DNA of 64,000 nt from Nitrospiraceae bacterium. Lineage in GTDB: Bacteria > Nitrospirota > Nitrospiria > Nitrospirales > Nitrospiraceae. How positions within the stretch are numbered: the stretch's first letter is position 1; each line of letters opens with the position of its first letter. Shown here in pieces: positions 1-64,000 of the stretch. A model generated the notes under the pieces. That model did not search any database, was not told the DNA's origin, and saw nothing but the letters and a program-made list of their open reading frames with translations. A program made the translations under genes and the position numbers. The stretch spans positions 62,001 to 126,000 of the forward strand of contig DASPUC010000022.1 in the NCBI GenBank assembly GCA_035623075.1, read 5' to 3'.

Positions 1-763
1 ACGTGATCGTCCTCCGGCTCTCTGCCTAATACCCACACGAAGAGTCGTTTCGCATCGCTCAGCTCAGGATCCTTCGGCATCCCATACTGCTCCGCCTGCA
101 TCGGTTCATCGTAGAGGCCGATGCAGCCGTGGGATGCGGGATACCCAGGCATATCGCGTCCATGAATCCAATAGGACACGCCCTCCCGATTCACGTGGAA
201 TCGCAACGCATAGTTCATGGGATAAGGACGATCCGTTCCCTCAACCGTGTAGAGGCAGGATTGATGGCTGCGATGCGCTGCCGCGATGCGAAACTCGCCG
301 GTTGGCGTTTCATTGTTCCCGTTCCCAGACGCGATCGGCAGGGCAAATCGAAGCGCGCCGTATTCGTAGGCGCCCAAAAACTGTTCCGCCAAGTCGATCA
401 GAACAAATTGTTCATCCTGTTCGGCGGCGGGGTAGACGAGCGGAGCGGATTGAATGAGGCGAGATCATCGAGCCTTTTCGGGACTTTGATTGAAGCACCG
501 GGGCGCGCATGTCGCCGGTCGATCCGATTGAACCGCGCGACATCGATCCAGCGATCACCGAATAATGTGTCCAGGAATTCACCGGGGCGAAGAGTCTGAC
601 AGCGCCAGTCGACCGTCGCATCACTCGGGTACTGAATCTCGCACGGACTCGGGTGTTTCGTGGGGGGTTCCGCAAATGCAGACGGTATGAACACCGTCGA
701 GACCAGAAAGACCAAGCCGCTGAATAGACTGCGACATGGTGCCAGCCGGAAACGTAGGCGCAA
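1..763 (-). pseudogene. L,D-transpeptidase (YkuD), frameshifted and cut by the window edge
   Basis: A secreted peptidoglycan cross-linking L,D-transpeptidase is readable in two frames. The N-terminal frame has a signal peptide ending in PSAFA, then a LysM-like stretch (FGDRWIDVARFNRIDRRH, GASIKVP). The C-terminal frame, from about 440 leftwards, carries the YkuD core: the PTGEFRI region, HGRDMPGYPASHGCIGLYDE with catalytic Cys encoded at 123-125, and it stays open through position 1. The frames join if one C is added near 442-444, giving NPLPLVYPAAEQ. This is either a real 1-base deletion or an assembly error. The start is uncertain: a TTG at 763 just precedes the signal peptide without a clear RBS, while the frame stays open to an ATG at 979. 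Confidence 0.75.
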
Positions 764-975
764 GTCGAGACCAAGGCTGAGCGAACGTTGAATTGGCTTC
801 GTCTCAGCCTTAGGAACTAGACACGCTATGAGGAACCATTTCCCATCGCACCCGGCAACGAGCTTCGGCAGAACGCCACTCCCGCACCGAGACTCGCCAT
901 CGTGCGCACACGCAGTGGTTGCTCGTCTTGTTTCCCGAACAACTGATTGTAGATTTGCTTGTGATCCACCACCTG

Positions 976-2499
976 TCACGTAAGGTCTCGTACAACAGCA
1001 ACGTAGCGACTGTTGGACATCCTCGTGGCAGTGATTTCGACCGGGATGACCGTTCCGTCTTTGCGCTGTACCAATCGCGTAAAACGCAAGGGCTTGCCGA
1101 AACGGAGTCGATTGAGGCGTTGTTGGGCTAGATCTCTTTCTGCGAGAAGGTAGGTGTCCTTTACATGCAGGCGGAGCAATTCCTCCCTCGAGTACCCAAA
1201 GATGTCACAGACCTTCGAATTGGCCATCTTAAAATATCCGTCCATATCCACCACCGCCATGCCATCCGAGGCCTCCTCCATCAAGAGCCGATACTGACGC
1301 TCGCTCTCCTGTAACGCTGCTTCTGCTTCCTTGCGTTCCGTAATATCTTGAGCAAAGACGAGAACTCCGATCACGTTCCCCTCGGCATCACGGTAAGGCA
1401 TCTTGTCTGTCTGCACCCAGCGCTTGTGCCCCGGCGATGTTTCATAGAGTTCGACAATCCCGAGTTTCGGCTGACCGGAGGCGATGACTGCCAGATCGTC
1501 CTGATGATACTGCTCCGCTTCCTCGGGATAGAGATCGTAGGTAGATTGGCCTTCGACCTCCGCCACGGATTTGTCGATTGATTCCGCTGCTCGCCGATTG
1601 GCCCGCAAAATCCGATTCTGCGAATCCTTATACCAGACCATGGCGGGAATGAGATCCAGCAGAGCCTGTTGTTCGATCTGCTGTCGCAGAAGGTTCGCTT
1701 CAGCCTCTTTCCGCTGGGTAATATCACGAATGATGCCGCAACTAAACGTCTGATCGTCGGATTTCCACGTGCTGAGCGACAGCTCGATGGGAAATTCGCA
1801 CCCGTCACTTCTTAAGCCGTATACCTCGATCGTTCTCCCCGTCAGAGCTGAGACGCCGGTGGCCTTGACCCGTTCAAGTCCTCGCTGATGATCCTCTCGG
1901 TACCGAATCGGCATGATCATGGTCAGCGGCTGTCCCAGCATCTCTCCCTCCGTATAGCCAAAAAGGCATTCCGCAGCGGCATTCCATGAGACAATCCTGC
2001 CGTCCCCATCTGCGAGTACGATCCCCTCCGGTGCGGTGTGCACAACGCGCCGGAACTGCTCTTCCTTCGCGCTCAGAGCGTGCTCCACACGGCTTATCTT
2101 GAGCACTAATCTCCGGACATCGACTGCTTGACGGAGGACGATTTTCAACTCTTCCTTGTTGAACGGTTTGGTGATGTAGGCAAAGGCACCACGCCGGAGT
2201 GCCCCCACCGTGTGCTTTTCTTGCACCGATGCGGTAAGGACAATCACCGGTAGCAGAGGATCCAATTCTTCCAACCCACGAAGGACCGCGAACCCGCTCA
2301 GATCCAGCAGTCCCAGATCCAAGATCACGGCGCCAAACGGGTTCTGTTCGGCTTCGTGCAGTGCCTCCTTTCCCGTCATCACTCTGTGCACTGTATACCC
2401 TTCATGCTGAAGATGATCCTCGAGCGTGAGAGAGACGTCCGGATCATCCTCCACAAGGAGCACGGAAGAGTGATACGAAGCGAGTTGTTCGGCGATCAT
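976..2499 (-). CDS. Response-regulator receiver with three PAS domains, no kinase
   Basis: This is a 507-residue signalling protein. Residues about 10-125 form a receiver domain (VLLVEDDPDVS acidic pocket, AVILDLG phospho-Asp, TKPF lysine). Three PAS/PAC units follow: the first starts at FRRVVHTAPEGIVLADGDG, the second contains LIPAMVWYKDSQNRI, the third contains LLMEEASDGMAVVDMDG. Each of the first two ends in an R/QDIT(Q/E)RKEAEA linker. The chain stops at VVRDLT, exactly where a histidine kinase or GGDEF domain usually follows. The ATG at 2499 is preferred because a GAGGAGA Shine-Dalgarno lies just upstream; the frame extends 23 codons further to 2568. It may act as a phosphorylatable sensory adaptor. 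Confidence 0.85.
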   Translation of the reverse strand: MIAEQLASYHSSVLLVEDDPDVSLTLEDHLQHEGYTVHRVMTGKEALHEAEQNPFGAVILDLGLLDLSGFAVLRGLEELDPLLPVIVLTASVQEKHTVGALRRGAFAYITKPFNKEELKIVLRQAVDVRRLVLKISRVEHALSAKEEQFRRVVHTAPEGIVLADGDGRIVSWNAAAECLFGYTEGEMLGQPLTMIMPIRYREDHQRGLERVKATGVSALTGRTIEVYGLRSDGCEFPIELSLSTWKSDDQTFSCGIIRDITQRKEAEANLLRQQIEQQALLDLIPAMVWYKDSQNRILRANRRAAESIDKSVAEVEGQSTYDLYPEEAEQYHQDDLAVIASGQPKLGIVELYETSPGHKRWVQTDKMPYRDAEGNVIGVLVFAQDITERKEAEAALQESERQYRLLMEEASDGMAVVDMDGYFKMANSKVCDIFGYSREELLRLHVKDTYLLAERDLAQQRLNRLRFGKPLRFTRLVQRKDGTVIPVEITATRMSNSRYVAVVRDLT

Positions 2500-2611
2500 C
2501 GTCTCCTCAGATCGAGCATGGAACCGGACACCAGCATGTTTGGGAGCCGGGTGCGTGTTGGAAAGCACCGATTAACACCCCCCGCCGCATCCTCCTCCTT
2601 CTGGGTACGTT

Positions 2612-3046
2612 TCACGACCAGTATTGCAACGCTTTGAGATACCCGAACAGCAGATCGCGCCGTGCAAGAATTCCCACTAGCCTTTTGTTTCGAATGACCG
2701 GCACTCGCGTGATATATCGATCTTGAAAGAGATCCGCCGCTTGGGCCAACGTCTGATCCTCAGTCATCGTCACAGGATTGGTTGACATGATTTCGACGGC
2801 CAGTATCTTACGCAGGTCCCGTCCATCGATCATTGCTTGTAGGAGATCGTACTCGCTGACGATCCCGATGAGAGTGCCGTCTGCCTCCACGACCGGAAGG
2901 CTGCCGAAGCTCCGCTGGGTCATCATCCGCGCGATCGTCAAGGCATCGGTTCGAGATCCACAGGTAAATACGGCATCCTGCATCAGCCGTCCAACCGTCA
3001 GGGTTTTCGGATCACAGGCTGCGGTGAGAAAATCGGTTTGTCTCAT
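2612..3046 (-). CDS. CBS-domain pair protein
   Basis: A 144-residue protein made almost entirely of two CBS motifs, about residues 16-72 and 84-140. Typical signatures are MMTQRSFGSLPVVEADGTLI and GIVSEYDLLQA in the first, and ITRVPVIRNKRLVGILARRD in the second. Stand-alone CBS pairs bind adenosine nucleotides and act as energy-state sensors, usually by docking on a partner enzyme; no partner is fused here. The AGGAG at a proper distance supports the ATG. It follows the next CBS gene after 10 bases, so the two are probably one transcript and may form a heterodimer. Confidence 0.88.
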   Translation of the reverse strand: MRQTDFLTAACDPKTLTVGRLMQDAVFTCGSRTDALTIARMMTQRSFGSLPVVEADGTLIGIVSEYDLLQAMIDGRDLRKILAVEIMSTNPVTMTEDQTLAQAADLFQDRYITRVPVIRNKRLVGILARRDLLFGYLKALQYWS

Positions 3047-3056
3047 GATGGGCTCC

Positions 3057-3500
3057 TCACGTTGTGCTGTTTGACTCGGACGCCAGGTAGGTTCTGAGCA
3101 CGTCCCGTCTGGCGATAATCCCTACAAGCTTGTCCTTGGCATCCACCACCGGTACGCGCACGAGGTCGCTTGCGCGCAAAACGTGCACGAGCGTGCCGAG
3201 CGTTGTCTCAGGCCTGACGGAATACGGATTACCGGTCATGATATCTCCCGCCCTCACCACGTCCAGCTTGTGACCGTCGTCGATGGCTGCCAACAGATCA
3301 TGCTCACTGACGATTCCGACGAGCCTCTTTTCCTCATTCACGACTGGGACCGCACCGAATCCCTCGATCATCAACGATGCGATCACATCGCCTTTGGTCT
3401 TAAGATGAGCGAACTGCACTGCCTTCTCCATGACCTGCGCCACGGTCGCTGCAGAAAAGTTCTTCACCTTATCAGCCCTTTGGACCTTTTTTATCGACAT
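3057..3500 (-). CDS. CBS-domain pair protein
   Basis: 147 residues with two CBS motifs (VIASLMIEGFGAVPVVNEEK with GIVSEHDLLAAI, and LVRVPVVDAKDKLVGIIARR). It resembles its downstream neighbour in length and motif layout, so the pair probably arose by tandem duplication. The basic N-terminus (MSIKKVQRADKVK) is unlike the neighbour and could contact a partner or nucleic acid, which is inference. An AAGGAGA sequence precedes the ATG. It sits between dnaJ and the second CBS gene on the same strand, in a run of stress-related genes, which suits an energy-charge sensing role. Confidence 0.88.
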   Translation of the reverse strand: MSIKKVQRADKVKNFSAATVAQVMEKAVQFAHLKTKGDVIASLMIEGFGAVPVVNEEKRLVGIVSEHDLLAAIDDGHKLDVVRAGDIMTGNPYSVRPETTLGTLVHVLRASDLVRVPVVDAKDKLVGIIARRDVLRTYLASESNSTT

Positions 3501-3542
3501 GCCGGTTCTCCTTCTTTGATCACTCCATCCGGACCCCTTTGT

Positions 3543-4661
3543 TCATCCCGTCTTGACGGAAGGTCGTTGCCGTTGCAAGGTGGCCAATTCTTCGATGAGC
3601 CGACGCTCCGGCGGTGTCAACTCTGTGGGCGTGCGCACTTCGACAACAACGAAGAGATCGCCTTTTCCTTTGGTTCCCACCTTCGGCATCCCTTTCCCTC
3701 CCACTCGCAACGCTGTCCCGCTCTGTGTGCCGGCCGGGATTTTCACTTGCAACGCTTCTCCGCCAAGTCCTGCGATTCCCAGTTTCGTCCCCAGCGCGGC
3801 CTCGGGAAAGGTGATGTTCTTGACCGCATACAGATCGTCGCCATGCCGCTCGAAAGCAGGGTGCCGCAACACATGCGGCCGGATCAGCAGATCACCCGGC
3901 GGCCCTCCATTGGCGTTCATTTCCCCCTGGCCTGCCAGGCGAATGACCATTCCTTCGTCGACGCCGGGCGGAATCTTGACCTTGAGTCTATGAGACACGA
4001 ATTGAAACCCGTTCCCCCGACAGGCAGCACAAGGCGACTCAATGATCTGTCCCCGTCCGTGGCATCGTGGACAGGTTGTGAGCGTGACGAGTCGCACATC
4101 CTTCTTGGTCTTCACTTCCTGCCGTTGACCGGTCCCGTGACAGTCCGTGCAGGAAACCGGCTTCGTCCCTTCCTTCGCCCCGGTTCCACCACAGGGTCCG
4201 CACTTCTCCGATTTCGTGACGTGGATCTCTCGTTCCCCTCCTCGGGCTGCCTCCTCCAAGGTCAAATCCAGGTCGTACCGCAGATCGATGCCTCTCGCCG
4301 CTCCTGCCCCAGGCCTGGTCCTTCGTCCGAAGAAGTCTCCGAAGATGCCGGAGAGATCACCGAAGCGCCCCCCGAAGAAATCGCCGAACTGAAAATCTCG
4401 CATGAGGTCGTCAGGAGACCACCGTTCGCTCACACCGGCGTGACCGGTCGTGTCGTACTCTTTGCGCTTCGTGTCATCCGACAGCACCGCATAGGCTTCC
4501 GCCAGCTCGCGGAACTTGGCGGCTGCATCGGGACCGGCATTCTTGTCGGGATGATATTGCAACGCCAGCTGACGGTAGGCGTGTTTGATTTGGTCCCGGG
4601 TGGCATCCCGCCCAACTCCCAGGACTTCGTAATAGTCCCCCTTGGTCTCGGTCACAGGCAC
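3543..4661 (-). CDS. dnaJ: Chaperone DnaJ (Hsp40, type I)
   Basis: Cytosolic co-chaperone that loads substrates on DnaK and stimulates its ATPase. The J domain spans about residues 9-72 with the essential HPD at 37-39. A G/F-rich linker ([24 protein letters not shown]) follows. The zinc domain has four CxxCxGxG repeats: CGPCGGTG 154-161, CTDCHGTG 171-178, CPRCHGRG 197-204 and CAACRGNG 211-218. The C-terminal substrate-binding domains are complete, and 372 residues is the normal length. No dnaK or grpE lies in the window, so this may be an additional copy paired with a remote DnaK. Downstream neighbours are the CBS proteins. Confidence 0.96.
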
Positions 4662-4683
4662 TGCTGACTCCGATGGTCTTAGC

Positions 4684-5241
4684 TCAATTGACCGGCAAAG
4701 CGAGCTTTACCCCGCGATCCTCCGACCAACGGAGGTGGACGACCGTTGTCTTGCCTCGCTCCACCTTCACTGATTTCAACGCCTGCGTCTGATCGGCCTG
4801 TACTGCCGTGATGTTGTAGGTGCCGGCTGGGAGGTCCACGAACAACCAGGGGCCGGTGACTCGTTCTCCTGGGATTACAATCTGGTCCGTGCCCTTCGGT
4901 CCTTGAATCGTGACGGTTACCCCAGTGAGAAAAGGCTTTCCCCCAGCGGTGAATACCAGCTTCAGAGAAAACGGCGGGTACTCCGCCCCCCGCTCATCAA
5001 GGCCGATGCCGGCACTGAAATAGCGAACCGTCCCGGCCCGATAGAGCGGAATGATGTCTTGCTGCATACCCTCAACGCCCTGATAATCCATTTGGATGCC
5101 GTCTCCAGATGGAAGCACGCGCGCGACGCCCCCTGCATCCGCCTGCTCGAATGCCACCAGGCCACTGAGCAACCCGAGGCTCAGGAGCATACCGATCCCC
5201 GGACCCCTTTCCACAGCATTGTTAGGATTCATCATCCGCAT
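4684..5241 (-). CDS. Secreted protein with carboxypeptidase-regulatory-like domain
   Basis: 185 residues, not matched to a named protein. An N-terminal hydrophobic segment ([17 protein letters not shown]) followed by QADAGG indicates export. Residues about 85-175 look like a carboxypeptidase-regulatory or transthyretin-like Ig fold: [35 protein letters not shown] and [15 protein letters not shown], the usual beta-sandwich pattern of proteins that decorate envelope or extracellular complexes. It lies 22 bases upstream of dnaJ on the same strand. The function is unknown; a periplasmic structural or sensing role is only a guess. Confidence 0.72.
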
Positions 5242-5595
5242 TGATGGTCCTCCCTTTTGATGTTCTCAATACCCTCCATCTCAAGTGCATAGGCAATCAC
5301 AGTGCCATGCCTTTGATGGGCCGTGGTTGTGAAAAGGCTAGAAGAGTCGAGGAAATGGACGAGGCGCGCAATTGACATACGACGATGACTGGCGCCATTC
5401 ACCCCAGTTGATTTCCTATACTGCAGCAAAACGCTCCAGTGCCTGTCGATCAGTTGGCAAGTTTCGCAATAACTCCTTGGAACCAAAACTGTTTCCAGCA
5501 CGACAAGGAGGGGGAGGCTGGGCATGTCTGATGCAAAAATCTCCCAAGGGAAACCGTGTCGGTCTGCCCCTTGAAAGGAAGAGGGTGCCGGGAAG
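5242..5595. other. Intergenic region between divergent genes
   Basis: This 354-base stretch separates the leftward dnaJ-side genes from the rightward Usp gene and must carry promoters for both directions. I see no convincing gene in it. The open frames present show no family features or ribosome-binding sites, and I could not identify a clear promoter by eye. Confidence 0.5.
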
Positions 5596-6501
5596 ATGAA
5601 AATTCTTTGCGCGGTCGACGGGTCAGAATTTTCCCAGTGGGCAGTCGAAGCACTGGGTGCTTTCGATCGGTCGAGTCTCGAATCCATCACGCTCCTCCAC
5701 GTGGCGGATACCCACAAACTGAAGGTGGCCGGCTCTCCGCGGGTCATGAGTTATCGTGGAGCCAGAGCTGCACTCGAAAAGGCAGGCGATGTGCTCCTCC
5801 AGCGGGCAAGTCAGCAGGCCAACGTCGTCCTCTCACAATCGGCGGTAGAGCCACGCACCAAGGTTCGAACCATTCTGCTCGCGGGCTCCCCTGCCGAGGC
5901 GATCGTCCGACGTGCAGCCCAGGAGCGCTCGCACCTCATCGTGGTGGGGACGAGGGGATTAAGCGATGTCAAGGGCTTCCTGTTGGGCAGCGTGGCGCGG
6001 AAGGTGGCCTCGCTCGCGCCTTGCCCTGTCTTGGTGATCAAGCGACCGCTCTCAGCCATCAGTCGGGCGCTTCTTGCCGTAGACAATTCCAAAGGTTCCC
6101 GCGCTGCCGCGCGGTTTCTTCGAGCGGGCATTCTTCCGGACACCGCCGCCATCACCATTTGCACATCAGCCGAAACACCGGTCACCGACCTTGCCTCTCG
6201 CTATCTGTCAGACCGACAACTCGAGGAACTCAAACGACCGGTTCTCGAACGAGCAACCGATCTGGTGACGGAACTTCGAGAGGAGTTCATCAAGGAAGGC
6301 TATGCCGTGTCGACCGAGGTACGGATGAATCACGTTATCGACACCATCATCAAGCTGGCAACCGCGAATCACAGCGACCTGCTCGTGGTCGGCTCCCGAG
6401 GCTTGACCGGGATGGAGCGGCTCCAACTCGGGAGCGTGTCCGAGTCGCTTCTCAAGTACGCCCCCTGCTCTGTCCTGATCGTGCGAGGTGCGCGTGGCTG
6501 A
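5596..6501 (+). CDS. Universal stress protein, tandem UspA domains
   Basis: 301 residues comprising two UspA domains. The first begins MKILCAVDGSEFSQWAVEAL and ends VVGTRGLSDVKGFLLGSVA with APCPVLVIK; the second ends VVGSRGLTGMERLQLGSVS with APCSVLIV. Both carry the GxxGx(9)GS nucleotide-binding signature, so ATP binding is expected. Tandem Usp proteins accumulate in starvation, oxygen limitation and stationary phase. It is one of four tandem Usp genes in this window and the least similar to the pair at 20.7 and 42.8 kb. It stands alone between divergent promoters and the efflux genes. Confidence 0.93.
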   Translation: MKILCAVDGSEFSQWAVEALGAFDRSSLESITLLHVADTHKLKVAGSPRVMSYRGARAALEKAGDVLLQRASQQANVVLSQSAVEPRTKVRTILLAGSPAEAIVRRAAQERSHLIVVGTRGLSDVKGFLLGSVARKVASLAPCPVLVIKRPLSAISRALLAVDNSKGSRAAARFLRAGILPDTAAITICTSAETPVTDLASRYLSDRQLEELKRPVLERATDLVTELREEFIKEGYAVSTEVRMNHVIDTIIKLATANHSDLLVVGSRGLTGMERLQLGSVSESLLKYAPCSVLIVRGARG

Positions 6502-6743
6502 CTCCTTCCAGCCAGTCATCGCGAACTTCTCGGCAGAAGCTGGCTTCAATCAGTTGGAAACGAGCCCTGCGGGTTTGTCCTAGGAAAAAGCTGATCGACG
6601 ACTCACTCAATCCATGCTTGGATCTTCGGTCCCCTTGCGCTGGGCTCCCTCATACTGCTATTGGCACAAAAAACCCGTACAATCGCGACGAATCGGCACT
6701 ATGACAGGCGTCCGTTCGGAACAGCTCAGCCGGCGAGCTCAGC

Positions 6744-8078
6744 ATGACGACTGAACCCCATGAACCCCCTCATCATGTTCCCGTCACTGAGGTGATCACA
6801 GATCCCGCCGCCCCGCCAGCCCACGATCGTTCCGCCTCGTTGCCGGAACAGAAACGTATCCTCCCCATCTCTGTCATTCCTCGCCCCTTTTCAGATAAAC
6901 GATCTCGTCTCCCGTGGCTTCTCAGCCTCGCAACCATCCTTACCGCTCTGGCCGCAGCCACATGGTACTGGTGGAGTTTCGGCACACAGCCAGTCCAATA
7001 CAACACCACGCCGGTTGATCGAGGTCCGATCACGGCCATCGTCACAGCCACCGGAACCGTCAATCCTGTCGTCTCCGTTCAGGTTGGCAGCCAGGTCTCG
7101 GGCAAGATCGCAAAGCTCTTCGCGGATTTCAACTCCGTCGTCAAGGAAGGACAACTTCTAGCCCAGATCGACGAGCAACCGTTCCAAGCTCGTGTGAGCC
7201 AAGCCCAAGCCGCCTTGAAAAGCGCCACAGGAAATCTGGCCAAAGCCGAGAACATGGCGGCACAGCGCAAGCGTGAGCGCGATCGTATGGCCAGGTTGCG
7301 AAAACAGGCATTCGTGTCGCAGGCTGACCTCGATCTCGCCGAGACCAATTATCGGGACGCCGACGCCAATGTCGAAGTGGTGCAGGCGGAGTTGGATCAA
7401 GCCCGGGCGACGCTCTCCTCCGCCGAACTGGATCTCGGCTACACCTCAATCTATTCGCCGGTCAACGGCATCGTCGTGTCTCGGAACGTGGATGTCGGCC
7501 AAACGGTCGCCGCCAGTTTTCAGACTCCGACCCTCTTCGTCATCGCCCAGGACCTGACGCAGATGCAGGTCGACGCCAACGTCAGCGAAGCCGATATCGG
7601 CGGCGTGGCCGAAGGGAAGAGTGCGAACTTTCGCGTGGACGCCTACCCCAAACAGTTCTTCGAAGGTACCATTACGCAGGTGCGAAATGCTCCGATCAGC
7701 ATTCAGAACGTTGTTACCTACGACGTGGTGATCACGGTGGATAACCGGGACCTCAAACTCAAACCCGGCATGACGGCGAACGTCACGATCGTCACTGCCA
7801 AAAAAGAAAACCCGCTGCGCGTGCCAAACGCGGCGCTGCGATTCCGGATGCCAGGCATGCCGGTTGACCGAAAAACCACGCAAGTATGGGTGCTGGAAGA
7901 GGAAAAGGCGCCGAAACAAACGACGGTCACGACGGGTATCGTCGACTCCCTGTATACAGAAATCGCCGAAGGACCGCTGAAAGAAGGAGACCGAGTGGTG
8001 ATCGGTATTGAAACGCCGGAAGAACAGACTCGGAAGAAGCTGCCGCCCGGTTTCGATACGGGCCCGAGGATGAGGTGA
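6744..8078 (+). CDS. MacA-like periplasmic adaptor (HlyD/RND family)
   Basis: A 444-residue membrane-fusion protein of a tripartite efflux system. A proline-rich cytosolic N-terminus (about 60 residues, longer than usual) precedes one transmembrane helix (SLATILTALAAATWYWW). Then come a barrel-sandwich/lipoyl half (VGSQVSGKIAKLFADFNSVV), an alpha-helical hairpin of about 90 residues, the second lipoyl half (SIYSPVNGIVVSRNVDVGQ) and the beta-barrel with KPGMTANVTIV. This arrangement is typical of MacA partners of ABC permeases. The neighbouring permease at 8195 is the obvious partner, but no ATP-binding gene lies beside it. Confidence 0.9.
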   Translation: MTTEPHEPPHHVPVTEVITDPAAPPAHDRSASLPEQKRILPISVIPRPFSDKRSRLPWLLSLATILTALAAATWYWWSFGTQPVQYNTTPVDRGPITAIVTATGTVNPVVSVQVGSQVSGKIAKLFADFNSVVKEGQLLAQIDEQPFQARVSQAQAALKSATGNLAKAENMAAQRKRERDRMARLRKQAFVSQADLDLAETNYRDADANVEVVQAELDQARATLSSAELDLGYTSIYSPVNGIVVSRNVDVGQTVAASFQTPTLFVIAQDLTQMQVDANVSEADIGGVAEGKSANFRVDAYPKQFFEGTITQVRNAPISIQNVVTYDVVITVDNRDLKLKPGMTANVTIVTAKKENPLRVPNAALRFRMPGMPVDRKTTQVWVLEEEKAPKQTTVTTGIVDSLYTEIAEGPLKEGDRVVIGIETPEEQTRKKLPPGFDTGPRMR

Positions 8079-8085
8079 AGAGAAT

Positions 8086-8192
8086 AGCCATCAGCGATCA
8101 GCTGTCAGCACTCAGCTTCCAATCCTACGCTGATGGCTGATAGCTGACAGCCGAAAGCTAATCATCGATAGTTGACAGCTGAGAGCTAATCA
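8086..8192. repeat. Short-motif palindromic repeat, family A (copy 1)
   Basis: The spacer between the adaptor and permease genes is filled by iterated GCTGATAGCTGACAGC-type units in both orientations. The arm at 8087-8117 is nearly the reverse complement of the arm at 8129-8151, and a third degenerate unit runs to 8192, two bases before the permease ATG. Similar elements occur at 9459-9532, 30466-30542 and, decayed, 42751-42780. Confidence 0.85.
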
Positions 8193-8194
8193 CC

Positions 8195-9427
8195 ATGTCT
8201 TTTTTATGGCTCACCATTCTCTCGGCCCTCCGGATCCTCTGCCGGAATCCGCTGCGGGCCGGACTCACCATGCTCGGCATCATCATCGGCATCGGAGCCG
8301 TTGTCGCGATGGTCAGCCTCGGTCAGGGCGCGACCGCATCGGTCCAGGCCGAGATCGCCAGCCTTGGGACGAACGTGCTGATCATCGTCCCGGGCGCTAC
8401 CACGGTCGGCGGTGTGAGGGGAGGACTTGGTTCGGTGTCGACGTTGACGGTCGATGATGCGCTGGACATCGAAAAAAAAGTGATGAACGTCACGGCAGCC
8501 ATCTACGGCAACCGCTCGGTTCTCCAGGTGATTCATGAGAATAAGAACTGGAGCACCGTGGTTCTGGGCACAACCCCTGAATTCCCTGAAATTCGCAGCT
8601 GGCCGGTTGCTCAGGGCAACTTCTTTACACAATCGGACATGGATACAGCGACGAAAGTCACCGTGCTGGGGAAAACCGCCGCCCAGAATCTCTTCGAGCC
8701 GGGTGAAGAGATCATCGGCAGTCAGATTCGCATTAAAAACGTCCCGCTCCGTGTGATCGGCATCCTGACTCCCAAGGGTCAGTCCATCACAGGCCAGGAT
8801 CAGGATGATCTCGTCATCCTCCCCTTTTCCACGGCTGAACGAAAAGTCCTGGGCACGAAATTCCTGGGAACCGTCGGGATCATTCTCGTGGCCACTCGGA
8901 CACGCTATGACATTTCTGCCGTGGTGGATGATATTAAGGACCTTTTGCGAACCAGGCATCACCTCCATCAATCGGAAGAAGACGACTTCACCATCCGCAC
9001 GATGGAGGATATTGCCAAGACCATCGCCGGCACGAGCCGGACGATGATGCTGATGCTGATGGGCATCGCCTCCATCTCGCTCATCGTCGGGGGCATCGGC
9101 ATCATGAATATTCTCTTGGTCTCGGTCACCGAGCGGACCAGAGAAATCGGGCTTCGCATGGCAGTCGGTGCCAAACGCGCGCACATCCTCCTGCAGTTTT
9201 TGATCGAAGCGATCATCCTGACCGCGATCGGCGGGGCGCTCGGCGTCGGCGCGGGAATCGCAATCGCCCGGTTGATGACTGCCATGATCGGTTGGCCGAC
9301 GATCATCTCGTCCCAAGCCATCGGCGTGGCTTTCCTGTTCTCCCTGATCGTGGGGATTTTTTTCGGTCTCTATCCGGCGAACAAGGCTTCGAAATTGAAT
9401 CCGATCGAAGCCTTGAGATATGAGTAA
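8195..9427 (+). CDS. MacB-like ABC transporter permease (FtsX family), no ATPase domain
   Basis: 410 residues with the MacB/FtsX plan: TM1 near residues 20-45 (NPLRAGLTMLGIIIGIGAVV), a large periplasmic MacB-type core domain, then three TM helices from about residue 285 to the end (MLMGIASISLIVGGIGIMNI, the VTERTREIGLRMAVGAKR cytoplasmic loop, and a C-terminal NKASKLNPIEALRYE tail). The tail motif is a hallmark of MacB permeases. The ATP-binding domain fused to MacB in proteobacteria is absent, and no separate LolD-like ATPase gene is adjacent. The start is the ATG directly after the repeat; the RBS would lie inside repeat sequence (GAGAGCTAATCACC). Confidence 0.92.
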   Translation: MSFLWLTILSALRILCRNPLRAGLTMLGIIIGIGAVVAMVSLGQGATASVQAEIASLGTNVLIIVPGATTVGGVRGGLGSVSTLTVDDALDIEKKVMNVTAAIYGNRSVLQVIHENKNWSTVVLGTTPEFPEIRSWPVAQGNFFTQSDMDTATKVTVLGKTAAQNLFEPGEEIIGSQIRIKNVPLRVIGILTPKGQSITGQDQDDLVILPFSTAERKVLGTKFLGTVGIILVATRTRYDISAVVDDIKDLLRTRHHLHQSEEDDFTIRTMEDIAKTIAGTSRTMMLMLMGIASISLIVGGIGIMNILLVSVTERTREIGLRMAVGAKRAHILLQFLIEAIILTAIGGALGVGAGIAIARLMTAMIGWPTIISSQAIGVAFLFSLIVGIFFGLYPANKASKLNPIEALRYE

Positions 9428-9458
9428 GCAAACAACCGGCTCTCAGACTTCGCGTATG

Positions 9459-9532
9459 GGCTTTCAGCGATCAGCCATCAGCTTTCAGCACGTAGTATCT
9501 TGCCGAGAGCTGACTGCTGATAGCTGAAAGCT
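9459..9532. repeat. Short-motif palindromic repeat, family A (copy 2)
   Basis: Two inverted arms, GGCTTTCAGCGATCAGCCAT onward at 9459-9490 and AGAGCTGACTGCTGATAGCT onward at 9506-9532, surround a short unrelated loop. The motif is that of the spacer at 8086-8192. It lies between the permease gene and the helix-hairpin-helix gene, both on the plus strand. Confidence 0.8.
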
Positions 9533-9546
9533 ACCCTTGAGACACC

Positions 9547-10440
9547 ATGAGCATCGAAGAGAATCGAGCAGTCGCCAGCAAACTGCGAGAGGTCGCACTG
9601 CTGCTCGAAGAGCAAGGCGCGAATCGCTTCCGTGTGCGAGCCTATCGAACTGCAGCCGACACGCTTGAACGTCTGCCGACTCCCGTGACGCACATCCTGC
9701 AGCAGCAAGGCACGGACGGCTTACAGGCTCTTCCCGGTATCGGGGTGAGTCTGGCGCGGTCGATTCATACGTTGATCGTCACCGGCCGGCTGCCGATGCT
9801 GGACCGTGTCCGAGGCGAGATGGACTCGGTCGCGCTGTTGGCTTCGATTCCCGGCATCGGCCCGGCTCTCGCGACACGACTGCACGATGATTTGCATATC
9901 CATACGTTGGAGCAGCTTGAAATAGCCGCGCACGACGGACGGCTCGCCGACATTGAAGGAGTCGGCCCCAAAAAACTTCAGGGAATCATCGACTCGCTCA
10001 GCGCTCGCCTCGGTCGGATCAGAACACAGAGCCAAACCACCGGCCTTTCTGCTCCCGCCGAGCCTCCCGTCGAAGAGCTCTTCGATGTAGATCGTGAATA
10101 TCGGGAAGCTGTACAGGCCGGCATACTGCAGAGGATCGCCCCGCATCGTTTCAACCCCAAGCGGGAGGCCTGGCTGCCGATCCTCCACACCACAAGAGGA
10201 ACTCGGCACTACACCGCCACGTTCTCGAACAGCGCGCTGGCTCACCAGTTGAAGAAAACACACGACTGGGTCCTGCTCTACTATGACGACGAACACCACG
10301 GCGAGCATCAACGGACCATGGTCACCGGCCACCAGCCGCCTTTCGTCAACAAACGCGTGGTCCGGGGTCGGGAATCAGCATGTGAAGAGTATTACCGAAC
10401 CGGTGAGAGGCACACCGTCGTGGGAATTCAAAACGGATAG
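9547..10440 (+). CDS. Helix-hairpin-helix protein resembling the PolX N-terminus
   Basis: 297 residues. The first 170 match the non-catalytic N-terminal part of bacterial PolX: an 8-kDa-like domain (NRAVASKLREVALLLEEQGA, FRVRAYRTAADTLERL) and three helix-hairpin-helix signatures (LQALPGIGVSLARSI, LASIPGIGPALATRL, IEGVGPKKLQGI) expected to bind DNA backbone. The polymerase palm and PHP exonuclease domains are missing. In their place, residues about 195-297 form an unrecognised domain containing TTRGTRHYTATFSNSALAHQ and WVLLYYDDEHHGEHQRT. Such stand-alone proteins are often annotated only as helix-hairpin-helix; the role is unknown and DNA binding is inferred. The next gene, a P-type ATPase, follows closely. 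Confidence 0.82.
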   Translation: MSIEENRAVASKLREVALLLEEQGANRFRVRAYRTAADTLERLPTPVTHILQQQGTDGLQALPGIGVSLARSIHTLIVTGRLPMLDRVRGEMDSVALLASIPGIGPALATRLHDDLHIHTLEQLEIAAHDGRLADIEGVGPKKLQGIIDSLSARLGRIRTQSQTTGLSAPAEPPVEELFDVDREYREAVQAGILQRIAPHRFNPKREAWLPILHTTRGTRHYTATFSNSALAHQLKKTHDWVLLYYDDEHHGEHQRTMVTGHQPPFVNKRVVRGRESACEEYYRTGERHTVVGIQNG

Positions 10441-10460
10441 CGGAGGTGAGGCCATGCATC

Positions 10461-12980
10461 ATGGGTGAGGGCCCGTTCTGGAGCACTCCGCCGGACCAAC
10501 TCATCCGGCGATTACAGACGATACCGGAGGGCCTCGCCGGTGAAGAGGCGCGACGACGCCAAATCGACTACGCCAAGACCAGGCTTAGACCTCAGCGGAA
10601 CGTCAACGCCTTCCTTCTCTTCCTCTCCCAGTTCCGAAGTCCGATCATCCTGATACTGTTAATCGCCGCAGTCATTTCCATCTTTCTCGCAGACAGAAGC
10701 GACGCCCTCATTATCCTGACCATCATCGTCGTCAGCGCACTGCTCGGCTTCTGGCAAGAATACGGAGCCGCTAAAGCCACCGCCAGCTTGCTGGCGCTCG
10801 TTCATGTGACGACTGAAGTCTGGCGGGACGGGAAACTTGTCGAGGTACCGAGTGAGGAAATCGTGCCCGGGGACGTCGTCAGCCTCTCCGCGGGTTCCAA
10901 CGTTCCCGGCGACGGCATCGTGCTCGAAACCAAGGATCTTTTCGTCGATGAGGCGACCCTGACGGGCGAAACCTATCCGGTCGAAAAATCTCCCGCAACC
11001 GTCGCGACCGCCACCCCGCTTTCAAAACGATCCAACAGCCTCTTCATGGGCACCCATGTGGTAAGCGGTGACGCAACGGCTCTCATCGTGCACGTGGGAA
11101 AAGATACGGAGTTCGGCCGCATCGCCCATCATCTGAAACTGCGGCCACCCGAGACGGACTTTGAGCGAGGCGTCCGCCGCTTCGGGTACCTGCTGCTCGA
11201 GGTCACACTCCTTCTCATCCTGGCTATCTTCACCATCAACGTCTATCTTCAACGTCCGGTGATCGAGTCCTTCCTCTTCTCATTAGCGCTCGCTGTGGGG
11301 CTCACCCCTCAACTCCTACCGGCCATTATCAGTGTGAATTTATCGCACGGCGCAAAACGTATGGCCGAGCGGCATGTTATCGTCAAACGGCTCGCGTCGA
11401 TCGAGAACTTCGGCAGCATGAACGTCCTCTGTTCCGACAAGACCGGCACGCTCACCGAAGGGAAAATGCAGCTCCATGGAGCTCTGAATCTCGACGGTGC
11501 TGTAAGCGAACGCGTGCTCCTCTACGCCTACCTCAATGCGACCTTCGAAACCGGCTTTCTGAACCCTCTGGACGAAGCGATTCGATCACATCGCACGTTC
11601 GATGTGTCCGGTTATAACAAACTCGATGAAGTGCCCTATGACTTTCTGCGCAAGCGCCTCTCCATTCTCGTGGCTACGGCAACCGGCCGCCTCCTGATCA
11701 CCAAAGGAGCCGTCGAACAGATCCTGCAGATTTGTACGCTGGCCGAGCAATCAGATGGCACGACGGTCGCGATGCATGAGGTCATCAACGCAGTTCGAAC
11801 CAGATTTCACGATCTGAGCCGGCAAGGATACCGAGTGCTCGGCCTCGCCACACGCGATATGGGGAAACTTTCACGGATCGACACGAGTCATGAAGCCACC
11901 ATGACGTTTCTCGGACTCCTCGTATTCGTTGATCGGCCGAAAGCCGGAATCGCCGGTACCATCGCACAGCTGAAACAGCTCGGCGTCTCGCTCAAGATCG
12001 TGACCGGTGATCATCACCTCGTCGCCGAGCATGTCAGTCGGGAGGTAGGAGTGGACCATCCACGGATGGTCACAGGACGGGATCTCCGAGGCATGACGGA
12101 CGACGCCCTCCGGCAACGCGTCAATGAAGTGGATGTATTCGCGGAAGTCGAGCCCAATCAGAAGGACCGCATTATTCTCGCCTTGAGAAAATCCGGGAAC
12201 GTCGTGGGCTACATCGGCGACGGGATCAACGACGCCCCGGCCCTCCATGCAGCAGACGTCGGAATCTCCGTCGACAGCGCCGTGGACGTAGCCAAGGATG
12301 CGGCGGACATCGTCCTGCTCGAGAAAGATCTCGCCGTGCTTCTCGATGGCGTCTGCGAAGGGCGCGTCACGTTTGCCAACACGTTGAAGTACGTCTTCAT
12401 GGCAACGAGCGCCAATTTCGGAAACATGTTCAGCATGGCCGGCGCGTCTCTCTTCCTGCCGTTTCTCCCGCTCTTGCCAAAACAGATTCTGCTCACGAAT
12501 CTCTTGACCGACATTCCTGAGATGACGATCGCGACTGACCGCGTCGATCCTGAACTCATCAATCAGCCACGGCGGTGGGACATCGCTTTTATTCGGAAGT
12601 TCATGTTGACTTTTGGCTTCGTCAGTTCCGTCTTCGACTTTCTGACGTTCGGCGCACTACTCTGGGTTCTTCAGGCCTCGATGGAGCAATTTCGGACCGG
12701 CTGGTTCGTGGAATCGGTCATTTCAGCTTCTGCAATCGTTCTCGTGATTCGAACGAGGCGCCCGTTCTTCACCAGCCAACCGGGACGCTATCTCGTGTTG
12801 GCCACCCTCGGCATCGCCGCGGCGACCTTGGTGATCCCTTTTCTGCCGATTGCCGCGCCCTTCGGTTTGGCCCCCCTGCCTCCCCTCTTCCTTCTGTTGC
12901 TGGCGGCTATCTTACTCGGCTATGTGATCACAGCCGAGGTGGTGAAACGACATTTTTACGCCGGGGCACGGAACGCGTGA
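10461..12980 (+). CDS. mgtA: Magnesium-transporting P-type ATPase (MgtA/MgtB type)
   Basis: An 839-residue integral membrane ATPase (type IIIB) that imports Mg2+. Visible motifs are TGETYPVEKS in the actuator domain, phosphorylation site DKTGTLTEGKM (Asp about 326), KGAVEQIL in the nucleotide domain, and GDGINDAPALHAADVGISVD followed by the MgtA-typical SAVDVAKDAADIVLLEKDL. About ten TM helices are present, with a C-terminal helix pair ending in a basic tail. An ATG at 10461 follows GGAGGTGAGG; an in-frame GTG at 10446 would add five residues. I see no Mg2+-sensing leader. The first 25-30 residues are shorter than in enterobacterial MgtA. Confidence 0.92.
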   Translation: MGEGPFWSTPPDQLIRRLQTIPEGLAGEEARRRQIDYAKTRLRPQRNVNAFLLFLSQFRSPIILILLIAAVISIFLADRSDALIILTIIVVSALLGFWQEYGAAKATASLLALVHVTTEVWRDGKLVEVPSEEIVPGDVVSLSAGSNVPGDGIVLETKDLFVDEATLTGETYPVEKSPATVATATPLSKRSNSLFMGTHVVSGDATALIVHVGKDTEFGRIAHHLKLRPPETDFERGVRRFGYLLLEVTLLLILAIFTINVYLQRPVIESFLFSLALAVGLTPQLLPAIISVNLSHGAKRMAERHVIVKRLASIENFGSMNVLCSDKTGTLTEGKMQLHGALNLDGAVSERVLLYAYLNATFETGFLNPLDEAIRSHRTFDVSGYNKLDEVPYDFLRKRLSILVATATGRLLITKGAVEQILQICTLAEQSDGTTVAMHEVINAVRTRFHDLSRQGYRVLGLATRDMGKLSRIDTSHEATMTFLGLLVFVDRPKAGIAGTIAQLKQLGVSLKIVTGDHHLVAEHVSREVGVDHPRMVTGRDLRGMTDDALRQRVNEVDVFAEVEPNQKDRIILALRKSGNVVGYIGDGINDAPALHAADVGISVDSAVDVAKDAADIVLLEKDLAVLLDGVCEGRVTFANTLKYVFMATSANFGNMFSMAGASLFLPFLPLLPKQILLTNLLTDIPEMTIATDRVDPELINQPRRWDIAFIRKFMLTFGFVSSVFDFLTFGALLWVLQASMEQFRTGWFVESVISASAIVLVIRTRRPFFTSQPGRYLVLATLGIAAATLVIPFLPIAAPFGLAPLPPLFLLLLAAILLGYVITAEVVKRHFYAGARNA

Positions 12981-13032
12981 GGGCACCGGTGCCATCATCG
13001 ATTATTTTACATACCGCATCAGGCAGAACCGG

Positions 13033-13617
13033 TCAGAAGAGCGGGTGATGAGGTGCGGAGGTCGGTGGCGGTGGTGCTGTCCCTGGAGCCTCGCCGGCAT
13101 TTCCCAAAAATCTCCATGCGCCGTCGTCATGGACGAGATAGTGGACTTCATGAAACCAACTGTCCAACGTGATCTTCCGGCCTCCCTCGACTTCGGTCCC
13201 GTACAATCCACCGGTGCAGGTGATCTCCGCTCGGAGTTGACCTCCGGACCGGAAGAGCTTCACTTCTGAAAACAGATGAGTGGAGGACAAGTCTCGATAA
13301 TGGACAAACACCTCGCTCCAGATCCGACGCACGTCGGGCGATTTCAATCCGTGGTAGTTGTACGTTTTGGCATAGAAGTTCATGAGTCCCTCGAGGTCTC
13401 TCCTCTGCACAGCTGTTTCCGCCCGCTCAAACGCCGCCAGAATTTCTTTCAGCATAGGATGCTTCACGCCAGCATTGTGATCTGCCATCACCCGGCCGTC
13501 GATGGTCACCGATGCCTCCGGCAGCACCTCAACGGATTCCTGGCTCTCCGGCAGGAACGCGAGCCAAACCAGCGCCAGAAGCGGCAGAAATCGGAACCGC
13601 CGAAATTGGGTATTCAT
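13033..13617 (-). CDS. Secreted NTF2-like (SnoaL/DUF4440-type) protein, copy 1
   Basis: 194 residues from the ATG at 13617, which has AGGAGAATACTCG upstream. A signal peptide (FLPLLALVWLAFLPES) is followed by an NTF2-like cone domain: an amphipathic first helix (LAAFERAETAVQRRDLEGL), YAKTYNYHGL, then STHLFSEVKLFRSGGQLRAE and SWFHEVHYLVHDDGAWRFLG. It is clearly paralogous to the protein at 42131-42682, sharing NYHGLK, THLFS, TCTG, DGAWR and the final PLF. It ends with a Pro-rich tail (TAPPPPTSAPHHPLF). Ligand and enzymatic activity are unknown. It lies convergent with the mgtA-like gene, 52 bases apart. Confidence 0.8.
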   Translation of the reverse strand: MNTQFRRFRFLPLLALVWLAFLPESQESVEVLPEASVTIDGRVMADHNAGVKHPMLKEILAAFERAETAVQRRDLEGLMNFYAKTYNYHGLKSPDVRRIWSEVFVHYRDLSSTHLFSEVKLFRSGGQLRAEITCTGGLYGTEVEGGRKITLDSWFHEVHYLVHDDGAWRFLGNAGEAPGTAPPPPTSAPHHPLF

Positions 13618-13717
13618 CGAGTATTCTCCTAACAGATGGCTGAGCAGTGAGCCTTCATGATGTCGAGAAGATGGCAACCAGGCTCAGCGTCCACGATCAA
13701 TTCGTGATCCGGTGACA

Positions 13718-16456
13718 TCATTGAACCGACATCCTTTGGACGTCTTTCGTCGCACGCCAGAGTTTGAACGCCTTGTGCATCTCGCCCAAAACCAGGGGAG
13801 CCAGGGCCAAGCCGACAGCGAGCAACCAGTCGCCCGCATCCAGTGGGACCACTTTGAAGATGTCCCGCGTCCAAGCCAGTTGGACGATACAATATTGCAA
13901 CAGGGCAGACAGGATCACGGCTCCCATCAGTGCCCAGTTCGTGAGAAACCCCAGCGTGAATATCGAATATTGCGTGCTGCGACAGGTGAATGCATGGAAC
14001 AGCTGGGCTAGCACCATCACGGCAAAGGTCAGCGTACGGGCCTCTTCGAGACTCTCCCGATTCACATAAAAACTCAGTGCGAAGGCGGATACCGCAACAA
14101 AGGCGAGCAGGAGTCCTTGGGTCCCCATCAACACCAGTCGATCCTTCTCCAACACGGGCGCGCGGGGATCGAGCGGCGGGCGCCGCATGACATCCGGTTC
14201 CGGCGGATCCACTGCCAGGGCCAAGGCCGGCAGGCCATCGGTCGCGAGATTGATCCAGAGAATCTGAATCGGCAGAAGCGGGAGGGGGGACCCGACGAGC
14301 GTGGCCACGAGCATGACCAGGATTTCGCTAACATTGCACGACAGTAAAAAGTGCACGGCCTTGAGGATGTTGGCATAGATAGTCCGCCCCTCCTCGACCG
14401 CTGAGACAATGGAGGCAAAGTTGTCGTCGGTCACGACCATATCAGCGGCTTCCTTCGTCACATCGGTTCCGGTGATCCCCATGGCCACTCCGATGTCGGC
14501 AGCCTTTACGGCCGGCGCATCGTTGACCCCGTCACCTGTCATGGCAACGATCGCCCCTCTCTTTTTCCAAGCGCGCACGATACCGAGTTTGTGCTCGGCC
14601 GACACTCGGGCATACACAGTCACCCGCTCGACACATTGAGCTAACTGATCGTCGGTCACATTGGTGATGTCCATCCCGGTGAAGGCCGAACCTGCCCCGT
14701 CGGCAAGGCCCAATTCCCTGGCGATGGCCACAGCCGTGTCCTTATGGTTACCGGTGATCATCACCGTGCGGATGCCGGCCTCACGGCACTGGTGGACGGC
14801 CTGTTTGGCTTCTGTCCTCAACGGATCCTTCATCGCCGCCATGCCGAGAAACACCAAGTCTCGTTCTACGTCTTTGGGGGCGGCATCAAGTGGGGCTGCA
14901 TCGAAACTCCGCCGCGCGACTCCCAAAACCCGCAACGCGTCTTGGGCAAAGGCGGCATTCGCCGCGACGATTCGTCGCCGGTCTGAGTCTTCGAGCGGCT
15001 GAACCATTCCCTCGGAGGTCATGACACTCTTGCACCGGTTCAGAAGCACATCTACTGCTCCCTTCACATACGCGACTGGACCGCCGCCAGTCTGTCTGAT
15101 CATGGTCATCATCTTGCGGTCCGGATCGAACGGGATCTCGGCGGTCAAGGGGCATGTCGCCTCGAGCTGACTTTTATGAAGGTGCTGCTTTGCCGCCGCT
15201 ACAAGCAGCGCCCCTTCCGTCGGATCGCCGAGTACGGACCAGGCACCTCCTTGCTCTTGCAAGAGAGCCCCGTTGCACAGCACGGCTGCTTCGAGAAATG
15301 CCTGAACAGCCGGCGACAGGCGACGCAGAGATTGGCCGTCTTCAACGAACACCCCTTCGGGAATATAACCTTCGCCAGAGACTTCAATCGTCCGTCCTCC
15401 CACATATAATTGCGTGACGGTCATTTCGTTCTTCGTCAAAGTTCCGGTTTTGTCCGTGCAGATAACCGTGGTCGCTCCCAAGGTTTCCACCGCGGGGAGT
15501 CGGCGGATCAAGGCGTGTCGTTCCACCATTCGCGTGACACCCAATGCCAACGTGATAGTCACAATGGCAGGAAGTCCTTCGGGAATCGCCGCGACGGCGA
15601 GACTCACGGCCGTCAGGAACATGGTGACAAGAGGCTCTCCGCGCAAGAGGCCCAGTCCGAAGACGAGCGAAACGATCGCCATCGAGAGATAGATCAGCAC
15701 ATGTCCAAGCTGTGCAAGGCGTCGTTGTAAGGGCGTGGGCTCACGTTCGGTCTGCTGAAGCATGGACGCGATGCGTCCCAATTCGGTCCGGGGGCCAGTC
15801 GCCACCACAAGGGCGCTCGCCTTTCCTCCGACCACGTCGGTCCCGAGGAAGAGCATATTGGCCCGCTCGGCAATAGGAAGATCTGGAGCGGACAGCAGTG
15901 CAGAGGACTTCTCAACCGGCGTCGATTCTCCCGTCAGCGTAGCTTCCTGCGTGCGCAGGCGCGCGACGGAGACGATGCGCGCGTCCGCTGGAACATGATC
16001 GCCGGCCTCCAGAAGAATCAGATCGCCAGGAACGAGATCGTGGGCGGGAATCACGTGCGCCACACCGTCACGCGATACCCGAGCCATCACGATCGACAGG
16101 CGCTTCAAGGCCGCCAGTGACCGCTCGGCTTTGTACTCCTGGACGAAGCCCAGCAGCCCGTTGAGTACGACAATCGCGACAATGGCTCCGGCATCCAGCC
16201 ACTCTTGCAATATACCGGACACCACGGCAGCACCGATTAACACCCAGATGATAAGACTCGAAAATTGGGAGAGACAAATGCGGAGTAGGGAAAGAGGCAC
16301 CGCCTCCGGTAATTCGTTTCTTCCGTGAGTGATCAACCGATCGGCTGCTTCCGTTCCACTTAGCCCAGCCGACAGATCAGAGCCCAGTCGTCGCGCGACT
16401 TCCTTAGGCTCCAGAGCGTGCCACACTTCACCCGCAGGTCGGCCTCCAAGCATCAT
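13718..16456 (-). CDS. Calcium-type cation-transporting P-type ATPase (type II)
   Basis: A 912-residue P-type ATPase. It has the N-terminal cation-ATPase domain (WHALEPKEVARRLGSDLSAG), actuator TLTGESTPVEKS, the PEGLP ion-binding kink in AVAAIPEGLPAIVTI typical of SERCA-like and related type II pumps, phosphorylation motif CTDKTGTLTKNEM (Asp about 335), KGAVDVLLNRC, and MTGDGVNDAPAVKAADIGVA. The C-terminal six helices are present (HFLLSCNVSEILVML, NLATDGLPALALAVDP). Likely substrate is Ca2+, exported; Na+ or Mn2+ cannot be excluded. Stress islands in other bacteria also pair such a pump with Usp proteins. The start at 16456 is followed immediately by a second ATG. Confidence 0.92.
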   Translation of the reverse strand: MMLGGRPAGEVWHALEPKEVARRLGSDLSAGLSGTEAADRLITHGRNELPEAVPLSLLRICLSQFSSLIIWVLIGAAVVSGILQEWLDAGAIVAIVVLNGLLGFVQEYKAERSLAALKRLSIVMARVSRDGVAHVIPAHDLVPGDLILLEAGDHVPADARIVSVARLRTQEATLTGESTPVEKSSALLSAPDLPIAERANMLFLGTDVVGGKASALVVATGPRTELGRIASMLQQTEREPTPLQRRLAQLGHVLIYLSMAIVSLVFGLGLLRGEPLVTMFLTAVSLAVAAIPEGLPAIVTITLALGVTRMVERHALIRRLPAVETLGATTVICTDKTGTLTKNEMTVTQLYVGGRTIEVSGEGYIPEGVFVEDGQSLRRLSPAVQAFLEAAVLCNGALLQEQGGAWSVLGDPTEGALLVAAAKQHLHKSQLEATCPLTAEIPFDPDRKMMTMIRQTGGGPVAYVKGAVDVLLNRCKSVMTSEGMVQPLEDSDRRRIVAANAAFAQDALRVLGVARRSFDAAPLDAAPKDVERDLVFLGMAAMKDPLRTEAKQAVHQCREAGIRTVMITGNHKDTAVAIARELGLADGAGSAFTGMDITNVTDDQLAQCVERVTVYARVSAEHKLGIVRAWKKRGAIVAMTGDGVNDAPAVKAADIGVAMGITGTDVTKEAADMVVTDDNFASIVSAVEEGRTIYANILKAVHFLLSCNVSEILVMLVATLVGSPLPLLPIQILWINLATDGLPALALAVDPPEPDVMRRPPLDPRAPVLEKDRLVLMGTQGLLLAFVAVSAFALSFYVNRESLEEARTLTFAVMVLAQLFHAFTCRSTQYSIFTLGFLTNWALMGAVILSALLQYCIVQLAWTRDIFKVVPLDAGDWLLAVGLALAPLVLGEMHKAFKLWRATKDVQRMSVQ

Positions 16457-16623
16457 CGTCGTCTTATCAGGATCGGTAAGCCACGGTGCAAGGTGGAACT
16501 CGAACTATCCGGCTGTAACGGCGTGATCGCGGGCAAGGTGAGATGGAATAATAATCGAAGGGCGATACGTCTTGCCATGGTGCACTCTGACTCCGTCGAC
16601 ATTCTGGAACTTAGAAACAGCAA

Positions 16624-16658
16624 ACGGGTCGTGCGACTCACAAAGCCGCACGACCCGT
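16624..16658 (-). terminator. Strong hairpin, probable terminator of the cupredoxin gene
   Basis: A perfect 12-base stem (ACGGGTCGTGCG paired with CGCACGACCCGT) with an 11-base loop lies about 50 bases past the stop of the minus-strand gene at 16707. On that strand it is followed by TTGCTGTTTC, a weak U-rich tract. It sits between two minus-strand genes, so it would insulate the ATPase gene. Confidence 0.7.
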
Positions 16659-16706
16659 CCTCCCTAGAACCACTCACTCAAACCTTTCTCACGTTCCGAT
16701 GGATGA

Positions 16707-17195
16707 TCAGCCACCACCCACTTCGCCCTTCGTCTCAACAACCAGGAATTCTCCCTTCATGTGGGTGTGAATATCACACCAGAAGGGCACCTGCATGGTT
16801 TCGCTGATTCCGGTCGTGGGATCCGGGCGGGATTCTCTCTTAAAGGTCAAGGTCATCGTCTTCCCCGGCTCAATGTGGTAGGCCCTGATTCCTTTGCCCT
16901 TCGGGCCCCTGATCTCCACTCCGTCGCCTTCTTTGTTGATGACTCCTTCCTTGAATAGCGGTGAAGTGATCCCATGGGTCATCGTACCCTGATTACGGAC
17001 GATGATCTTGGTCAACGTGCCAGACATCGTGTGCCCCTTCACGTCGTACCCTTTGTCCGTAATCGTGACTTCGATCTTCATCTCATCCTCGGCCTGGACG
17101 GCTGATGGAATACCTGTACTGACTCCCGCGAGAGCGATGGCTCCCACAGCTATCGGAATCATCAACATACGAAAATTATAGACCGAGCCTCTCAT
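16707..17195 (-). CDS. Periplasmic cupredoxin-domain protein
   Basis: 162 residues from the ATG at 17195, which has AGGAGGGTGCT upstream; the frame extends upstream without support. A signal peptide (IPIAVGAIALAGVSTGIPSA, cleavage near VQA) precedes a beta-sandwich with likely type-1 copper ligands: His in MTHGITSPLF and Cys, His and Met in VPFWCDIHTHMKGEFLV. The expected spacing of the Cys-x-x-His-x(n)-Met group is close but not canonical, because of the CDIHTHM order. It may be a small electron carrier or a copper-binding accessory protein. A terminator-like hairpin follows it. Confidence 0.8.
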   Translation of the reverse strand: MRGSVYNFRMLMIPIAVGAIALAGVSTGIPSAVQAEDEMKIEVTITDKGYDVKGHTMSGTLTKIIVRNQGTMTHGITSPLFKEGVINKEGDGVEIRGPKGKGIRAYHIEPGKTMTLTFKRESRPDPTTGISETMQVPFWCDIHTHMKGEFLVVETKGEVGGG

Positions 17196-17825
17196 AGCAC
17201 CCTCCTGTGGTTGAAGTGAACAGTCTATGTTGTCATCAAGGTGGTATCTCATGACCCGGCCGCCAGTCGTTTCCCTAACCTTGATCATTGACTACTCCGG
17301 AGGGAGTGCAACACCGATGCCCGCTGGTTTTCCCCCGGACGGTTGTCATCAGTCACTCCTCTCTTGAAGGTGGTGTTAAAGGTGACTAACAGGGCGCACG
17401 CCTTAGGGAAACACTTCTTCACATTGTTATGTGCTACTCGACACAATACTCGCAGGGTTCCCTCCCTGTCTGTTCCGATCTGCTACAGTGCTCAGTATAG
17501 CGGTGGGGAGCTTTACCCCTGTACAGGCAGATGGGCGATGCAGGAGCGTGAGCATCCATCTCTCTCTTCAGGCACACGGTTGATAGGCAATCAACGCCTC
17601 GTCGCATTTCCGGACAGATCAAGACCCATACATTGCCCCATTCTGCTACGCCACTGAATCCGTAACTGAGTGACGTTCGCGTTGTGCACACCTTAACTGT
17701 GCTTCTTTTCAAAAGTTTTATCGTTTCGTTCCGCGAGCCTCTCATGGCATTGCTCTTGCTCAGATCCATTTTCAAGCGCATACTGCCTCAACCCCATCCT
17801 ATGAAAATAAGTGAGGGAGGTTGCC
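17196..17825. other. Intergenic region between divergent genes
   Basis: These 630 bases separate the leftward cupredoxin gene from the rightward YbaK-like gene. No reading frame shows protein-family features or an RBS. The stretch at 17303-17345 contains complementary CCGGAGGG and TTTTCCCCCGGA words that could form an imperfect hairpin. Otherwise nothing is recognised. Confidence 0.45.
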
Positions 17826-18311
17826 ATGGCTATTCTGAAAAGACTGCAGAACTATCTGGACAGCCACAACATTCCGTACGAGGTGGTGAGCCATCCGACC
17901 GCTTATACCGCACACGATGTAGCCGAGACGCTTCACGTATCGGCTAACATGTTCGCCAAGGTCGTGATAGTCAAAGCCGATGAACGTCTCTTGATGGTGG
18001 TGCTACCTGCCAGCTGGAAGGTTGATTTCAAACAGTTGAAGGATGTCCTTCGCGCAGAGAATGTCCGCCTCGCTACTGAATATGAATTCGCGCAATTATT
18101 CCCGGACTGCGACATCGGCAGCATGCCGCCGTTCGGCAATCTCTACGGGATCGAGGTCTATGTGGATGAATTGCTGACGCGCGATGAAGAGATTCTCTTT
18201 GAGGCCGGCACACATGTGGGAGCAATCAAGCTGCGGTATAAGGATTTCGCCGAGCTTGTTCACCCCAAGGTGGCGGAGTTCCACCGAGAGCCCGCGAAGC
18301 TGGAATTCTAG
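17826..18311 (+). CDS. YbaK/prolyl-tRNA-synthetase-associated domain protein
   Basis: 161 residues from ATG 17826 with GGGAGG before it. The whole protein is one YbaK/aminoacyl-tRNA deacylase domain: VVSHPTAYTAHDVAETLHVS at the N-terminus, AKVVIVKADERLLMVVLPAS including the conserved lysine, IGSMPPFGNLYGIEVYVDE, and FEAGTHVGAIKLRYKDF near the end. These proteins hydrolyse mis-acylated tRNA in trans. The GxxPPFG signature supports the family. Its stop overlaps the convergent downstream gene by 4 bases. The precise substrate (Cys-, Ala- or other tRNA-Pro) cannot be read from the sequence. Confidence 0.88.
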   Translation: MAILKRLQNYLDSHNIPYEVVSHPTAYTAHDVAETLHVSANMFAKVVIVKADERLLMVVLPASWKVDFKQLKDVLRAENVRLATEYEFAQLFPDCDIGSMPPFGNLYGIEVYVDELLTRDEEILFEAGTHVGAIKLRYKDFAELVHPKVAEFHREPAKLEF

Positions 18312-19474
18312 GGTTCGTCCGTCTCGTGGGATGGCTTAAGACGAATCATCTTTTTCGTCAAACGGACTCCGCGCGATCGGACAGCGTTCAGAATCTGGCG
18401 ATGGATGGCCGTCGGCAAGGCCTCGGGAAGGTGGACACCTGGCAGGTCGCGAGGGAAGAGCTTCACGAAAATAGCGGTGAGTTGCGCAGTCGCCCACGCA
18501 ATCGGGGAAGAGGACAGGCCGCGGCGGCGCAATTCCACCAGTGATGGGAAGGTGGCATCCCATCGAATCAGCAGCGGTCGCCCATGCCTTTGCCCGTACA
18601 CCAAGACCGCCTCGGCGAAACGGGCATTTCGCAGGATGCCCCGGCGAACCAAGCGAGTGAGAACGCGGGGAGTCAGAGTGGCAGGAAACCGCGCTGCCAC
18701 CAAACCGCGTGACCGGCTCAGTTTCCCCTGCCGGTGCCACCGTCGAAGTCGCTCCATGTCAGGTCCACCGATTTTTGCGTCCATTTCGCGCAGACGCACG
18801 ACGTGTGGGAGGCTCACAACTTCGTCCTGCGCCGCCAAGACAACGCCAACCCGTCCGATCGGCGGTGGGAAGCGGAACACTTCTCTCTCGCCAAATCTCG
18901 CCCCGAACTGAAAACGTCCATTCCGATAGAGGCGCGGCCGCGAGACCGCTTCGTCGAACGAACTGTCAGCGGACCATTGCGAAATGGGATCGTCGCTCGC
19001 GGTCCCTTCGAACAATCGGATCTGAATCCTGTCCAGCGTCTCGAACGAAGCCGCGGCGTGGATCGCCAAGACATTCGTCAAACCAGGAGCAGCACCAGCA
19101 TGAATGAGCGCCGTCCGCCGTTTCTTCCGAAACTGCCGGTCAAAACGGAGTTGTTCGGGTCGGAAGGGATTCTGTCTCAAATGCGAGGCCGTGTCGAGAT
19201 AGTGCGCGCGTATCCGCAAGGCTGCGCGGAGGACGACCTTATTGAAGACAGACGGACAGGCGTTGATGAGGAGATGACAACCCTTCGCCGCCTTGACAAT
19301 GCCATGAAGATTGCGGGCATTCACCTTCTGGATCGAGAGCAGCAACCGTTCGCCTAGAAAGGCGCGGGCCCGGCCCGGGTCACGATCGCCGCAAGCCACC
19401 TGGTGCCCTTGCCGGACGAGCAATTGAGCCAACAATGACCCAGTCGCGCCGACTCCCAGAATGAAGACTCGCAT
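18308..19474 (-). CDS. Saccharopine-dehydrogenase-like NAD(P)-binding protein
   Basis: 388 residues. The N-terminal Rossmann fold shows GVGATGSLLAQLLVRQGHQV with a following acidic residue (CGDRDP), then LLINACPSVFNKVVLRAALR and HYLDTASH, the saccharopine-dehydrogenase family layout, and HAGAAPGLTNVLA at the catalytic-domain junction. The C-terminal domain is basic and Arg-rich. Homologues act on amino acids, homospermidine or, as accessory proteins, on unknown substrates; no pathway gene is adjacent to narrow this. It converges on and overlaps the YbaK-like gene by 4 bases. Confidence 0.85.
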   Translation of the reverse strand: MRVFILGVGATGSLLAQLLVRQGHQVACGDRDPGRARAFLGERLLLSIQKVNARNLHGIVKAAKGCHLLINACPSVFNKVVLRAALRIRAHYLDTASHLRQNPFRPEQLRFDRQFRKKRRTALIHAGAAPGLTNVLAIHAAASFETLDRIQIRLFEGTASDDPISQWSADSSFDEAVSRPRLYRNGRFQFGARFGEREVFRFPPPIGRVGVVLAAQDEVVSLPHVVRLREMDAKIGGPDMERLRRWHRQGKLSRSRGLVAARFPATLTPRVLTRLVRRGILRNARFAEAVLVYGQRHGRPLLIRWDATFPSLVELRRRGLSSSPIAWATAQLTAIFVKLFPRDLPGVHLPEALPTAIHRQILNAVRSRGVRLTKKMIRLKPSHETDEP

Positions 19475-19736
19475 GGGGGCGTCACTTTATCACAACTGCG
19501 GGGGCACTTTGCGGCTCCTTTCACCCCATGACGATCACTGTCGAAAGAGGCGTCAGCCAATCCCCTCCCCGTTGTCCCGTAACGCTACAGGCTCCCCTTT
19601 ACAATCCAGCGTGCTGAAATTTGCCACCAGCGCAACTGATTGAATTGCTGGGTGGTGTGCTTCTCGCCTCTTCATTTCTGATCTGGCACTGTCGATGCAC
19701 TTTCCATGATCAGCAGCCCACCTGCGAGGCGTTGTT

Positions 19737-19958
19737 GTGGCCAAAATGACGGACGTCAGTCGACGTGTCATGGAAGTTGTGATCAGCTCGCCCGGCTGTG
19801 ACTTGGAGGAGGTCATGAAGGAATGTGCCGACCTGACATGGAACCAGGTCTTTGACGAAGTGGACCGATTGAGCCGGGACGGTTATGTGATTTTGAAGCT
19901 TGAAGGACGTGGTCATTACAGCGTCAGGCCGAGCCACCGGGCCATGAGGCCGTCCTGA
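19737..19958 (+). CDS. Small winged-helix-like protein
   Basis: 73 residues, not matched to a named family. The sequence reads as helix-turn-helix with a short wing: SRRVMEVVISSPGCDLEEVM, LTWNQVFDEVDRLSRDG and YVILKLEGRGHYSVRP, like MarR/DtxR-type or archaeal small DNA-binding proteins. A GAGG about seven bases upstream of the proposed first codon supports a non-ATG start; an in-frame ATG lies three codons later at 19746. Its position just upstream of the phosphoribosyltransferase/Usp pair would suit a local regulator, which is inference. Confidence 0.65.
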   Translation: MAKMTDVSRRVMEVVISSPGCDLEEVMKECADLTWNQVFDEVDRLSRDGYVILKLEGRGHYSVRPSHRAMRPS

Positions 19959-20028
19959 TTATCACCAGTGGAGCAAGGCCTTGGATTGCCCCGAGCAGGG
20001 TCGTATGATCCTCAAGAGGAGGGAGCCG

Positions 20029-20700
20029 ATGATCTTTCGCGATCGTGGCCACGCAGGCTTTTCCCTGGCGAAGCAATTGAGCGCCTATCGCGGTGATCCG
20101 ACTGCGCTAGTTCTCGCGCTCCCGCGCGGGGGAGTGGCCGTTGGCTATGAGATCAGCCGCACCTTACATCTCCCGCTCGATGTATTTATTACGCGCAAGC
20201 TGAGTACCCCGGAGAACCCGGAATATGCCATCGGAGCGGTCAGCGAAACAGGCGCCATCTATCTCAATCCTGAGGCGGTCGAAGCGTTCCAATTGTCTCA
20301 CGATGATCTGGAAGGGTTGATCCAGGCGCAACGTCGAGAAATCGCGCGCCGGCAGACTTTGTATCGACAGGGACGCTCTCTGCCGGTCCTCGCTGATCGC
20401 ACGGTGATTCTGGTGGACGACGGCATTGCCACAGGATCGACGTTCTTCGCCACGATCGAAGCCGTGATGGAACTTTCGCCGCGTCGCCTGATCGCCGCGA
20501 TACCCGTCGGACCTCTTGAGACGCTCACGCGAGTCAAGTCGCTGGTGGACGAGTTGGTCGTGCTCGAAGTGCCCGATTCTTTCAACGCCGTTGGTGCGGC
20601 CTACCAGGATTTCACGCAAGTCGAGGATGCACAGGTCGTCGCGCTGCTGAAGGCCGCTCAGGATGCGCTCTTCCAGCAGCCCTCCCCCTCACGAGGTTGA
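20029..20700 (+). CDS. Phosphoribosyltransferase-family protein, copy 1
   Basis: 223 residues from ATG 20029 with AAGAGGAGGGAG upstream. It belongs to the type I phosphoribosyltransferase fold: LALPRGGVAVGYEI near the N-terminus, the PRPP-binding loop VILVDDGIATGSTFF, and IAAIPVGPLET. Such proteins in stress islands lack a defined nucleobase partner. It is the same length as the copy at 40892-41563 and shares long stretches with it (LHLPLDVFITRKL, DDGIATGSTFFA). A Usp gene follows after 13 bases, as the later copy is also near a Usp gene, so the pair is a conserved module. Confidence 0.9.
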   Translation: MIFRDRGHAGFSLAKQLSAYRGDPTALVLALPRGGVAVGYEISRTLHLPLDVFITRKLSTPENPEYAIGAVSETGAIYLNPEAVEAFQLSHDDLEGLIQAQRREIARRQTLYRQGRSLPVLADRTVILVDDGIATGSTFFATIEAVMELSPRRLIAAIPVGPLETLTRVKSLVDELVVLEVPDSFNAVGAAYQDFTQVEDAQVVALLKAAQDALFQQPSPSRG

Positions 20701-20713
20701 GAGGCGCTTCGCC

Positions 20714-21571
20714 ATGAAAGTCATCGCAGGCGTGGAGTGGTCGGACGACGCGTTCGCGGCCGTCGAACAACTTGCGTTGCTCTATCGACCAGACGAGGTG
20801 ACACTGGCCCATGGAGTCGATATTGGATTCTTCGAGTACCCTATCGTGGCGGAGGCCGCTAATCTGCAAGGCTATGATATCTTCCGCAAGGCCATGTTCG
20901 ATGCAGGTTGTCAGGCCTTGGATCGAGGCTCCATGTTATTGCCCTCCGACATTCCGCCGGCCCGCAAGCTCTGTGAATTTCGCAAGCCGGCCCGGTTTGT
21001 GCTTGACGCTGCTACGTCGATCAATGCCGACCTGATTGTCGTCGGCACCCAGGGACACAGCCGAATGGCGGAATTCGTCCTCAGCAGTGTCTCGCACCGT
21101 ATTCTCCTTCACGCCACGCAGCCGACTCTGATCGTCAAGGGGAAAGCTAAACCGGTGGCTCGCATCCTCGTAGCGGTCGAGGGTCGTGACGACGCCAGGC
21201 GGATCGGCGAATGGCTCACGGCCCATCCGTTCAGGCAACCCGTGGAGGCAACGGTATTAACGGTCGTCCCGTCGATCCCGATGGTCGAGCTCGAGCGTAT
21301 AGGGGGATTTGAAGCATGGTCAGAAGGATTGATGAAGCAGGCCGAGGCAACCGCCAAGTCCTGTGCGGAATCACTCCGACCTCCGCATTTTATGGCATCC
21401 AGTATGATCCGGAAAGGAGAGCCTGCCGCGGTAATCGCGGAACAGGCAAAATCGTTCGACCTCCTGGTCGCCGGCTCTCACGGGAGAAAGGGACTGGACC
21501 GATTTCTCCTCGGCAACGTCTCCCATGCGATCGTGCACCGAGCTCCCTGCTCCGTGCTCGTAATCCGATAA
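20714..21571 (+). CDS. Universal stress protein, tandem UspA domains
   Basis: 285 residues from ATG 20714. The first domain starts MKVIAGVEWSDDAFAAVEQL and ends VVGTQGHSRMAEFVLSSVSH; the second ends VAGSHGRKGLDRFLLGNVSH with APCSVLVIR. The second domain has the GxxGx(9)G ATP-binding signature; the first has Ser where Gly is usual. It is closely related to the Usp at 42793-43650, sharing the unusual VTL(A/V)HGVD and YPIVAEAANLQGYD or similar stretch. It is translationally linked to the upstream phosphoribosyltransferase. Confidence 0.92.
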   Translation: MKVIAGVEWSDDAFAAVEQLALLYRPDEVTLAHGVDIGFFEYPIVAEAANLQGYDIFRKAMFDAGCQALDRGSMLLPSDIPPARKLCEFRKPARFVLDAATSINADLIVVGTQGHSRMAEFVLSSVSHRILLHATQPTLIVKGKAKPVARILVAVEGRDDARRIGEWLTAHPFRQPVEATVLTVVPSIPMVELERIGGFEAWSEGLMKQAEATAKSCAESLRPPHFMASSMIRKGEPAAVIAEQAKSFDLLVAGSHGRKGLDRFLLGNVSHAIVHRAPCSVLVIR

Positions 21572-21584
21572 CCGGTGAGACCGT

Positions 21585-22241
21585 ATGCGGCTCCCCTGCT
21601 GGCTTGCTGACAGCGTACCCACCAACTGCCGTCGCATTCGACGGATCCTCCAGCTTCTCGGCGTAGGGCTTGTTATCTCCGCCGGGCCCCTGAGCCTCGC
21701 CGCCGAATCACCCACCGACGTGGTCCGAACGACGATTAACGAGGTGATCCGTATTCTCAACGATGACTCGCTGAAAGCTCCGGCCAAGCTCCTACCCCGG
21801 CGACGAATGCTTGAACAGGTGATCGCCCAGCGTTTCGATTATGCCGAAATGTCCAAACGAGCTCTCGCCGCCAACTGGACTCCCTTGACGAACGAGCAAC
21901 GTGACGAATTTGTGGACCTCTTCAAGTCCTTTCTCTCAGACCGGTATGCGTCCAAGATCGAGGGCTATTCCGGCGAACAGGCGGAGTACCTGACCGAGCG
22001 CCTAGAAGGTCAGTATGCAGAAGTAAGAACCAAGCTGGTATCCAGCAAGGTCCAGATCCCGATGGACTATCGGCTTATTAATAAGGGGGGCCGGTGGTAT
22101 GCCTACGACATCATCGTGGATGGGGTGAGCCTCGTCAAAAATTACCGGAGTCAATTCACGTCGATCATCCGGTCTTACTCCTACGACGAGTTAGTCCACC
22201 GCCTTCGGAATCGTACAGTTGGAGAAGAGAAGAAAGCCTAA
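21585..22241 (+). CDS. MlaC/Ttg2D-type periplasmic lipid-binding protein
   Basis: 218 residues with a signal peptide (ILQLLGVGLVISAGPLSLAA) and the MlaC domain: VVRTTINEVIRILNDDSLK, RRRMLEQVIAQRFDYAEMSK, the typical WTPLTNEQRDEFVDLFKSFL, and GGRWYAYDIIVDGVSLVKNY, which is diagnostic. MlaC shuttles phospholipids between the outer-membrane and inner-membrane Mla complexes. No mlaFEDB genes are next to it, so it works with genes elsewhere or serves another lipid route. It starts 14 bases after the Usp stop, so it is probably co-transcribed. Confidence 0.9.
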   Translation: MRLPCWLADSVPTNCRRIRRILQLLGVGLVISAGPLSLAAESPTDVVRTTINEVIRILNDDSLKAPAKLLPRRRMLEQVIAQRFDYAEMSKRALAANWTPLTNEQRDEFVDLFKSFLSDRYASKIEGYSGEQAEYLTERLEGQYAEVRTKLVSSKVQIPMDYRLINKGGRWYAYDIIVDGVSLVKNYRSQFTSIIRSYSYDELVHRLRNRTVGEEKKA

Positions 22242-22290
22242 ACCTGCTGGATGCCGGTTGACCGTCTAGAAATCATCGTTATTCAATAAG

Positions 22291-22447
22291 TGAGCGGAGG
22301 CCTCGGTGAGAGGAATACTCAAGGTAACCGGGGTCGAGCGTAGGGGCGGTGAGCAGGCCCGCCAGTAACGAGCGGGAAGCCTAAAACCCCTCGAAGACTC
22401 TACCATGTAGATGAAGCTCTCTGGACCCGCCTCCGCTCAGTTTTTTT
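22291..22447 (+). ncRNA. ssrS: 6S RNA with intrinsic terminator
   Basis: A roughly 150-base RNA is closed by a perfect 11-base stem: TGAGCGGAGGC at 22291-22301 and GCCTCCGCTCA at 22429-22439, followed by a seven-T tract at 22441-22447. The centre matches the most conserved part of 6S RNA: GGTGAGCAGGCCCGCC, a CCCGC/GCGGG hairpin, then GGGAAGCCTAAAACC, aligning with the enterobacterial GGTGAGCATGCTCGG, CCGAG hairpin and AGAAGCCTTAAAACTG. 6S RNA mimics an open promoter and sequesters the housekeeping RNA polymerase holoenzyme in stationary phase. The identification rests on motif memory and pairing read by eye. Confidence 0.8.
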
Positions 22448-22569
22448 GTATCCTTCCAACATTTCCCACTAAATGGGTGTTGCCTTTTGGAGACCTATTA
22501 GGAGGGGGAGCTTCGATCGTGTGATTTGATTTGAAACCGGTAGAATTTTCTGCGACGCGGGTAATCACA

Positions 22570-22800
22570 AAAAAACGGCCCTCCCTTCTGTGGAACACCG
22601 GACCTGCACGGGCCGGAGTCATGTCCGGCAACCCTTCAGTCGCCTGAGGCTGGCTGCCCCGCGCCTCAATCTTCGAACGGGCTCGCTTCTACTCAACGGC
22701 CGTGCCTAGTGGCACCGACGATTGATAGCGCGTCCCTCGGACCTCGACCCCGCAACGAACCAGGAACGGTGCCCTCTGCACGCTGGCTGCAGAAGGGCGA
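22570..22800 (-). ncRNA. Unrecognised structured RNA with terminator
   Basis: Downstream of the malic-enzyme gene, the minus strand can fold into several strong helices: outer stem CCCTTCTG/CAGAAGGG (22798-22791 with 22591-22584), an 11-pair helix GCGCTATCAATC/GATTGAGGCGC, a GTGCC-ACTA-GGCAC hairpin, GGCAGCC/GGTTGCC enclosing a GCGA-capped hairpin, and GCCGGA/TCCGGC. It ends with GGGCCG and seven U (22576-22570). No tmRNA, RNase P, SRP or riboswitch motif was recognised. A competing hairpin exists at the 5' end (CCCTTCTGCA with TGCAGAGGG). The 5' boundary is unknown and may extend into 22801-22902, which also contains a GAGGT-CGGCA-ACCTC hairpin. Confidence 0.55.
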
Positions 22801-22902
22801 GTCGAACACGTGAGGTTGCCGACCTCATTAGGCTCACGCCACCTCCTTCGATTTTTAGGTAATCACCTCCCTCAGGGAATCAATGTTTCTTTTTGCAACA
22901 GG

Positions 22903-24237
22903 CTACTTCGGTGGTGGGGAAACCAGCCCTTCCTTCATGAAGACACCCAGCCCGTCCCTTACGGTTCTAATCTTGATCGCTGCTTCCTCCATGAGCTGCT
23001 CTTTCGTCTTGTTCAATTGAGCCAATCCCTGTTCCTGCGCTTTGAGGGCGGCGGCGGCGGCGATTCTCGGTACAACGTGCCATTCTTGCATCGTGCAAAT
23101 AATGTTGTCTTCGTTGATACCCTGCTCTTCAGCGCAGGCAGCCAGTTCCATGGCCGCAGCGAGCGCCATCTCGTCCGAGATCGTACGGGCCCGCACATCC
23201 AGGGTGCCGCGGAAGATGCCAGGGAACACGAGTGAATTATTCACTTGGTTCGGGAAATCGCTCCGTCCGGTTGCCACGATCCTGGCCCCTGCTTCCCGTG
23301 CCTCCCAGGGCCAGATTTCCGGGATCGGATTGGCGCAGGCAAAGACAACAGCATCCTTGGCCATCGCCTTGATCCATTCAGCCTTGATAATCCCCCCCGC
23401 TGCGAAAGCGATACAGACATCCGCGCCCCGAAGGGCCTCTGCGATCCCGCCTCGCAGCTTGTCTGCGTTCGTTTCCTGGCAGACCTTCCATTGCTCGATG
23501 TAATCAGGGTTGTCTCGGTAATCCGCACGATGACTCCCAAGAATGCCTCCAAGGTCACAGGCCACGATCGAAGCCGGATCCGCTCCGTTTGCTTTCAAGA
23601 ATCGATACGTCGGCACGTTCGCCGCACCCATCCCGATCATCGCGATGCGAATGGTTCCCATCGGCTTGCCGACAATCTTCAGCGCATTGATCAGCGCGGC
23701 GAGCAGCACCGTACCGGTCCCCTGCTGATCGTCGTGCCAGACGGGAATGGTGCAGGCACGGCGGGCCTGCTCCAGAATGCGAAAGCACTTGGGCATGGCG
23801 ATGTCTTCGAGATTAATACCGCCGAAGGTAGGCTCAAGCAGCTTCACGGTTCTGACGATCTCATTCGGGTCTTTCGTGCCCAAACAAATCGGCACCGCGT
23901 CGACTCCGCCGAGATACTTGAAGAGCAATGCCTTCCCTTCCATAACCGGCAGCCCGGCCTCAGGACCGATATCACCAAGCCCCAAGACACGCGTGCCATC
24001 CGAGACGACGGCAATGCTGTTCGCCCGATTCGTTAGGTCGTAGACCAACCCCGGAGTCCTCTGGATATCCCGGCAAGGAGCGGCAACGCCCGGTGTGTAC
24101 CAGAGGGCAAAGTCGTCGAGACTGCGGATCGGGCATTTCGGGAATGTTTGAATCTTCCCCTTATAATGGGTGTGTAACCGCCGTGACTCTTCAGCCGGCT
24201 TCTGCGCCTTGGCCAGTAATTCCTCTTTAGTCGGCAT
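22903..24237 (-). CDS. Malic enzyme (oxaloacetate-decarboxylating malate dehydrogenase)
   Basis: 444 residues of the bacterial malic-enzyme family, converting malate to pyruvate and CO2 with NAD(P)H formation. The N-terminal domain has FALWYTPGVAAPC, GLGDIGPEAGLPVMEGKA and DAVPICLGT; metal and substrate residues lie in GGINLEDIAMPKCF and VWHDDQQGTGTV. The NAD-binding domain shows IAMIGMGAANVPTYRFL, VFACANPIPEIWPW and SDFPNQVNNSLVFPGIFRG. It lacks the phosphotransacetylase extension of the long forms. The stop is followed by a structured RNA; the upstream neighbour on the same strand is a Usp gene, 11 bases away. Cofactor preference is not decidable here. Confidence 0.94.
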   Translation of the reverse strand: MPTKEELLAKAQKPAEESRRLHTHYKGKIQTFPKCPIRSLDDFALWYTPGVAAPCRDIQRTPGLVYDLTNRANSIAVVSDGTRVLGLGDIGPEAGLPVMEGKALLFKYLGGVDAVPICLGTKDPNEIVRTVKLLEPTFGGINLEDIAMPKCFRILEQARRACTIPVWHDDQQGTGTVLLAALINALKIVGKPMGTIRIAMIGMGAANVPTYRFLKANGADPASIVACDLGGILGSHRADYRDNPDYIEQWKVCQETNADKLRGGIAEALRGADVCIAFAAGGIIKAEWIKAMAKDAVVFACANPIPEIWPWEAREAGARIVATGRSDFPNQVNNSLVFPGIFRGTLDVRARTISDEMALAAAMELAACAEEQGINEDNIICTMQEWHVVPRIAAAAALKAQEQGLAQLNKTKEQLMEEAAIKIRTVRDGLGVFMKEGLVSPPPK

Positions 24238-24248
24238 AGAGACCTCTT

Positions 24249-25121
24249 TTATCGGACAATCAGCACCGAGCAGGGCGCATGGACGAGAACCTTTTCTGAC
24301 ACGCTGCCCAACAAGAAACGTTTGATCGCTTTCATCCCACGCGAACCGATCACGATGATCTGCGCCTGAAACCGAATTGCCGCATCGAGAATGGTAAACG
24401 CGGGATCACCGTGGAGCAGTTCCGTGGTGATCCGGTAGACATCGCGCGGACATTCGCCGGCGGTGTTCCGGAGCAACTCTTGCCCCTTCTCTTCCACCAT
24501 CTGCTTCAACTCTGATCGGCCGGTGCTTCCAACTGGAATCCGCAAGGCCTCCGATCGCGGAGAGGGCCATACAGTCACCACCGCCCCCTGCACCGGACCT
24601 TTGAAGGGGCAACGGGCCAAAAACTCCACAGCCCTGTGCGCTGGCTCAGACCCGTCGACGGCCACAAGAATCCGTTCCAACCTCGCGAACGGTTCCTTCA
24701 CCACCAGAACCGAGCAGGGAGCGTAGGTCGCCACTTTCTGCGACACACCGCCCAAGAGGAACGACGGAGTCGCCGTCATGCCTCGCTGGCCGACGATCAC
24801 GAGGTCGGCCCCCGATTCCTCGGCCGTCTGGATGATGCTTTCTGCCGCATCGCCGCTGTCGGCGATCAGTCTGATGTGCCGGCAGTACGGTTCGAGTTCA
24901 GTCTTCATCTCGTGCAGGACACGCCCGGCGACCTCCGTGACTTCCTGGCGATAGGTTTCTAGATAGTCGGCTGGCATCGTAGGAGAAATATAGGCATGTT
25001 TGAGGGCGTCTTCGTCCACGACGTTGAGCACGTCGAGGACTGGAGGCTCCGCCAGGTGTCGGATGACTTGTGCGGCGTTCTTGGAATCAGGCGATGCATC
25101 AACAGCCAATACGATGCGCAT
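24249..25121 (-). CDS. Universal stress protein, tandem UspA domains
   Basis: 290 residues. Domain one starts MRIVLAVDASPDSKNAAQVI and ends VIVGQRGMTATPSFLLGGVS with APCSVLVVK; domain two starts ERILVAVDGSEPAHRAVEFL and ends VIGSRGMKAIKRFLLGSVS with APCSVLIVR. Both have nucleotide-binding loops. It sits between the malic enzyme and the FHA-protease genes with very short gaps (11 and 18 bases), so the three are probably one operon. It is distinct from the other three Usp proteins of the window. Confidence 0.92.
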   Translation of the reverse strand: MRIVLAVDASPDSKNAAQVIRHLAEPPVLDVLNVVDEDALKHAYISPTMPADYLETYRQEVTEVAGRVLHEMKTELEPYCRHIRLIADSGDAAESIIQTAEESGADLVIVGQRGMTATPSFLLGGVSQKVATYAPCSVLVVKEPFARLERILVAVDGSEPAHRAVEFLARCPFKGPVQGAVVTVWPSPRSEALRIPVGSTGRSELKQMVEEKGQELLRNTAGECPRDVYRITTELLHGDPAFTILDAAIRFQAQIIVIGSRGMKAIKRFLLGSVSEKVLVHAPCSVLIVR

Positions 25122-25139
25122 GGCCCTCCCTCACTCGGT

Positions 25140-26771
25140 TCATGGCTTCCGACGCACCGGTGAACCGATCAGCTCGTTCACGAACCGAACCGGCAGTGCG
25201 AAGTGGACCCCGCCGATTCGTTGCAACATCGCCTGGTTGACACCGATGACCTTCCCTGCCCGATTGAAAATCGGCGCGCCGCTGCTGCCGGTCGCAGAAA
25301 CCGCTTCATACGTGATCAGTTCCGGCGTGACATCGGAGATGTGTCCCTGTGTGGCCAAAGGCCGGATCAACTTCCTCAGCGCGAGTTCGTCAACCAAGCT
25401 GACAGAGTCATTACCGGCTTTGGCAAGGATTTCTCGACTGGTCGCAGGGACGACCCGCGCGAGCAGGGTATCCGCAGTACCGGGATAGCTGAGCATGATC
25501 ACCGGCTCCCCGATTCGCGGGGAGTCATCACCGGCCAGTGTCACCGGATTGCCGGCCTTAGGAGGGCGATCGGTGCGCAGGATGGCGATGTCGGCCCGGT
25601 CGGAGATCGTGACTTCGCTGAGGCGGTACGGCGTTTCCTCCTCCGGAAGGAACAACCTCAGGAGCGTCAGCTCCGGTTCGAATCCCGCTGCCATCACTTG
25701 TTGAGCCGGCTCGAACACTTCCCACATCCGCACGATATGACGATTCGTCACGACGGTCCCGACACGATCCACGAGGAACGCCGTGCCGGCAAAGTAAATC
25801 ATCACGGGAGGGCCAATGCCTTCCAATGTGACCAGTGCATTTCCATCCTTGTCCACAAACGGGTTGCCGAGCTGGTCGAGTCCTTGATACCGCAGCGGAC
25901 GGCCGGTGGTCTTTTCCTTGAATCCGTATCCGCCTTGCAGCAATCCGATGCTTCCTCCGAAGCGACGCGCGATATCTTCCGCGAAGCCCTGCGACTGGCG
26001 AATGGCACTGAGCTGCTGGCGGATCGCTTCAATCTCACGTTGGGACTCCCGTGCGGCTTCTTGGGCCTTCAGTTTGGCCGTCAGTGTGGCAATCTGTTCT
26101 TCTCCCTGTCGTCGGGGCTCAGCCGCCTCTTGCCGCTCATGTTCCACACGTCGTTCCAATTCAGCCTGCGTGACCCGCTTGATTTCCAATTGACGCAGCA
26201 ACTCGACCATCTGCCGCTGTGTGGCCACGCCGGCCTGCTGCTGAAGATACAGTGCGACGCCGAGCCACAGGATGAGGATCACAGGCGCAAGCAAGACAGC
26301 TCCGACCACAATCCTGACGAGAGGCGATGCATGGATCATGATCTCGCCAAGGATGTGGCGGGCCAGGTAGAAGGGTGACAGATAGCGCGGATGGGGAGTT
26401 CGGACCAGGATATCGCGGCTGTCCGCCATGATGGTCTTCAGCGGTTTGGACGTCGGAACACCATCTGGTGGCAGCCGGAAGCGGACTTCAGGACCAGACT
26501 CTCCGAACTGGATGAGATCGCCGTCTCGTAACCCGGCTTCCGCCTGTCTGAGACCGTTCACGAACACGAGGCGCTGACCTGTTCGATCGCGAAGAACCGG
26601 GACGCCGTGTTCGACGGCAAGATCCGCGTGAATGGGCTGCACCGAGGTGTCACGTGACACATCGAACCGAACGCCACAGCCTTCATCGGTTCCGAATGTG
26701 ACCCTGTCGGTCTCGAACTGTTGAGTCTTGCCCTGCAGGCTACCGCCCAGATGATAGAGCATCATCCGCAT
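25140..26771 (-). CDS. FHA-domain membrane protein with trypsin-like protease domain
   Basis: 543 residues. Residues 5-100 form an FHA-like beta-sandwich (VTFGTDEGCGVRFD, GDLIQFGESGPEVRF) that would recognise a phospho-Thr peptide. One TM helix spans about 152-176, followed by a Glu/Arg/Gln-rich coiled coil at 185-265. A chymotrypsin-fold protease follows from about 320: His345 in VVTNRHI, Asp394 in RADIAIL and Ser497 in GSSGAP, plus the GVNQAM substrate-loop region. The topology places FHA in the cytosol and the protease in the periplasm. No PDZ domain is seen. It could transmit phospho-signals to envelope proteolysis. The RBS is weak; ATG codons also occur at codons 3 and 4. Confidence 0.85.
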   Translation of the reverse strand: MRMMLYHLGGSLQGKTQQFETDRVTFGTDEGCGVRFDVSRDTSVQPIHADLAVEHGVPVLRDRTGQRLVFVNGLRQAEAGLRDGDLIQFGESGPEVRFRLPPDGVPTSKPLKTIMADSRDILVRTPHPRYLSPFYLARHILGEIMIHASPLVRIVVGAVLLAPVILILWLGVALYLQQQAGVATQRQMVELLRQLEIKRVTQAELERRVEHERQEAAEPRRQGEEQIATLTAKLKAQEAARESQREIEAIRQQLSAIRQSQGFAEDIARRFGGSIGLLQGGYGFKEKTTGRPLRYQGLDQLGNPFVDKDGNALVTLEGIGPPVMIYFAGTAFLVDRVGTVVTNRHIVRMWEVFEPAQQVMAAGFEPELTLLRLFLPEEETPYRLSEVTISDRADIAILRTDRPPKAGNPVTLAGDDSPRIGEPVIMLSYPGTADTLLARVVPATSREILAKAGNDSVSLVDELALRKLIRPLATQGHISDVTPELITYEAVSATGSSGAPIFNRAGKVIGVNQAMLQRIGGVHFALPVRFVNELIGSPVRRKP

Positions 26772-26895
26772 GGCAGACCCGGTCCTTTCGGACAGTTATC
26801 TGCCCGTTGACACACCAGTCTGCTCAACGGAACTCGAGGCTGGCACGATATGGGCGGAAGGCACCGACGCCCCCGCGTTCTATCGGGGGCGAGCT

Positions 26896-27132
26896 TTAAC
26901 TCAGGCGGGGTTTCCCATGGCCGACGAACAGCTTTTCGGCTTCTGCACGTGCGAGTTCCTGCTTGCGATGGGCGAGAATGACCGGGTCGATCCGCTCGCC
27001 GCAACTCACACAGCGCCAATCGATCGAACCGATTTCGAAAACTCGCTCCGGCACCATAAGCCCTCCGCAGCGATGACAATGGTCGGCGCGATCCGATTGG
27101 TGAGCAACGGACGTCTTTGAGATCCTGACCAT
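26896..27132 (-). CDS. Small zinc-ribbon protein
   Basis: 78 residues with two Cys pairs: CHRCGGLM and CVSCGERI, about 20 residues apart, forming a treble-clef or zinc-ribbon. AAGGAGGAGG upstream of the ATG is an excellent RBS, which supports translation. The C-terminal half is helical and charged (AHRKQELARAEAEKLFVG). It may be a nucleic-acid or protein adaptor. It lies between the FHA protease and cyclic-diphosphoglycerate-synthetase genes on the same strand. No specific family name is offered. Confidence 0.72.
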   Translation of the reverse strand: MVRISKTSVAHQSDRADHCHRCGGLMVPERVFEIGSIDWRCVSCGERIDPVILAHRKQELARAEAEKLFVGHGKPRLS

Positions 27133-27198
27133 AAAGACACACCTCCTCCTTGCTGAAGTATTGGGTTATCCATGTGAGACACAATCCCCGAAAAGGAT

Positions 27199-28599
27199 TC
27201 ATGCCCGCATTGCCTTTTTTACTGCCCCGAAGAGAAGCTCCTTGAGTCTCCCGCTAGCCTCGTGAAATTCATAGCGGACTCGGCAGCTTGGCGGCTTGAT
27301 GGTGATCAGCCGGCGCAAATCCACTGGGGTGGCGATCAGCACGAGATCACAGTCCACCCGATTGATCGTCTGTTCGAGTTCGCGAATTTGCTCTGCTCCA
27401 TAGCCCATCGCGGGCAGGAGGCAATCCAGATGTGGGTTGGCTCGAAAGGTCTCGCGGATGCTGCCGACCGCAGACGGTCGCGGATCGCTTAAGACAGCCG
27501 CTCCATACTTCTGGGCTGCTAGCACGCCGGCACCATAGGCCATCCCGCCATGGGTGACTGTCGGACCGTCTTCGATGACGAGCACACGCTTTCCAAGTAT
27601 CGCCGAGGCATCGTCCACTGTCAGCGGCATCGTCGATTCGATGATCTGCGCGCTCGGATTGGCGGATCTGATCGTCCGGCGAACTGATTCGACCTTCGCA
27701 GGGTCAGCTGTATCCACCTTGGTGATGACGATCACATCAGCACGGAGCAGGTTGACCTCTCCGGGAAAGTAGCTTCGCTCGTGACCGGCCCGGTGCGGGT
27801 CCACGAGAACGATTTCCAAATCCGACTCGAAAAAGGGGATGTCGTTATTACCTCCGTCCCAGATGATCACATCGGCCTCTGATTCAGCCTGACGGAGAAT
27901 GCGTTCATAGTCCACTCCGGCGAACACGACGTCGCCCCGACTGATGTGTGGCTCGTACTCTTCCCGTTCTTCAATGGTGCAGCGTGCCTTCTGGAGATCA
28001 TCCAGATTGGCGAACCGTTGAACCGCCTGCTGCGCCAAGTCCCCATAGGGCATCGGGTGACGAATGACCGCAATCCGACGCCCCTGCTCTCTCAACCATG
28101 CGGCAAGCTTTCTAGCGGCCGGACTCTTCCCTGCTCCCGTCCGGACTGCGCAGATGGATACGACCGGCTTTCGTGACCGAAGCATCGTCGAACCGGGGCC
28201 CAAGAGACGGAAGTCTGCTCCGGCTGCCAGGGCACGAGACGCGCGGTGCATGACCTCTTCGTGAGACACGTCGCTGTAAGCAAAGATGACTTGATCGACG
28301 TCATGCTTCACGATCACGGACTCCAAGTCGTCTTCCGGCACGATCGGAATGCCGCTCGGGTAGAGCGGCCCCGCTAGCTCATGAGGATAGTTGCGCCCGG
28401 CGATGTTTGGAATCTGAGCGGCAGTGAAGGCAACGACGTTATACCTGGGGTTCGCCCGAAAGAAGACGTTGAAGTTGTGGAAGTCCCGGCCAGCCGCTCC
28501 CATAATCACCACTTTTATCGGCGCGCTGGCGCGATTTTCCACCGGGGCCGTTCCTGCGCTGATGACTTCTGCCACAGACAATCCTGCTCTTACGAGCAC
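27199..28599 (-). CDS. Cyclic 2,3-diphosphoglycerate synthetase-like GTPase
   Basis: 466 residues. It has an N-terminal Rossmann-type domain ([37 protein letters not shown]) and a P-loop domain with [59 protein letters not shown] and [11 protein letters not shown]. This architecture is that of the archaeal enzyme making the compatible solute cyclic 2,3-diphosphoglycerate from 2,3-DPG; bacterial members occur widely and their product is mostly unproven. The first 27 residues lie upstream of the conserved region, so the start may be further in. It diverges from the acetyl-CoA synthetase gene at about 100 bases. Confidence 0.86.
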
Positions 28600-28703
28600 A
28601 GTGGAGTTCGGACACCGCTGGATTCACAAGAGAATTGTGCCATTCCAGGTCGGCACCCCATGGTCTCTACCTTGCAGAACTCGTGCTCATGGAGGGACGG
28701 GCT

Positions 28704-30464
28704 GTGCTGTGGTCGACCATCATCAAGTCTCGTCGAGACTGGGACATCGTGCCGAATCTCCATGATTATCAGACGGTTTATTCGCACTTTTCATGGAAAG
28801 AGGCTCAACAGCAATTGGAGGGACTTTCGGCCAGTCAGGGTCTGAACATCGCACATGTAGCGGTCGATCGCCATGCCAACGGACCGTCGGCGTCACACCT
28901 GGCGCTCAGATGGCTCGGTAAGGACGGGACCATCGAGGACTATTCGTACCGCCGGTTAAAAGAGTCGACGAATCGCTTTGCGAACGTGCTCACGCAGCTA
29001 GGGGTGGGAAAAGGCGATCGCGTGTTTGCCCTCACCGGACGCATTCCCGAGTTGTACCTCACCGCGCTTGGGACCCTGAAGAATCGAAGCATCTTCTGCC
29101 CGTTGTTCTCCGCCTTCGGTCCGGATCCGATTCGTACGCGTCTGACCATCGGCCAAGCGAAGGTCTTGGTAACCACGGTCGGACTCTACCAGCGGAAAGT
29201 CGCCGCGATTCACGCCGCCATACCAACCCTTGAACACGTGTTACTCGTCGCTGAGGATCGACAGCCCACCTCCATCCCGGGCACGGCTGATTTTCACAGC
29301 CTGATGGACCGGACGAGTTCGTCCTATACGATCGGTCCGACCGATCCGGAGGACGTGGCGCTGCTTCATTTTACGAGCGGAACCACCGGGACGCCGAAAG
29401 GCGCCATTCACGTCCACCAAGCAGTGGTCGCTCACCACATGACCGGCAAGTACGCGCTGGACTTCCATGAGAAAGACGTATTCTGGTGCACGGCGGACCC
29501 CGGTTGGGTAACTGGCACTTCGTACGGGATCATCGCCCCCCTGACCAGCGGCATCACCAGTATCGTCGATGAAGCGGAGTTCGAAGCCGAACGGTGGTAT
29601 CGCATCTTGCAGGACCAACGGGTTTCGATCTGGTATACAGCCCCCACAGCCATTCGCATGATGATGAAAGGCGGCGCCGAGCTCGTCCGCAAGTACGATC
29701 TCCGTCATCTCCGCTTTCTCGCCAGCGTGGGCGAACCGCTCAATCCGGAGGCCGTCGTCTGGGGGCAGGAGGCGTTCGGACAACCGTTCCATGATAACTG
29801 GTGGCAGACTGAAACCGGCGGGATCATGATCGCCAACTATGCCGCGATGGACATTCGTCCCGGTTCGATGGGCCGACCGCTGCCCGGCATCGAGGCCGCC
29901 ATTGTGCGGAAGATCAGCTCGGGCGCGGTCGAAGTGATCGAGAAACCTGGGGAACAGGGTGAGTTGGCCCTTCGTCCCGGATGGCCTTCCATGTTTCGCG
30001 GATACTGGAATGAGCCGGAACGCTATCGGAAATGTTTCGCCGATGGCTGGTACCTGACGGGCGACCTCGCCAAACGCGATGAGGATGGTTACTACTGGTT
30101 CGTCGGCCGGGCGGACGATGTCATCAAGACATCCGGCCATTTGATCGGCCCGTTCGAAGTGGAAAGCATTCTCATGGAACACAAGGCCGTCGCGGAAGCC
30201 GGTGTCATCGGCAAACCGGATCCGGTTGCGTTGGAAGTGGTAAAGGCGTTTGTGTCGCTCAAGGAGGGATACGAGGCCAGCGACTCCCTCCGCCGCGAAT
30301 TGCTCGGGTTCGCACGTGCCCGTCTCGGTGCCGTCGTGGCACCCAAAGAAATTACGTTCCTGCCGACCCTGCCGAAGACGCGGAGCGGCAAGATCATGCG
30401 GCGACTGTTGAAAGCCAGAGAATTGGGATTGCCAGAAGGTGATACCTCGACGTTGGAAGGGTAA
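28704..30464 (+). CDS. acsA: Acetyl-CoA synthetase (AMP-forming)
   Basis: About 586 residues of the short AcsA form, activating acetate to acetyl-CoA via acetyl-AMP. Key motifs are [19 protein letters not shown] (P-loop), [50 protein letters not shown] and the C-terminal [11 protein letters not shown] with the acetylatable Lys. GTG 28704 is preferred because GGAGG precedes it by eight bases; an in-frame ATG lies at 28689. It heads a plus-strand cluster with pyruvate dehydrogenase genes, joining acetate and pyruvate routes to acetyl-CoA. A family A repeat follows its stop directly. Confidence 0.92.
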
Positions 30465-30465
30465 G

Positions 30466-30542
30466 CATTTAGCTGTAAGCTTCCAGCAGTTAGCCTCGGA
30501 GAGAGAGTTCATTGAGAGCTGAACGCTGATAGCTGACAGCTC
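30466..30542. repeat. Short-motif palindromic repeat, family A (copy 3)
   Basis: The spacer between acsA and pdhA consists of AGCTGTAAGCTTCCAGCAGT and GAGAGCTGAACGCTGATAGC type units in opposite orientation. The motif is the same as at 8086 and 9459. It ends 20 bases before the pdhA ATG, so the RBS (GGAGAAGAC) lies immediately outside it. Confidence 0.78.
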
Positions 30543-30561
30543 GGTGCTGTATGGAGAAGAC

Positions 30562-31575
30562 ATGGACGCCGTTGTCGATCGCGATCACGGATTAGCGCTG
30601 ATCCACCAGATGCTCCGAATCCGCCGCTTCGAGGAAAAGTGTGCGGAACTATATAGCCTCGGAAAGATCCGGGGGTTTCTCCACCTCTACATCGGAGAAG
30701 AAGCGGTGGCCGTCGGATCCATACCGGCATTCACGCCGGATGACGCCATCGTGGCGACCTACCGCGAGCACGGCCACTCGCTCGTCCGTGGCACCCCGAT
30801 GGGGCCATTGATGGCCGAGCTCTACGGGAAGGCAACCGGCTGTGCGCGGGGGCGGGGCGGGTCGATGCATTTCTTCGACGCATCGCGCCGCTTCTACGGA
30901 GGACTCGCGATCGTGGGAGGGGGCTTGCCGATCGCCGTCGGGTTGGCGCTCGCGCAGAAGCTCGCCCCCCTGTCTCCCTCCCTTCATAAGTGGGGGAATA
31001 AAGGGGGGGTCACCGCTTGCTATTTTGGTGATGGAGCCGTGGCGGAAGGCGAGTTCCACGAGTCGATGAATCTGGCTGCGCTCTGGAAACTGCCGGTGCT
31101 CTTCCTCTGCGAAAACAATCTTTATGCGATGGGCACGGCGCTGGGCCGGCATCAATCGCAGACCGATATCGCCCGGAAAGCCGATGCCTACGCCATTCCG
31201 GCCGAAGCGGTGGACGGGATGGACGTCCTTGCCGTGGAATCAGCGACCAAAAAAGCCGTCGAGCTCGTGCGGCACGGCGGTGGTCCCTACTTCATCGAGT
31301 ACCGCACGTACCGTTTCCGAGCTCACTCGATGTACGACGCCGAACTGTATCGAACCAAGGACGAAGTCGCCCAGTGGAAGCAGCGGGACCCCATTGCCCT
31401 GTTCGAACAACAGCTTCGCGCACAAGGTGCCCTAGAGGACGCCGATCTGCAGAAGATGGAGTCCACCATTGCGGACGAAATTGCCGAAGCCATGGCCTTC
31501 GCCGAAGCGGGGCCATGGGAGCCCTTAGAAGATTTGACGAAGGATGTGTATACGCCGGCGAAGCCGGCAGGCTAG
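30562..31575 (+). CDS. pdhA: Pyruvate dehydrogenase E1 alpha subunit
   Basis: 337 residues from ATG 30562 with GGAGAAGAC upstream. It is the TPP-binding half of a heterotetrameric E1: [23 protein letters not shown]-equivalent [32 protein letters not shown], then the TPP motif GDGAVAEG with [20 protein letters not shown] and NNLYAMGT. The C-terminal [20 protein letters not shown] is typical of PDH alpha. An in-frame insert ([13 protein letters not shown]) just before VTACYFGDG comes from a palindromic repeat. The last four residues (KPAG) and the stop lie in or beside another repeat. Acetoin or branched-chain substrates are less likely given the neighbours. Confidence 0.9.
30964..31010. repeat. 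Palindromic insert inside pdhA, family C
   Basis: A 47-base near-palindrome: arms CCCCCCTGTCTCCCTCCCTT and AAGTGGGGGAATAAAGGGGG flank a CAT centre. It is translated in frame as part of an extra loop of about ten residues in E1 alpha. It resembles the C-rich/G-rich intergenic repeats common in some bacterial genomes. Confidence 0.78.
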
Positions 31576-31627
31576 AGGTGCGAGGCGAGGGGCAAATGAT
31601 CAGACCTCTCGCCCCTTGCCTCTAGCC
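31570..31627. repeat. Palindromic repeat between pdhA and pdhB, family B
   Basis: The arms GGCTAGAGGTGCGAGGCGAG and CTCTCGCCCCTTGCCTCTAG pair closely. The left arm contains the pdhA stop codon (GGC TAG) and the right arm ends just before the GGAG used as RBS of pdhB. The motif recurs in frame within the E2 gene at 35123-35193. Confidence 0.82.
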
Positions 31628-31638
31628 GGAGTCTTCGT

Positions 31639-32622
31639 ATGAAGATCACCTACCGTGAAGCTGTTCGTGCCGGACTCCGCGAGGCATTGCAGAACAACCC
31701 GCTCGTCTTTCTCATGGGAGAGGATGTCGGGCGTTACGGTGGGACTTACGCCTGCACCAAGGGATTCTTAGAGGAGTTCGGCCCTGCGCGTATTCGCGAC
31801 ACGCCTCTATCCGAATCCACCTTTGTCGGTGCCGGCATCGGTGCGGCACTGGGAGGCATGCGACCCATCGTCGAAGTGATGACAGTGAACTTCAGTTTGC
31901 TGGCGCTGGATCAGATCGTCAACAATGCCGCGACGATTCGTCACATGTCCGGCGGACAGTTCAGCATTCCCTTGGTCGTGCGCATGGCCACAGGAGCCGG
32001 ACGGCAAGTCGCCGCACAACACTCTCACAGTCTCGAAGGGTGGTACGCGCACATTCCGGGTATCAAGGTCCTCGCCCCTGCGACCGTGACCGATGCACGA
32101 AGCATGATCTTGACCGCCTTGAAGGAACCGGACCCCGTCTTCATCTTCGAGCATGCCTATCTGTACCCTATGGAAGGGGAGCTCGATGAACGGGCGCTCC
32201 CCGTCGATATTGTGAACGCAGCTATACGCCGCCGAGGGAAAGACGTGAGCCTGATCACGTTCGGCGGCTCATTATGGAAAGCGCTGCAGGCAGCCGACAC
32301 CCTTGCCGCGGAAGGAATCGAAGCCGACGTCATCGATCTTCGCGTGCTCCGCCCGCTCGACCGGGCGACGATTCTCGCCTCCGTGAGTAGGACCCACCGG
32401 GCCGTCATCATCGATGAAGGCTGGCGTACAGGAAGTTTCGCCGCGGAGATCAGTGCGCAGATCATGGAAGGGGCCTTTTACGATCTCGATGGCCCGGTGG
32501 CCCGCGTGTGTAGCGTCGAAGTTCCGATTCCCTACGCCAAACACTTGGAAGACGCGGCACTTCCTCAGTCTGAGAAGATCGTGCTGACTGTTAGAAACAT
32601 GTTTCGAGGCCGAGATGAATAG
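31639..32622 (+). CDS. pdhB: Pyruvate dehydrogenase E1 beta subunit
   Basis: 327 residues, full length. The N-terminal pyrimidine-binding domain begins [20 protein letters not shown] and [20 protein letters not shown], with [20 protein letters not shown]. Conserved parts include [20 protein letters not shown]-like substrate channel sequence ([15 protein letters not shown]). The C-terminal transketolase-type domain has [34 protein letters not shown] and the final [16 protein letters not shown]. Together with the upstream alpha subunit it decarboxylates pyruvate and reductively acetylates the E2 lipoyl group. It uses an RBS (GGAG) right after the intergenic repeat. No E3 gene is present in this cluster. 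Confidence 0.93.
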
Positions 32623-32651
32623 CCCCCTATCGAGAAACGAATTGAGGGATC

Positions 32652-34574
32652 ATGAGTCCGTTTTCGGAGAACCGCCAGGACGCTGAGCCCGACTCGCTCC
32701 GGCAGGAACTCGGCGACCTCTTGCAGGATGTTCAACAGAAGGCCGCTGAGGCTCGAGCCAAGTTCCATTTTGCGGACCCTGACGCGCAATGCAGTTGTGA
32801 CAATCTCCTCGCTTACCTGGCGCTGCGCGAGCATGACCTTCAAGATCTTCAACTCGAACTGGCCGGACGCGGGCTGTCTTCGCTGGGAAGGCTCGAGGGT
32901 TCGGTACTCCATAGCCTCCGGAAGGTCGCACAGCATGTGGGGATCGAACCGACGGACACTCCTCTTATGCTTCCCGACTTTGCACAGGCAGAGTCCATCC
33001 TCTCGCGGCGTAGCACCGCGCTATTGGGTCGGCCTCGTCCGCGTCGCCACACCCGTATCATGGTGACACTGGACCCCGACGTCGTCAGGCAACCTGAACT
33101 GCTCGAGCAACTTCTCGTGGAAGGGATGGATATCGCCAGGGTCAATTGTGCCCATGACACGGCTCATGAATGGGCGATGATCATTGCTTCGGTACGGGAT
33201 GCAGAGGAACGGTTAGCGAGCCGAGGACGAGCGATCGGACGCCGCTGCCGCGTGTTCATGGATCTTGCCGGACCGAAGGTCCGGACCGGACCATTGATGC
33301 CCACGACCAGGCCACTCAAGCTCACTGTGGAGAAAGATGCCTACGGACGGCCGTCTCGTATCTTGGAAGGATTTCTTGACACAGAAGCCTTGCAATCCCA
33401 ACGGTTCCGTTCACCGGACCTCCCTTGGAACTTTGTGATCGCACTTCCCGGGCAAAGCGGTCTCGCGGCCCTCATACTCGCCGAAAAACTCCGGTTCACC
33501 GACACCAGGGGTCGTGAACGAGTTTTCCATGTGCTCGAACGCGTGAGTCCCACGAAGGTTCGCGTCGGGTTGGAGAGGACAGCCTACCTCGAAGAAGGAA
33601 TGGAGCTCGTGACGACCGGCGGAGCGAGTTTTCAAATCGGGCCGATCATGCCTCAACCCATGGACATTCGAGTGCGGGCAGGAGACCGATTGGTTCTCTA
33701 CCGAGAGCCGACTCGTCTCGGCCACGGAGCACGCGCAGGACAGCCGGCAGGAATCAGTTGCACTCTTCCCGCCGTGTTGGAAATGGTGAAACCGGGTCAT
33801 CGCGTGTGTATCGATGACGGCAAGATCACGACGATCGTCCGGAATCTGCATCCGGCACACCTGGAACTTGAAGTCATCGCTCCATATGATGTCCCGGCCC
33901 GCATTCGTTCGGAGAAGGGCCTGAATTTTCCGGACTCGCCCCTCGACATTCCCGCCTTCACAGCCCAAGACCGGGAGGATCTTAAATTTGTCGCCCGTCA
34001 TGCGACGGCGGTCGGTCTCTCATTCGCACACCATCCTCAGGATCTATTAGATTTGCGCCAAGCCTTGGAGGGCCTTGGATGCTCAGATTTGGGAATTGTC
34101 ATTAAGATCGAGATTCGAGAAGCCATCCATCGGTTGGCACAGCTCCTCCTTGCCGGGTTGGATCGTCCGAGATTCGGCGTGATGATTGCGCGCGGCGACC
34201 TCGCGGTCGAAGTGGGTTTTGAGCATCTGGCATTGGTCCAGGAAGATATCCTCTGCCTTTGTGAAGCCGCCCATGTGCCGGTGATCTGGGCCACTCAGGT
34301 GCTGGAAAGCTTGGCGAAAAGCGGGTTGCCCGCACGAGCTGAAATTACCGATGCTGCTACCGGTCAGCGGGCCGAGTGCGTCATGTTGAATAAGGGAAGG
34401 TTTGTGGTGGATGCCGTGAAGACTCTCGCGGATTTGCTGAGTTCAAGAGAACGCCAGCGGATCAAGAAACGGCAAGTCTTTCGCGATATCACGGTCCAGC
34501 ACGGCATATTCGATCGACCCGGGACTGATCTTCCGGCTACGGCCGGACCATCTGAGGAACCAGCTTGCGTGTAA
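32652..34574 (+). CDS. Divergent long pyruvate kinase
   Basis: 640 residues against about 470 for common pyruvate kinase. An N-terminal helical extension of about 130 residues, rich in Glu/Gln/Leu, has no recognised domain. The catalytic barrel follows: RIMVTLDPDVVRQPELLEQL, GMDIARVNCAHDTAHEW, MDLAGPKVRTGPL, CIDDGKITT, VMIARGDLAVEVGFE and PVIWATQVLESLAKSGLPAR. The canonical DAVMLSGETA is replaced by ECVMLNKGRF, and the B domain is expanded. Lys and metal ligands appear conserved, so activity is plausible, but regulation must differ. It lies between the E1 beta and E2 genes, supplying pyruvate to the complex. Confidence 0.85.
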   Translation: MSPFSENRQDAEPDSLRQELGDLLQDVQQKAAEARAKFHFADPDAQCSCDNLLAYLALREHDLQDLQLELAGRGLSSLGRLEGSVLHSLRKVAQHVGIEPTDTPLMLPDFAQAESILSRRSTALLGRPRPRRHTRIMVTLDPDVVRQPELLEQLLVEGMDIARVNCAHDTAHEWAMIIASVRDAEERLASRGRAIGRRCRVFMDLAGPKVRTGPLMPTTRPLKLTVEKDAYGRPSRILEGFLDTEALQSQRFRSPDLPWNFVIALPGQSGLAALILAEKLRFTDTRGRERVFHVLERVSPTKVRVGLERTAYLEEGMELVTTGGASFQIGPIMPQPMDIRVRAGDRLVLYREPTRLGHGARAGQPAGISCTLPAVLEMVKPGHRVCIDDGKITTIVRNLHPAHLELEVIAPYDVPARIRSEKGLNFPDSPLDIPAFTAQDREDLKFVARHATAVGLSFAHHPQDLLDLRQALEGLGCSDLGIVIKIEIREAIHRLAQLLLAGLDRPRFGVMIARGDLAVEVGFEHLALVQEDILCLCEAAHVPVIWATQVLESLAKSGLPARAEITDAATGQRAECVMLNKGRFVVDAVKTLADLLSSRERQRIKKRQVFRDITVQHGIFDRPGTDLPATAGPSEEPACV

Positions 34575-34653
34575 CTGCTCATGCGCGGATGCGTTCTTCT
34601 ACCCTTTGTCATCGAATCTTCTTCTACTCGTCACGCATCACGGAGCTTGAACC

Positions 34654-35889
34654 ATGGCTGACTTTCTAATGCCCACTCTCGGATCAGACATGACTGAAGG
34701 GACTCTGGTCGAATGGAGAAAGAAGGTTGGTGACCGGGTGGTCAAGGGCGAGATCCTTGCCGAAGTGGATACCGAGAAGGCCGCGATCGAGATCGAATCC
34801 TTTCATACAGGCATCGTCGAAAGACTGATCACAAGACCTGGGGATAAGATTCCGGTCGGCACTGTAATGGCGATCATCCGCGAGGAAGGAAGGCCGGCGG
34901 GAAAGGTGGAGGTCGAGGCCAAGGCTGCGATAAAGCCCCACGTGGAGGCTCCACCTTCCGTCGCGAGAAGGGCCATCCCGTCTCCGGCACCTGAGCCAGC
35001 ACGACTTCGCGTCTCGCCGGCCGCGAGACAATTGGCGGCAGAACTGGGTATCGATCCATCGACCCTTCGAGGTACCGGACCGGACGGAGCCATTGTCCGC
35101 GAAGACGTGCTCCGGGCCGCACAGGCGAGTGGCAAGAGGCGAGAGACGAGAGGTGAAGAACAAGTGCAACCCCTTGCCCCTAGCGCCTCGCCCATGGCCG
35201 AGGCGCCTGGTACAGCGGCTGAGAGACAATCCCGGATGCGACAGACCATTGCCGCCGCGATGGCCAGATCGAAGCGCGAGATTCCCCATTACTACCTCAG
35301 CACCACCATCGACATGGGCCGGACCATGAACTGGCTCAAAGACGAAAACCTCAAGCGATCGGTAGCGGATCGGCTGCTCTACGGTGTCTTACTGATTAAG
35401 GCAGTCGCCCTGGCTCTGCGGCAGGTACCGGAGCTGAATGGATTGTGGAAAGGAAGCGCCGCTGTTCAGAGCCCCGACGTCCATGTTGGAGTAGCAGTGT
35501 CCCTTCGGCAAGGAGGCCTTATTGCGCCGGCCATTCATCACACGGACAAGCTCAGTCTTGACGAACTGATGAAACGGTTTCTGGATGTGGTAAAGCGGGC
35601 CCGAGCAGGAACATTGCGGAGTTCGGAGCTCTCCGATCCAACGATCACGGTCACCAGCCTCGGCGAACAGGGAGTGGAAACCGTCTTCGGTGTGATCTAT
35701 CCTCCGCAGGTGGCCCTGGTCGGCCTCGGGAAAATCGTGGAACGCCCCTGGGTCGTCGAGGGACAGGTCGTTTCAAGACCGGTTGTGACCGCGAGCCTGT
35801 CCGCCGACCATCGCGTGACCGACGGCCATCGGGGCGGGCTGTTTCTCTCAGCCATCGATCGGTTGCTACAGGAACCAGGGCGGCTCTGA
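34654..35889 (+). CDS. pdhC: Dihydrolipoamide acetyltransferase (E2)
   Basis: 411 residues. A single lipoyl domain occupies residues 1-78 with the lipoylated Lys42 in [11 protein letters not shown] peripheral-subunit-binding domain ([32 protein letters not shown]) follows. The catalytic domain runs from about 190 ([20 protein letters not shown]) to the active-site SADHRVTDG near the C-terminus. The linker between PSBD and catalytic domain ([20 protein letters not shown]) is encoded by a palindromic repeat read in frame. It accepts acetyl groups from E1 and passes them to CoA. E3 must come from elsewhere. Confidence 0.93.
35123..35193. repeat. Palindromic repeat inside pdhC, family B
   Basis: The arms GGCGAGTGGCAAGAGGCGAG and CCCCTTGCCCCTAGCGCCTC form an imperfect inverted repeat with the same words as the pdhA-pdhB spacer at 31570-31627. 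It is read through in frame and encodes the flexible linker of E2, where extra residues are tolerated. Confidence 0.78.
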
Positions 35890-35900
35890 ATCGATCACTT

Positions 35901-36146
35901 ATGCAGGATGAACTCAAACAAACTGTTCTTCGCCTCCTTGGCGAGATCGCTCCGGAAACAGATCTGGCGTCAGTGAAACCGGATGTCAGTTTTCGCGATC
36001 AACTGGACATCGATTCTATCGACTTCCTCAACTTCATTGTCGCCATGCACAAGCAGTTCCAGATCGATGTTCCCGAATCGGACTACCCTGAGCTCACAAC
36101 GATCGATGGCTGCGTCCGGTACCTCCGACGCATGCTGGCGCGATAG
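35901..36146 (+). CDS. Acyl carrier protein
   Basis: 81 residues with the four-helix carrier-protein pattern and the 4'-phosphopantetheine site Ser39 in LDIDSIDFLNFIVAMH. Helix II is typical (acidic, hydrophobic), and SDYPELTTIDGCVRYL matches the ACP C-terminus. It begins 11 bases after the E2 stop without a strong RBS, so translation is probably coupled. A carrier protein closing a PDH gene cluster is unusual: it may receive acyl groups for fatty-acid, lipoate (octanoyl) or secondary-metabolite use. No fatty-acid synthesis genes are adjacent. Confidence 0.88.
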   Translation: MQDELKQTVLRLLGEIAPETDLASVKPDVSFRDQLDIDSIDFLNFIVAMHKQFQIDVPESDYPELTTIDGCVRYLRRMLAR

Positions 36147-36286
36147 CAATCCGTCGCGTCCGGACACTGTACCGGAACCATGAACGTCTGGTTGTCTCGC
36201 GCTGCCCAATCGAGAGGCTTTGCACCAGCAGGTCGCAGGTTCAATATTGGTTGAAGACGCTTGTCCATCACTGACGATAGGTCGAG

Positions 36287-36292
36287 TATAAT
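36287..36292 (+). promoter_or_regulatory. Possible -10 element (TATAAT)
   Basis: A consensus TATAAT lies 85 bases upstream of the response-regulator ATG in a 230-base gap. The best -35 candidate (TTGTCC at 36261) is 20 bases away, longer than optimal, so the site is tentative. Confidence 0.3.
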
Positions 36293-36377
36293 GGCAATGA
36301 TGATCAACCGACGTTAGTTTTGTCCACTCAACCGGTGTTGTAGTCGAGCTACGTGTTCTGAGGAGAGGAACGCACAC

Positions 36378-37004
36378 ATGTTTCAGGGTCCTGTTTTGAT
36401 TATCGATGATGATCCACTTGCGCAAAAGACGCTGGCTTCGATCTTGCGACTTCGTCAACAAGTCGAGGTGGAGATGTCGGACTCGACGGTCGGAGCCTTG
36501 GAATGGATCCGAGGGACCGACTATACCGTCATCATCTGTGATGCGAACCAGACTCGGCTGTCGGGGGAATCTTTCGTGCGGGCCGTACACAAGTTCCGTC
36601 CAGACACTCCGATTCTGCTTCTAACGGACCAGCGCACTCAGGTTGCCACATATGCTGCCATTGAGGCCGGGGCCTATGATGTTCTTTCCAAACCGATCGA
36701 GGATGAGACATTTCTACTGGCAGTGAGCCGGGCGCTCGAAGCCTCCCACTTGAGGCGCCAGGTCAAAGATCAGGGAGACACATTCCTGGCAGTCCTGGGA
36801 GAAGTGATGGGCGATCTTGAAGTTCTGTACCACGCCTACGGTCTGCGGGGTCATCTTGAGGCGATCATGGCGAGGGCGAAGGCAGAAGGATACTTCAAAA
36901 TCATCGCTGATCCGAGCGTTCTCACAATGGCTTTTGCCGCAAGAGGAGGACCGCAATCGATCGAGCCTCGAGATCGTAACCCTCGCCTGCCTTCAGAATC
37001 TTGA
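36378..37004 (+). CDS. Response regulator, receiver domain with helical tail
   Basis: 208 residues. The receiver domain occupies residues 5-122: acidic pocket IIDDDP (10-12), phospho-acceptor Asp55 in VIICDANQ, Thr83 in LLLTDQ and Lys105 in LSKPIE. The remaining 85 residues contain no HTH, GGDEF or kinase; they form one helical stretch ([20 protein letters not shown]) and a disordered tail. It is thus a CheY-like single-domain regulator, acting by protein contact. GAGGAGAGG supports the start. The last 83 bases overlap the end of glgX on the other strand, so its C-terminal tail may be little constrained. Confidence 0.85.
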
Positions 37005-39060
37005 CTCCCTTGAGACGATCGCGGGACGCAGCCGTATCCAGTATCGGCTGCCACCGTAACCCACGTTTATGTGCAGGCAAGGTGAAGGGCAGCGGCTCAT
37101 AGTGGGCATTCAGCAACACCAAGAACGTCTCATCCACGATCGGCTGCCCTTTCGGATCGGTCTCCTGAATCGCATCGCCGGCGAGCCTGATTCCCAGACA
37201 TCGAATGTAACCTTGTGCCCAGTCGTCGTCCGTCATCTCCTTGCCGTCGGGCCGAAACCATGAAATATCCTTCACCTCCGCACCCCGGATTCGGCGGCCC
37301 TGAAAGAAACGGCGCCGGCGAAAGACCGGATGGCGCTGTCGTAAGGCGATCAGGCTTTTCGTAAAATCGAACAGAGCCTGTTGAGTTTTGCTGAGCTTCC
37401 AGTCAAACCAGCTGATGTCGTTGTCCTGACAGTAGCCATTGTTATTCCCGCGCTGCGTGCGGCCGATTTCATCACCTCCACAGATCATCGGAATCCCTTG
37501 AGAGAGCAGCAGGGTGACCAACATGTTGCGTTTTTGCCTCTCCCGCAGCTCAACAAGACGAGGATTATTGATCGGACCTTCCGCGCCGCAGTTCCAGCTT
37601 AAATTGTCGTCTGTGCCATCACGATTCTGTTCCCCATTGGCTTCATTGTGTTTCTGGTTATAGGACACGAGATCCTCTAGAGTAAATCCGTCGTGCGCGG
37701 TCACGAAATTTACGCTGGCGTAGGGACGGCGACCACTCGTCTCATAGAGATCGCTGCTGCCTGAGAGACGATTGGCCAGTTCGGCCACCTGTCCACCATC
37801 ACCCTTCCAGTATCGACGGATCGTATCTCGATATCTCCCGTTCCATTCGGCCCAGCCGACAGGAAAGTTCCCGACCTGGTATCCACCTGCACCGAGATCC
37901 CACGGCTCGGCGATGAGCTTGACCTGCGACAGCACCGGGTCCTGATGAATGATGTCGAAAAAGCTACTCAGCCGATCGACATCGTGGAGCTCTCGTGCCA
38001 GGGCGGATGCTAGGTCAAATCGAAAGCCGTCCACGTGCATTTCCAGCACCCAATAGCGCAGACTGTCCATGATGAATTGAAGCACTCGCGGATGACGCAC
38101 GTTCAACGTATTCCCGCAGCCGGTGTAGTCCATGTAGTAGCGCGGCCGGTCGGGCACGAGGCGATAGTATGACGAGTTGTCGATCCCCCGAAGCGAGAGC
38201 GTCGGTCCGAGATGGTTTCCCTCGGCGGTGTGGTTGTACACCACGTCGAGGATGACTTCGATTCCAGCACTGTGCAACGTCTTCACCATGGTCTTGAATT
38301 CCTGCACATGCTGTCCCCCGGACGTCGAGGTCGCGTAGCGGATGTCTGGAGCGAAAAATCCGATTGAATTGTACCCCCAATAGTTGGTGAGTCCGCGGTC
38401 GACTAAGTGCTTGTCGTCCACGGATTGATGAACCGGCAACAATTCCACCGCCGTGATCCCCAATCGCTGAAGGTGTTCGATAGCCGCGGGTGTCACAAGC
38501 CCGGCGTACGTCCCGCGAAGCTTCTCCGGAACATCCGGATGGCGTGCGGTAAACCCCTTCACGTGCATTTCATAAATCACGGTCCTGTCCCATGGTGTGC
38601 GGAGTAAGCGGTCTCCGCCCCACGTGAAGGACTGATCGAGCACGACGCACTTGGGGACATAACCCGCATTGTTGCCTAGGTCACACGAGAGGTCCGTTCG
38701 CGGATCGCCTAATCGATAGCCGAACATCTCGTCGGACCACTGAATCGTTCCGGCAATCGCCTTGGCATAGGGATCCAACAGGAGCTTGGCCGGATTGAAC
38801 CGATGCCCGGCTTCCGGCTCGTAGGGGCCATGAACCCGATAGCCATAATGCTGCCCGGGCCGCACCTCCGGCAGGTAGAGATGCCAGACCTGATCGGTAC
38901 GTTCCTCGATCCAAATTCGATGGCTCTCTTCGACAGCCCGCGCTCCCTCGAATAGACAGAGCTCAACCGCCCTCGCGTTTTCCGAAAACAGCGCGAAGTT
39001 CACCCCCTCGCCATCCCACGTAGCGCCCAGTGGATAGGGACGACCTGGCCAAGCTCTCAT
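36922..39060 (-). CDS. glgX: Glycogen debranching enzyme (isoamylase type)
   Basis: 712 residues, normal length. An N-terminal CBM48-like domain ([20 protein letters not shown]) precedes the GH13 barrel with its conserved regions: [28 protein letters not shown] (nucleophile Asp), [13 protein letters not shown] (acid/base Glu) and [13 protein letters not shown] (third carboxylate). It hydrolyses alpha-1,6 branches of phosphorylase-trimmed glycogen. The RBS GAGAGGGA precedes the ATG. No other glycogen genes lie beside it; its position next to pyruvate/acetate genes suggests use of stored glycogen in starvation. The 3' end overlaps the convergent response regulator. Confidence 0.96.
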
Positions 39061-40030
39061 ACATTCCCTCTCTCGGTGAATCTCATGGCCGCGATAAATC
39101 GAAGCTCACTACAATACTTCCGTCCCCTGGAGCAATGGTTAAGAAACCCGCTTGCCATCCCCTATCATTCATCCGTCATTGTCGAACGGGCCAGGGCTTC
39201 AGGAATCTTGATCCGCTGCTTACTTGGTAGCATGACAGTCATCGGGCCAGTTTTCCCTGAAGACAAGGACTAGTCTTCTGGGGTGCGCCAGGATCAAATT
39301 GAGAATTGTTTATGGCAACAGCCTTAATCAGCACAGACCGTCCAATCAATAGCACGGGCCCCGGTAAGAACCATTTGGCAATCTGTCATCCACCCTGTCG
39401 ACATGCTAAATTTGTGCTAAAGAACAACGGAGAGTAGAGAGTCGAGAGGACCTACCGCAGCAAGCAGAAGTTTATCGGTCCTCGATTCCTTCGTTTAATC
39501 GACAAACCAGACGGAAGATCAGGCGGTTAGAGCACCGGGCACATCAGTCTCATTCCCAAACCCTCCTCCACCAGTAGCGAAATGGAAGCGCGCCCATTCC
39601 AACCGCCTTTATCAACTCGGCGCGAAAACGATAATTTCTCAACTACCTACACAAGAGCGAGACCATTCAAGTACCCCGATCTTATCTCCTCCTTCTCCTT
39701 GACTCCGGTGCCCCTGCAGTCTCCGGTGTTTTATCATCAATGTTGAAAGATTCCACAGTGCGCAAAGCAGTCCTGTCCTGTAACGCGACAGCTTGCTCCC
39801 AAGCCACCCCTTCCCCAATCCGACCAACTCCTTGAATCTGCAAGGGACACTGCCCTTTTCCGACATATCTGGCGCGTGGCATTACCGATGCACTTTCTCT
39901 GAGCGACAGCCAATACCAAACCGGCATATCGTCATGGTGAGTCACAATTACAGAGGTCATCGCTTGCTGGACCACGTCCTCATAAGGGAGCCACAGCAAG
40001 TATTCTTTCACACCAGAAGGAGGGAGTACC
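39061..40030. other. Long intergenic region between glgX and hsp20
   Basis: 970 bases between divergent genes. Several open frames occur, none with family features, a signal peptide or a convincing RBS. The last 26 bases can form a CTTTC/GAAGG hairpin (40005-40009 with 40016-40020) that would partly cover the hsp20 RBS. I see no repeat array, RNA motif or recognisable promoter in the rest. It is the second-longest gene-free stretch of the window and may carry decayed sequence. Confidence 0.45.
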
Positions 40031-40504
40031 ATGCCTGCACTGACACGATGGGAACCATTCGGGCGTTGGAATCCGTGGAAAGAACTTGAAGAAATGGAGA
40101 AACGCCTCTCCACTGTCTTTGGGCCTGCCCCGTCCACGGCCGGTGGCGACAAGAAGGAGGCGATCGCGGTCGCCGAATGGTCGCCGCTTGTCGACATCAC
40201 GGAAGACGACAAAGAGTATATCGTGAAGGCTGAGATCCCGGAGATGAAGAAAGAGGAGATCAAAATCAACGTGCACGACGACGTCCTCACAATCAGCGGC
40301 GAGCGAAAATACGAGAAGGAAGAAAAAGGCAAGAAGTATCATCGCGTCGAACGAGCCTATGGTAGCTTTATGCGAAGCTTCACTCTGCCGGAGGATGCGG
40401 ACGGCACCAAGGTTAACGCCGAGTACAAGGACGGCGTCCTCAAGGTGCGCTTGCCTAAGTCGGAAAAGGCGAAACCGAAGGCGATCGAAGTCAAGATCGC
40501 GTGA
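40031..40504 (+). CDS. Small heat-shock protein Hsp20
   Basis: 157 residues, an ATP-independent holdase. The N-terminal arm has the typical WEPFGRWNPWKELEEMEKRL. The alpha-crystallin domain runs from WSPLVDITEDDKEYIVKAEI through DDVLTISGERKYEKEEK and YGSFMRSFTLPEDADGTKV to the A-x-x-x-n-G-V-L signature (AEYKDGVLKVRLPK). An I-x-V-like tail (IEVKIA) allows oligomer assembly. The RBS AAGGAGGG is strong. It opens a plus-strand stress-gene run; a small RNA hairpin over the RBS is possible. Length and motifs are standard for class A bacterial Hsp20. Confidence 0.95.
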   Translation: MPALTRWEPFGRWNPWKELEEMEKRLSTVFGPAPSTAGGDKKEAIAVAEWSPLVDITEDDKEYIVKAEIPEMKKEEIKINVHDDVLTISGERKYEKEEKGKKYHRVERAYGSFMRSFTLPEDADGTKVNAEYKDGVLKVRLPKSEKAKPKAIEVKIA

Positions 40505-40511
40505 GCAAGAA

Positions 40512-40593
40512 AAGGTCAAGGTTGAGGTTTAGGGTGACACGAGAAAACCTGATCGGATGTACCTCAATCTGAACTTCGGCCCCAACCTTGATC
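40512..40593. repeat. Short-motif inverted repeat, family E
   Basis: Directly behind hsp20, GGTCAAGGTTGAGGTTTAGG (40513-40532) is mirrored by ACCTCAATCTGAAC and CCCCAACCTTGATC (40561-40593). The arms are imperfect, so the element looks decayed. The next feature, a micro-ORF, starts 15 bases later. Confidence 0.7.
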
Positions 40594-40607
40594 GAAGGGA
40601 GGTTGCC

Positions 40608-40763
40608 ATGTTTCGTCACCCACATTATCTGGAGGTGCCCTGGGACATTCACTGGCATCCTGAGACCACAAGACATCACCGTCATTTATGATGGTTGATC
40701 GGGGCATTGGTCCTTTTGGCGATGTTCTTGATTGGGGTTGGTGTCACGAGCGGACTCATGTAG
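40608..40763 (+). pseudogene. His-rich single-pass membrane micro-protein interrupted by UGA
   Basis: An ATG preceded by GGGAGG opens a frame with MFRHPHYLEVPWDIHWHPET and then TRHHRHL, followed by TGA (40689-40691). Immediately after, in the same frame, comes WLIGALVLLAMFLIGVGVTS and a TAG at 40761-40763. The second half is a perfect TM helix. Together they would make a roughly 51-residue protein with a His-rich soluble end. The TGA could derive from CGA (Arg) by one transition, or be read through. A His-rich 27-residue peptide would be made otherwise. Repeats lie on both sides. Confidence 0.6.
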
Positions 40764-40774
40764 GTTGAGAAGTC

Positions 40775-40869
40775 TATCTGGTTTGGTTGGTTTATGTGGT
40801 TTGTCTCGTTTCTTTAGTTCGAGGAACGACGTAAACCAGAAAACGACACAAACCCAGACCAACCGGATA
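40775..40869. repeat. Short-motif inverted repeat, family D
   Basis: TATCTGGTTTGGTTGGTTTA onward (40775-40821) is mirrored by GTAAACCAGAAAACGACACA and CCAGACCAACCGGATA (40830-40869). Imperfect arms of about 45 bases are built of TGGTTTG-type words. It ends 22 bases before the phosphoribosyltransferase gene. Confidence 0.78.
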
Positions 40870-40891
40870 AATCTGAGAGGCGAGGATAGCT

Positions 40892-41563
40892 GTGATCTTT
40901 CAGAACCGCGAAGAGGCCGGGCGGCGTCTGGCTGCCGAATTGATGCGCTATCGGGAGAATCTGGACGGCGTGATCCTGGCGCTTCCGCGAGGAGGAGTCG
41001 CCGTCGGCTATCAGCTCAGTCTGGGGCTGCATCTGCCGCTCGATGTCTTTATCACCCGAAAGTTGGGCGCCCCCGGCAATCCGGAATATGCACTCGGCGC
41101 GGTGGGTGAAACAGGGACGGTCTACCTTAACCCCACAGCGGTGGCCGAGTTCTGTCTCTCGCGGGCGGACGTTCAGGATCTGGTTAAGGGGCAACAGAAA
41201 GAAATCGTCCGTCGCCAAAATCTTTATCGACAAGGACGCAAGATGCCGACGGTTACGGATCGGACCGTGATTCTTGTCGACGACGGGATCGCCACCGGCT
41301 CCACCTTCTTTGCATCGGTCGAAGCGATCAGACACCTCAAGCCAAGACGCCTGATCGGGGCCATTCCGGTCGGGCCTGTGGATACGATTGCCGAAGGTAG
41401 GAAACGAGTCGATGAATTGGTCGTGCTTGCCACACCGATCCCCTTCTGGGCGGTCGGCAACCATTATGTAGATTTCACCCAGGTCGATGACCGCGACGTG
41501 GTGGAATACTTGAATCTGGCCGAGGAAGCGTTGCGTGAGCGAACACACTCATCGCCGGCCTAA
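40892..41563 (+). CDS. Phosphoribosyltransferase-family protein, copy 2
   Basis: 223 residues beginning with GTG at 40892 (GAGGCGAGGATAGCT upstream). It shares LALPRGGVAVGYQ, LHLPLDVFITRKL and the PRPP loop VILVDDGIATGSTFFAS with the copy at 20029. The predicted fold is a type I phosphoribosyltransferase; the hood region (AVGNHYVDFTQVDD) is divergent from purine enzymes, so no base specificity is assigned. It leads a four-gene run with BCAM0308-like, NTF2-like and Usp genes, all likely co-transcribed. Such genes are regularly found together in anaerobic-stress islands of proteobacteria. Confidence 0.9.
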   Translation: MIFQNREEAGRRLAAELMRYRENLDGVILALPRGGVAVGYQLSLGLHLPLDVFITRKLGAPGNPEYALGAVGETGTVYLNPTAVAEFCLSRADVQDLVKGQQKEIVRRQNLYRQGRKMPTVTDRTVILVDDGIATGSTFFASVEAIRHLKPRRLIGAIPVGPVDTIAEGRKRVDELVVLATPIPFWAVGNHYVDFTQVDDRDVVEYLNLAEEALRERTHSSPA

Positions 41564-41580
41564 ACGAGCAAGGAGCATTC

Positions 41581-42081
41581 ATGGCATCAAAAGTCAAAAC
41601 AGCGGCGGGCTTGAGCACGCGGCGCGATCGGACCGTCCAGGAATATCAGCATGACACCTATAAACTACGCGGCAAACTGAAGGAACCGACTGCCTGTCCC
41701 GACTGCGGAGCGGTATTCCACAAGGGACGCTGGATGTGGGGCCCCACACCCAAAGGGGCGGAGCAGGCCACCTGCCCCGCTTGTCACCGTGTGAGAGACA
41801 AGTATCCCAAGGGCTTGGTCACTATCAAAGGATCCTTCAAGGACCAACAGCACGAACAGGTCATTGGCGTCGTGAAAAACACGGAGGAGAAAGAAAAGAA
41901 GGAGCACCCCCTCTCTCGAATCATGGCCATTGAACAGCAACGTGATGGTCTGGTGATTTCCACGACCGATACCCATCTGCCCCGGCGGATCGGCGAGGCG
42001 TTAAAGCATGCCTATCACGGCGAGTTGGTATTGCAGTACGAACAGGATGAAGATTTCGCACGGGTCACATGGACTCGTTAA
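41581..42081 (+). CDS. BCAM0308-like zinc-binding protein
   Basis: 166 residues. Two Cys pairs, CPDCGAVFHKGRWMWG and CPACHRVRDKYPKG, form a zinc ribbon reminiscent of the NMD3 export-adaptor family. A second half with VTIKGSFKDQQHEQVIGVVK, IMAIEQQRDGLVISTTDTHL and RRIGEALKHAYHGELVLQYE matches what I recall as the BCAM0308 family of stress-island proteins. The function is unknown; ribosome or RNA binding is suggested by the fold relationship only. It follows the phosphoribosyltransferase by 17 bases. Confidence 0.8.
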   Translation: MASKVKTAAGLSTRRDRTVQEYQHDTYKLRGKLKEPTACPDCGAVFHKGRWMWGPTPKGAEQATCPACHRVRDKYPKGLVTIKGSFKDQQHEQVIGVVKNTEEKEKKEHPLSRIMAIEQQRDGLVISTTDTHLPRRIGEALKHAYHGELVLQYEQDEDFARVTWTR

Positions 42082-42130
42082 TCACGCCTTGGCCGGACTC
42101 AGATTCAACAACAGGAGAGGAGAGCTGAAG

Positions 42131-42682
42131 ATGATGACTGGACGAGAGTGCCGTGTGCTTCGGGTCGTTGACTTCCTGATGATCGTGGCCCTCTCCGTGA
42201 GCGGGCTCGGCACAGCAGAAGCCAAGATTGTCGTTCCCGCCGGTGCCGTGATCGAAGCGGACGATGCGACGGTGAGCAGCATCGTCACGATGTTCGAACG
42301 GGCTGAACAGGCCGTGAAGGCTCACGATCTTGAGACGCTGCTGAGTCTCTACTCTTCCCAATATAATTATCACGGACTCAAAAAGGTCGACGTCCGGAAA
42401 ATCTGGAAGGACCTCTTCGACGAGTATAGTGAGATCGCGAGCACTCACCTCTTCAGCAAAATCACGAAGGTCGGATCGGGAAGCCAGGCTGTCGTGGAAG
42501 TCACTTGCACCGGTCATTTGTGGGCGGTGTCCAAAACGAGTAAGCTCTATGTCCCGATCGATAGCTGGCATGAAGAAGTGCATTTTTTGATCTTCGAGGA
42601 CGGGGCCTGGCGCATTCGCGGGAATGTCGGGGAATCACCGCGTGTCCTGCCGTTTGGCACGGCGCCGCATCCCCTTTTCTGA
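42131..42682 (+). CDS. Secreted NTF2-like (SnoaL/DUF4440-type) protein, copy 2
   Basis: 183 residues from ATG 42131 with GGAGAGGAGAG upstream. Signal peptide (VVDFLMIVALSVSGLGTAEA) and NTF2-like domain: VSSIVTMFERAEQAVKAHDL, LYSSQYNYHGLKKVDVRKIW, STHLFSKITKVGSGSQAVVE and SWHEEVHFLIFEDGAWRIRG. It is paralogous to the protein at 13033-13617 over the full mature length, down to the APHPLF end. Both are predicted periplasmic. It belongs to the phosphoribosyltransferase-Usp run, whereas the other copy lies between two P-type ATPases. Confidence 0.82.
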   Translation: MMTGRECRVLRVVDFLMIVALSVSGLGTAEAKIVVPAGAVIEADDATVSSIVTMFERAEQAVKAHDLETLLSLYSSQYNYHGLKKVDVRKIWKDLFDEYSEIASTHLFSKITKVGSGSQAVVEVTCTGHLWAVSKTSKLYVPIDSWHEEVHFLIFEDGAWRIRGNVGESPRVLPFGTAPHPLF

Positions 42683-42750
42683 AATGCTGGGTGACCAATG
42701 TCACGCAGCCAGTCATTGTCGTGCATGCGGAGCCAGCGGACTATTTCTGG

Positions 42751-42780
42751 GCTGATAGCTGAACGCAGAAGGCTGAGCGG
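42751..42780. repeat. Family A repeat remnant
   Basis: GCTGATAGCTGAACGCAGAA and GGCTGAGCGG lie just upstream of the Usp RBS (GGAGG). Only one arm is clear, so this looks like a decayed copy of the 8086/9459/30466 element. Confidence 0.55.
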
Positions 42781-42792
42781 CAGGAGGTCTGG

Positions 42793-43650
42793 ATGAGAGT
42801 CGCGATCGGCGTTGATTGGTCAGATCAAGCCTTTACGGCTGTGACGCAAACGTTTCACGCGTACCGTCCAAGCGACGTCACGCTGGTCCATGGCGTCGAC
42901 CTTGGGATGTTTCAACACCCGATCGTCGCCGAAGCCGCTAACTTGCAGGGGTACGACGATTTCCGCAACGCGATGGTTGATGCAGGGCGACAACTCCTCG
43001 ACCGCGCAGCATCGATGCTCCCGCCCGGTGTCGACAAGGTCAGGCGGGTGAATGAAATCGGCAGCCCCGCTCACGTCATCCTCAACGCCGCGAAAACTGT
43101 CGCGGCCGACCTCATCGTCGTTGGTGCGCGCGGGCAAAGTCGCGCCACCGAAGTCGTGCTCGGCAGTGTCTCCCATCGTGTGCTCAGTCATGCTCCCTGC
43201 TCGACCTTGATCGTGAAGGGAAATGCCAAGCCGATTCGGCAGGTGCTCGTCGCCATTGAAGGACGCGAGGACGCGGGGTGGATCAAGAAGTGGCTGTTGA
43301 CGAACCCATTTACGGCTCCGGTGACACTGACCGTGCTCACGGTTGTTCCGTCCCTTCAAATGGCGGACCCGGCGAGCATCATCGGGTTTCAAGCCTGGTC
43401 GGGCACGGCGATGCGGTATGCGGAAGACCTCGTCAAAGAGGCCGGAGCGGGGCTGATGGGCGCCCATTATTCGGTCAGCACGCGTGCCGTCACGGGAGAA
43501 CCGGCAGCCATGGTGGCTCAGCAGGCGAGCACCATGGATTTGGTAGTGGCGGCTTCACATGGTCGCACGGGAGTGGAACGTTTCCTGTTAGGAAGCGTGT
43601 CTCATTCGATTGTCCACCAGGTGGCATGCCCCATTCTGGTGATTCGCTGA
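42793..43650 (+). CDS. Universal stress protein, tandem UspA domains
   Basis: 285 residues, the same length as the 20714 protein and clearly paralogous (GVDWSDQAFTAVTQTF, DVTLVHGVDLGMFQHPIVAE, AANLQGYDDFRNAM). The nucleotide loops are VVGARGQSRATEVVLGSVSH in domain one and VAASHGRTGVERFLLGSVSH in domain two; both keep the G-x(9)-GS part. GGAGG lies nine bases before the ATG. It closes the run that starts with the phosphoribosyltransferase. A cytochrome c gene follows after 38 bases. Confidence 0.93.
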   Translation: MRVAIGVDWSDQAFTAVTQTFHAYRPSDVTLVHGVDLGMFQHPIVAEAANLQGYDDFRNAMVDAGRQLLDRAASMLPPGVDKVRRVNEIGSPAHVILNAAKTVAADLIVVGARGQSRATEVVLGSVSHRVLSHAPCSTLIVKGNAKPIRQVLVAIEGREDAGWIKKWLLTNPFTAPVTLTVLTVVPSLQMADPASIIGFQAWSGTAMRYAEDLVKEAGAGLMGAHYSVSTRAVTGEPAAMVAQQASTMDLVVAASHGRTGVERFLLGSVSHSIVHQVACPILVIR

Positions 43651-43688
43651 AGCACATGGCGTTGACCTGTTGCAAAGGAGTCAATCCG

Positions 43689-44051
43689 ATGAAAGAAACA
43701 GTTTCGGCAATCGCCATTCTTCTCGTCGTCCTCGGGACCTCATGGGTATCGGCACAAACGGTGCGAGGTAACCCAAAAGCGGGGCAGACGATTTATCAAC
43801 AACATTGTGTCCGCTGCCACGGAGACAAACTGGAGGGGAAAGGCCCGGACTGGAAGGATTTAATCGTTCCGCCTGCCAATCTCACATCGCAGGTCCTACG
43901 GTCGAAGACCGATTGGGAACTCCTCGTCGCCATCTCAAACGGCGTGCTGTTCAGCCCGATGCACAGTTTTCGTGGAAAGCTGACGGATGAGCAAATGCTG
44001 GACGTGCTGTCATACATCAGGTCCGTGGCGCCGTTCGAAGCCGTCAGCTAG
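43689..44051 (+). CDS. Periplasmic monoheme cytochrome c
   Basis: 120 residues from ATG 43689 with AAAGGAG upstream. A signal peptide (AIAILLVVLGTSWVSAQ) precedes a class I cytochrome c domain with heme site CVRCHGDK (Cys40, Cys43, His44); the axial Met is probably in FSPMHSFRGKLTD, and the C-terminal helix is MLDVLSYIRSVAPF. Resembles the soluble caa3-donor or SoxX-type small cytochromes; the partner is unknown. The following glutaredoxin-membrane fusion starts about 10 bases after its stop, so they are probably functionally linked. Confidence 0.9.
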   Translation: MKETVSAIAILLVVLGTSWVSAQTVRGNPKAGQTIYQQHCVRCHGDKLEGKGPDWKDLIVPPANLTSQVLRSKTDWELLVAISNGVLFSPMHSFRGKLTDEQMLDVLSYIRSVAPFEAVS

Positions 44052-44061
44052 ACCTCAAATT

Positions 44062-45219
44062 GTGTGCCGACAACCACCAGGTCTCCAAAGATTCATTGCC
44101 GGACTCCTGACATCCTTGTTGTTTGTGGTCCTGTGCGGCGGGACACAGGTCTCTGCCGGTGAAGCCCCCCCGGATCTCGAAGTCTTCGTCCGCGCTGGCT
44201 GCCCCCACTGCGAGGCAGCGAAGATCTTCCTTGAGGAACTTCGGCATGAACGACCCTCCCTCCACATCGCCGTCTACGACATCGCCGAAGACTCAGTCGC
44301 GCGGCAACGCCTTGACACGTTGACCATCGAACGGGGAATGACCGCCGTCGGTGTTCCCACATTCCTCATCGGCACAGAAATGATCGTCGGATTTCTCTCA
44401 TCCAACACGACCGGAGCAGCGGTCCGGGCCAAACTCGACCAGCGTATTCAAAGCGCCGTAGCCCAGCCGACGGTTGAGGGAATCCCGACGAAGTGGTTCG
44501 GTGAACTTCGAGTCAGGGACTTGGGCCTTCCTCTTTTTACGATCGCGATCGGCTTGCTAGACGGATTTAACCCCTGTTCGATGTGGGTGCTGTTGTTCAT
44601 GCTCTCCCTGTTGGCAAGCCTGGCCAACCGAATGAAGATGCTGCTCATTGCCGGAACATTTGTGGCCGTCGAAGGCGTTGCGTACTTCGCCTTCATGGCG
44701 GCTTGGCTGAACTTGTTTTTAATCATTGGTCTTTCTCGCATCACGGAACTGATCCTAGGCGGCATCGGGGTCTTCGCCGGAGCGGTCCACATCAAAGACT
44801 TCTGGGCATTCAAACGCGGCATCTCCCTCGGTATCCCCGAGGCGGCGAAACCCGGCCTGTATGAGCGGATCAGGAAGATCTTGCAGGCTGAGAACATGAC
44901 CGCAGCGCTCGTCGGAACAGTGCTGTTCGCCGTGCTCGTGCAGGCGGTCGAGTTATTGTGTACGGCGGGACTACCGGCTCTTTATACACGCATTCTCACG
45001 TTGCAACAGCTTGACTGGCTGGTCTATTACGGATATCTGGCTCTGTACAATATTGCGTACATGTTGGACGATGTCATTGTTCTCGTAGTCGGAGTCATCA
45101 CGATCAGCCACTACCGGCTTCAAGAGCGAGAAGGCCGTTGGCTGAATTTAATCAGTGGGACCGTGATGGCGGGGCTGGGACTCGTGCTTTTGGTGAAGCC
45201 CGCCTGGCTGGCACCTTAG
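44062..45219 (+). CDS. Exported glutaredoxin-like domain fused to a DsbD/CcdA-like membrane domain
   Basis: About 385 residues. The N-terminus has a signal/TM segment (FIAGLLTSLLFVVLCGGTQV), then a thioredoxin-fold domain with active-site-like CPHC in VRAGCPHCEAAKIF and cis-Pro region VGVPTFLIGTEM. From residue about 165 there are six or seven TM helices (LPLFTIAIGLLDGFNPCSMW, where NPCSMW resembles the CcdA-type cysteine region, and VLFAVLVQAVELLCTAGLP, the second conserved Cys). It probably moves reducing equivalents across the membrane to the exported domain. GTG 44062 is proposed because the longer frame overlaps the cytochrome gene; the RBS is weak. Confidence 0.78.
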   Translation: MCRQPPGLQRFIAGLLTSLLFVVLCGGTQVSAGEAPPDLEVFVRAGCPHCEAAKIFLEELRHERPSLHIAVYDIAEDSVARQRLDTLTIERGMTAVGVPTFLIGTEMIVGFLSSNTTGAAVRAKLDQRIQSAVAQPTVEGIPTKWFGELRVRDLGLPLFTIAIGLLDGFNPCSMWVLLFMLSLLASLANRMKMLLIAGTFVAVEGVAYFAFMAAWLNLFLIIGLSRITELILGGIGVFAGAVHIKDFWAFKRGISLGIPEAAKPGLYERIRKILQAENMTAALVGTVLFAVLVQAVELLCTAGLPALYTRILTLQQLDWLVYYGYLALYNIAYMLDDVIVLVVGVITISHYRLQEREGRWLNLISGTVMAGLGLVLLVKPAWLAP

Positions 45220-45230
45220 ATAGGCTCAAT

Positions 45231-47981
45231 GTGAAGCACTTTCGTCCTCTCTATATTCCGCCCCTGAGGTCCGATCGTGTTGAGTCGGGTTCGCTCATTC
45301 TTCGCGATGGAACGACTGCGACGATTCGACCGTCCGAACCGACCGACGCGGGCATGATGCAACAGTTCGTGGACCGTTTATCGCCGGAATCGAGACGGCA
45401 CCGGTTTTTCTCTGAGAGCACGCCGCCCGCCGACATCATCGCGGCTCTGTGTAATTCGACCAATCCCCGCTCGCAACTCACGCTCATCGTGACACGGTTT
45501 TGGGAAGGCACCCTGCGCATGATTGCAGCCGGCTCCTACTGGGCGAAGGACTCACATACGGCTGAGGTGGCGATGGCCGTCGACGACGGGTTTCACGGCA
45601 AGGGCTTGGGCACGTTGCTCCTCGAACGTCTCGCCTTAGAGGCCATCCGTCACAGGTTTACCCGCTTATGGGCTGTGACCCATGCGGAGAATCTCGCGAT
45701 GCGCGAAGTGTTCCGAGAATCCGGGTTTACAGCCCATGAGGGCTATGAAGGCGACGACATGGAAGTTGAGTTGTCGCTGATTCCCACGGAGACAACCGTC
45801 ACCCGTGCGGAGGTACGGGAGCGGCTCGCTACCACCGCCTCGCTTCGACCGTTCTTCCACCCGCAGTCCGTGGCCGTCATCGGCGCATCACGCGATCAGA
45901 AGAGCATCGGATTTCGCCTGCTGGATGCGCTGGTGACGAATCAGTTTCGAGGATCTGTTTATCCGGTGAATCCGAACGCTGCGGAGATCGCCGGAGTCCG
46001 CACGTACCCATCCTTACGATCGGTCCCGGAACCGATCGAACTGGCCATCGTTGCCGTGCCCTGGGACAAGGTGCTCTCGGTGGTCGACGATTGTGCGGAG
46101 AAGGGCATTCGAGCGGTAGTGGTCATTACGGCCGGCTTTGCCGAAGTGGGAGCGACGGGGGCAGCGCTCCAGAACCGATTGCTAGAAAAGGTCCGTCAGC
46201 ACGGCATGCGCATGGTCGGCCCGAATTGCTTCGGCTTGATGAACACAGATCCAACCGTACAGCTCAATGCCACCTTCACCTCACAGTTTCCTCTCCCCGG
46301 GCGCGTCGCGATGTCGTCGCAAAGTGGTGCCCTCGGTATCGCCACCCTTGCCGGAGCGCGCCGTTTCTATCTGGGAATCTCATCCTTTGTCAGCGTGGGA
46401 AACAAGGCCGACGTCTCGACCAACGATCTCCTGCAATATTGGGAGGAAGACCCGGCCACAGACGTCATCCTCCTCTATGTGGAATCCTTCGGTAATCCTC
46501 GCCGGTTCGCTCGCATCGCGCGACGTGTGAGTCGTCGCAAACCAATCGTGGCCGTGAAGGCCGGCCGGTCGCAATCCGGACGACGCGCCGCCAGTTCCCA
46601 CACGGCGGCGCTTGCCGCCAGCGATGTGGCCGTCGAGGCCATGTTTCGTCAGGCCGGCGTGATTCGCGCTGAGACGCTCGACGAGATGTTGGAGTTGGCC
46701 AGCGGTCTGGCCGCACAACCATTGCCGTCCGGACGTCGCGTGGGCATCATCACGAATGCGGGAGGACCGGCCATTCTCTGCACCGATGCGTGCGAGGCAG
46801 GAGGCTTGGTTGTTCCGGAGCTGTCCTCCGGCACGAAGGCATCACTCGCGGGCTTTCTTCCTTCGGCCGCTGCCCTGAACAATCCCATCGATCTCATCGC
46901 GTCGGCTACACCCGAGCAATATGCCAAGGTGATCGAAACGATACTGGCGTCGGACGAAGTCGATGCATTGATCATCCTCTATATATCCGTGACCGTAGTC
47001 GACACGGCGGGAATCGCTCAGGGCATCAAGGCAGGAATAGAGAATGGGCGAAAGACAGGGCCCAAGAGTAAACCCGTGCTTATCGGTTGGATGGCGGAAG
47101 GCGACTTGGGTCGGGAATTTTCCTTTCCCACGGAAACGATCCCAACCTATTCCCTGCCGGAAAGTCCCGCCTTCGTCATCAGCAAAGCAGCGACCTATGC
47201 GGAGTGGCGTCAACAATCCGTCGGCATGGTTCCCGACTTCGACGATCTGGAGCTGTCTGCCGCAAGGCAGATCTGTGTAACCGCCCTAGCCCAACGAGGA
47301 GCGGGCTGGCTCACGACGGAGGAGACCAGAAGCCTGTTGAACTCGATGAGGCTGCCCGTCCAATCCGGCGGAGTCGCAAGAACAGCCGATGAGGCGGCGG
47401 CCTTGGCCAAGAAGATTGGTTATCCGGTGGCCGTGAAGCTGGCTTCGCATCAGATCGTGCATAAGACAGAAATCGGCGGGGTTCAGTTGAACCTCGTGGA
47501 TGAACGGGCGGTTCGCAAGGCGTTCGAATCAATCAGAACAAGCCTGGTCCAGAGCAACCAACTGCAGGCCATGGAGGGAGTCCTTGTCCAGCCTATGGTG
47601 ACCGGCGGTGTCGAGGTGATGGTCGGGGTCGCGAACGATCCATCGTTTGGACCCTTGATCGCCTTTGGCCTCGGAGGCATTCATGTCGAGATTCTTGGCG
47701 ATGTGCAGTTCCGCATCACACCGCTCACCGAGCGCGACGCCACCGAGATGGTCCGTGGCATAAAGGGCTATCGCTTGCTTTCAGGCTATCGCGGACATCC
47801 GCCAGCCGACATTGAAGCCATTGAAGACGTGTTGCTGCGAGTCTCTCGCCTGGTCGAAGAAATCCCAGAGATCAGCGAGCTCGACCTAAATCCGATCTTT
47901 GCCCTCCCGCCTGGCCAAGGCTGCCGGATCGCAGACGCCAGGATTCGCCTGGATCATACTTCACCCAAACCCGCGGTCTAA
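45231..47981 (+). CDS. GNAT acetyltransferase fused to ADP-forming acyl-CoA synthetase
   Basis: About 916 residues. Residues 15-190 are a GNAT domain (LRDGTTATIRPSEPTDAGMM, GFHGKGLGTLLLERLALEAI). The CoA-binding domain starts FFHPQSVAVIGASRDQKSIG; the ligase-CoA part includes MVGPNCFGLMNTD, SSQSGALGIA and the phospho-His segment in SSHTAALAASDVAVE. The C-terminal ATP-grasp has YPVAVKLASHQIVHKTEIGG and ISELDLNPIFALPPGQG. Pat/PatZ-type lysine acetyltransferases usually carry GNAT at the C-terminus; here it is N-terminal. With intact catalytic His it may conserve energy as ATP from acetyl-CoA. GTG 45231 is the likely start. Confidence 0.88.
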   Translation: MKHFRPLYIPPLRSDRVESGSLILRDGTTATIRPSEPTDAGMMQQFVDRLSPESRRHRFFSESTPPADIIAALCNSTNPRSQLTLIVTRFWEGTLRMIAAGSYWAKDSHTAEVAMAVDDGFHGKGLGTLLLERLALEAIRHRFTRLWAVTHAENLAMREVFRESGFTAHEGYEGDDMEVELSLIPTETTVTRAEVRERLATTASLRPFFHPQSVAVIGASRDQKSIGFRLLDALVTNQFRGSVYPVNPNAAEIAGVRTYPSLRSVPEPIELAIVAVPWDKVLSVVDDCAEKGIRAVVVITAGFAEVGATGAALQNRLLEKVRQHGMRMVGPNCFGLMNTDPTVQLNATFTSQFPLPGRVAMSSQSGALGIATLAGARRFYLGISSFVSVGNKADVSTNDLLQYWEEDPATDVILLYVESFGNPRRFARIARRVSRRKPIVAVKAGRSQSGRRAASSHTAALAASDVAVEAMFRQAGVIRAETLDEMLELASGLAAQPLPSGRRVGIITNAGGPAILCTDACEAGGLVVPELSSGTKASLAGFLPSAAALNNPIDLIASATPEQYAKVIETILASDEVDALIILYISVTVVDTAGIAQGIKAGIENGRKTGPKSKPVLIGWMAEGDLGREFSFPTETIPTYSLPESPAFVISKAATYAEWRQQSVGMVPDFDDLELSAARQICVTALAQRGAGWLTTEETRSLLNSMRLPVQSGGVARTADEAAALAKKIGYPVAVKLASHQIVHKTEIGGVQLNLVDERAVRKAFESIRTSLVQSNQLQAMEGVLVQPMVTGGVEVMVGVANDPSFGPLIAFGLGGIHVEILGDVQFRITPLTERDATEMVRGIKGYRLLSGYRGHPPADIEAIEDVLLRVSRLVEEIPEISELDLNPIFALPPGQGCRIADARIRLDHTSPKPAV

Positions 47982-48193
47982 CAAACCGCTGCTCCTGCGA
48001 CAGGCGGGTCCCGCAACTTTCTGCTGTGCTGATACCGAAAGGTTGGTGTTGACAGACCCAGGTCTCGAGGAACGAGGCTCATTTGTGTTTCGGAATTTTT
48101 GCACAAGGGCAACGCGGGATAGGAGCGACTTCTCGCGAGCCTTCGCGAAAGTCAGTGCTCGTTCAACACCCTTGGGACCATTGGAGCACGCAG

Positions 48194-49084
48194 CTAGTCT
48201 TGCAGGAACTTTGCGATGTCGTCTTTTGATTCTGGCAAGAGCTCTTGTGCCCGCTTGAGATCGATGCGGCCCTCTGCGGTCCGGTTTATCGCCTGATAGG
48301 CGAGCCCTCGATAGTAATAACCAAGCCCTAGCTGCGGCTTGAGCGACAGTGCGAAGCTGGAATCCTCAATGGCTCCCTGGTATTCGCCGCTCTGGTATTT
48401 GGCTGCGCCCCTATTCACGTAGGCCTCAGCAAGGGTTCGATTGAGCTCGATCGCTCGCGTGGTGTCCTCGATCTCTCCCCGGTAGTTCCCCAGGATGCCC
48501 TTCGCCCACCCTCGACTGATGAAGGCGGTTGCATCGCTGGGGTCGAGCTGGGTGGCACGGGTGAGGTCCTCCAGTCCTTCTTCACACACCCCCGTATCAC
48601 ACTTGGCCACACCTCGACTGAGGTACGCCTGCTGATACTGCGGATTCATCTGGATGGCAAGCGTCAAATCCCGGATGCCGGTTGCATGCCTCCCTCTTCG
48701 AATCTGCGTCACTCCACGTTGATAGTAGGGTTCGGGATCGTAGGGGTTGAGCGCGATCGCCCGAGTGTGATCATCCACCGCCCCCTGCAGATCGCCCAGC
48801 TCCCCTTTCGCCCAGCCGCGACTCATATAAAAGGTGGGGATGCGTGGATTCAGTTTGATGGCCTGCGTCAAATCCGTGACTTCACCCTGCAAATCGCCCA
48901 ATTGTCCTCTCGCATAGCCCCGGGCGGCATATGCAGGCGCGTTCGTCGGGTTCCTGGCAATGGTGCGAGAGGCCTCCTCAATCGTCCGATTCAGAGACGC
49001 AGCCTTCTCTTCCGGAGACGGGACCGCAGCGCACCGGACTAGTAGAGGCAGTGTAACTAGAAGCAACAGCAGCAATCTGACCAT
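48194..49084 (-). CDS. TPR-repeat lipoprotein
   Basis: 296 residues from the ATG at 49084. A lipoprotein signal (VRLLLLLLVTLPLLVRCAAV, Cys acceptor) is followed by about seven tetratricopeptide repeats, e.g. NAPAYAARGYARGQLGDLQG, IPTFYMSRGWAKGELGDLQG, PEPYYQRGVTQIRRGRHATG and YQQAYLSRGVAKCDTGVCEE. Regular 34-residue spacing makes a superhelical protein-binding scaffold at the outer membrane or periplasm. The partner is unknown. The alternative start at 49129 adds 15 residues before the signal and seems unlikely. It is convergent with the GNAT/ACD gene. Confidence 0.86.
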   Translation of the reverse strand: MVRLLLLLLVTLPLLVRCAAVPSPEEKAASLNRTIEEASRTIARNPTNAPAYAARGYARGQLGDLQGEVTDLTQAIKLNPRIPTFYMSRGWAKGELGDLQGAVDDHTRAIALNPYDPEPYYQRGVTQIRRGRHATGIRDLTLAIQMNPQYQQAYLSRGVAKCDTGVCEEGLEDLTRATQLDPSDATAFISRGWAKGILGNYRGEIEDTTRAIELNRTLAEAYVNRGAAKYQSGEYQGAIEDSSFALSLKPQLGLGYYYRGLAYQAINRTAEGRIDLKRAQELLPESKDDIAKFLQD

Positions 49085-50234
49085 CGGGTCATAATACCAC
49101 TGAATCTTCTGCCCTTGATTAGGAGCCAAGACGGCCCCCGACCGATGGTTCCTGTTTCCGGTCGGCCGAAGAGCCCGCAGCGAGTTGGTAACCTACTACT
49201 CGAGGCCGGCGTTGAGGGGGCGAATCCGCAATCCGGGTTTCAACATCATGATAGAAGGTTTTGCTAACTGGTCCAACAGGACACCGGTTTAGGAAAGCGT
49301 TTCCTTGACCCCACTCCAGCCAAGGTTTGTGAAAAATCTGACTTTGGTTGGAGTAGACTGGAATGAGCTGGAGTGAGGTGGAGTTGAGCACAAAATGAGC
49401 ACAGCACCAGAGCTATTACGCTCCTACCAGCCGGTTGAACTTCGTGGCAATCGTGACAACTCGGTTGACTCTAGCCTCCGGTCTTGTCTCCCTTGAGCGA
49501 TGGAGCCAGACTATCCTAGCTAGAGGATAGAAGCGTGACCCTCTCACAGTGCTCAGCTCTGCTGCCGAGGGGTTAGTGTCCTAGGCAAGTTTCAAAGATG
49601 GCGTCGCAGTGGTCGTAACCGGCATGGCTCGGTGGTACCGCGTGGTAGTGGATACTGTCGACACGTCTTTCTCTCAGCTGGACATGAGCCAGACACCCGT
49701 GATGAGGTTGGGGTATGCTGCCTTTGGATGTCGGGAACGATTCTTCCAACAGAGAAGCTTCATTGTAAAACATCAGTTGGGTTACATCCCCGAGCGCACG
49801 TTCATTAGGGGTGACCGCTGCACAAGCGAGAAGCTCCTACTCCGTTTTCCCGATTAAGGCCTTTTCCACCGAAGGGGGGGCTAACATTACTGAGGGAACT
49901 TCGGTGGCACAGCCGCTCATACCGATCCAATGGAGAAAGCCATGGCGCAGTTGGTCGCGAGTGTCCTCGTGATGATCCCAAACATGTCCAATATGAGTCT
50001 GCGAGGCATAGTGGCCACTTCCTTCCGGTCTCGAGGTGGGTTCTAAAAACCCCTCAGAAAAAGCTGCAAGAAGGATGAGAATGTCTAGTGTGTCTCGCAG
50101 GCCTACCGATAGATCAAAATCAACTCATTTTGGCACCGTCACACGACACCTGATGAACTGACGTGCGGTATGTCGTTTCCGTCACCCACGGCTTACTCAC
50201 AGTGGTGCTACGGCTAGGCAGATCTGGCTCTACA
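49085..50234. other. Gene-poor region
   Basis: About 1150 bases without a supported gene. A repeat element occurs at 49313-49388. Open frames at 49609-49857 (plus) and others lack an RBS and family features. The stretch 50026-50065 contains GAGGTGGGTTCTAAAAACCC, a short inverted CCC/GGG pairing. No tRNA or attachment-site signature was found by eye. The base composition looks less coding-like than neighbours, suggesting decayed sequence. Confidence 0.45.
49313..49388. repeat. Hairpin followed by 10-base tandem repeat
   Basis: ACTCCAGCCAAGG (49313-49325) pairs with CTTTGGTTGGAGT (49342-49354) through 13 pairs including two or three G-T. From 49349 the word TGGAGTGAGN is repeated four times with a 10-base period (GGAGT or GGAAT at 49350, 49360, 49370 and 49380). 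No T-tract follows, so it is not a simple terminator. Confidence 0.7.
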
Positions 50235-50429
50235 CTATTCCTCAAGCAGTCTTGGCTCGCCTTCCTTCGCCAGGCCGCGCTCGACCCAAGAGCCGAAGCA
50301 TGTTGGACATAGGTGAAGCCCTCGGTCGGTGGACGTATAGAAGGTGTGCAGATCGGAAACCCCGCAGTTGGCACAGATGACAGGACGTTGAGCTGCGGGG
50401 GAATGCTGACAGGTCGCGCGACAGCTCAT
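50235..50429 (-). CDS. Small zinc-ribbon protein
   Basis: 64 residues. CANCGVSDLHTFYTST and LCPTCFGSWVERG supply two Cys pairs 18-20 residues apart. The GAGGAGAGAC before the ATG supports translation. A further Cys (SCRATC) near the start may be irrelevant. No family name is offered; it could be a transcription- or ribosome-associated minimal zinc finger. It is flanked by a gene-poor region, and the next minus-strand gene lies about 155 bases upstream. Confidence 0.62.
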   Translation of the reverse strand: MSCRATCQHSPAAQRPVICANCGVSDLHTFYTSTDRGLHLCPTCFGSWVERGLAKEGEPRLLEE

Positions 50430-50585
50430 AGGTCTCTCCTCGCCCTCTCAGCATAGTTTATTTGGGAAGGCACACACAAGTTCGTCACGACACCGGTCAT
50501 TGTACAGTGCTTGTTCCATTTGTCCACCGCTGCACCTGGCTTGCCTCGCCCTCTTGATTGCCGATCAGTCTGAGTCAGAACCCCG

Positions 50586-51644
50586 CTACTGCTTCTCGGC
50601 CTTCGCCCGAAGCGCTTCAAGCAGATCTTTGAGGTAGGGCCCCATCAAGGCACGAGACACAGGATGCTTCGCCGAGGACCCAAATCCAGCGACCTGGTCA
50701 GTTGACACCCGGCTCAGGTAGGTCACAACAGTGTCGTCCTTCGTTGGGAGCGCCACCGCTCCTTGCTGCAAGGCATTGTAATCGTGGCTCGCGTAGTAGT
50801 GGCGATCCACGATGACAAAGGCTTCGTCGATTCGGAAACGCAGGCGGTGAGACAGTACGTAGGTCGGACGCCCAAACACTTCGATCGTCACCCAGAAAAA
50901 CTGCTCCTCGATCTCATCGGCTTCTTTGAACTTGATGGCCGGATAATTGAGCAGCGCGTTGTACACGGAGGGAAGGTACTTAGCTACGAGCTTCGATTGC
51001 TTGGTCGCGATCGAGAGTTCGTCGCTTGCCAGGGTCTGACGTCCGCTCTTGCGTGCATACGGCGCAATGCCGGCCAGCCCCTTTGCATGATAGGCCTGGT
51101 AGCGGGCCAGCAACCCTTCGCGGATCAGCGCCTCCACCTTCGGGATCGACACCGCCCCATCCTTGCTGGCGGCCTTCAGCGCCCGAAAGGCCGCAATCTC
51201 CTTTGTATCTAAATTGAGTTCATCGCCCGGTTCCGCCTCGAGGTAGCGGCGGGCTTCCTTCTCTCCGTTTGGAGCCAGCTTTACCCCTGCGAAGTCGGCC
51301 ACGGTCCCCTCGCCCTCGATCTTGCCATACCCAGTGATCGAGGAGACGTTCTTGAACGCAGCCGCCTCGCGAAAGAGCGGGACAAGTTTTTCAGGTTTTG
51401 TCTTGGCCAGCAATGCCATGCCGAGGGCAAGTTCCCGATCCGATCCTTCAGTGGTCGACCAGGTGACAATCTTGCCCTCTCGGATGTTCTGTTGGTCGTT
51501 ATCCGAAAGCTGCAACGCCTGCAACAGTTCCTCGGCGGTAGGCAGCGCCGAGGCCTCAAGGGCAGGATCGCCGAACACCAGGCCTACGCAGAGACTCACG
51601 ACGGCACAGATGGAGGACTTGGTTGTGGTTATTCTTGATTCCAT
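50586..51644 (-). CDS. Exported hypothetical protein
   Basis: 352 residues with a signal peptide (SSICAVVSLCVGLVFGDPAL) and strong RBS AGAGGAGGAG. The sequence is soluble and charged (EEARRYLEAEPGDELNLDTK, EALIREGLLARYQAYHAKGL, YAWS-free). Conserved-looking parts are FWVTIEVFGRPTYVLSHRLR and RHYYASHDYNALQQGAVALP. I do not recognise the family; the helical N-terminal half followed by a beta-rich C-terminal half suggests two domains. It lies upstream of the zinc-ribbon gene and downstream of the Tll0287-like gene on the same strand. Confidence 0.75.
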   Translation of the reverse strand: MESRITTTKSSICAVVSLCVGLVFGDPALEASALPTAEELLQALQLSDNDQQNIREGKIVTWSTTEGSDRELALGMALLAKTKPEKLVPLFREAAAFKNVSSITGYGKIEGEGTVADFAGVKLAPNGEKEARRYLEAEPGDELNLDTKEIAAFRALKAASKDGAVSIPKVEALIREGLLARYQAYHAKGLAGIAPYARKSGRQTLASDELSIATKQSKLVAKYLPSVYNALLNYPAIKFKEADEIEEQFFWVTIEVFGRPTYVLSHRLRFRIDEAFVIVDRHYYASHDYNALQQGAVALPTKDDTVVTYLSRVSTDQVAGFGSSAKHPVSRALMGPYLKDLLEALRAKAEKQ

Positions 51645-51858
51645 GAACTCCTCCTCTAACGTTTCCCCTCATGGGTGCGCTTGTTACCAAAGAGATTTGA
51701 TTTTGGACCATCACATAGCGACACAGAACTGTATGAAATGTCTGGGACTCACAAATGACCATTCAGAATGGTTTTGGGACATTCCGATACGGACTGATTT
51801 CGGAGCAGGTGCCACCTCGACCGATGCTGTTGTCCTTCCGTCTAATCAGCCTGGCTGC

Positions 51859-52452
51859 TCACTGATTGCTCAGTGGAAAGCTGATCACAAGTCCTCCCAT
51901 AACGTCACCGACTTTAAAATCCTTTTTAGGGCTGTTGGGATGTGCATTGTGGCATTCGATGCACGCCGTTGTGACAGCTACGTCCGCATAGACCGTTTCG
52001 AACAAGCGTTTCCCACCGCTGTCGTTGGTGCTGGAATACGGTCGATTGGGATGGGCCTGTACTGCTTTAAGACCCTGCCGCTCGAATTCGGTGCTTGGCG
52101 CATTGGCCTTATTGATCGGCGACTGACTGATCAGGCGGTAGCGGACATTCGGGCCGGTCAATTCGGCGATCTCGCTCGTCTCCTTGAGGAGCTGCACTGG
52201 TAATGGCAATGAGTGCGTGGCCTTCCAGTTTTCTGACGCATCAACTATACGCTCTTGGCGAAGCCGGTTGACAATGTGGATCGTGTAAAAGTGCCGGTGA
52301 GCCATGATGACTGCCCGCAAATAATCCGCAACGGTTGCGGGAGGAACCCCCATCGGGGTGCCGGATGTCTTGTCGACGGCGAAGATGTTTGGGACCGCCA
52401 GCGCCGCGATCGTACCGATGACGGCGATCCAAATTAAAGCTTTCCTGATCAT
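51859..52452 (-). CDS. Tll0287-like (DUF3365) heme protein
   Basis: 197 residues. An N-terminal signal anchor (ALIWIAVIGTIAALAVPNIF) precedes a PAS-like domain of the Tll0287 type (DYLRAVIMAHRHFYTIHIVN, RYRLISQSPINKANAPSTEF, then TACIECHNAHPNSPKKDFKV with CIECH heme attachment, and GDVMGGLVISFPL). It is a covalently heme-bound periplasmic sensor domain, used elsewhere for redox or gas sensing, often N-terminal to kinases; here it stands alone. Its ATG overlaps the stop of the ModA-like gene by four bases, so they are translationally coupled. Confidence 0.85.
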   Translation of the reverse strand: MIRKALIWIAVIGTIAALAVPNIFAVDKTSGTPMGVPPATVADYLRAVIMAHRHFYTIHIVNRLRQERIVDASENWKATHSLPLPVQLLKETSEIAELTGPNVRYRLISQSPINKANAPSTEFERQGLKAVQAHPNRPYSSTNDSGGKRLFETVYADVAVTTACIECHNAHPNSPKKDFKVGDVMGGLVISFPLSNQ

Positions 52453-53270
52453 GATACCCTCTCCTTCCTTTCGACGGGGGTTAGACTCATAGGCAATGGG
52501 GCGGAGTCGAACCCGTATTTCACCAAGAGTTTTTGTACACGAGTCGTCATCAGGAAATTGGAAAATTGATCCGCGACAGACCGTAATGAGGCTCGACAGG
52601 TCGACGCTACCGCTTGCCCGAACTGAATCGGCACATGCGTTCCGATCGGGGCTTCATCGCTGATGCGCACCAGCCCGCTGTTGATCGAATCGACGCGATA
52701 GACCAGGCCTACATCCGCCTTGCCCGTGCGAATCAGGTCCATAATATCCTCGCTATGTGGCGCATAGAGGATGTGGGACCGGCTTTTGTACGTCGGATAG
52801 AGCTTTGTCAGCGCCCGGGCCGTAACGTCTCCCAATGAGGATGTCTGAGGATCGCCGAGAGCAATACGTGTGGTTCGATTCATCATCGCATCGTGAAAGG
52901 ATTCTAACGTGGCCGAAGAGTCCGACGACATCACGAGGACGAGGGACGTCTGCGCGAAGGTCCGCGGGCTGTTGAGCGTCAGTCTCTTCTTGTGCAGGTA
53001 CTCAACTTCTTCAATTCCTGCCGACAGAAAGACATCGATCGGCGCACCCTTTTCGATTTTTCGAAGAAGCGTTTTCGACGGTGTGTACACGATCTGGACC
53101 GCCGCACCATGTTCTCGCTCGAACATCGGCAGGATTTCGCTGAACGCCGGTCTTAAGCTGGGGGGTGCCCCAACGGTTAGAGGTTCAGCCTTGATGGGCT
53201 CCCACGTCCCGACGATGGCTGCCAGTCCCGCGATAGCGGCGATTATTATCTTGAACCTCCGAATGTTCAC
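52449..53270 (-). CDS. ModA-like molybdate/tungstate-type substrate-binding protein
   Basis: 273 residues, exported (IIIAAIAGLAAIVGTWEPIK). The ModA fold is shown by SLRPAFSEILPMFEREHGAA, VQIVYTPSKTLLRKIEKGAP and IDVFLSAGIEEVEYLHKKRL, and by ALGDPQTSSLGDVTARALTK, VGLVYRVDSI and PIQFGQAVASTC. These are the usual oxyanion-loop areas. No modB or modC gene is nearby, so it may donate to a remote transporter or serve as a ligand sensor. It overlaps the Tll0287-like heme gene. Specificity for molybdate is not proven. Confidence 0.85.
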   Translation of the reverse strand: MNIRRFKIIIAAIAGLAAIVGTWEPIKAEPLTVGAPPSLRPAFSEILPMFEREHGAAVQIVYTPSKTLLRKIEKGAPIDVFLSAGIEEVEYLHKKRLTLNSPRTFAQTSLVLVMSSDSSATLESFHDAMMNRTTRIALGDPQTSSLGDVTARALTKLYPTYKSRSHILYAPHSEDIMDLIRTGKADVGLVYRVDSINSGLVRISDEAPIGTHVPIQFGQAVASTCRASLRSVADQFSNFLMTTRVQKLLVKYGFDSAPLPMSLTPVERKERVS

Positions 53271-53654
53271 TCTGAACCTCCACCAGTCTGCTGGATGTGC
53301 GGCCTATGCCCTCTTGCACACACGCAGGACAATTCACTTAACATTTGCAAGTTACATGACTTGGTCTAAGGGTGGAAAGATTACAGGAAGTGTTGGCCGT
53401 CTTCAAGACTACCAGTAGAGAAGACAAATTGGCAAAGGAGGCCCAGCGCAGTACCGGACAGATCCCATTTGACTTGGCGCTGAATCGGTAGGAACGCAGC
53501 GGCTAAATCATTTGTTCTTCAGTCGATCCACGTTTAGGCCGAAACCGGAAGTAGACCGATGACAACGAGCGGTCATTCTATAAAGGCCTTGAGCAGCGTC
53601 GTGCCGAGAACCTTGCCTGGTGCAGCATGGTCTTGTCTGAGAGAGATTCCAAGA
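53271..53654. other. Intergenic region, no gene seen
   Basis: 384 bases between two minus-strand genes. No open frame has an RBS or family features, and there is no strong hairpin near the cytochrome stop codon. It should hold the promoter of the ModA-like/Tll0287 pair. Confidence 0.45.
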
Positions 53655-54047
53655 TCAATGCAATGTTTTCAGCCAGGCCCGAATATCGGCAATCTGCTGC
53701 TCAGTCAATGCGCCTCTTAATGGCGGCATCACGTGTCGTCCTTCGTACACGGTTTTCCAGAAGGCTTGCTCGTTCGACAACACGGGGTTGCCTGCCAATC
53801 GAGGCCCGATTCCCCCAGTCCCTTGTGGGCCGTGACACACCACACAACTGGCTTTGTACAGTTCCTCCCCCCTGGTGTTGTCGCCGATTGGATGCGTGGA
53901 AGCCATGCCACTTTCGCTTTTCTTGTCTGACACGCGAATAACTCGATCTGGAGCAGCGGCTGCACTCTTCTCAACAACGACGGCGACTCCACCAAAACAA
54001 ATCAACCACGTCAACAGTTGGGCTATACATTTATTGGATAAATTCAC
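53655..54047 (-). CDS. Periplasmic monoheme cytochrome c
   Basis: 130 residues starting with GTG at 54047 (GGGAG upstream). A signal peptide (QLLTWLICFGGVAVVVEKSA) is followed by a class I cytochrome c domain: GEELYKASCVVCHGPQGTGG (heme Cys68, Cys71, His72), IGPRLAGNPVLSNEQAFW and the axial Met in GRHVMPPLRGALTEQQIAD. It resembles cytochrome c subunits of terminal reductases. It begins 65 bases behind atpG on the same strand, so the N-ATPase operon is bracketed by cytochrome genes. Confidence 0.9.
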   Translation of the reverse strand: MNLSNKCIAQLLTWLICFGGVAVVVEKSAAAAPDRVIRVSDKKSESGMASTHPIGDNTRGEELYKASCVVCHGPQGTGGIGPRLAGNPVLSNEQAFWKTVYEGRHVMPPLRGALTEQQIADIRAWLKTLH

Positions 54048-54111
54048 AGCTACTCCCTGGAATAATGAAAGGACGTTGGTGGCACATGTTCATATCGATC
54101 CAATCGGAGTG

Positions 54112-54963
54112 TCATTGTTGCCGCAATCGTTCCGCACTCAACATCAACAGTTCGATCTCTTGTGTAATCTCTTCCTGCCGGAGCATATTGCGCTTCCGTT
54201 CCAATTCTGAGGCTTCTTTCTTGAGGCGCTGTATCGCGCCTTCGAGATGGGATACCCGAGCCCGATTCTCAGCCAGGAGGGCACTGTAAAAAATCTTGTG
54301 CAGGAGGGAAAACAGGTAGAGATCGACTAACTCAGCCAAAAACACATGTGGCGGAAGATTCAAGAGCGGCGACCCCTTGAAACGAGTCGTTTGGCCAGGA
54401 GACGTCTCGAAGGGTCTGAGAATTTGGGTGTTTACACCGGCTGATTCGGAAACATGTGAGACAACCGTTATTGTGAGCGGTCGGCCTGATGTGTCCTGCC
54501 TCTGCAGCTGATGCACGTGGTCCATCACTTGAATCATCACTGATTGGACTTCCTCCGCGACGGACGCTCCCTCGATGGAGACCGCGACGGTCCGCTTGTC
54601 CGACATTCGCGCTGCCAGCTTTCGCCCGACGGTGAAGAGAACTGGCTCCTTGTCGCGTGCCACCCGCAGCCGTTCTTCAACATGTGCGAGCAACTTGTCA
54701 TTGTACTCGCCACAAAAGCCTCGCTCCGAACCGATAACAAGGAGTAGAAGCCTGCCCTCCTCCACCCGCGGAAAGACCTCCGGGTAAAACGTGAGGAAGT
54801 CAGTCCCCGCCGCGTGCATGCTTGACACCACCCGTTCTTGCGCGGACAAGAGCCGCGTCACCTTCTGCGTCTCCATGACCGCAAGGTTTTTCATGGCCCC
54901 CATGATATCGCTGATCTCACCGAGCGAGCGGATATGGCCCTCGATGTCACGACGTTTGCTCAT
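54112..54963 (-). CDS. atpG: N-ATPase gamma subunit
   Basis: 283 residues from ATG 54963, which overlaps the atpA stop by four bases. The N-terminal and C-terminal helices of the rotor are visible ([40 protein letters not shown]). The central Rossmann part contains [20 protein letters not shown]. The C-terminus continues with [21 protein letters not shown]-ATPase gammas are more divergent than F-ATPase gammas and this fits. It links the alpha3beta3 head to the c-ring. It is the last gene of the operon. Confidence 0.9.
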
Positions 54964-56447
54964 ACGGACTTGTGCTCCTTGAGCCAATGGTCCACAGCTT
55001 CTGTCCATTCCTCGTCGCGACTGTCCAGAGTCAGGTCACTGTCTCTCACGCGCGTGGCCAGAGAATCGAGCAAGGCAGCGGTCGACTCCGGAAGGACCTT
55101 GTCGAATAGGCCGTGGTTAAACGCGGTCAGCCAGGCCAGATGAAATGTAATAGGCAGAGGGCATAGTCGATCCTGTTTCAGCAATTCCCGCAAGACCCGG
55201 CCTCGTACGATCTTTGCTTCCATCGAGGCCTCAAGACGCGATCCGAATCGGGTGAAGACTTCCAACTCGAGATATTGGAGGTAGTCGAGCTTCATCCGTC
55301 CCGCTTTTTCCTTGATTCGCGGATGCTGCCCCTTTCCCCCGACACGTGACACGGATTTGGTCACATCGATGGCGGGCAGGATACCCGATGCGAAGAGACG
55401 TTTATCGAAATAAATCTGGCCGTCGGTAATCGAAATCAGATTGGTCGGAATATAGGCGGCGATTTCACCCTCCTTCGTCTCTACGATCGGTAAAGCCGTC
55501 ATACTGCCGCCTCCCTGCGCCGCGGCGAGGCAGGTCGAGCGTTCGAGGAGACGGGAGTGGAGGAAGAAGATGTCACCGGGGTAGGCCTCCCGTCCAGGAG
55601 GACGATGCAGCAGCAGCGAAAGTTCGCGGTAGGCCTCCGCATGCGTCGTCAGATCGTCGTAAATCACCAGCGTGTCATGGCCCTGCCACATCCAGGTTTC
55701 AGCGACGGCACAGCCCGCAAACGGAGCAAGGAATTTGAGCCCAGGCAACGATGTCGCCTCCGCAACGACGACGGCGGTATGGTCCAGTGCGCCGTTCTGC
55801 CGCAGAGTTTCGATCGTATCGACCACGCTGGATCGCTTTTGCCCGACCATGACATAGACACACCGCACCCCTTGGCCTCGCTGATTGATGACGGTGTCTA
55901 CGGCGAGGGAGCTTTTCCCCAAGGCGTTGTCGCCGATCAGTAATTGACGTTGACCCTTGCCGATGGGAATCAACGTGTCCACAATTTTGTTGCCCGTATA
56001 CAGAGGCTTGTGGACAAAGTCGCGCACCGTGATCGGCGGCGAGAGAATGTCGAGCGGACGATTGGACGAACAGTCCGGCTGGTCCAAGCCGTCGAGTGGG
56101 CTGCCTAAGGGATCAATGACCCGTCCGATCAAAGCATCCCCGGTGGGAATGCCCATCCGCCGCCCAGACAGGCGCGCGATCGTCCCGGCAGTCAGTCGGT
56201 TGGTTTGCTCAAGGAGAATCGCGCCGACGAGACTCTCTTCCAGCTGGAATACCATCGCCCGACTGCCGTCTTCCAGATCCAGGATTTCATCCATCGCGGC
56301 GGATGGTAGTCCCTCGATCCAGGCTACGCCATCCCCGAGCGCCACAACGGTTCCTTGTTCGGACACCCGCAGGCCAAATCGGTACTGGCGCAGCCAGTCG
56401 GCCTGACTCGCCAGCAACTGATTCGATATCATCGGTTGACTAGGCAT
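54960..56447 (-). CDS. atpA: N-ATPase alpha subunit
   Basis: 495 residues. Beta-barrel domain with [21 protein letters not shown]-loop [20 protein letters not shown], with GDNALGKSS instead of F-type [24 protein letters not shown]; Walker B region [20 protein letters not shown] with the ALPIVET motif ([20 protein letters not shown]); and [11 protein letters not shown]. The C-terminal helical domain is complete. The overlap of eight bases with atpF and four with atpG shows tight coupling. The altered P-loop is usual for N-ATPases. Confidence 0.94.
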
Positions 56448-57186
56448 GAGTCCGCGATTCGGTAAAGAACCTCAGTTCATCCTGCACGTTGGCACGGAGC
56501 ACCCAGGAACCAACGCTGATCCGTAGTCCGGCGATCAGATCCCTGTCTTCGAGAAACTCGCAGGACACATCCTGTCCCGCCAACGTTCGACAGGCCTTAC
56601 TGATGACTTCTCTCTGGGCCTTGTCGAGCGGATACGCGCTCGTGACTTTCATCGTGAGTCCCATCCCGATCGGCGTCGACCGGATGACTTGTCTCTGGGC
56701 ATCAGGCAGGTGGGGAAGATCCTGCATGACCATGTCGACAATCTTCCGTTCCAGCTCCGGTCCTCTGAGACGAGACAGAAGTCGGCTCGCAAACGTGCTC
56801 CCTTGCGCGATCGCCGTTACCTCGGTCTGCTGCATGAACTCTTTCATACGCCGTTGTTCGACGACTGCCGCTTTTTCCCGTTCCTGACTGAGCTCCGCAC
56901 GCAGATCTTCCAGCAACCGGCTCCGTTCGGCGGTGATCTCCTCGCGCAGCTGCGCGCGAGCCTTCTCCCGCTCCTGTTCCCATTCTTCGAGGCGATTTTC
57001 ATATTGGGTTTGTAACGCCTGTGCATCGCTTCTGGTCACCTGTGCATCCGACAGCGTCCTTTGGATGGCCGCCTTGCGCTGGGCAATCACGTTCATCACC
57101 GGTTTATAGAGAAACCGGTTGAGGATCCACATGAGGACCAGAAAGTTGATCAGTTCGAGTATGAACGTCGTCCAGTCTAGCTCCAC
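56440..57186 (-). CDS. atpF: N-ATPase b subunit with delta-like C-terminus
   Basis: 248 residues. One N-terminal TM helix ([20 protein letters not shown]) continues into a long charged coiled coil (residues 35-120). Residues about 130-248 resemble the OSCP/delta C-terminal region ([60 protein letters not shown]). This fused delta-like end explains why no atpH gene is present; the same is known for N-ATPases. The stator links the membrane a subunit to the catalytic head. 59 bases separate it from atpE. Confidence 0.92.
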
Positions 57187-57245
57187 GACTCATCCTCCGC
57201 AGCTCATCACCGGCACAGAGATGTGCCGCACTCGACACCTGACGG

Positions 57246-57521
57246 TCATGGTTTGAGCATGTACTCGAGTAACGGGTTTCTGAATAAAATGATCAGGACG
57301 ATGACCAGACAGTAGATCGCTAATGATTCAATCATGGCCAGGCCGATGAACAGAGCCCGCGTAATCGAGCGCTCTGCTTCAGGCTGCCGCGCCAGCGCTT
57401 CCAACGCCTGACTGATGGCGCGTCCCATCGCCATTGCCGGAATCATGGTTCCGACGGCGATGGCCAAGGCGGCGGCGACTGTCGAGGCGAGGGCAAACCA
57501 ACTCATGTCACGCATGGTCAC
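57246..57521 (-). CDS. atpE: N-ATPase c subunit (rotor ring)
   Basis: 91 residues, two TM helices around the polar loop ALARQPEAER. The ion-binding helix reads GLAMIESLAIYCLVI, with the E-S-x-x-x-Y arrangement (Glu, following Ser, Tyr five on) characteristic of Na+-binding c subunits. The Gln of the first helix found in Na+ rings seems to be Met here (PAMAMGRA). So Na+ specificity is likely but not complete on this evidence. The ATG overlaps the atpB stop by four bases; the P28-type Pro is present in MIPAM. Confidence 0.92.
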   Translation of the reverse strand: MTMRDMSWFALASTVAAALAIAVGTMIPAMAMGRAISQALEALARQPEAERSITRALFIGLAMIESLAIYCLVIVLIILFRNPLLEYMLKP

Positions 57522-58207
57522 TCCTGTGCTTGAGGTTGTCGCGATTGTTGTGAGTGAATGGCGCCTGCAATATAGATTAAGGCGAGCATGCCGAAGATAT
57601 AGGCCTGGATGACTGCTTCGATGATGTGCAACATCAACAACGGAATCGGCACCAGAAAGCCCGCCACAAGAAGTACCAACAGCGCCGTCATTTCGAGGCT
57701 CATCATGTTGCCGAACAGCCGGATGGCAAGGGCCATCGTCCGCGTGAGTTCGCTCATAAGGTGGAACGGGAGCATGAGTGGCATGGGAGCCAGATAGTGT
57801 CGTAGATACACTCTGACCCCCTCTGAACGGATACCAAACCAGTGTACCGACAAAAATACAATGATGGCCAATGCCGCCGTCGTCGATAGGTTACTGGTTG
57901 GAGCATTCACACCAGGGATTACTCCCGACAGGTTGGCCACGATGATAAAGAGCCAGAGAGTCGCGATGAACGGTAGAAGGCGTCTCGCCTGTGCGGGCAG
58001 CATACTCCGAATCGCCTCATCCGCCGCACTGAGCAGTCCTTCCAACACCACTTGGACCGGCCCAGGATCGAGCCGTAATTTCCTGGTGACTATCCAAGAC
58101 CCCAGACCAAGTGCAAACATGATCCCCCATGTGGTGAGGACCGGTTCCGTCAGGATCACCGGTCCCAGCTGTACCGTTGTCCCTTTCAACAGATCAACCG
58201 ATCCCAT
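57518..58207 (-). CDS. atpB: N-ATPase a subunit
   Basis: 229 residues with five TM helices. The ion path helix contains the essential Arg: MALAIRLFGNMMSLEMTALL. Other conserved regions are ARRLLPFIATLWLFIIVANL, SGVIPGVNAPTSNLSTTAAL and the C-terminal IIEAVIQAYIFGMLALIYIA. It forms half-channels next to the c-ring. It begins three bases after the atpQ stop, so there is no room for atpR, which in canonical N-ATPase operons lies between them. Confidence 0.93.
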   Translation of the reverse strand: MGSVDLLKGTTVQLGPVILTEPVLTTWGIMFALGLGSWIVTRKLRLDPGPVQVVLEGLLSAADEAIRSMLPAQARRLLPFIATLWLFIIVANLSGVIPGVNAPTSNLSTTAALAIIVFLSVHWFGIRSEGVRVYLRHYLAPMPLMLPFHLMSELTRTMALAIRLFGNMMSLEMTALLVLLVAGFLVPIPLLMLHIIEAVIQAYIFGMLALIYIAGAIHSQQSRQPQAQE

Positions 58208-58210
58208 CTG

Positions 58211-58476
58211 TTACTCCTTGACATTCAAATAAACACTCAGCCCGCCAACTCCCACCCCGAGGATGATCAGACTGAGTGTCCAGCGCATCGAATACCCTGC
58301 TGTCAGACCATCCAGCCACCGGCCCACATAGGCACCGACGATGACGGGCACGACAAACAACAAGCCCAGGGTGCCGAGATAGACGGTCTGCCTCAGAAGG
58401 GTGGGCCGATCATGTTCCGCTTGCTTCATGCGGCGAATCTGTTTGGCCACTTCTTCTTTCAATTGGTTCTCGCTCT

Positions 58477-58480
<4 letters not shown>
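58211..58480 (-). CDS. atpQ: AtpI/AtpQ-like small membrane protein
   Basis: 89 residues from ATG 58480, overlapping atpC by four bases. A charged N-terminal helix (KSENQLKEEVAKQIRRMKQA) precedes two TM helices (QTVYLGTLGLLFVVPVIVGA and LSLIILGVGVGGLSVYLNVK) and the GRWLDG loop of the AtpI family. In N-ATPase operons this gene (atpQ) is thought to assist assembly of the c-ring or ion uptake. A longer frame to 58642 is not supported since it would overlap atpC in another frame. Confidence 0.85.
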
Positions 58481-60308
<1,828 letters not shown>

Positions 60309-60329
60309 CTAGAGATCAGCCTGCCGGGC

Positions 60330-60923
60330 TCATCGCCCGTATTCTGTCGACCGCCCATTCGTCTCGATCTCATATTGACCGGCGGTATGACACTTCAGGC
60401 AGTTGGCCATCCTCCCCAGGCGGTGCGCGCCGCCGCCTTTCTCCAATACACGACGGACCGTGGGGTTGTCGAGCAGGGTTGGACGGACGCCGAACTCGGT
60501 GCCAAACTCGTGGCAGGCGGTGCAAGAACTGGTTCCTGTCGCACGGAAAATAAACTCTCCGTGTGGATTGGACATCGCGCTGGAGGTGATCTGCGCAAGA
60601 GCTCCCCGATGTTCCGTATGGCAGGCCAAACAGGTTTTCTGCTGTCTGATGACTTCCTGGTGAAAGACTCCGACTGACGGTTTCGACCGCTCTACGAAGC
60701 GCGCCTCCGAATGGCACACGATGCATTTGCCGCTGGCAGGCCCGCGAAATGGCTCGTGACAGTTTGTGCATCGAGCCACATCCGCATGATAACGGCTCAA
60801 ATCTCCGGGGGCCCACAAGGTTTCTGGATCGCGAAACGACCCCCAGGCAAGCCAGATGACAAGAACCAGCGTCGCCATCGCGACGACCGGTACAGCGGTT
60901 CTTGGCAGGGGCAGATATGGCAT
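60330..60923 (-). CDS. Pentaheme c-type cytochrome, membrane-anchored
   Basis: 197 residues with one N-terminal TM anchor (VPVVAMATLVLVIWLAWGSF) and five CxxCH sites: CTNCH, CIVCH, CLACH, CTACH and CLKCH. The C-terminal two-heme part (PHGEFIFRATGTSSCTACHE, MANCLKCHTA) is homologous to the diheme protein at 61514, indicating an internal duplication in the locus. It begins three bases after the cytochrome b gene stop and ends 30 bases before atpD. Together with the cytochrome b it probably transfers electrons from quinol to a periplasmic acceptor. Confidence 0.9.
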   Translation of the reverse strand: MPYLPLPRTAVPVVAMATLVLVIWLAWGSFRDPETLWAPGDLSRYHADVARCTNCHEPFRGPASGKCIVCHSEARFVERSKPSVGVFHQEVIRQQKTCLACHTEHRGALAQITSSAMSNPHGEFIFRATGTSSCTACHEFGTEFGVRPTLLDNPTVRRVLEKGGGAHRLGRMANCLKCHTAGQYEIETNGRSTEYGR

Positions 60924-60926
60924 TGT

Positions 60927-61511
60927 TCACAATCCACCAAAGTACAGCGACCCGATCACATGTATCGCCGTGAGCACGAGGAACATCAGCGTCATCGGCG
61001 CATGGATCGATTGCCATAGGCGGAATGCCTCCTCCTGCGCTGCCATCCGGTGCAGACGTAGATCGACTTCGTTGAGGGACAATCCCTCTTCGCGGAGTTG
61101 CCGTCGCTGGTCGTTGAGGGTCCTTAACGCGAGATAATGGACACCCTGTCCTACGATTCCACTGACGACGACCACCAGCATCGCCGCCAATGCAAGGAGT
61201 GGCACCATCGCCTGCACATGTGCGCCTGAATGAAGAAGGATCAGCAACGGACCGACCATGCCGGCCACCATGTGGACTTGAAACCAGCCGCGAGGCCACC
61301 GGTGGTTTCGACTCATCCGCTTCTTGATCGGGTAGACGAACACCAACAGGATGACTCCGAAACCTATCCAGCCTAGGAGGTGCCCCTGTCTCGTATGAGC
61401 GAACGGTGATGGAGTTCCGATACTCAGAGATGCTTCGAATAAAAGCGCGCCGGCAACCGCGGCAATCATCAAAACAGCGATCGTTGTGAGACGCCGCAAC
61501 ACAGGTGTCAT
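60927..61511 (-). CDS. Membrane cytochrome b-like protein
   Basis: 194 residues from ATG 61511. Four TM helices: VLRRLTTIAVLMIAAVAGAL, LGWIGFGVILLVFVYPIKKR, GPLLILLHSGAHVQAMVPLL region plus LALAAMLVVVVSGIVGQGVH, and MTLMFLVLTAIHVIGSLYFG. Likely heme ligands are His in QVHMVAG and LLHSGAHV, and His in SIHAPMT and TAIHVIG, a spacing like two-heme b cytochromes of quinol dehydrogenases. It is wedged between the diheme and pentaheme cytochrome genes with gaps of two and three bases. Ferric-reductase-like alternatives cannot be excluded. Confidence 0.8.
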   Translation of the reverse strand: MTPVLRRLTTIAVLMIAAVAGALLFEASLSIGTPSPFAHTRQGHLLGWIGFGVILLVFVYPIKKRMSRNHRWPRGWFQVHMVAGMVGPLLILLHSGAHVQAMVPLLALAAMLVVVVSGIVGQGVHYLALRTLNDQRRQLREEGLSLNEVDLRLHRMAAQEEAFRLWQSIHAPMTLMFLVLTAIHVIGSLYFGGL

Positions 61512-61513
61512 GG

Positions 61514-61906
61514 TTAATAGTTTTCGACTCCCTTGCGTCCCCCGGCGTGGCAACGAAGGCAATCCGCGAAGCGTCCAGGTCCGTGGATACCCTTTGCTTT
61601 TTCTCGAAGGGTCCGCACGAGATCATTGTCGGTCGGCTGGGGGATCAGAATGCCGCTCTTTCCGACCTGATGACAATCCTGGCACGATGTCGCTCCCGTC
61701 GCACGAAAGATAAGATCACTGTGGGGATTCATCGGTTGGCTTCCCATGTCGCGAGTCCCGGCCTCTGAGGGGACAGCATGATCAACCGCCACGGCCTGCG
61801 CAGGCGGAACGAGGAAGGTGGAAACGTTCAGCGCTGCCACCCCCGTTTCAAAGAGCATCACAAAGATCAACCCCCGCTGGGAAGCGCCCATGTCAGACCG
61901 GCTCAT
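61514..61906 (-). CDS. Diheme c-type cytochrome
   Basis: 130 residues from ATG 61906 or, more tightly linked to the hemerythrin stop, 116-125 residues from later ATGs. A signal segment (ASQRGLIFVMLFETGVAALN) leads to heme sites CQDCH and CLRCH. PHSDLIFRATGATSCQDCHQ, GRFADCLRCHAGGRKG is homologous to the C-terminal two-heme part of the pentaheme protein at 60330. The start is uncertain because ATG 61906 overlaps the hemerythrin gene by 14 bases. It forms a presumed electron-transfer unit with the cytochrome b and pentaheme proteins. Confidence 0.85.
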   Translation of the reverse strand: MSRSDMGASQRGLIFVMLFETGVAALNVSTFLVPPAQAVAVDHAVPSEAGTRDMGSQPMNPHSDLIFRATGATSCQDCHQVGKSGILIPQPTDNDLVRTLREKAKGIHGPGRFADCLRCHAGGRKGVENY

Positions 61907-62378
61907 GACCACAACACACCTTGTACCGTTCTTCCGGAATGTTGGCCATACGTCGAAAGAGTATCTCACGCTCTTTCTCCTCAATCACCTGATCAATCGC
62001 CGGATAGAGGATCCGTTCTTCTTTCATGTTGTGGGAGCCGAGAACGTTCAAGAGTGCCTGCTCTTCTTGATCGCTGTCACGGTTCTGCCCCGCCACTTTG
62101 TCATGAATGGCTTCGAGCTGCTGCCCGATCTGACGATGCTCTGCTCTCATGACAACGGTCGGCCCAGCTCCGGAGATGCCGGTTTTGTCTTCCCACAAAG
62201 GGAACAGGAGATCTTCCTCCCACACGATGTGCCGCTGCAGGCCGCTTTTGAATTGCTCAAAGGCTTCCTTGGCCTGTGCGAAGTCAGACCGCTTCAATTT
62301 TTGGTAGGTCTTGAACAACTCATCCAGCCGATCGTGGTCCTGTTCGTAAAACTTGAGAATCGTGTTCAGCTCACTCAT
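61893..62378 (-). CDS. Hemerythrin (HHE) domain protein
   Basis: 161 residues from ATG 62378 with GGGGGACACA upstream. The four-helix hemerythrin fold shows ligands FYEQDHDRLDELF, LQRHIVWEEDLLFPLW, RAEHRQIGQQLEAIHDK and GSHNMKEERILYPAID. The C-terminal MANIPEERYKVCCGHEPV is a Cys-containing tail. Hemerythrins bind O2 or NO on a diiron site; many respond to redox or nitric-oxide stress. Its gene overlaps the diheme cytochrome gene by 14 bases, tying gas or iron sensing to the electron-transfer genes. Confidence 0.88.
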   Translation of the reverse strand: MSELNTILKFYEQDHDRLDELFKTYQKLKRSDFAQAKEAFEQFKSGLQRHIVWEEDLLFPLWEDKTGISGAGPTVVMRAEHRQIGQQLEAIHDKVAGQNRDSDQEEQALLNVLGSHNMKEERILYPAIDQVIEEKEREILFRRMANIPEERYKVCCGHEPV

Positions 62379-62602
62379 TGTGTCCCCCTTCATGTAAAGC
62401 CAAGAGCATATGGCGTATGGCTGAAAGCCTATACCAGGTACGTCCCTCGTCGCTCGTATCTCGTTTAGCGGGCACAACGCTCTGGGCCAGGGGCGGGAGG
62501 ACTTGGAAAGAGCGGGCTTTGCTGGCCCTTACCCAGTCCCTCTTGCCTCTCACCAGATCAATCAAGATTCGCTTCACGAGAGACGGTTTCCGGTAATACA
62601 CC

Positions 62603-63121
62603 TCACGCACCCTCCCTTACCTTGTACTCCAGGTGACAAGCCACGCAGGCCTTCAAAAGATCATTGAACCGCGGCAAAATCTGCTTCATGTCCTTGGTAG
62701 GAATGATGCGTGCCAACTCCTCCGCTGCTTCGTGGTGTGCCAAGGCCAAATCGTGATATTCGGGAGGAAACTGTTCCGGTCGCTGTTGAGCCATCGCCTG
62801 TCGGTGCATGAAGAAACCTAGGTGGGATTCGGTTAGACCTTTCGCCAATTCATAGTCCTCTTCGACCAGGGCGTTCACAATTGCCTGGATTGTTTCCAGA
62901 TGTTGCAACATGACCGCGCGATGTACTTTCGCATCCGATGGCGACAGCGGAATCGTATGCCTGGTCTCAGGCGTTGAAATGGGGTTGGGCCGCTCCTCGG
63001 CGCGGTGGTGCGCGACCTGGGTACAACCAGCTGATAACATGCTAGAAAAGGCCGTTAGAACCGCTCCTCCCAGGAGGACCAGATTCCCTCTATATAATGG
63101 TAGAGACGACATTCGAGACAT
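62603..63121 (-). CDS. Cytochrome c'-like lipoprotein
   Basis: 172 residues. A lipoprotein signal (LVLLGGAVLTAFSSMLSAGC) with Cys at the end of LSAGC is followed by a mostly helical domain (HRAVMLQHLETIQAIVNALV, HEAAEELARIIPTKDMKQIL) and a C-terminal heme site CVACHLEYK. This layout, one C-terminal CxxCH in a four-helix protein, is typical of class II cytochromes c' or c556, which bind NO or CO and may protect against nitrosative stress. It precedes the hemerythrin gene by about 220 bases. Confidence 0.82.
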   Translation of the reverse strand: MSRMSSLPLYRGNLVLLGGAVLTAFSSMLSAGCTQVAHHRAEERPNPISTPETRHTIPLSPSDAKVHRAVMLQHLETIQAIVNALVEEDYELAKGLTESHLGFFMHRQAMAQQRPEQFPPEYHDLALAHHEAAEELARIIPTKDMKQILPRFNDLLKACVACHLEYKVREGA

Positions 63122-63159
63122 TTTTAAGCTCTTTGAATGAAATCAATACGTTAGCTCCG

Positions 63160-64000
63160 TCAGGCCGTCTGTTCAGCTTTTTTTACCCTGTCCCAGTACG
63201 TATTTATTCGAGTCTGGATGTGCACGATGACTTCCGTCTGCACGATCGGCTCGAAGAGATGGCGGAACCGACCTTGGAGTTTGAGATAATCTTCGACAGG
63301 TTGGAGTGTAGGCATGTAGGTATGCACCACGTTGCCATTAATCGCTTCTTTCAATGGCCACAGTCCGCACTCCACCGCCAATCTCGCCACATCAGGAGTA
63401 TAGGCTGCATCAAATACCCATCCTGTCGGACATGCCGCGAACGCCAGGAAAAGTTTGGGACCGGGATAGCTCGCCGCGCGCAGAAATTTCTCTTCGAGGT
63501 CGAGTGGAAAACGAGGCGACACAGTCGCCATGTACGGAGGCTGATGTGCACGCCAGATTTCGAAAATGTCTTTCTTTTCCTGAGTGGTGCCGGCGGGGTG
63601 TTGCACCGCACAGGGTGAGGTGGCGGTTCTAGCACCATACGGGGTGGCAGGGCTGAGCTGAACCCCTGTGTTGCCGTAGGCTTCGTTGTCGTAACAGAAA
63701 TAATAAAAATCCAACTTCCTGCTAATGGCCCCTGATGTCGATGAAAGCGCCATGTCGTAGGTCGATCCGTCTCCGCCCAACACCACCACTTTGACATCTT
63801 CTTCCTTCGGCAATCGCCCTTTGGCAATCAACACATCGAGAGCATCGCGAACACCCTGTGCCCCGGCCGGTGCTGATCCCATCGTTGTGTAGAGCCAGGA
63901 CGCATCGAGCGGCGTGAAAGGGAAGGCCGCCAGGTTGGTGAAGCAGCCTGCTGCATTGACGTAAACGACACGGCTGCCGAGCACCTTGGACGCAAGCCGC
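63160..64000 (-). CDS. 2-oxoacid:ferredoxin oxidoreductase beta subunit, partial
   Basis: A 280-residue C-terminal part; the frame is open to the right window edge. The TPP-binding motif is VVVLGGDGSTYDMALSSTSG, with YCYDNEAYGNTG-like FCYDNEAYGNTGVQLS and the CAVQ loop in ATSPCAVQHPAGTTQ. The C-terminus has ACPTGWVFDAAYTPDVARLA and SYPGPKLFLAFA. It is the beta subunit of a pyruvate (or 2-oxoglutarate):ferredoxin oxidoreductase, interconverting pyruvate with acetyl-CoA, CO2 and reduced ferredoxin; in Nitrospira such enzymes serve the reductive TCA cycle. The specific substrate cannot be fixed from this subunit alone. Confidence 0.88.
   Translation of the reverse strand, partial: RLASKVLGSRVVYVNAAGCFTNLAAFPFTPLDASWLYTTMGSAPAGAQGVRDALDVLIAKGRLPKEEDVKVVVLGGDGSTYDMALSSTSGAISRKLDFYYFCYDNEAYGNTGVQLSPATPYGARTATSPCAVQHPAGTTQEKKDIFEIWRAHQPPYMATVSPRFPLDLEEKFLRAASYPGPKLFLAFAACPTGWVFDAAYTPDVARLAVECGLWPLKEAINGNVVHTYMPTLQPVEDYLKLQGRFRHLFEPIVQTEVIVHIQTRINTYWDRVKKAEQTA

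Follow-up and report, generated by a model that had tools for sequence, protein, structure and literature searches.

The window, i.e. the whole stretch of 64,000 nucleotides that was analysed, comprises genes for Usp (twice), a phosphoribosyltransferase, malic enzyme, pyruvate dehydrogenase E1/E2 and pyruvate kinase. To judge from these family names, the surroundings of the RNA element described here, termed RNA A, represent a setting of stress and carbon metabolism. The malic enzyme gene (22903-24237, minus strand, recognised by Pfam PF00390 and PF03949) is the upstream neighbour of RNA A and not part of it. Convergent with RNA A, a second 6S RNA (6S-B) lies on the plus strand at 22292-22448. 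The predicted transcript of RNA A runs on the minus strand from 22849 to about 22569 and would comprise approximately 281 nt, while the structured core, as matched by the covariance model R2 with 210.7 bits, comprises 229 nt (22573-22801). An earlier note had described the interval 22570-22902 as a multi-helix RNA of roughly 230 nt. This length agrees with the core; the first approximately 50 nt of the interval are promoter and upstream DNA. ARAGORN detected neither a tRNA nor a tmRNA in the window.

The stems of the minus strand and the seven-U tract noticed before are present as described, and their pairing is backed by covariation. The check for compensatory changes that had been proposed gave a positive answer: RNAalifold resulted in 62 pairs for 29 relatives aligned with MAFFT, 25 of them with compensatory changes, and in an alignment of 87 copies (84 distinct) changes on both sides were found for 49 of 57 pairs. 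Across the 84 distinct copies, 94.9% of the consensus pair cells were paired. The covariation score amounted to 0.491 compared to 0.253 after shuffling, with none of 500 shuffles reaching 0.491, and was at most 0.10 when the strands were slid against each other; none of the pairing and covariation measures of this alignment was reached by any shuffle. Since the 87-copy alignment was fitted to the covariance model, a structure-blind, APC-corrected scan of column pairs was run as well, which is only partly independent, as it used the same model-fitted alignment, and in which 13 of the top 14 covarying pairs were pairs of the RNA A structure. The 29-sequence MAFFT alignment, made without structure, yields the same helices, and the window copy forms 55 of the 57 consensus pairs. 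At the level of the sequences, the comparison shows that the core of RNA A is under selection for base pairing. Folded as a single sequence, the interval of the earlier note gave an MFE of -135.1 kcal/mol; with a z of -1.43 and 8 of 100 shuffled sequences folding just as well, this is not significant. The plus strand folded similarly to the minus strand.

The core is closed by the stem P1 (5' strand CUCGCCCUUCUG at 22790-22801, 3' strand CAGAAGGGAGGG at 22579-22590, both on the minus strand), for which changes on both sides were found in 11 of 12 pairs across the copies. Instead of the 8 pairs counted before, P1 comprises 12 consensus pairs, of which 11 are formed in the window copy, with one G-A mismatch. 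In helix 10 (22627-22658, minus strand), a hairpin with the stem GGCAGCC/GGUUGCC and a conserved loop, all 7 of the 7 pairs showed changes on both sides. Helix 8 (22702-22715, minus strand) lacks covariation of its own, because it is nearly invariant in all copies: the hairpin GUGCC-ACUA-GGCAC of the window hardly varies from the consensus GUGCC-NNUA-GGCAC. A GNRA cap, as claimed for one of the hairpins, could not be reproduced on a conserved hairpin. Helix 8 is probably a contact site, either tertiary or for a protein.

In a nucleotide search, 56 of 147 Nitrospiraceae genomes contained copies of RNA A, most copies showing an identity of 70-79% across 200-320 nt; the identity stops at the U tract, and the flanking sequences are unalignable. 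With the covariance model R1, built from 29 copies, RNA A was detected in 95 of 175 Nitrospiraceae genomes, representing 18 of 22 genera. R2, for which 87 copies were used, detected 126 copies in 94 of these 175 genomes. Every match lay inside Nitrospiraceae, for R1 in a 396-genome sample of the phylum as well as for R2 in a 270-genome search of the class, whereby very divergent copies may escape such many-genome searches, which ran with stricter filters. The window genome comprises only one copy, even with laxer filters. No copies were found in plasmids, phages or viral contigs, and two pattern matches elsewhere (a Gemmatimonadetes bin and Streptomyces) had no full-length model match and are probably due to chance. 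RNA A is absent from genomes that are near-complete on a single contig, e.g. G001, G032 and G060, and is therefore not essential. In the draft genome G070, five copies (L023, L114-L117) were found together with several copies of 6S-B, which may reflect an amplification or a mixed bin.

In a tree of the copies, three sub-types can be distinguished: type I is adjacent to 6S-B, type II is usually located 1-21 kb from it, and type III forms the third group. Since types I and II occur together in one genome, e.g. in N. defluvii, they are considered old paralogues. In Ca. Nitrospira defluvii (FP929003.1), copies of RNA A are located near 3,814,842 and 3,830,745. All eight type III copies (L100, L102, L105, L106, L107, L118, L120 and L127) could encode MTPPDKxxPLL or a peptide close to it, in a possible ORF of 11 codons, MTPP(D/G)K(x)(G/S)P(L/P)L, that has a Shine-Dalgarno sequence and ends in a UGA at the tip of P1. 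As the nucleotides of this ORF are nearly invariant, the peptide pattern is no proof of translation. Upstream of seven type III loci lies a same-strand gene which, recognised by eye, we take to resemble hemL (glutamate-1-semialdehyde aminotransferase).

Upstream of the core, the conserved promoter TTGATT-N15-TTAnnT was observed. In the window, it consists of the -35 element TTGATT (22878-22883, minus strand) and, after a spacer of 15 nt, the -10-like element TTACCT (22857-22862, minus strand). The layout TTGAYN-N14-16-TTA was found in 66 of 84 copies compared to a mean of 0.6 in shuffled sequences, and the promoter spans 27 nt in 64 of these 66. In most copies a purine-rich sequence resembling GAAGGAGGUG begins 7-8 nt past the -10 element; it is present in 80 of 84 copies, while 23 were expected, and the 5' tail sequence was tabulated for 66 copies. 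Based on this conservation and distance, GAAGGAGGUG (22840-22849, minus strand, with the putative +1 at 22849) probably represents the 5' terminus of RNA A. It is followed in type I copies by the leader hairpin P0, UGAGG-UCGGCAA-CCUCA (22811-22827, minus strand), with modest covariation and 3-4 supported pairs.

At the other end, P1 runs almost straight into a tract of seven U (22569-22575, minus strand), which resembles the end of an intrinsic terminator, and a U-rich tract past P1 was found in nearly all type I copies. With the U residues directly after the stem that closes the core, termination of RNA A seems to rely on P1 itself. This 3' end escaped a simple terminator scan, as P1 encloses the entire RNA instead of forming a short hairpin. 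As read from the letters, RNA A has its own promoter and a terminator-like end, as is characteristic of a stand-alone sRNA gene. A protein-coding gene was rejected: no conserved reading frame was found in the core of 45 copies, most frames being interrupted by stops in most of them, and the core lengths differ by non-triplet changes.

The comparison with Rfam 15 resulted in no match for the whole window at the gathering cut-off, and for RNA A in none up to an E of 10; the copies of types II and III gave no match either. This finding agrees with the earlier statement that no known family could be recognised. The sole permissive match, to Legionella LPR10 with 16 bits, lies on the plus strand over the 6S-B region and not on RNA A. 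Similar in size class and likewise closed by a stem of the 5' and 3' ends are tmRNA, RNase P RNA and SRP RNA, but their models do not match RNA A and their copies sit elsewhere in the genome, all above the Rfam cut-off. The 6S RNA (SsrS, RF00013) shares with RNA A the stand-alone nature, the long closing stem, the own promoter and the stress context, and is physically linked to it within Nitrospiraceae. In contrast to 6S RNA, which forms one long hairpin with a bubble at its centre, RNA A comprises a multibranched core and is devoid of the signature GAAGCCUNAAA; RF00013 does not match it, and the model R3, built from 6S-B, matches only 6S-B in the window, so that RNA A was rejected as a 6S RNA. 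OLE, GOLLD, ROOL and HEARO are large structured bacterial noncoding RNAs that were found by comparative genomics. Like RNA A, they combine a complex covarying fold with a function that is not evident from the context, whereas RNA A is smaller, restricted to one family, associated with 6S RNA and without a match to an Rfam 15 model. A limited literature search found no report of RNA A.

Altogether, the missing Rfam match, the strong covariation, the own promoter and the terminator-like end support the proposal of a novel sRNA. RNA A is probably a stand-alone structured noncoding RNA gene of Nitrospiraceae that acts in trans (minus strand, 22569-22849, approximately 281 nt). It looks like a family new to description; its broad kind, the stand-alone structured noncoding RNA, is already known.

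The convergent 6S-B was matched by R3 with 160.6 bits and shows a covarying long-stem structure along with the weak match to LPR10. Its long interrupted stem carries GGUGAGCAGGC...GGGAAGCCUAAAACC. Based on this structure and on the signature of E. coli SsrS, we take it to be a 6S RNA, with RF00013 staying below the cut-off. As a 6S RNA, 6S-B would be predicted to bind sigma70-RNA polymerase and to take part in pRNA synthesis. A further 6S paralogue of the genome (L031, contig C43, G000:C43:31033-31107) scored 35.4 bits with RF00013, i.e. under the cut-off of 46.4, and 6S-B was not reported by this model. Annotation based on Rfam would therefore miss both 6S paralogues of the genome. At three loci (L005, L013 and L018), 6S-B lies approximately 1.6 kb from RNA A, and the conserved noncoding stretch in between resembles a diverged 6S RNA.

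With R3, 118 copies of 6S-B with at least 100 bits were found in 99 of 175 genomes. Both RNAs occurred in 79 of the 175 genomes, RNA A only in 15, 6S-B only in 20 and neither in 61. 6S-B is on the same contig for 93 of 126 RNA A copies, within 35 kb for 91 of these 93 and within 1 kb for 61, all counts being raw and uncorrected for relatedness or draft contigs. Copies of types II and III do not, as a rule, lie directly beside 6S-B. Malic enzyme, in comparison, is located immediately upstream in no more than about 14 of the 84 distinct copies. A position downstream of malic enzyme, as noted before, therefore holds true for the window and not as a general context, most copies being linked to the second 6S RNA; since the genomic contexts differ between loci, malic enzyme was rejected as a functional partner.

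The promoter of 6S-B (TTGACC-N15-TTATTC, 22258-22284, plus strand), the layout of which was the same in 36 loci, has the same architecture as that of RNA A. In addition, a dyad element, CTGYCCTNTNNNGCNACAG or its reverse complement, was observed approximately 30-50 nt upstream of the -35 element, common to 6S-B and type II RNA A. The corresponding pattern CTGY-N11-RCAG was found in 13 of 34 6S-B promoters and 5 of 19 type II promoters, with 0.13 expected in each case. The shared dyad CTGYCCTNTNNNGCNACAG is likely to be the site of a regulator. A further copy, CTGTCCTGTAACGCGACAG, is located at 39773 in the window.

The best reading of these data is that RNA A would be a trans-acting structured RNA co-regulated with the linked 6S-B. 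Transcription would start at about 22849 and proceed to about 22569, stopping upon formation of P1 in front of the U tract. Under stress or starvation, RNA A would be co-expressed with 6S-B and would act in trans as a folded scaffold, with a protein or some large machinery of the cell as its binding partner. As GAAGGAGGUG is Shine-Dalgarno-like and complementary to the 3' tail of 16S rRNA, it is tempting to assume that the 5' tail of RNA A and this 3' tail form a duplex, by which RNA A would hold or reshape the 30S subunit while 6S-B holds RNA polymerase; this is a guess of rather low probability. Of similarly low probability is its extension, in which RNA A would be the translational counterpart of 6S RNA, its 5' end mimicking a perfect ribosome-binding site and capturing 30S subunits in starvation; a dedicated second 6S RNA, co-encoded and co-regulated with RNA A, would capture RNA polymerase. 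The predicted duplex of both tails amounts to -16.4 kcal/mol compared to -9.5 kcal/mol for shuffled sequences, and no covarying internal partner of the 5' tail was found within the core. The tail is predicted to be only moderately accessible, with a mean unpaired value of 0.47 compared to 0.34 for the whole RNA. Alternatively, the purine-rich 10-mer may function in the initiation of transcription or be used by a protein or by another RNA.

The position of P1 immediately 5' of the U tract would also fit a cis-regulatory leader, i.e. a riboswitch or attenuator in which P1 halts downstream transcription, controlled by a ligand or by translation. The overlap of the possible 11-codon ORF with P1 in type III and a same-strand gene approximately 100 nt downstream in several type III copies point in this direction, but most type I copies face the convergent 6S gene instead of a same-strand gene, and the downstream genes vary between loci, with no consistent same-strand gene among them, which makes this explanation unlikely. 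A little less likely still is a regulation of the neighbouring 6S-B by RNA A through convergent transcription or RNA-RNA pairing. While 52 of the 61 close pairs (below 1 kb) are arranged tail-to-tail and both RNAs start with a GGAGG-type purine sequence, 8 close pairs lie on the same strand, many RNA A copies are 5-35 kb away from 6S-B, and in the window the predicted 3' ends are more than 100 nt apart. For the label 'ribozyme-like', specific support was not obtained: a ribozyme or self-processing RNA would agree with the large multibranched fold, the invariant hairpin and the invariant stretches, but with no match to a ribozyme family and no sign of a cleavage site or a mobile host it is highly improbable. 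Even more so is a repeated or mobile element without host function, since the up to five copies in one genome and the patchy presence are opposed by deep compensatory evolution, a conserved promoter, three old paralogue clades, a recurrent genomic setting and the absence from the mobile elements searched.

In bacteria, large structured RNAs that covary strongly often prove to have specialised roles. RNA A is old within a family that is central to nitrification, gene-like, present in three paralogous forms and tied to a second 6S RNA. Its covariance model would annotate over 120 loci that are without an Rfam family. Furthermore, RNA A gives a concrete entry to the shutdown and restart of gene expression in slow-growing, often starved bacteria.

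Follow-up and report, generated by a model that had tools for sequence, protein, structure and literature searches.

Does the in-frame UGA in a short reading frame at 40608-40763 of the window (the whole 64,000-nucleotide stretch of Nitrospiraceae DNA analysed here) represent a recoded codon, or has a small gene been broken by a point mutation? A sequence-only reading of this DNA had offered both answers, either UGA readthrough or recoding to give a 51-residue protein, or a single C-to-T change that disrupted the gene. We conclude that this is probably the local copy of a lineage-restricted, single-span membrane microprotein broken by a recent TGG to TGA change at codon 28, which would make it a loss-of-function allele; a base-call error ranks second and leaky, functional readthrough third.

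Organization of the interrupted gene

The frame is on the forward strand and translates as MFRHPHYLEVPWDIHWHPETTRHHRHL up to the premature TGA and as WLIGALVLLAMFLIGVGVTSGLM from there to its terminal stop codon, 51 residues in length. The elements listed in the sequence-only reading are all present. A Shine-Dalgarno sequence (GGGAGG, 40597-40602) is situated 5 nt ahead of the ATG, a His-rich soluble half (40608-40691) consists of 27 codons with seven His residues and the TGA itself (40689-40691), and the remaining 23 codons are strongly hydrophobic and form a transmembrane helix segment that ends with a TAG stop (40692-40763). The Kyte-Doolittle mean over 19 residues peaks at 2.66, in the segment that starts at Leu27 with the stop position omitted. 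Of the 97 distinct copies of the gene, the window copy counted, 89 have a GGAG motif directly upstream. Just 3' of the gene is an imperfect, interspersed palindrome (40770-40872) that resembles a REP-type element and has four additional, weaker matches in the same genome as well as matches in several related genomes; RNA folding of 40765-40880 gives a z of -3.07.

The microprotein gene is the second member of a cluster of genes transcribed in the same direction (40031-47981). It is preceded by hsp20 (Hsp20/alpha-crystallin, PF00011; 40031-40504) and followed by a phosphoribosyltransferase gene (PF00156; 40892-41563), a gene for a BCAM0308 (lxa) family protein (NF040826; 41581-42081; 215.7 bits against a cut-off of 100, E 2.4e-64) that also exceeds the Pfam NMD3 cut-off, a gene for a SnoaL-like protein (below the Pfam cut-off), and a universal stress protein gene with two PF00582 stretches (42793-43650). 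Genes for a cytochrome c, a glutaredoxin-domain protein and an acyl-CoA ligase-like protein (below NCBIfam cut-offs) complete the cluster. We chose to define an lxa-type locus as one with a BCAM0308-family gene together with Hsp20 and Usp genes; all three are present here, and by gene content the cluster appears to be an lxa-like stress cluster.

Distribution and synteny of the microprotein

Of 175 family genomes searched at the protein level, 108 have strong matches (best E of 1.1e-8 or lower; counted by hand), the window genome and 107 others; 141 genomes match at E<=1, and the 33 weaker ones, including fragments in G149 and G192, were excluded. The window genome has a single copy at E<=10. 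Most copies are 48-54 residues long, and the window copy is homologous to them over its whole length and occupies the same position, on the same strand, between the hsp20 and phosphoribosyltransferase genes. Across 94 distinct loci, hsp20 is upstream in 85, a phosphoribosyltransferase gene is downstream in 92 and both are found together in 83; 82 of the loci also have a match to a universal stress protein no more than 3.5 kb downstream. In the nine loci lacking hsp20 there was space of 1.5 kb or more, and one of the two lacking the phosphoribosyltransferase gene (L150) ends 303 bases past the microprotein start. The widespread matches and conserved synteny argue that the 51-codon frame is not a product of chance. 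One genome (G135) carries two microprotein copies (L056 and L057), and at both loci the copy is preceded by an hsp20 match and followed by one to phosphoribosyltransferase.

A pattern-based scan of GTDB r220, using one genome per species, gave 77 loci, with N. defluvii (FP929003.1) and N. moscoviensis (NZ_CP011801.1) among them and no Burkholderia locus. The record titles name Nitrospira, Nitrospiraceae, Nitrospirae or Nitrospirota, except for two 'uncultured Nitrosospira' bins that we take to be mislabelled. Of 395 genomes sampled across the phylum, 85 have a match at E<=0.01, six of them outside the family (best E 7.3e-4); the matches in these six we take as chance resemblance among membrane segments. 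With the 'Nitrosospira' titles read in this way, strong matches to the microprotein appear to be limited to Nitrospirota.

The codon at the position of the TGA

The sequence-only reading had proposed that the codon be compared in relatives, and had named as refuting either the lack of a homologous frame there or a stop in every one of them; neither was observed. We gathered 97 distinct sequences, the window copy included, and removed two fragments (L054 and L055, both from G192) prior to alignment. In the 94 other aligned copies the column contains TGG in 56, CGG in nine, CGA in one, a gap in 28 and TGA in none, such that the residue is Trp in 56 and Arg in ten, and is never Cys. All 45 of the others that are gap-free around the site have Trp encoded by TGG, and the inferred change is therefore TGG to TGA, a G-to-A change on the coding strand. 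The proposed one-base change thus stands, but it is C-to-T only on the non-coding strand. Origin by C-to-T from a CGA (Arg) codon was considered and rejected, as each of the ten rows with Arg is shorter by two residues around the site and the 45 gap-free others have Trp. A separate tally with TGG in 41 of 42 rows is partly circular because its rows were picked by Trp at codons 28/29, and we prefer the counts from the 94 copies and the gap-free set.

The window copy is therefore homologous but interrupted, with intact relatives and a lesion private to its own lineage. In the most plausible course of events, the intact ancestor would have encoded a single-span membrane microprotein between hsp20 and the phosphoribosyltransferase gene of a Nitrospiraceae stress cluster, and a recent point mutation in the window genome would have converted TGG to TGA at codon 28. 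The product would be cut to a 27-residue His-rich peptide that lacks the membrane helix, making this a newly arisen loss-of-function allele, with the rest of the cluster intact. This account builds on the observed homology, synteny, codon comparison and absence of decay; we infer that the mutation is real and not a base-call error, and that the shortened peptide has no activity. The second of the two original proposals, breakage of a small gene by one change, is supported in that intact homologues are widespread, none of the 94 others has the TGA, and stops are found elsewhere in the gene in three genomes.

Age of the stop and the possibility of a base-call error

The frame past the stop shows no decay. 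Each of the 50 sense residues of the window copy is found in relatives at the same column. Compared with 37 intact copies, the post-stop frame has a mean pS of 0.71 and a mean pN of 0.20, and the ratio of 0.28 is the lowest among the 38 sequences ranked; pairs of intact copies have a mean pS of 0.53 and pN of 0.24 over the same stretch. (Four of 42 rows were removed for a stop inside the 51 codons, leaving 37 intact copies and the window copy.) Some 39% of single-base changes past the stop would give a stop or an unseen residue, none of which is observed, and a simple transition-weighted count puts an upper bound of about 6 neutral changes on these 69 nt (95%). The window copy resembles intact copies in this regard, and 72 of the 95 rows likewise have no private residue past the stop position. 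In a tree of the 75 distinct sequences among 92 hsp20 and phosphoribosyltransferase pairs, the nearest relative of the window genome is 0.33 substitutions per site away, and with no close sister the changes since the stop cannot be counted on a short branch. Because the frame is undecayed, the stop would appear to be young, or a base-call error, or read through, and these data cannot choose among the three. This counts against the mutation reading to the extent that a translated frame, or an intact gene containing a base-call error, would also be expected to show no decay.

That the TGA is a sequencing or assembly error, and that the gene is actually intact in the organism, is unlikely, even though the assembly is a draft of 58 contigs, the difference is of one base in an otherwise undamaged frame, and the window genome is the sole member of its genus among the listed relatives. 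The change is a substitution rather than an indel in a run, and interrupted copies occur in other genomes too, among them one that is listed as a single contig, which makes it probable that genuine loss takes place. Internal stops are present in four of the 108 genomes, the window genome (G000) and three more. G120 has a TAA at codon 40 on a 4.13-Mb contig in a genome listed as one contig, G059 has a TAG at the neighbouring Trp with the start region altered too, and G197 has a TAG at codon 33 in a stretch that also contains N letters. In three further genomes (G058, G011 and G018) hsp20 adjoins the phosphoribosyltransferase gene without a detectable microprotein between them. These were drawn from 12 genomes picked for absence of a good microprotein match, of which eight have a phosphoribosyltransferase match at E<=1e-20, and five of those eight are without hsp20 within about 1.5 kb. 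With stops in three other genomes and three genomes having the neighbours but no recognisable copy, loss (or absence) of the gene appears to recur occasionally.

Fragmentary copies were also observed. In G058, the interval that separates hsp20 from the phosphoribosyltransferase gene (L261, 1340-1498) has a short stretch that by eye is like the last microprotein codons, and is perhaps a deletion remnant. In G192 there are microprotein gene fragments at two places (L054 and L055), and the gene is apparently broken up.

Decoding of the UGA

A third explanation is that tRNA-Trp reads the UGA at a low level, giving some full-length protein with the stop serving as a dosage brake. We regard this as quite improbable, and slightly more doubtful again is a specific form of it in which the UGA acts as a mild brake, its leaky reading by tRNA-Trp yields a small, stress-variable amount of microprotein, and selection on this trickle preserves the post-stop frame. 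The undecayed frame and the identity of the lost codon as Trp are in its favour, as is an A at position 24 (by our own count) of the only tRNA-Trp found, which we take to be the place of the Hirsh suppressor change; an A at this position is common in bacteria. Against it, the base following the UGA is a U, a good termination context, release factor RF2 is present (prfB, 528.5 bits against a cut-off of 370), TGA terminates three of the eight listed cluster genes (hsp20, the SnoaL-like gene and usp), and none of the 94 aligned others shares the stop, which conserved readthrough would require of orthologues. A hairpin 3' of the UGA was rejected, as the folding there is no better than that of shuffled sequences (z -0.57, with 59 of 200 shuffles folding at least as well). 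A special tRNA-Trp was rejected too, as its anticodon stem has all 5 bp and a 100% identical tRNA-Trp is found in G004 and G014, which belong to two other genera, so that nothing about it is particular to the window genome. Passages of PMC13092985 give the Hirsh change as G24A and tie a tRNA-Trp variant with a 4-bp anticodon stem to UGA decoding; the stem here is 5 bp and that variant is thus not present. Passages of Belinky et al. 2021 (PMC7918605) describe UGA as a leaky stop that is very rarely read as Trp in E. coli and S. typhimurium.

A changed genetic code can be rejected. ARAGORN reports a tRNA at each of 43 tRNA places, with a single tRNA-Trp (anticodon CCA) and no UCA anticodon among them; tRNA-Ile(GAU) and tRNA-Ala(UGC) are also absent, so this set may be incomplete and some tRNA genes may be missing from the assembly. 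RF2 has been retained and cluster genes end in TGA, so neither mark of a genome-wide UGA=Trp code, a tRNA-Trp(UCA) or RF2 loss, is seen.

It is very unlikely that the gene is split, with the 27-residue peptide as a product in its own right and the helix started separately at an in-frame TTG at 40695. This TTG is two codons past the TGA, which itself overlaps with an out-of-frame ATG (ATGATG); a ribosome-binding site was not seen just ahead of the TTG, and none of the 94 aligned others has a stop at the same point.

Selenocysteine insertion was suggested by the in-frame UGA and by a tRNA-Sec match close to the cut-off, and the sequence-only reading had recommended a check for selenocysteine genes. 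In the window genome the best selB match is 116.2 bits against a cut-off of 242.25, and the best tRNA-Sec match is 45.2 against 47 bits. Both models match in all 14 control genomes, mostly below cut-off (above it in two for selB and five for tRNA-Sec), and weak matches are thus uninformative. ARAGORN identifies the near-miss as tRNA-Ser(UGA), and the other seven places as Ser, Leu, Gly-region, Arg and Gln tRNAs. With none of the 43 tRNA places having a UCA anticodon, no Cys or selenocysteine at the site in homologues and no folding past the UGA beyond that of shuffles, this explanation is barely credible, and is refuted unless selB and selC sit in assembly gaps. Readthrough or recoding, the first of the two answers offered at the outset, is therefore left without positive support, the preferred account being the loss of a small gene by a TGG to TGA change.

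Predicted structure and role

The intact microprotein has a conserved N-terminal motif, RHPxYLxxPW. AlphaFold2 models of 24 named relatives have helices at 14-20 and 23-50 with a mean pLDDT of 73.7, and are not informative on function. The intact protein presumably resides in the inner membrane with its His-rich segment inside, and the motif and single helix suggest that it could be a membrane-anchored adaptor with this side facing inwards. Its hsp20, BCAM0308-family and universal stress neighbours point to a role under stress or low oxygen.

None of six members scanned reaches a Pfam or NCBIfam cut-off, and DUF6480, FliL and other named families were rejected, with sub-threshold matches only. 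We found no paper on the microprotein in the open-licence PMC literature. Being apparently limited to Nitrospirota, outside Pfam and NCBIfam families, conserved in its place in a stress cluster and occasionally lost, it is a candidate, open to testing, for a small membrane protein with a stress-related role in nitrite oxidisers. The modest gain from this locus is an unnamed microprotein family; as a decoding story it is ordinary.

Comparison with known systems

Among named families, DUF6480 (PF20088) has a weak match from one of the six relatives scanned (residues 11-45, 14.9 bits against a curated cut-off of 25). The window copy is like the unnamed Nitrospiraceae microprotein found between hsp20 and phosphoribosyltransferase genes in its sequence, length, cluster position and ribosome-binding site, and differs in being the only one of 95 aligned distinct copies with a TGA at codon 28.

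According to passages of PMC6127331, a heat shock protein and six universal stress proteins are products of the lxa (low-oxygen-activated) locus of Burkholderia cenocepacia, the locus to which the name of the BCAM0308 family model refers. BCAM0308-family, Hsp20 and universal stress genes are common to that locus and to the window cluster, a likeness in the kinds of gene present.

For the stop itself, the comparison is with in-frame stops that accompany purifying selection on bacterial genes. Passages of Belinky et al. 2021 (PMC7918605) present bacterial in-frame stops as widespread and as tending to persist only on the timescale of population polymorphism. The stops in that study were required in at least two species, whereas the TGA here is known from one genome. 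The window copy is like them in having a single stop and an undecayed frame and in being apparently short-lived, and the short persistence that they describe is consistent with the TGA in this gene.
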